Part shown: piece by piece, positions 1-14,475 of the stretch
Layout: each line of letters begins with the position of its first letter
Position numbering within the stretch: position 1 is the stretch's first letter
Source of the DNA: Ignavibacteriaceae bacterium
GTDB lineage: Bacteria; Bacteroidota; Ignavibacteria; Ignavibacteriales; Ignavibacteriaceae
Assembly: GCA_013388525.1 (NCBI GenBank)
Contig: JACAFA010000182.1
Span: forward strand, 1-14,475
Direction of reading: 5' to 3'
DNA: 14,475 nucleotides
The notes under the pieces: generated by a model
Told to the model about the DNA's origin: nothing
What the model saw: the letters and a program-made list of their open reading frames with translations, nothing else
Databases searched by the model: none
Translations under genes and position numbers: made by a program

Positions 1-187
1 CCCCCCCCCCGAAAAATTTTCCAAAAAAATTCTCCGGCAGGTATGAAAAGCAAATTTCATATTGCTTCGGTAGGAAAGTATCCAACTGGTTTTACGTAGC
101 TTGATGGAAGTTAGTAATCTTTCTGAATTCATTTCAGAATCTAACAGTGTTTCTTTCCCTAAATATTTTTTATAAGGGTATTAGAAG
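1..187. other. Gene-free leader upstream of the secreted-protein cluster
   Basis: No convincing gene is present. The first ten bases are all C, which is out of character for this AT-rich DNA. An 18-codon ATG frame at 43-99 has no family resemblance and was rejected. A 7-bp hairpin lies at 121-139. No clear TTTG/TAnnTTTG promoter pair was found; TATTTTTT at 164-171 resembles a -7 box but has no -33 partner at the right distance. Confidence 0.5.
121..139 (+). repeat. Short hairpin in the leader of the first cargo gene
   Basis: TTCTGAA (121-127) and TTCAGAA (133-139) are perfect reverse complements around a 5-base loop. The hairpin lies about 50 bases before the start codon at 188. No T-run follows, so it is not a standard terminator. 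It could be a leader structure or an operator, or chance. Confidence 0.35.
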
Positions 188-1945
188 ATGAAATTAAAAT
201 TAGTTTGTTGTCTTCTGCTGATAGTTAGCAGTTCTTCTTTAGCACAGCTTAGCAGAGAAGAAAAAGTTGAACAGCTTAAAAGCAGGACAGATATAAAAGT
301 AACAGAAGTAGAAAAAGACATACTTAAAATAGAATATCCAAACGGCAAAGTGATGTACAAAAACATCGGTGATTACCAGCCCTCAACCGACTATCAACAA
401 CCTACAACCTACAGCCCAACTTACGACAGCACAATAATAGACCTTACAACCATTGATACAACTCTCTACTATTACAAATACAGGTTTTGGCAGGAAGTGT
501 TAATTTCAAACCGAAAATTTCCTATTATAGGTGATATTAATGGCAATGGAAGGGTTGAGCTTTATGGCTTTGAAAAAGATTATACTACTGACTATACAAG
601 TGTTGTTGCGAAAGAGATGAATGCAAACGGAAACTTTGACTCTGTCTGGTATTATAACCCGAGTACTCTTGCACGAAATATTTATGATGTAGATGGTGAT
701 GGGAATTTAGATCTTCACTTAACCTCGGATGAAAGCGATACTGTTATTCATTGGGCGATAATGAAAAGTAAAATTTTTACCAAGCATAATGACACATCAC
801 TTGCAATAAACTTATCATTTGAATTCCAGGCTGAAGACTCCAACACAGTTCAATATAATCCGCGGTTTGCAATGCTTGATGGCGATTCAAGAACCGATTA
901 CATATACTTGGGTGCACCCACAAGACAATACCTGGGAATTTATGAATATAACCCGGTAACAAATTCGCTGGATTCCGTCCTTCATTATAACTACACTGGA
1001 ATAGATGACTGGGTTGAGGGTTTTGCAGTTGATGATTTTGATAATGATAATATACCGGAAGTTATTATAGGCGGAGTTTACGGCAAGGTTGCTTCATTCG
1101 AAAGTACCGGTGATAATGCTTACCAATTGATCTGGACAGGTGAAGTGCCTACTAATAATGCTTATATGCTTTGCAGCACTGATGATATAGACCGGAATGG
1201 TAAAAAGGAATTATGGGTTGGCGGCGAAGCATTTTACAATGGCGTACCAATAATAAAATTTAGCTGTTTCGAATCGAATGGCAACAACTCATACCAGATT
1301 GTCGGACGCATCGATTTGGTTGGTGTTTTCACTTTCTATGCTTATAACATACAGGCAGTAGATGTAGATAATGACGGGATAGATGAATTGATGATTTGTA
1401 TAGACGGGAATTTTCTCATTCTAAAATTTAACGGAAGCCCAGGACACCAAACGTATGAAGTATATTATCTAAAAAAGAACCATAGAGCGCTGCAAGGTGA
1501 GAATAGTGTATTTTGGGGAGCTACTATGTATGATTTAGACAATGACGGGAGAAAAGAGATACTAATCGATTGGGATCATATCAAAGAGAATATTGGTATC
1601 CGCTTCTACACAGCAATATATACTCCCGATAGTTTGACTGGCGTGAGCGAACCCCCTTCGATTCTTAATGATTATGATTTAAAACAAAATTTTCCAAACC
1701 CGTTTAATTCTTCTACAAAAATAGCATTTACAATAAGCGAGTTAAGTAACGCATCGTTAAAGGTGTATGACATTTTAGGGAAAGAAATAACAATACTGTT
1801 AGAAAAAGATTTATCTCCCGGAAACTACAAAGTTGACTGGGAAGCAAAGGACAGTAACGGAAAGTTACTCCCTTCTGGGGTGTATTTAATACAGATGAGT
1901 ACAGACAATTACACCAAAACAATAAAAGCCTTATTACTAAGGTAA
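188..1945 (+). CDS. Secreted FG-GAP/VCBS-like repeat protein with T9SS type A sorting domain (copy 1)
   Basis: Predicted exported protein of 585 residues, function unknown. A signal peptide spans about residues 1-20 (MKLK, hydrophobic stretch, then SSSSLAQ). A charged segment rich in E and K (about 22-62) follows. The body carries seven acidic, calcium-loop-like motifs of the D-x-D-x-D-G type near residues 115, 167, 230, 282, 332, 392 and 449, as in VCBS/FG-GAP beta-propellers. Residues about 497-585 form a T9SS sorting domain: NFPNPFNSST, then the LKVYDILGKEI strand, LPSGVYLI and a terminal KALLLR. Family knowledge predicts Sec export, T9SS passage across the outer membrane and removal of the sorting domain. 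It is the first of three co-directional cargo genes; the next starts 29 bases downstream and is a close paralogue. No Shine-Dalgarno site is obvious, which is common in Bacteroidota. The start is fixed by the signal peptide. Confidence 0.88.
   Translation: MKLKLVCCLLLIVSSSSLAQLSREEKVEQLKSRTDIKVTEVEKDILKIEYPNGKVMYKNIGDYQPSTDYQQPTTYSPTYDSTIIDLTTIDTTLYYYKYRFWQEVLISNRKFPIIGDINGNGRVELYGFEKDYTTDYTSVVAKEMNANGNFDSVWYYNPSTLARNIYDVDGDGNLDLHLTSDESDTVIHWAIMKSKIFTKHNDTSLAINLSFEFQAEDSNTVQYNPRFAMLDGDSRTDYIYLGAPTRQYLGIYEYNPVTNSLDSVLHYNYTGIDDWVEGFAVDDFDNDNIPEVIIGGVYGKVASFESTGDNAYQLIWTGEVPTNNAYMLCSTDDIDRNGKKELWVGGEAFYNGVPIIKFSCFESNGNNSYQIVGRIDLVGVFTFYAYNIQAVDVDNDGIDELMICIDGNFLILKFNGSPGHQTYEVYYLKKNHRALQGENSVFWGATMYDLDNDGRKEILIDWDHIKENIGIRFYTAIYTPDSLTGVSEPPSILNDYDLKQNFPNPFNSSTKIAFTISELSNASLKVYDILGKEITILLEKDLSPGNYKVDWEAKDSNGKLLPSGVYLIQMSTDNYTKTIKALLLR
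421..1476 (+). repeat. Long direct repeat, copy 1 (core of tandem paralogue)
   Basis: This stretch matches 2247-3302 at a constant offset of 1826 bases without indels. At protein level (copy 1 residues about 73-430) I count 12 differences in about 357 positions. Many codon differences are synonymous. Similarity drops sharply on both sides. Confidence 0.85.
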
Positions 1946-1974
1946 TTTTATAATTAAAATTAAAAGCTGTAAAA

Positions 1975-3762
1975 ATGTTGAATGAAATGAATTCGCCAAA
2001 GGCGAACCGATATTCTGGAAAAATAAAAATAGTTTGTTGTATGTTGCTTATAGTAGGTAGTTTTTCTTTTGAACAGCAGAGCAAAGAAGAAAAGTTGCAG
2101 CAACTAAAAAGTCGAGAGGATGTTAAGGTAACTGAGTTAGAAAAAGACCTGCTTAAAATAGAATACCCTAACGGTAAAGTGCTGTTAAAAAATATTGCTG
2201 ACTACCAGTATCCAGCATCCGGTATCAAGACAACCTATTCTCCAACTTACGACAGCACAATAATAGACCTTACAACTATTGATACAACCCTTTATTACTA
2301 TAAATACAAGTTTTGGCAGACAGTATTAATCTCCAATCGTAAATTTCCTATTATAGGTGATATTAATGGCAATGGAAGGGTTGAGTTATATGGCTTTGAA
2401 AAAGACTACACTACCGATTATACAAGCGTTGTTGCAAAAGAAATGAATGCAAACGGAACATTCGATTCGGTTTGGTGCTACAACCCGAGTACTCTTGCGC
2501 GAAATATTTATGATATTGACAGTGATGGAAGTTTGGATCTTCACTTAACTTCGGATGAAAGTGATACAGTTATTCATTGGGCGATAATGAAAAGTAAAAT
2601 TTTTACCAAGACTAATGATACATCACTTGCAATCAATCTATCATTTGAATTCCAGGCAGAAGATTCTAACACAGTACAGTATAATCCACGGTTTGCAATG
2701 CTGGATGGTGATTCGAGAACCGATTATATATACTTAGGTGCTCCCACAAGACAATACCTTGGAATTTATGAATATAACCCGGTAACAAATTCGCTTGATT
2801 CCGTCCTTCATTACAACTACACTGGCATAGATGACTGGGTTGAGGGTTTTGCAGTTGATGATTTTGATAATGATAATATCCCGGAAATTATTATTGGTGG
2901 AGTTTACGGTAAGGTTGCTTCATTTGAAAGTACCGGTGATAATGCTTACCAATTGATCTGGACAGGTGAAGTTCCTACTAATAATGCTTATATGCTATGC
3001 AGCACTGATGATATAGATCGGAATGGTAAGAAAGAATTATGGGTTGGCGGCGAAGCATTTTACAATGGCGTACCAATAATAAAATTTAGCTGTTTCGAAT
3101 CGAATGGTAACAACTCATACGAAATTGTTGGGCGAATAGATTTGGTTGGTGTTTTCACTTTCTATGCTTATAACATACAGGCAGTAGATGTAGATAATGA
3201 CGGGATAGATGAATTGATGGTTTGTATAGACGGAAATTTTCTCATCCTCAAATTTAACGGAAGCCCGGGACACCAAACTTATGAGGTATACTATATAAAA
3301 AAAGTCTCTGGTGAATACATCGCTTATTGCGGTGCAACAATGTATGATTTGGATTATGACGGCAATAAGGAAATATTAATAGATATGTATGACGATCCAC
3401 CTCAGCTTGGTAATATTAAATTTTTCACCTCACTATATACCCCAGATAGTTTATCGAGCGTAAATGAATCATCAGCAACTATTTATGATTATGTATTAGA
3501 ACAAAATTTTCCAAACCCATTCAATTCATCAACACAAATAAAATTTGTTATACCAAATACTTCTTTAGTAACTATTAAGGTTTATAATCTGTTAGGGAAA
3601 GAAATTACTGTTTTACTTAATCAAGAACTCCCACACGGAAGTTATACAATTAACTGGGAAGCAAGGGATGAGAAGAATTATTCTCTTCCTTCAGGAATAT
3701 ACTTTATAAAATTAAATGCCGGTAGTTTCAGCAAAACTATAAAGGCAGTTTTATTAAAATAA
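1975..3762 (+). CDS. Secreted FG-GAP/VCBS-like repeat protein with T9SS type A sorting domain (copy 2)
   Basis: Tandem paralogue of the 188-1945 gene, 595 residues, function unknown. It has the same order of parts: hydrophobic signal segment (about 17-32), charged segment, seven acidic repeat motifs, and a C-terminal T9SS sorting domain (about 507-595, with NFPNPFNSST, TIKVYNLLGKEI, LPSGIYFI, KAVLLK). The core (residues about 86-443) is about 97% identical to copy 1, while the signal region and the last 150 residues are much more diverged. The N-terminus is odd. The position matching copy 1's start Met is a Gly codon, and the frame extends about 15 residues upstream to ATG 1975 (or ATG 1987) through a palindrome at 1992-2006. 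This gives an unusually long, polar n-region before the hydrophobic segment. Another in-frame ATG at 2041 lies inside the hydrophobic stretch and would leave a poor signal. The end of the region reads SFEQQ rather than SLAQ, so cleavage is less clear. I favour 1975 or 1987 as the start. Confidence 0.85.
   Translation: MLNEMNSPKANRYSGKIKIVCCMLLIVGSFSFEQQSKEEKLQQLKSREDVKVTELEKDLLKIEYPNGKVLLKNIADYQYPASGIKTTYSPTYDSTIIDLTTIDTTLYYYKYKFWQTVLISNRKFPIIGDINGNGRVELYGFEKDYTTDYTSVVAKEMNANGTFDSVWCYNPSTLARNIYDIDSDGSLDLHLTSDESDTVIHWAIMKSKIFTKTNDTSLAINLSFEFQAEDSNTVQYNPRFAMLDGDSRTDYIYLGAPTRQYLGIYEYNPVTNSLDSVLHYNYTGIDDWVEGFAVDDFDNDNIPEIIIGGVYGKVASFESTGDNAYQLIWTGEVPTNNAYMLCSTDDIDRNGKKELWVGGEAFYNGVPIIKFSCFESNGNNSYEIVGRIDLVGVFTFYAYNIQAVDVDNDGIDELMVCIDGNFLILKFNGSPGHQTYEVYYIKKVSGEYIAYCGATMYDLDYDGNKEILIDMYDDPPQLGNIKFFTSLYTPDSLSSVNESSATIYDYVLEQNFPNPFNSSTQIKFVIPNTSLVTIKVYNLLGKEITVLLNQELPHGSYTINWEARDEKNYSLPSGIYFIKLNAGSFSKTIKAVLLK
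1992..2006 (+). repeat. GC-rich palindrome inside the N-terminal coding extension
   Basis: TTCGCC-AAA-GGCGAA is a perfect 6-bp inverted repeat with a 3-base loop. It lies in the stretch that copy 2 has and copy 1 lacks, and it encodes SPKAN. The same CGCC-AAA-GGCG core occurs on the coding strand of the 11441-13021 gene (11519-11533), where it is read in a different frame. Confidence 0.6.
2247..3302 (+). repeat. Long direct repeat, copy 2 (core of tandem paralogue)
   Basis: Partner of 421-1476 (offset 1826 bases, no indels seen). Such a pair is a substrate for gene conversion, or for deletion between the two genes. Confidence 0.85.
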
Positions 3763-3782
3763 TTCTATAGGAAATAAAAAAT

Positions 3783-4940
3783 ATGAAAAAGATAATTTTA
3801 ATTATCGTATTTATTTCAGGATGCATAATTGCACAGTCCTGGAATAATATAGTGACTACAACTATAAACGAGTCGAATCTTGTTCAGCTCGATAACTTTG
3901 TAAACAGAGACGGTATTCACATTGTAGTTCAGAATTCAAATTCGACAAACTCTATTAAGTATTATAGATTAAACAGCCTGGGAGCAGTTCAAACAACAAC
4001 AACAATTGAAACCCAGGGTGGCGCGGAATTTCCACACATAGCAGGTGATAATGACCATATGTTTATAAGTTATAGGCTTGGAAATAATATTGTTACTAAA
4101 AAATATAATTACTCAAATGGTACCTGGGAAACACAATCTCCGATAAGTTTAAATAACAACGACTGTAACAGTGTTGATAATGCATATAATGATGCTGGAC
4201 TTCATATTGTCTTTTCAGAATATGATGGATCGAGCAGTTATAAAACTCATTACTGGTTATATGCTTCCTTTTATCCATCAAATCATTATGTTGTAAATGA
4301 TTATGCAGATTATTTAGGGTGGCCTACAATAACGCTTTCATCAAATAAAGCTCACGTTGGATTTCATTCGGATGGTTATGTAAAAACAAGAGATAAAAAT
4401 TTAACTAATAATAGTTGGGAAAGTTCTCAAGCTGTCGCAAGTGCAGACGGCAATGAAAGAGTACAGAGCGGCTGCGATAAACTTTTTGATTTTTACGATG
4501 TTTTAGTCCCGGGTATTTTTGTTAATCTTTACGTAAAGGAAAGATCTATAAATGGTAGTTCCTGGTCTTCTCCTCAATTATTAAATTATTCAGTACATCC
4601 ATATCTTGAGGGGAGAGTAACTTCTACTATAACCAGTGATGGTAAAACTCATATATTGTACGACTCAGAACAACTTATTCATAGAAGTTATAACTGCGCA
4701 ACCAGTAGCTGGTCTGATGAGTATGAAGTAACAAGTTATCCTGGTTTAACAAAGAGCTCAAGCATATCAGCGGTTTCCAACGATTTGTATGTTGTTTACC
4801 GCGAATATCCTGGAGGTTCTGCATATATCAAGTATCGTCAATATGATGCCATTCCACTAGCACCACAAGGTCTCGCAGTTCAACCTCATCAAATAGGAAA
4901 CACGATGTACGCCAAACTATCCTGGCAAATTCAATACTGA
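3783..4940 (+). CDS. T9SS cargo protein, N-terminal part (sialidase-like propeller), frameshifted
   Basis: This is the 5' part of one gene that continues in another frame to 5523. Residues 1-17 form a signal peptide ending in IIAQ. ISGC at residues 11-14 also fits a lipobox, but removal by signal peptidase I after IIA seems likelier for T9SS cargo. The body repeats a pattern of a hydrophobic strand (HIVVQ, MFISY, LHIVF, AHVGF, HILYD, LYVVY) followed by a polar turn and a W-containing strand. This is typical of a sialidase-like or lectin-like beta-propeller. From about residue 358 (PLAPQGLAVQ) an FnIII domain begins and is cut at KLSWQIQY by a TGA. The real continuation (NTEPDVFIKQYTAYEIW) is in the next frame. 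The start has AGGAAA nine bases upstream and lies 20 bases after the previous stop, so it is probably co-transcribed. If the frameshift is real, the product lacks its sorting domain and would stay in the periplasm or be degraded. Confidence 0.75.
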   Translation: MKKIILIIVFISGCIIAQSWNNIVTTTINESNLVQLDNFVNRDGIHIVVQNSNSTNSIKYYRLNSLGAVQTTTTIETQGGAEFPHIAGDNDHMFISYRLGNNIVTKKYNYSNGTWETQSPISLNNNDCNSVDNAYNDAGLHIVFSEYDGSSSYKTHYWLYASFYPSNHYVVNDYADYLGWPTITLSSNKAHVGFHSDGYVKTRDKNLTNNSWESSQAVASADGNERVQSGCDKLFDFYDVLVPGIFVNLYVKERSINGSSWSSPQLLNYSVHPYLEGRVTSTITSDGKTHILYDSEQLIHRSYNCATSSWSDEYEVTSYPGLTKSSSISAVSNDLYVVYREYPGGSAYIKYRQYDAIPLAPQGLAVQPHQIGNTMYAKLSWQIQY

Positions 4941-5523
4941 ACCTGATGTATTTATTAAACAATACACTGCCTATGAAATCTGGAGACGGATTTTATACTT
5001 AGGGAACTGGAGTTCATGGTCATTAGTAGCATCCAAAAGTGGTACGGTTTCAGAATTCATTGATAACGAAATTCAGGGAGTTGGACTAGCAGATGTATAC
5101 ACGGTTGAATATAAAATGAAAGCCAGAGATTATAATAATAATGTGTCAGGTTTTTCATCAACTGTTTCAATTGAGTTCCAGCGTTATTCACCAAATGCTC
5201 CGGGTGGTTCAGGTAGCTGGGTAAATAAATCTACAGAATCAGGCGGGAATAACATTAGCTATGTTTATACCTTATCACAGAATTACCCAAACCCATTCAA
5301 TCCAACAACCACAATAAGTTATGCAATCAAAACAGCAGGAGAAGTAACGTTAAAAGTTTACGATATGCTTGGAATAGAAATAGCTTCATTAGTAAATGAA
5401 ATAAAAGAAGCAGGGAATTATTCGGTTGAATTTAACGCCGCTACTTTACCGAGTGGGATATATGTTTATAGACTTACATCCGGCAATTTTGTCGACACAA
5501 AGAAACTTATTTTGCTCAAATAG
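4897..5523 (+). pseudogene. Frameshifted C-terminal part: rest of FnIII domain plus T9SS sorting domain
   Basis: This frame opens after a TAG at 4894-4896 and reads without a stop to the TAG at 5521-5523. From about 4931 it completes the FnIII domain of the preceding frame (NTEPDVFIKQYTAYEIWRR, SSWSLVAS, YTVEYKMKARDYNNNVSGFSS). A linker follows, then a complete T9SS type A sorting domain: NYPNPFNPTT, VTLKVYDMLGIEI, LPSGIYVYRL and terminal KKLILLK. No signal peptide or credible start is present; the ATG at 5116 lies inside the FnIII domain. One extra base around 4925-4934 (CAAATTCAATAC) explains the break: removing one A or T restores a single frame of about 580 codons. Either a true inactivating indel or a sequencing/assembly error is possible. 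The bases do not form a known programmed-frameshift signal. Confidence 0.8.
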
Positions 5524-5542
5524 ATTAATATTTTAATTAATC

Positions 5543-5567
5543 AGCCCCGATCTTTCGGGGCTTTTTT
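5543..5567 (+). terminator. Rho-independent terminator of the secreted-protein cluster
   Basis: AGCCCCGA (5543-5550), loop TCTT and TCGGGGCT (5555-5562) form an 8-bp GC-rich stem running into T6. It lies 20 bases after the last cargo stop codon and has the classic intrinsic-terminator form. Confidence 0.93.
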
Positions 5568-5619
5568 ATGCCCCATAATTGCTTAACAAAATTTTATTAA
5601 TCTTCAACTGAATCAGTTC

Positions 5620-5650
5620 TTGTTTTTAGTTTTTTTTAGTTATAGATTTT
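5620..5650 (+). promoter_or_regulatory. Possible Bacteroidota-type promoter of the TPR-aroE pair
   Basis: TTG (5620-5622) is followed after 20 bases by TAGATTTT (5643-5650), seven of eight matches to the TAnnTTTG -7 box. This is a reasonable distance before the start at 5681. A perfect 6-bp inverted repeat, AACTGA-A-TCAGTT (5606-5618), sits directly upstream and might bind a regulator. The T-rich context makes chance matches likely. Confidence 0.35.
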
Positions 5651-5680
5651 TTGTGGAATTATAATTTATAAGGAAAGTTA

Positions 5681-7093
5681 ATGAGCTTCTTTAATGAAGA
5701 ATATGATTTTGATGATTTACCCGAAAATGAAAACCTCCGGGAACAGATAGAAGAGTGTAAAAAACTGGTTGATGCCGGTGCGGTTTATGGTTACCTCGAC
5801 TTGTTCGATGAAGTTACTCAGTCCTGTCTTGATAACGATCTTAATGAGGATGGTTTATATCTTATCAATGCACTAATCGAAATTGCACCATATAATTCAG
5901 AATACTGGATAAAAAAAGGATTATTTCTTAATGCGCTGGGATATTTTAATGAATCAATTGAATGTTTTAATAAAGCGTTATCATTAAATCCCGGTGATTC
6001 GGATGCTCTTGTTGACAGGTCAATTGCTGAAGAGAATATTGGTTTGTTCAATCAGGCAAAAGAATCTCTGTTTCACGCACTTTCAAATGATCCTAATAAT
6101 GAGGATGCACTTTACAGTCTTGGAATTCTTCATCTCCGGAATGATGAATTTCAGGAAGCAATAAAGTATTTGAATAAGGTTCTTCAACTAAATTCAGAAT
6201 ATTCTGAAGCATACTATGAACTCGGTTACTGTTATGAGAGTCTTGAAAATTATCCTGAAGCACTGAATTCTTATGAAAAATTTTTAGAGCTCGATCCATA
6301 CAATCCGAATGGCTGGTATAACCGCGGCGTAATTCTATCCAAGATGAATAAGTACGAGCAGGCAATTAATAGCTATGATCTCGCAGTTTCCATCAGAGAA
6401 AATTTTACGAGTGCTTATTTTAACAAAGGAAATATTCTCGCCGAGCTTGAACGATATCCTGAAGCGCTTGAAAGTTTCAGGAAAGCTTATGAGCTGGATT
6501 CAAGTGATGAAACAACCTGCTTCAATATTGGAAATTTATATGAAGAGCTTGGCGATATAAAAAATGCCGTAAGATTTTACAGCGAAGCAATAAAAAATAA
6601 TGATGCATATTTTGAAGCTTATCTGGCAAGAGGTTATTGTTATGATTCAGCAGGAAAATATCAGCTTGCGTTAAGAGATTTCAACAAAGCTGTTACGCTT
6701 GCACAGGATAGTGCAGAGGCGTGGTATGCAAAGGCTGATCTTGAGTATTCACTGGGACGTTTAAAGGAAGCTGTCAGCAGTTACATTCATGCATTAAAAA
6801 TATCTCCTGCAAGCTATGATATATGGTACACTCTTGCAGAAACATATCTTGAGCTCGGAGAGTGGCTCAGTGCGCTTGAAGCATTCGATAAGTGTATAAT
6901 GCTAAGACAGGACGATGCAAAAGCAATTTATGAAAAAGCAAAAGTGAATTTTATTCTAAGCAGAACTGAGGATGCTCTTCAGTGTCTTAAAAAAGCATTT
7001 GAACTTGACCCGAGCATTCAAGATGAGTTTACGAATGACTATCCGGAAATTAAATCTTCAAAGTTATTTAAGAAACTACTTGGCGAAAACTAA
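5681..7093 (+). CDS. TPR-repeat protein, cytoplasmic
   Basis: Protein of 470 residues without a signal peptide or membrane segment. After an acidic N-terminus (about 1-38) and one degenerate helix pair, it carries eleven tetratricopeptide repeats in exact 34-residue steps from about residue 73 to 446. Repeat starts fall near 73, 107, 141, 175, 209, 243, 277, 311, 345, 379 and 413. Typical TPR positions are visible (W/Y-G-A-Y-A-P, for example YPEALNSYEKFLELDPYNP). It ends with a short tail (DYPEIKSSKLFKKLLGEN). TPR arrays bind other proteins; no catalytic domain is present and the partner is unknown. AAGGAAAG lies about six bases before ATG 5681. It follows a strong terminator and precedes aroE by 57 bases on the same strand, so the two probably form an operon. 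Confidence 0.9.
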   Translation: MSFFNEEYDFDDLPENENLREQIEECKKLVDAGAVYGYLDLFDEVTQSCLDNDLNEDGLYLINALIEIAPYNSEYWIKKGLFLNALGYFNESIECFNKALSLNPGDSDALVDRSIAEENIGLFNQAKESLFHALSNDPNNEDALYSLGILHLRNDEFQEAIKYLNKVLQLNSEYSEAYYELGYCYESLENYPEALNSYEKFLELDPYNPNGWYNRGVILSKMNKYEQAINSYDLAVSIRENFTSAYFNKGNILAELERYPEALESFRKAYELDSSDETTCFNIGNLYEELGDIKNAVRFYSEAIKNNDAYFEAYLARGYCYDSAGKYQLALRDFNKAVTLAQDSAEAWYAKADLEYSLGRLKEAVSSYIHALKISPASYDIWYTLAETYLELGEWLSALEAFDKCIMLRQDDAKAIYEKAKVNFILSRTEDALQCLKKAFELDPSIQDEFTNDYPEIKSSKLFKKLLGEN

Positions 7094-7112
7094 CCGGGTA
7101 ATTTTCTTTAAT

Positions 7113-7137
7113 AATAGATTTAATTTCATAATCTATT
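7113..7137 (+). repeat. Intercistronic hairpin before the aroE ribosome binding site
   Basis: AATAGATT (7113-7120) and AATCTATT (7130-7137) form an 8-bp AT-rich stem with a 9-base loop. It ends three bases before the AGAGGG ribosome binding site of aroE. There is no T-run, so it is not a terminator; it may tune translation or mRNA stability, or be chance. Confidence 0.35.
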
Positions 7138-7150
7138 TACAGAGGGCGAA

Positions 7151-8032
7151 GTGAGAGATTCCTTTTTTGCAAATACAGAACTTATCGGTCTGATCGGTCA
7201 TCCAATTAAACATTCCTATTCACCATTCATTCAGAACTATGCACTTGAACTGATGAACCTCGATTACGTTTATCTCCCTTTTGATGTTCCTGCAGAAAAT
7301 CTTAAAAGTGCTGTAAATGGTGTTCTTGCACTTGGCTTAAAAGGATTAAATGTAACTCTGCCTCATAAAGAAAAAATCATAAAATTCCTGGATGAACTAT
7401 CTGAGGAAGCATCAATCATAGGTGCTGTAAATACTATTGTGAATGATCATGGCAAACTGATTGGTTACAACACAGATGCGTATGGAATTCTCGAAACTCT
7501 TCAACCGTACAAAGATAAAATAAGCGGAACTAACGTAACTGTAATTGGTGCCGGTGGCAGTGCACGTGCTGTAATTTATACTTTACTCCGTCATTTCAAA
7601 CCTGAAGAGATAAATATTATTAACAGAACCCATCAGAAAGCTGACACACTTGCTAATGACTTTTCGTTGAAAATGAGATATGATTCATTTCATACATTTG
7701 AATTGTTCCCTCCGGATAATGTTGATGTTTTGAAAAATTCTGCTCTTATAGTTAATGCAACAACAATAGGTATGTTTCCTGATGTTGAAGATTCAATAAC
7801 TGATATTGAAGATTCGTTTAACGAAGAGCAGATCGTGTTTGAATTGATTTATAACCCGACTAAAACTAAATTTTTAAAACTGGCAGAAATGCAGGGTGCT
7901 AAAGTAGTCGGAGGTTTGAAGATGTTAATATCACAAGCTGCAAAATCTTTTGAGTTATGGACAGGTGTGGAGATGCCCGTTGGAAAAATTTCAGATTCAC
8001 TTCAAAATTATCTTCAGCAGAAAAGCAAATAA
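7151..8032 (+). CDS. aroE: Shikimate dehydrogenase (NADP+)
   Basis: Catalyses NADPH-dependent reduction of 3-dehydroshikimate to shikimate in the aromatic amino-acid (chorismate) pathway, in the cytoplasm. All hallmarks are present in 293 residues. S22-Y-S24 (HSYSP) binds shikimate, and K73 in NVTLPHK is the catalytic lysine. GAVNT (91-95) and YNTD with D109 complete the substrate site. The dinucleotide fold has GAGGSARA (133-140) followed by NRT (158-160), the pattern of NADP-specific AroE. NATTIGM (202-208) and VGGLKMLISQAAKSFELWTG (253-272), with Q262, close the protein. Length is normal for the family. The start is GTG at 7151, with AGAGGG seven bases earlier. It lies downstream of the TPR gene on the same strand, probably co-transcribed. 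Confidence 0.96.
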   Translation: MRDSFFANTELIGLIGHPIKHSYSPFIQNYALELMNLDYVYLPFDVPAENLKSAVNGVLALGLKGLNVTLPHKEKIIKFLDELSEEASIIGAVNTIVNDHGKLIGYNTDAYGILETLQPYKDKISGTNVTVIGAGGSARAVIYTLLRHFKPEEINIINRTHQKADTLANDFSLKMRYDSFHTFELFPPDNVDVLKNSALIVNATTIGMFPDVEDSITDIEDSFNEEQIVFELIYNPTKTKFLKLAEMQGAKVVGGLKMLISQAAKSFELWTGVEMPVGKISDSLQNYLQQKSK

Positions 8033-8043
8033 CAAAAGTATTT

Positions 8044-8166
8044 AGTTATTAGTTTCTTATTTAATCGTTTTAGTTTTTCAGTTGCTTGTTCTGGATGTCG
8101 GTCGAAAGAAAATTCTATTATACTAAAACTATTGAACCATATCTTAAAACAAACTAACTAATAACT
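8044..8166. repeat. Nested inverted repeats between convergent aroE and aminotransferase genes
   Basis: The outer arms AGTTATTAGTT (8044-8054) and AACTAATAACT (8156-8166) are perfect 11-bp reverse complements. The inner arms GTTTTAGT (8067-8074) and ACTAAAAC (8122-8129) are perfect 8-bp reverse complements in the same nesting order. The middle holds a GC-richer patch (GGATGTCGGTCG, near 8093). This fits a shared terminator structure for the two convergent genes, or a decayed MITE-like element. No transposase is nearby. Confidence 0.5.
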
Positions 8167-8195
8167 GATCTCATTCAGGAGATAATTAAGCAGCT

Positions 8196-9389
8196 TCACA
8201 AAACCAGCTTTGCCAATGCTTTCTTTAATCTGATAACTGATTCTTTCAGATTTTCCATAGAAGTAGCATAAGAGATTCTTAAATAACCTTCAGCACCGAA
8301 GGCATTTCCCGGAACTACAGCTATGTGTGCTTCATAAAGAAGGTGCATAGCAAAGTCAAAAGAAGTTTCAACTTTAAGAATGTCCGAATGCTTATTCAGA
8401 AAAGATGAAATATTTGGAAAGAGGTAAAATGCACCCTCTGGCTTGTAACAGGTAATTCCTTTGATTGAGATTAATTCATTATATAAAAATTCTCTTCGCT
8501 TTTTGAATTCAACAAACATTTCATTAATTACATATTGCGGTCCGGTTAATGCTTCTATTGCTGCAAACTGAGAAATGGAGGAAGGATGTGATGTACTGTG
8601 GCTCTGTATCTTATTCATTCCCTCGATCACGCGTTCATTAGCAGCTGTGTAGCCAATTCTCCATCCGGTCATCGCATAAGATTTTGAAATACCATTAACA
8701 AGAATTATTCTATCACGAAGTTTGGTTGCAACTGTAGCGAAACTATAAAATTGAAAGTCATCGTATATTACCTTTTCATAAATTTCGTCAGCGAGAATAT
8801 AAAAGTTTCCCTTCTCAGCAACTTCAGCTAACTGCAGCAGTTGTGTTTTATTATATGCAGCTCCGGTTGGATTTGACGGATTACAGAGAATAAACATTTT
8901 AGTTTTTGGAGTAATAGCTTTGTCAAGCTGCTCAGGCGTTATTCTGAACCCGTTTTCTTCTTCTGCATCAACTACAACAGTCTTTCCTTGTGCAAGATTA
9001 ACCATTGCAGGATATGATACCCAGTACGGCGAAGGAACAATCACTTCGTCACCAGGATTTATTGTAGCCAGTATTGCATTGTAACAACTTTGTTTTGCCC
9101 CGCTCGATACAATTATTTCGCTTAGCTTGTAATCAAGATGATTATCTCTTTTTAACTTTGCCTGTATTGCTGTTCTTAGCTCCATCGTTCCTGAATTGAT
9201 CGTATAACGTGTATGGTTTTCATCTATCCCGGTTTTACCTGCTTCTTTGATATTATTCGGAGTATGAAAATCCGGCTCACCCATACTTAGATTTATAACA
9301 TCCACCCCTTCAGCTTTTAATTTTTTTGCTTCAGCCGAGATTAGCATGGTTTCGGATACAGCTATTTCATTCACTCTGTCAGCTACCAT
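8196..9389 (-). CDS. Class I PLP-dependent aminotransferase (aspartate aminotransferase type, AspC/AspB-like)
   Basis: PLP enzyme of 397 residues in fold-type I, cytoplasmic. It probably interconverts aspartate and 2-oxoglutarate with oxaloacetate and glutamate. PLP-site motifs are intact: GEPDF (37-41), SSGAKQ (95-100), W123 in SPYWVSYP stacking on the cofactor, NPSNPTG (170-176), D201 and Y204 in ADEIYE, the Schiff-base K236 in SKSYAMTGWRIGY with R244, and R371 (LRISYATS) for the substrate carboxylate. The overall pattern matches the Thermus-type class Ib enzymes, some of which also transaminate prephenate. A dual role would suit the neighbouring aroE, but the substrate cannot be fixed from sequence; the Thermus Lys12 position seems not to be Lys here. 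It is convergent with aroE and divergent from the 9608 gene, so it has its own promoter. An alternative reading is another small-amino-acid transaminase. Confidence 0.92.
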   Translation of the reverse strand: MVADRVNEIAVSETMLISAEAKKLKAEGVDVINLSMGEPDFHTPNNIKEAGKTGIDENHTRYTINSGTMELRTAIQAKLKRDNHLDYKLSEIIVSSGAKQSCYNAILATINPGDEVIVPSPYWVSYPAMVNLAQGKTVVVDAEEENGFRITPEQLDKAITPKTKMFILCNPSNPTGAAYNKTQLLQLAEVAEKGNFYILADEIYEKVIYDDFQFYSFATVATKLRDRIILVNGISKSYAMTGWRIGYTAANERVIEGMNKIQSHSTSHPSSISQFAAIEALTGPQYVINEMFVEFKKRREFLYNELISIKGITCYKPEGAFYLFPNISSFLNKHSDILKVETSFDFAMHLLYEAHIAVVPGNAFGAEGYLRISYATSMENLKESVIRLKKALAKLVL

Positions 9390-9554
9390 TAAATTGTTCC
9401 TGGAATTAATTTTAAAATGTTTTTGTCTGAATTGATGCAGACTAAATGTGGGATGATTTAAATCTCAAAAATTTTTTGCAATATAATTCTCCAATAATTA
9501 ATAAAAAAATTTGTCCGGAGTTTACTCAAAAGGCTTAATCAGCATCAGAAAAGT

Positions 9555-9586
9555 TTTGAATAATTGATATCTAATAATTAGGTTTG
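9555..9586 (+). promoter_or_regulatory. Bacteroidota-type promoter for the barrel-protein gene
   Basis: TTTG (9555-9558), a 20-base spacer and TAGGTTTG (9579-9586) match the Bacteroidota consensus TTTG/TAnnTTTG in every fixed base. The element ends 22 bases before ATG 9608, so the leader would be very short. It also decides the start: the in-frame TTG at 9584 lies inside the -7 box and cannot be the initiation codon if this promoter is used. Confidence 0.65.
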
Positions 9587-9593
9587 TACAAAC
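9582..9593. promoter_or_regulatory. 12-bp palindrome overlapping the -7 box (possible operator)
   Basis: GTTTGTACAAAC is a perfect self-complementary 12-mer. It covers the last bases of the -7 box and the expected transcription start. That is where a repressor site would lie; the regulator is unknown and none is encoded nearby. Confidence 0.4.
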
Positions 9594-9607
9594 AAAAGTT
9601 AAATCCG

Positions 9608-10258
9608 ATGAAAAAAACAGTTTATATTTTTTCTGTAATAATAATTTTCAGCATTACGAATAATGGTCAAATCGTAAAGAATGATTCACCATTTTTTGGA
9701 GGAATGGCTGGGGCTTTGAGTTCAGGGCAGTCAGACGGCAGAACTCAAAGTGGCTTATCGTTTGTATTCGGTGGAAGTGTTGGAATACCTGTCCCTCTTA
9801 TAAAAAATCTTTTTCTTTATGCAAGAACTTCTTATTCATCTTACTCAAATTTCCAATCCTATTATAACGCGGCATATATGAATAATACGGTTCAGCTATC
9901 CGATGATTTTGTAGAAGTCAACTCATCATTCACCCAGCTTATTCTTAACGGCGGACTACTTTATAATTTCATTATCACTGAAGAACTTGTGTTAGGTATT
10001 AATGGTGGACTGACTTTCATGGTTGTCAACCAGGAAGCAAGATTAAGAACAGGAAGAGTGATTTCCAGTGTTGATAATGAAAATATTTGGGGTGCCTTTG
10101 GAGGAATTATTGCAGAGAAACGATGGGATGAAAGTAACTTTTCAACATTTGTAGAAGCTCAATATAATTATGCTGAGAGTGATGCGGTTTACAGACCGGG
10201 CGCTTTGAGCGCAATGAATTATACTATTGGTGTCCGATATTATTTAACAGGGAAATAA
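9608..10258 (+). CDS. Predicted outer-membrane beta-barrel protein
   Basis: About 216 residues from ATG 9608. The signal peptide is MKKTVYIF, a hydrophobic stretch to IFSIT, then NNGQ, with likely cleavage before Q. The mature part alternates polar and aromatic/hydrophobic residues in strands separated by Gly/Asn/Ser turns (FVFGGSVGI, LFLYARTSYSS, LILNGGLLYNF, LVLGINGGLTF, STFVEAQYNYAE). It ends in an aromatic-rich strand, YTIGVRYYLTGK, as expected for a small eight-strand barrel of the OmpA/OprF-like porin fold family. The substrate or role is unknown. An upstream TTG at 9584 would add eight residues but lies in the promoter, so ATG 9608 is chosen. It is divergent from the aminotransferase and converges on the lipoprotein gene, with only 11 bases between their stop codons. 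Confidence 0.75.
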   Translation: MKKTVYIFSVIIIFSITNNGQIVKNDSPFFGGMAGALSSGQSDGRTQSGLSFVFGGSVGIPVPLIKNLFLYARTSYSSYSNFQSYYNAAYMNNTVQLSDDFVEVNSSFTQLILNGGLLYNFIITEELVLGINGGLTFMVVNQEARLRTGRVISSVDNENIWGAFGGIIAEKRWDESNFSTFVEAQYNYAESDAVYRPGALSAMNYTIGVRYYLTGK

Positions 10259-10269
10259 TTCCTCAGTCA

Positions 10270-10770
10270 TTATTCTTTTCGACTAATTGTAGATCTCTCA
10301 GAAACAATTCTTTCAAGTTCTTTAGCGTGGTTAATTATTTTTTTTAACTCTTCACTATTCAACCCTGACCTTTGTCCGCCGACAATATATTCATAAGCAA
10401 GCACATTACCATCAGGGTCCACCATCATCTCAATATTTTTTGAGAGTTTTTTAGGTTTGTATTGAAGTTCTTTGGCGATCAGATAAAGCATATTACCATC
10501 TTTAAAGTAATAAAGATTAAAAGAATCTCCGCCATTTCTATAACGGTAATCTTCATTAATGAAAATAAGTTTTGATTTGTGGAAGTATGCTCTGAAATTA
10601 GAATACGCATTAGCTGAACCCCAATCAAATCGTTCTTCCGCTTCCGGTTTATGCAGAAGGGAATCAATTTCTTTTTTGATTTCCATTATACCTTTTTCAG
10701 TGTATTCTTTCCTTCCGCAGGAAAAGAAGAGAAGTGTCAAAGAAAAAAGAATAATTTGATAAGTCTTCAT
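10270..10770 (-). CDS. Small predicted lipoprotein of unknown function
   Basis: 166 residues. The N-terminus is MKTYQIILFSLTLLFFSC, with a lipobox-like FFS-C and C18 as the lipidation site, so it is probably membrane-anchored after signal peptidase II cleavage. The mature part is charged. It has a helical stretch (YTEKGIMEIKKEIDSLL), a beta-rich middle (KLIFINEDYRYRNGG, FNLYYFKDGNMLYLIAKEL), then VDPDGNVLAYEYIVGG and a C-terminal helix (EELKKIINHAKELERIV). I recognise no family. It follows mscL on the same strand, but a terminator lies between them. Only 13 bases separate the distal end of that terminator region from its ATG, so expression must come from read-through or a promoter overlapping the terminator. 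Confidence 0.75.
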   Translation of the reverse strand: MKTYQIILFSLTLLFFSCGRKEYTEKGIMEIKKEIDSLLHKPEAEERFDWGSANAYSNFRAYFHKSKLIFINEDYRYRNGGDSFNLYYFKDGNMLYLIAKELQYKPKKLSKNIEMMVDPDGNVLAYEYIVGGQRSGLNSEELKKIINHAKELERIVSERSTISRKE

Positions 10771-10783
10771 ATCATTTTAGTTG

Positions 10784-10814
10784 TAAAATAAAAAGCCACG
10801 TAAAATCCGTGGCT
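10784..10814 (-). terminator. Rho-independent terminator of mscL
   Basis: On the minus strand AGCCACG, a 7-base loop (GATTTTA) and CGTGGCT form a perfect stem (10794-10814), followed by TTTTATTTTA. It lies 18 bases after the mscL stop codon. Confidence 0.85.
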
Positions 10815-10832
10815 CAAAAATAAAAATATCAT

Positions 10833-11234
10833 TTATTTTTTGCGTAATTCATCACGAATTTCTGCAAGTAATATTTCAGATTTAGTTGGTGCAGGCGGAG
10901 CGGCTGGTTTTTCTTCTTCTTTTTTCTTCATAGTATTGATTGCTTTTACTACCATAAATATTGCGAAGGCTATGATGATAAAATCAATTACTGTATTTAT
11001 AAAAACACCATATTTCAGAAGAACAGGTTCAACACCATCTGCGCCTTCTCTTAATGTAATCGCAAGATTCGAAAAATCCACACCACCGAGCAGCAATCCA
11101 ATTGGCGGCATAATTACATCACTTACTATTGAAGAAACTATTTTGCCAAATGCTGCGCCGATGATAATACCTATAGCCATGTCCATAACATTTCCGCGCA
11201 TTGCGAATTGTTTAAATTCCTGTAACATTTTCAT
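10833..11234 (-). CDS. mscL: Large-conductance mechanosensitive channel
   Basis: Homopentameric inner-membrane channel that opens under membrane tension and vents solutes during hypo-osmotic shock. At 133 residues it has the family's normal length and order. The N-terminal amphipathic helix and signature are [37 protein letters not shown] (from residue 3). TM1 is about 17-45. [17 protein letters not shown] follows, then the periplasmic loop ([16 protein letters not shown]), TM2 (about 76-100, [21 protein letters not shown]), a KKKEEE stretch and a C-terminal coiled-coil helix ([13 protein letters not shown]). A clear GGAGGT lies five bases before the ATG at 11234; the in-frame ATG two codons later is less well placed. 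Confidence 0.97.
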
Positions 11235-11284
11235 AGCGTACCTCCGATATTTTATTAATTAAGAAATATTTTTTTGAAAGTAAT

Positions 11285-11314
11285 TAAAAATACCCTAATA
11301 ACAAGTAAAACAAA
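11285..11314 (-). promoter_or_regulatory. Possible promoter of mscL
   Basis: On the minus strand TTTG (complement of 11311-11314) is followed after 18 bases by TATTTTTA (complement of 11285-11292), seven of eight matches to TAnnTTTG. The spacer is one or two bases shorter than usual. It would give a leader of roughly 45 bases before ATG 11234. The rest of 11235-11440 is AT-rich and holds no gene. Confidence 0.3.
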
Positions 11315-11373
11315 AAAATAAAATAGGTAAACGTGAAGGTGATTTAAAAAACAAATTTTGAATTGTAAATAAT

Positions 11374-11401
11374 AAACCCGATTAATCAAGTAACCGGGTT
11401 T
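11374..11401 (-). terminator. Probable terminator of the Asp-box T9SS protein gene
   Basis: AAACCCG (11374-11380) and CGGGTTT (11395-11401) pair around a 14-base loop. It lies about 40 bases after the stop of the 11441-13021 gene and is followed on the minus strand by ATTATTT. The longer T-run is on the plus strand, so it may work in both directions. Confidence 0.65.
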
Positions 11402-11440
11402 TTTATTAAATAGATGACTTAAAATTATTTGTCAAAGTGA

Positions 11441-13021
11441 TTACCTCAATAAAACCATCCTTTTAGTTTGGACGAAATCTCCGGCTATAAGTGTGTAGAA
11501 ATATACGCCGGAGGCGTATCCGCCTTTGGCGGAAACTCCATTGGACAGACTAATAGTCTGTCCTACATTAAATTCAACTTCATATTCACCTGCAGATTTT
11601 TCTTCCTGAACCAGAGTTGCTATCTCATTTCCCAAAACATCATAAACTATTAAGCTTACAAATCCTCCAACGGGAATTTGATATTGTATTTTTGTAGATG
11701 GATTAAACGGATTTGGGTAATTCTGTTCTAGATTAAATGAAAAAGTCTGAACAACATCAACTTCAATTATTTCTGAATATTTAAAGCTTCCGTCAAAATC
11801 AATTTGCTTTAATCTGTAATAGTAAGTCCCTTCATCAATATTCTCATCAATAAATGAATAGAAATGATGTTCGGTTGAAGTACCAAAACCTGGCACATAA
11901 CCAATCGGCTCAAAAATTAAATTTTCAGTTCCAATTTCTGAATTTGAATTACTGCGTTCAATCTTGAAACCACTATTATTTAACTCTGTGGCAGTTTCCC
12001 AATTCAATTTTACTATACCGTTGTTTAATGTTGCCCTGAAGACAGACAGTTCAACCGGAATTTGTGTGTCAGTAAAAATCCAGACACCGCCGTTTGTAGT
12101 TCCACTTACGCACACCATTATTTTATTTTCGAAAGCAAGAATTTTATTTGAGCTAAATGTTAAATTGTGATTTACAAATGAAGAGCCTCCATTTGTTGAT
12201 TTAAATACTCCTCCATTTCCTGCGATGTATATGTCTTCAATTAAATCAAGTGTTGCTCCACGCATAGCAGCTGGTTGGTTCCCGACGGTTACCCAGGTTG
12301 ATCCGCCATCAGTTGATTTGTTAAATGGGTATGGGGAGCTGGTGGTTGCGATATAAATTTCATTAGCGCTGGTTTGCAAAATCTGCCAGACATTCAAAGC
12401 AATTGTGGAAGTTCCGAATGTTGCTCCACCATCTGTTGATATAAAAAATCCATTTAAAGAAGCCGAAGAAGATCCGGCATAAATTCTATCAGCATTAAAT
12501 TTATCCACGGCAATCGAAACGATGGTAAAAGTCTGTGCACCTGTATTTGTGAATGTTACCCCGAAATCAGTGCTTCGCCAGACACCGCCGTTAGTAACGC
12601 CGACAAATATATGACCATTCTTTCCACAAGCAACAGTGTTTACGTTATTTCCTCCAAATGTGCTTGCAGGCACTGTTGTAAAACTTTGCCCACCATCAGT
12701 AGAGATGATCAAACCATTAGAAACATTTGCAGCATAAATGTTATTCAAAGAGTCGCAGGCGATTTCTAAATAGTTTGATACCCCGGTTGAATAAACATTA
12801 GTCCACGAATCTCCACCATCGGTTGATTTAAAGATTCCTCTTGCAGTTCCTGATGTTCCGGCAAAAATGTTACCGGCAAAATCTTTTGCTATGGACCACA
12901 TTGAAAAACCATCAACATGTCTTACCCAGGTCTGTGAAAGATTTAATTGAGATGCGAGTATAAGAATAATTACTACCGAGAAGCAGCATCTCCACGAAGA
13001 GAAAAAGTAGAATTTATTCAT
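11441..13021 (-). CDS. Secreted Asp-box beta-propeller protein with T9SS type A sorting domain
   Basis: 526 residues, predicted cell-surface or extracellular. A signal peptide covers about 1-30 (polar MNKFYFFSSWRCC, then VVIILILAS...LSQ). Residues about 31-320 form a BNR/sialidase-like propeller with six Asp-box motifs of type S-T-D-G-G-x-[ST]-[WF], near residues 66, 107, 150 (STDFGVTF, degenerate), 195, 236 and 275. An FnIII-like module follows (about 322-423, VKLNWETATE...GFKIERS...YYYRLKQIDFDG). The T9SS sorting domain (about 428-526) has NYPNPFNPST, VSLIVYDVLGNEI, ASGVYFYTL and terminal KRMVLLR. Between the usual EFN and ASGVYF motifs it carries about 13 extra residues encoded by a cluster of palindromes at 11503-11563. 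The ligand is unknown; no sialidase active-site set is evident, so a structural or binding role is likely. AAGGG lies eight bases before ATG 13021. Confidence 0.9.
   Translation of the reverse strand: MNKFYFFSSWRCCFSVVIILILASQLNLSQTWVRHVDGFSMWSIAKDFAGNIFAGTSGTARGIFKSTDGGDSWTNVYSTGVSNYLEIACDSLNNIYAANVSNGLIISTDGGQSFTTVPASTFGGNNVNTVACGKNGHIFVGVTNGGVWRSTDFGVTFTNTGAQTFTIVSIAVDKFNADRIYAGSSSASLNGFFISTDGGATFGTSTIALNVWQILQTSANEIYIATTSSPYPFNKSTDGGSTWVTVGNQPAAMRGATLDLIEDIYIAGNGGVFKSTNGGSSFVNHNLTFSSNKILAFENKIMVCVSGTTNGGVWIFTDTQIPVELSVFRATLNNGIVKLNWETATELNNSGFKIERSNSNSEIGTENLIFEPIGYVPGFGTSTEHHFYSFIDENIDEGTYYYRLKQIDFDGSFKYSEIIEVDVVQTFSFNLEQNYPNPFNPSTKIQYQIPVGGFVSLIVYDVLGNEIATLVQEEKSAGEYEVEFNVGQTISLSNGVSAKGGYASGVYFYTLIAGDFVQTKRMVLLR
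11503..11563 (-). repeat. Cluster of three palindromes inserted in-frame in a T9SS sorting domain
   Basis: Three perfect inverted repeats are packed into 61 bases. ATACGCC/GGCGTAT (11503-11509 and 11513-11519) has a 3-base loop. TCCGCC/GGCGGA (11519-11524 and 11528-11533) has a TTT loop on the plus strand. GGACAGACTA/TAGTCTGTCC (11543-11552 and 11554-11563) has a single central base. The last is exactly seven codons (GQTISLS). The cluster encodes GQTISLSNGVSAKGGYASGV; the sorting domains of the other cargo genes lack most of it. Confidence 0.8.
12978..12992 (-). repeat. Imperfect palindrome in the signal-peptide coding region
   Basis: GAGAAGCAGCATCTC on the plus strand is self-complementary except at symmetric A/A positions, with arms GAGA-x-GC and GC-x-TCTC. 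It encodes part of the unusual WRCCFS segment in the n-region. It may be another short palindromic insertion, or chance. Confidence 0.3.
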
Positions 13022-13032
13022 GACACGTACCC

Positions 13033-13121
13033 TTTCAATTAGTTTGAAAAAGTTATTATCGCTTACAGAGAATGCGATATAGAGGAGTTATTATATTCAG
13101 TTTACACAAGATTTTGTAAAC
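13033..13121 (-). promoter_or_regulatory. Leader with three successive inverted repeats before the Asp-box gene
   Basis: TTTCAA/TTGAAA (13033-13038, 13044-13049), TATCGC/GCGATA (13057-13062, 13074-13079) and GTTTACA/TGTAAAC (13100-13106, 13115-13121) follow one another upstream of ATG 13021. The last has an 8-base spacer and is a plausible operator. On the minus strand TATAAT lies just downstream of it. I cannot identify a confident promoter here. Confidence 0.35.
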
Positions 13122-13189
13122 GCTGGATATTTATGTATTAACTTAGAAAATAATTACAAAACAATCCAGCATCAATTGTTAAGAATAAA

Positions 13190-13633
13190 CTAATTATCCA
13201 ATAATCTTCTGTGGTAATTAATTTGTCCGAGATGATAATTGAGGTGTGTAGTTAAATGTATAAGGAAATATTCTGTAGTCATTTCATAACCGAAAACGTT
13301 TATAGGGAAAGTTTTTTGAAGTGCTTCTTCTTTCAAACTCTGTAAAGTTTTCTGTACAATTTCAGCTGTCAATTCAATTTCCGCCAATAATTCACGAATC
13401 GGAACATTCTTCTTGCTGAACTCAGCATCGCGATTTCGGATATAACCAGAATTGCCAAGTACAGTACCAATGAAATGCTGAAGGTTGCCGCAAAGGTGAA
13501 GACAAAGATTTCCTGCTGAGTTTTTAATATTTCCTGAAATTTCCCAGATTTTCTTTTCATCTTTGAAGGAAGATATTTCTGTTTTCAGTTTTTCGAGATC
13601 GCGAAGGAAGAGTTGTGTTAATATTTTGATCAT
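13190..13633 (-). CDS. DinB-like protein, DUF1572 family
   Basis: 147 residues, cytoplasmic four-helix bundle of the DinB/YfiT-like metalloprotein superfamily. Family features include the helix GNLCLHLCGNLQHFIG with H46 and H53, then YIRNRDAEFS (64-73), which is characteristic of DUF1572. The C-terminal helix is YFLIHLTTHLNYHLGQINYHRRLL, with H126, H130 and H134. A divalent metal is expected to bind between H46 and the C-terminal histidines. Related proteins include thiol-S-transferases, but no substrate can be named here. Length is slightly short but normal for the family. It lies between the pckA terminator and the Asp-box gene on the same strand, so it probably has its own promoter within 13634-13683. 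Confidence 0.85.
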   Translation of the reverse strand: MIKILTQLFLRDLEKLKTEISSFKDEKKIWEISGNIKNSAGNLCLHLCGNLQHFIGTVLGNSGYIRNRDAEFSKKNVPIRELLAEIELTAEIVQKTLQSLKEEALQKTFPINVFGYEMTTEYFLIHLTTHLNYHLGQINYHRRLLDN

Positions 13634-13683
13634 TTAGTTTGCTCATTTGAAATTATTTATTGTGCTAGATAGGAAAACTTATT

Positions 13684-13714
13684 AAAATAAAAAAGACGGG
13701 TCATCGACCCGTCT
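13684..13714 (-). terminator. Rho-independent terminator of pckA
   Basis: On the minus strand AGACGGGTC, loop GAT and GACCCGTCT form a perfect 9-bp stem (13694-13714), followed by TTTTTATTTT. It lies 14 bases after the pckA stop codon. Confidence 0.93.
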
Positions 13715-13727
13715 GTACGAAAGTAAA

Positions 13728-14475
13728 TTAACTTTTCAACCTCACTGGTCCGGCTTTCTTTACTTCTTCTGCAGTTCCTTCTGCAAAGAGTTTAAAGTTC
13801 TCCACGAACCTTGCAGCAAGTGCATCGTACTTTTTCCAGTATTCATCCTTGTTTCCCCAACTGTTTGATGGCTCGAGAACATCTTCAGGAACATCAGGGC
13901 ATGAGAGAGGAACTTCGAATCCAAACAATTTATCTTTTCTGTATTTCACATTATCGAGCCTACCATCAAGAGCAGCGTTTAAAAGATTTCTTGTGTGACG
14001 AATGCTGATACGTTTTCCAACACCAAATCTTCCGCCAACCCAGCCTGTGTTTACAAGCCAGACGTTTGCTTTGTGCTTTAACATTCTTTCTTTCAGCATC
14101 TGTGAATATTCATAAGGATGTCGAACCATAAATGGTGCACCAAAACAAGCTGAAAAAGTTATCTGCGGCTCAATGCCAAGTCCGATTTCTGTTCCAGCAA
14201 TTTTTGAAGTATATCCACTGATGAAATGATATTGTGCCTGTTCGGGATTCAATCTTGCAATCGGAGGCATAACTCCGGAAGCATCACACGTGAGGAAAAT
14301 AATATTCTTCGGATGTTTGTGAACGTATCCTTCTTTAACAATATTCGGAATGAATTCTATTGGGTAAGAACAGCGTGTATTCTCTGTTATAATATCATCA
14401 TCGAGATCAATATGTCTGCTGGCAGGATCAAATACAACATTTTCCAGAATAGTTCCGAATCTTCTGGTTGTAGCA
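13728..14475 (-). CDS. pckA: ATP-dependent phosphoenolpyruvate carboxykinase, C-terminal part (cut by window edge)
   Basis: Converts oxaloacetate and ATP to PEP, CO2 and ADP, the first committed step of gluconeogenesis in the cytoplasm. Only the last 248 residues, somewhat under half of the family's roughly 530-540, are in the window; the frame is open to the right edge. Visible motifs are RRFGTILENVVFD, the substrate-binding TENTRCSYPI (R34 of the fragment matches E. coli R333), NIIFLTCDASGVMPPIARL, QAQYHFISGYTSKIAGTE, FSACFGAPFM, WLVNTGWVGG and the nucleotide-site stretch GKRISIRHTRNLLNAAL. The P-loop and the catalytic lysine/histidine region lie outside the window. The usual ADAFGVLPP reads CDASGVMPP here. 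The first ATG visible (14270) is internal and is not the start. A strong terminator follows. Confidence 0.95.
   Translation of the reverse strand, partial: ATTRRFGTILENVVFDPASRHIDLDDDIITENTRCSYPIEFIPNIVKEGYVHKHPKNIIFLTCDASGVMPPIARLNPEQAQYHFISGYTSKIAGTEIGLGIEPQITFSACFGAPFMVRHPYEYSQMLKERMLKHKANVWLVNTGWVGGRFGVGKRISIRHTRNLLNAALDGRLDNVKYRKDKLFGFEVPLSCPDVPEDVLEPSNSWGNKDEYWKKYDALAARFVENFKLFAEGTAEEVKKAGPVRLKS

Follow-up and report, generated by a model that had tools for sequence, protein, structure and literature searches.

In the window (the whole stretch of Ignavibacteriaceae DNA that was analysed, 14,475 nucleotides), an encoded T9SS sorting domain very likely holds two in-frame palindromic elements in its β5β6 loop, a GTAG REP that was likely moved by a RAYT and an untagged 15-bp CG-rich palindrome pair. 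The features are collected in Table 1. The host protein matches PF07494 with 22 bits and TIGR04183 with 32.3 bits, both above cut-off (23 bits for TIGR04183), and the Pfam Por_Secre_tail model scored 17.9 bits on the same protein, under its cut-off of 27 bits. The AlphaFold2 model of the sorting domain has a mean pLDDT of 80.3 and features six strands; modelled β strands and a curated model match at the C-terminus (TIGR04183) are what characterizes a type A sorting domain. The expanded loop lies between strands 48-55 and 75-83, and parts of it have a pLDDT below 50 while the adjoining strands are well predicted. If the modelled strands are numbered β2-β7 as in the seven-strand scheme of PMC11285876, the expanded loop would correspond to β5β6. 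A Foldseek search with the domain model returned no match at E ≤0.001, with PorZ and a T9SS substrate chain at E 0.012-0.019, and the sequence profile of the domain matches the T9SS sorting domain chain 8glj_D with an E of 2e-4. Elsewhere in the window, the adjacent T9SS-type proteins at 188-1945 and 1975-3762 are very similar and represent a tandem duplication, and by eye their sorting domains are more diverged than the rest.

Table 1. Positions of the host gene, its sorting domain and the palindromic elements in the window.
Feature	Positions	Strand	Basis
Host gene for a secreted protein of 526 aa that has BNR/propeller-like repeats and a C-terminal T9SS sorting domain	11441..13021	-	Open frame; PF07494, TIGR04183
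T9SS type A sorting domain, 96 residues modelled	11444..11731	-	TIGR04183; AlphaFold2 model
Expanded loop, 18 codons, VGQTISLSNGVSAKGGYA	11513..11566	-	Orthologue alignment; AlphaFold2 model
Element 1, assigned as GTAG-tagged REP, GTAGGACAGACTATTAGTCTGTCC, 8 codons VGQTISLS	11543..11566	-	Identical 24 bp in L243; family in relatives; hairpins sharing its core on both sides of a RAYT
Element 2, first palindrome TCCGCC-AAA-GGCGGA, 5 codons SAKGG	11519..11533	-	Family TCCGCCNNNGGCGGA in 45/61 family genomes
Element 2, second palindrome TACGCC-TCC-GGCGTA (the next base adds a further pair, ATACGCC/GGCGTAT); the conserved SGVY is encoded here as well	11503..11519	-	Head-to-tail pairs in relatives
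Comparison sorting domain, short loop EFN-AATLP-SGIY	5269..5523	+	Open frame list; TIGR04183

From EFN to SGVY the coding strand reads GTA GGA CAG ACT ATT AGT CTG TCC AAT GGA GTT TCC GCC AAA GGC GGA TAC GCC, and then TCC GGC GTA. This gives 18 residues, EFN-VGQTISLSNGVSAKGGYA-SGVY, compared to 5 in the comparison domain, i.e. 13 extra. The repeat scan located the palindromes ATACGCC-gga-GGCGTAT at 11503-11519 (7-bp arms), TCCGCC-ttt-GGCGGA at 11519-11533 (6-bp arms) and GGACAGACTA-a-TAGTCTGTCC at 11543-11563 (10-bp arms), the last of which is 21 bp or seven codons long and encodes GQTISLS. It is continued by CTAC at 11563-11566, which makes it GTAG-GACAGACTATTAGTCTGTC on the coding strand. The second palindrome of element 2 (TACGCC..GGCGTA) features a mirrored change relative to the first. 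The first-pass annotation had described three perfect inverted repeats in an intact gene, about 13 residues more than in the comparison domain and a 10-bp-arm palindrome with a 1-base centre that keeps the frame at exactly seven codons, and the sequence, the repeat scan and the open 526-aa frame agree with it on coordinates, frame and lengths.

A lone palindrome with 10-bp arms is unremarkable in a 14.5-kb window (1 observed versus 0.22 expected, from 60 order-2 Markov windows). The amino acid sequence does not account for all three palindromes together: with the residues fixed and codons drawn at the usage of the window, their exact probabilities are 1.4e-4, 5.7e-4 and 1.8e-3, with a product of 1.4e-10, and the observed palindromic cover was reached by 0 of 20,000 synonymous shuffles. 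A chance origin is ruled out by these two results. The joint probability under synonymous codon choice also argues against selection of the residues for protein function, e.g. recognition by the export or cleavage machinery, with the palindromic DNA as a by-product; this explanation is barely credible, although the small glycine-rich residues fit the loop. Two further candidates were set aside. A short SGV..SGV repeat around SAKGGYA resembles a target duplication, but its DNA copies differ and no duplication is claimed. MITEs are described in the available part of PMC3733652 as 70-300 bp long with terminal inverted repeats of 15-30 bp, whereas the elements in the window are 24 and ~30 bp long and are single hairpins.

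The comparisons that follow were made in related genomes and not in the window's own genome. Neighbouring aroE, used as the query over species-representative contigs, identified one locus, L001, from an Ignavibacteriaceae MAG, with a best segment that is 91% identical. L001 is collinear with the window over most of the overlap but lacks the T9SS host gene, and the matches to window positions 11267 and 13203 are ~60 bp apart there. The window's 11267-13203 corresponds to 10248-10310 of L001, so the entire T9SS gene is missing from the collinear locus of the closest relative found and the gene itself is variable at this place. Orthologues were sought with residues 1-430 of the host protein in 97 relatives. 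This search gave matches in 83 of them at E 1e-20, mostly distant paralogues, and the five near-full-length matches (60-74% identity, next best 35%) were taken as orthologues. Four of the five have loops of five codons (ASKIS, AGSLA, AANLP and GSNLS), and the fifth, GHSDGGQNLS, is a different palindrome, ATTCTGAC-GGAG-GTCAGAAT. The window's residues are missing from all of these orthologues, which is contrary to selection for protein function as well.

The two parts of the expanded loop are distributed independently. VGQTISLS was found in 8 of 120 listed proteins, a count that is biased because the bait contained VGQTISLS, and 6 of these 8 have no element-2-like residues; family 2 is in turn widespread without element 1. 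From this distribution, the loop is two palindrome families of DNA side by side and not one element. The single 61-bp intragenic element that had been proposed is thus correct with regard to the palindromes, which are real, but it joins two families and overlooks the GTAG tag at the 5′ end of the longest palindrome.

Judged by its sequence, element 1 is a GTAG-tagged REP. In the available text of PMC6006769, the tag of such repeats, GTAG or GTGG, is placed 0-2 nt away on the 5′ side of the hairpin, which has a stem of 7-20 bp and a short loop. Element 1 follows this rule in tag adjacency, stem and loop: GTAG-GACAGACT-ATT-AGTCTGTC has a spacing of 0 nt and forms an 8-bp stem with a 3-nt loop or a 9-bp stem with a 1-nt loop. 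The strict untagged palindrome was rejected as the family signature. With ≤1 mismatch it is rare, at 3 places in 2 of 294 sampled genomes of the class compared to 2 places for the reversed control, and a clean signal is obtained only with GTAG and a free inner stem. The tagged pattern GTAGGACAGN{5,12}CTGTCC occurs at 8 places in 6 of 97 relatives (reversed control 0), namely in three sorting-domain β5β6 loops, in one unrelated gene and at four intergenic places. The sorting-domain copies encode VGQTISLS in G321 (identical over 24 bp), VGQDNILS in G324 and VGQESIPV in G001, while the G216 copy, read in the same frame, encodes VGQIYNLS within an unrelated gene. Additionally, a one-mismatch copy encodes VGQTFSLS in a sorting domain of G166, and G060 features two more one-mismatch places, one in a doubtful 51-aa frame and one intergenic. 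In an alignment of nine copies, 8 of them distinct and excluding the 25-bp copy of G001 and the second copy of G325, 98.6% of the stem cells are paired, three pairs are changed on both sides and the covariation score was reached by 0 of 500 shuffles. The five encoded peptides vary in their residues while the stem remains paired, which again speaks against protein function as the explanation.

A second pattern, GTAGNACAGACTNNNAGTCTGTNC, was found at 13 places in 5 of 59 relatives (control 0), with at most 6 copies per genome, and its two outer N positions are complementary at 13 of 13 places. Twelve of these places are outside sorting domains, around RAYTs or intergenic; one place, near the end of a contig piece, falls in a predicted 62-aa frame in one of the three loci that overlap there. 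Dispersed, mostly intergenic copies, as expected of GTAG REPs, are therefore found for element 1 in relatives. The tag is on the coding strand in 10 of 10 in-gene GTRG-tagged copies compared (window, L003, L085, L091, L095, L116, L240, L241, L243 and L245).

The candidate mover of element 1 is encoded in relatives. The RAYT of G321 (L272:1276-1872) matches NF047646 with 88.1 bits (cut-off 80), and GTAG-xACAGACTATTAGTCTGT-x hairpins lie on both sides of it, 11 bp upstream of the start and 3 bp downstream of the stop codon. The core of these hairpins, ACAGACTATTAGTCTGT or its reverse complement, is identical to that of the window, and two further copies lie downstream. A RAYT flanked by the same repeat, another mark of GTAG REPs, is thus present for element 1 in relatives' genomes. 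In G080 a putative RAYT-like frame has copies of the element 1 family on both sides, 19 bp upstream and 9 bp downstream. The G001 RAYT on C180 has an NF047646 score of 79.6 bits, just below the cut-off of 80, and is flanked by GTAG-CTCAGG..CCTGAG; these arms are common to the F3 loop inserts and the middle differs, and this RAYT was counted as supporting but not decisive. The window's element 1 is tied by sequence to a RAYT family through the genomes of relatives. A second Y1 transposase group (L130, L142, L133, L140, L124, L141 and others) was rejected as the mover, since its flanking CCACGAC..GTCGTGG-like palindromes are unlike the loop inserts.

Element 2 belongs to an untagged family. The pattern TCCGCCNNNGGCGGA is present in 45 of 61 family genomes with up to 47 copies, and the reversed control gave single matches in 3 of 61. 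Contexts were determined for 21 of 21 copies in G001, 26 of 26 in G126, 12 of 12 in G258 and 11 of 12 in G252, with frames called by a simple longest-frame rule. Of these 70 copies, 33 are intergenic and 37 are within frames, 25 of them in sorting domains (20 in β5β6, 4 in the NPF motif and 1 in β2β3) and 12 elsewhere. In G001, 6 of 8 in-gene copies are in sorting-domain loops, which were put at ~1% of the coding DNA (P ~2e-11, for 274 candidate domains and a loop size that was assumed). Head-to-tail pairs are frequent, as in the window. L193 and L194 of G258 carry a pair in frame in the conserved first part of the sorting domain, as NPF-SAGGGSAFGG-NPS and NPF-SAGGGSAYGG-NPT, and in L171 (G126) and L157 (G001) the family is near the N-terminus in a similar context, SAVGGFF..ATVRYVS, in or beside a hydrophobic signal-peptide-like stretch. 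No GTAG or GTGG tag is located beside element 2 in the window, or as a rule among the 70 copies of the four genomes, and family 2 was rejected as a tagged REP on this ground. A CGTC tag is also absent from element 2 in the window, where GGAGTT precedes it on the coding strand, and no mover of element 2 was found in the relatives examined.

The in-gene copies read TCC GCC NNN GGC GGA in 36 of 37 cases, and this single dominant phase is a point in favour of selection for protein function. There is another reading, in which the palindromes are RNA signals, either intrinsic terminators or mRNA-stabilising hairpins, and T runs follow some intergenic family-2 copies, e.g. in G126. It is very improbable for the window, where the hairpins are in a coding frame ~60-125 bases before the stop codon with no T run after them and no Rfam family matches the palindromes, and the loop location and single phase would be unexpected for terminators.

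A survey of G001, the nearest relative in the genome set, places the window's loop among many. The survey covered 999 kb, picked for sorting-domain-rich contigs and family-2 sites, and a sequence rule identified 99 domains. The β5β6 loop has 8-19 residues in 35 of the 99, compared to mostly 5. Palindromes beyond synonymous shuffles (p<0.05) were detected in 12 of the 35 expanded loops versus 2 of the 64 short ones; the other 23 expansions are not detectably palindromic and may be decayed or of other origin. Insert families that are also found outside the domains include TTCCGG..CCGGAA (12 copies in genes with sorting domains, 6 between genes and 1 in another gene), GTRG-CTCAGG..CCTGAG (2 in sorting-domain genes, 3 intergenic) and GTRG-GGACA..TGTCC (2 and 4, respectively). 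Each family is confined to one loop and mostly to one phase. In one tandem pair (83.6% identity, 195 residues) the two members differ by an insertion of 12 bp. In a tree of the domain cores with the loops removed (99 domains), F2 required 12 changes for 12 inserts (shuffled mean 11.5) and F1 required 8 for 8 (7.8), and the inserts therefore do not follow the descent of the domains, in a tree that is weak (62 columns, 12 starred, i.e. well-supported, of 96 inner branches).

The expansions are distributed unevenly over the domain. Among 70 G001 domains, expansions of at least 3 residues occur in β2β3 (17), β5β6 (29) and β6β7 (6) and in neither β3β4 nor β4β5 (0 each), where the domain-picking rule limits the size of a β3β4 change that could be detected. 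Recurring inserts in L080-L119 and L150-L169 of G001 resemble TLRQAQSDI, IASGAKQSQ and TLSGVEG in β2β3 and LVSALQSKDGKAG and NLPAGQAG in β6β7; they are in part palindromic and in part also intergenic. In the available portion of PMC11285876, β3β4, reported as essential, and the C-terminus are described as important for function, and RgpB with 11 residues in place of 3 in β5β6 was exported, cleaved and anchored as in the control. The loop pattern would then reflect tolerance, i.e. the elements land more widely and survive where the harm is small. A T9SS sorting domain is also listed under the rotifer Rotaria sp. (P0080), which represents bacterial contamination or transfer.

There is also the question of whether each loop was entered by insertion. 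The inserts could have spread mainly by recombination between sorting domains, as gene conversion or domain swapping, with few insertions and with the window's loop acquired ready-made. P0004 and P0025, which have different passengers, both feature element 1 followed by element-2-like residues, each insert family stays in one loop, and the bait-biased VGQTISLS count points in the same direction. This account is nonetheless the less likely one, since the insert labels do not track the domain tree (a pattern that short conversion tracts would also give), both families are also intergenic and in unrelated genes, and a RAYT carries the element 1 hairpin core. Insertion, and not exchange between sorting domains alone, would have placed both elements in the loop, with element 1 moved by a RAYT-type single-strand transposase; exchange may spread some inserts. 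The inserts would persist because the loop tolerates extra residues and the domain is cut off after export in many cargoes, and lengths divisible by three would keep their cost in the β5β6 loop low.

On the earlier suggestions, the outcome is favourable overall, from tests run in related genomes. Copies inside and between genes were sought and both palindrome families recur, the orthologous sorting domains lack the insert in 5 of 5 cases, with a different palindrome in the fifth, and a RAYT gene was found in a relative with a matching hairpin on both sides. The interpretation of the first-pass annotation is supported by these results. A palindromic repeat family in Ignavibacteria holds in that the families recur in relatives, but the strict untagged form of the element 1 palindrome is at the level of the control over the class. 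Likewise, the RAYT-type mover is likely for element 1, whose hairpin core flanks the RAYT of G321, and does not extend to element 2, for which no mover was found.

The expanded loops amount to a natural map of where a secretion signal tolerates insertions, with β2β3, β5β6 and β6β7 expanded and β3β4 never, and this map agrees with the published mutants from another genus. The many similar target domains per genome make REP insertion, phase choice and tolerance countable. The recurring loop sequences in public T9SS proteins are in part mobile DNA and not protein function, which is a warning for their interpretation. A broader and rather doubtful proposal is that sorting domains are genome-wide landing sites for unrelated palindromic elements, that hairpins promote exchange of loop segments and that repeats and export repertoire co-evolve; if true, the elements would gain low-cost, frame-neutral homes in the loops of a domain that is discarded after export.

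A literature search, with most subscription papers and preprints outside its scope, did not find palindromic repeats described in T9SS sorting domains. The new observations are GTAG REPs with RAYTs in Ignavibacteria and several palindrome families concentrated in T9SS sorting-domain loops. REPs in frame inside genes are already known from PMC3733652, which, in the part available, reports GTAG repeats in Proteobacteria, Cyanobacteria, Chloroflexi and PVC and not in Ignavibacteria, with in-gene hosts that include replication and repair genes. Element 1 resembles the GTAG REP/RAYT systems of PMC3733652 and PMC6006769, as far as these are described in the accessible sections, in having GTAG directly 5′ of a short perfect hairpin, intergenic and in-frame copies and a RAYT flanked by the hairpin. 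It differs from the GTAG REPs in the same part of PMC3733652 in that the main in-gene host is the sorting domain of secreted proteins and that there are few copies per genome (≤6). The Rickettsia RPEs, reported as CGTC-tagged in the available text of PMC3733652, are similar in that an in-frame palindrome adds residues and the protein stays open. The designation 'RPE-like' consequently fits the insertion behaviour and not the membership, given that the third palindrome, element 1, is GTAG-tagged in contrast to the CGTC of RPEs and element 2 carries neither tag. With regard to the T9SS C-terminal domains, natural extra β5β6 residues are likewise found in PorU and PorZ; these residues form a β-hairpin whose origin is unstated in the available portion of PMC11285876, while the expansions in Ignavibacteria are in good part palindromic DNA repeats.
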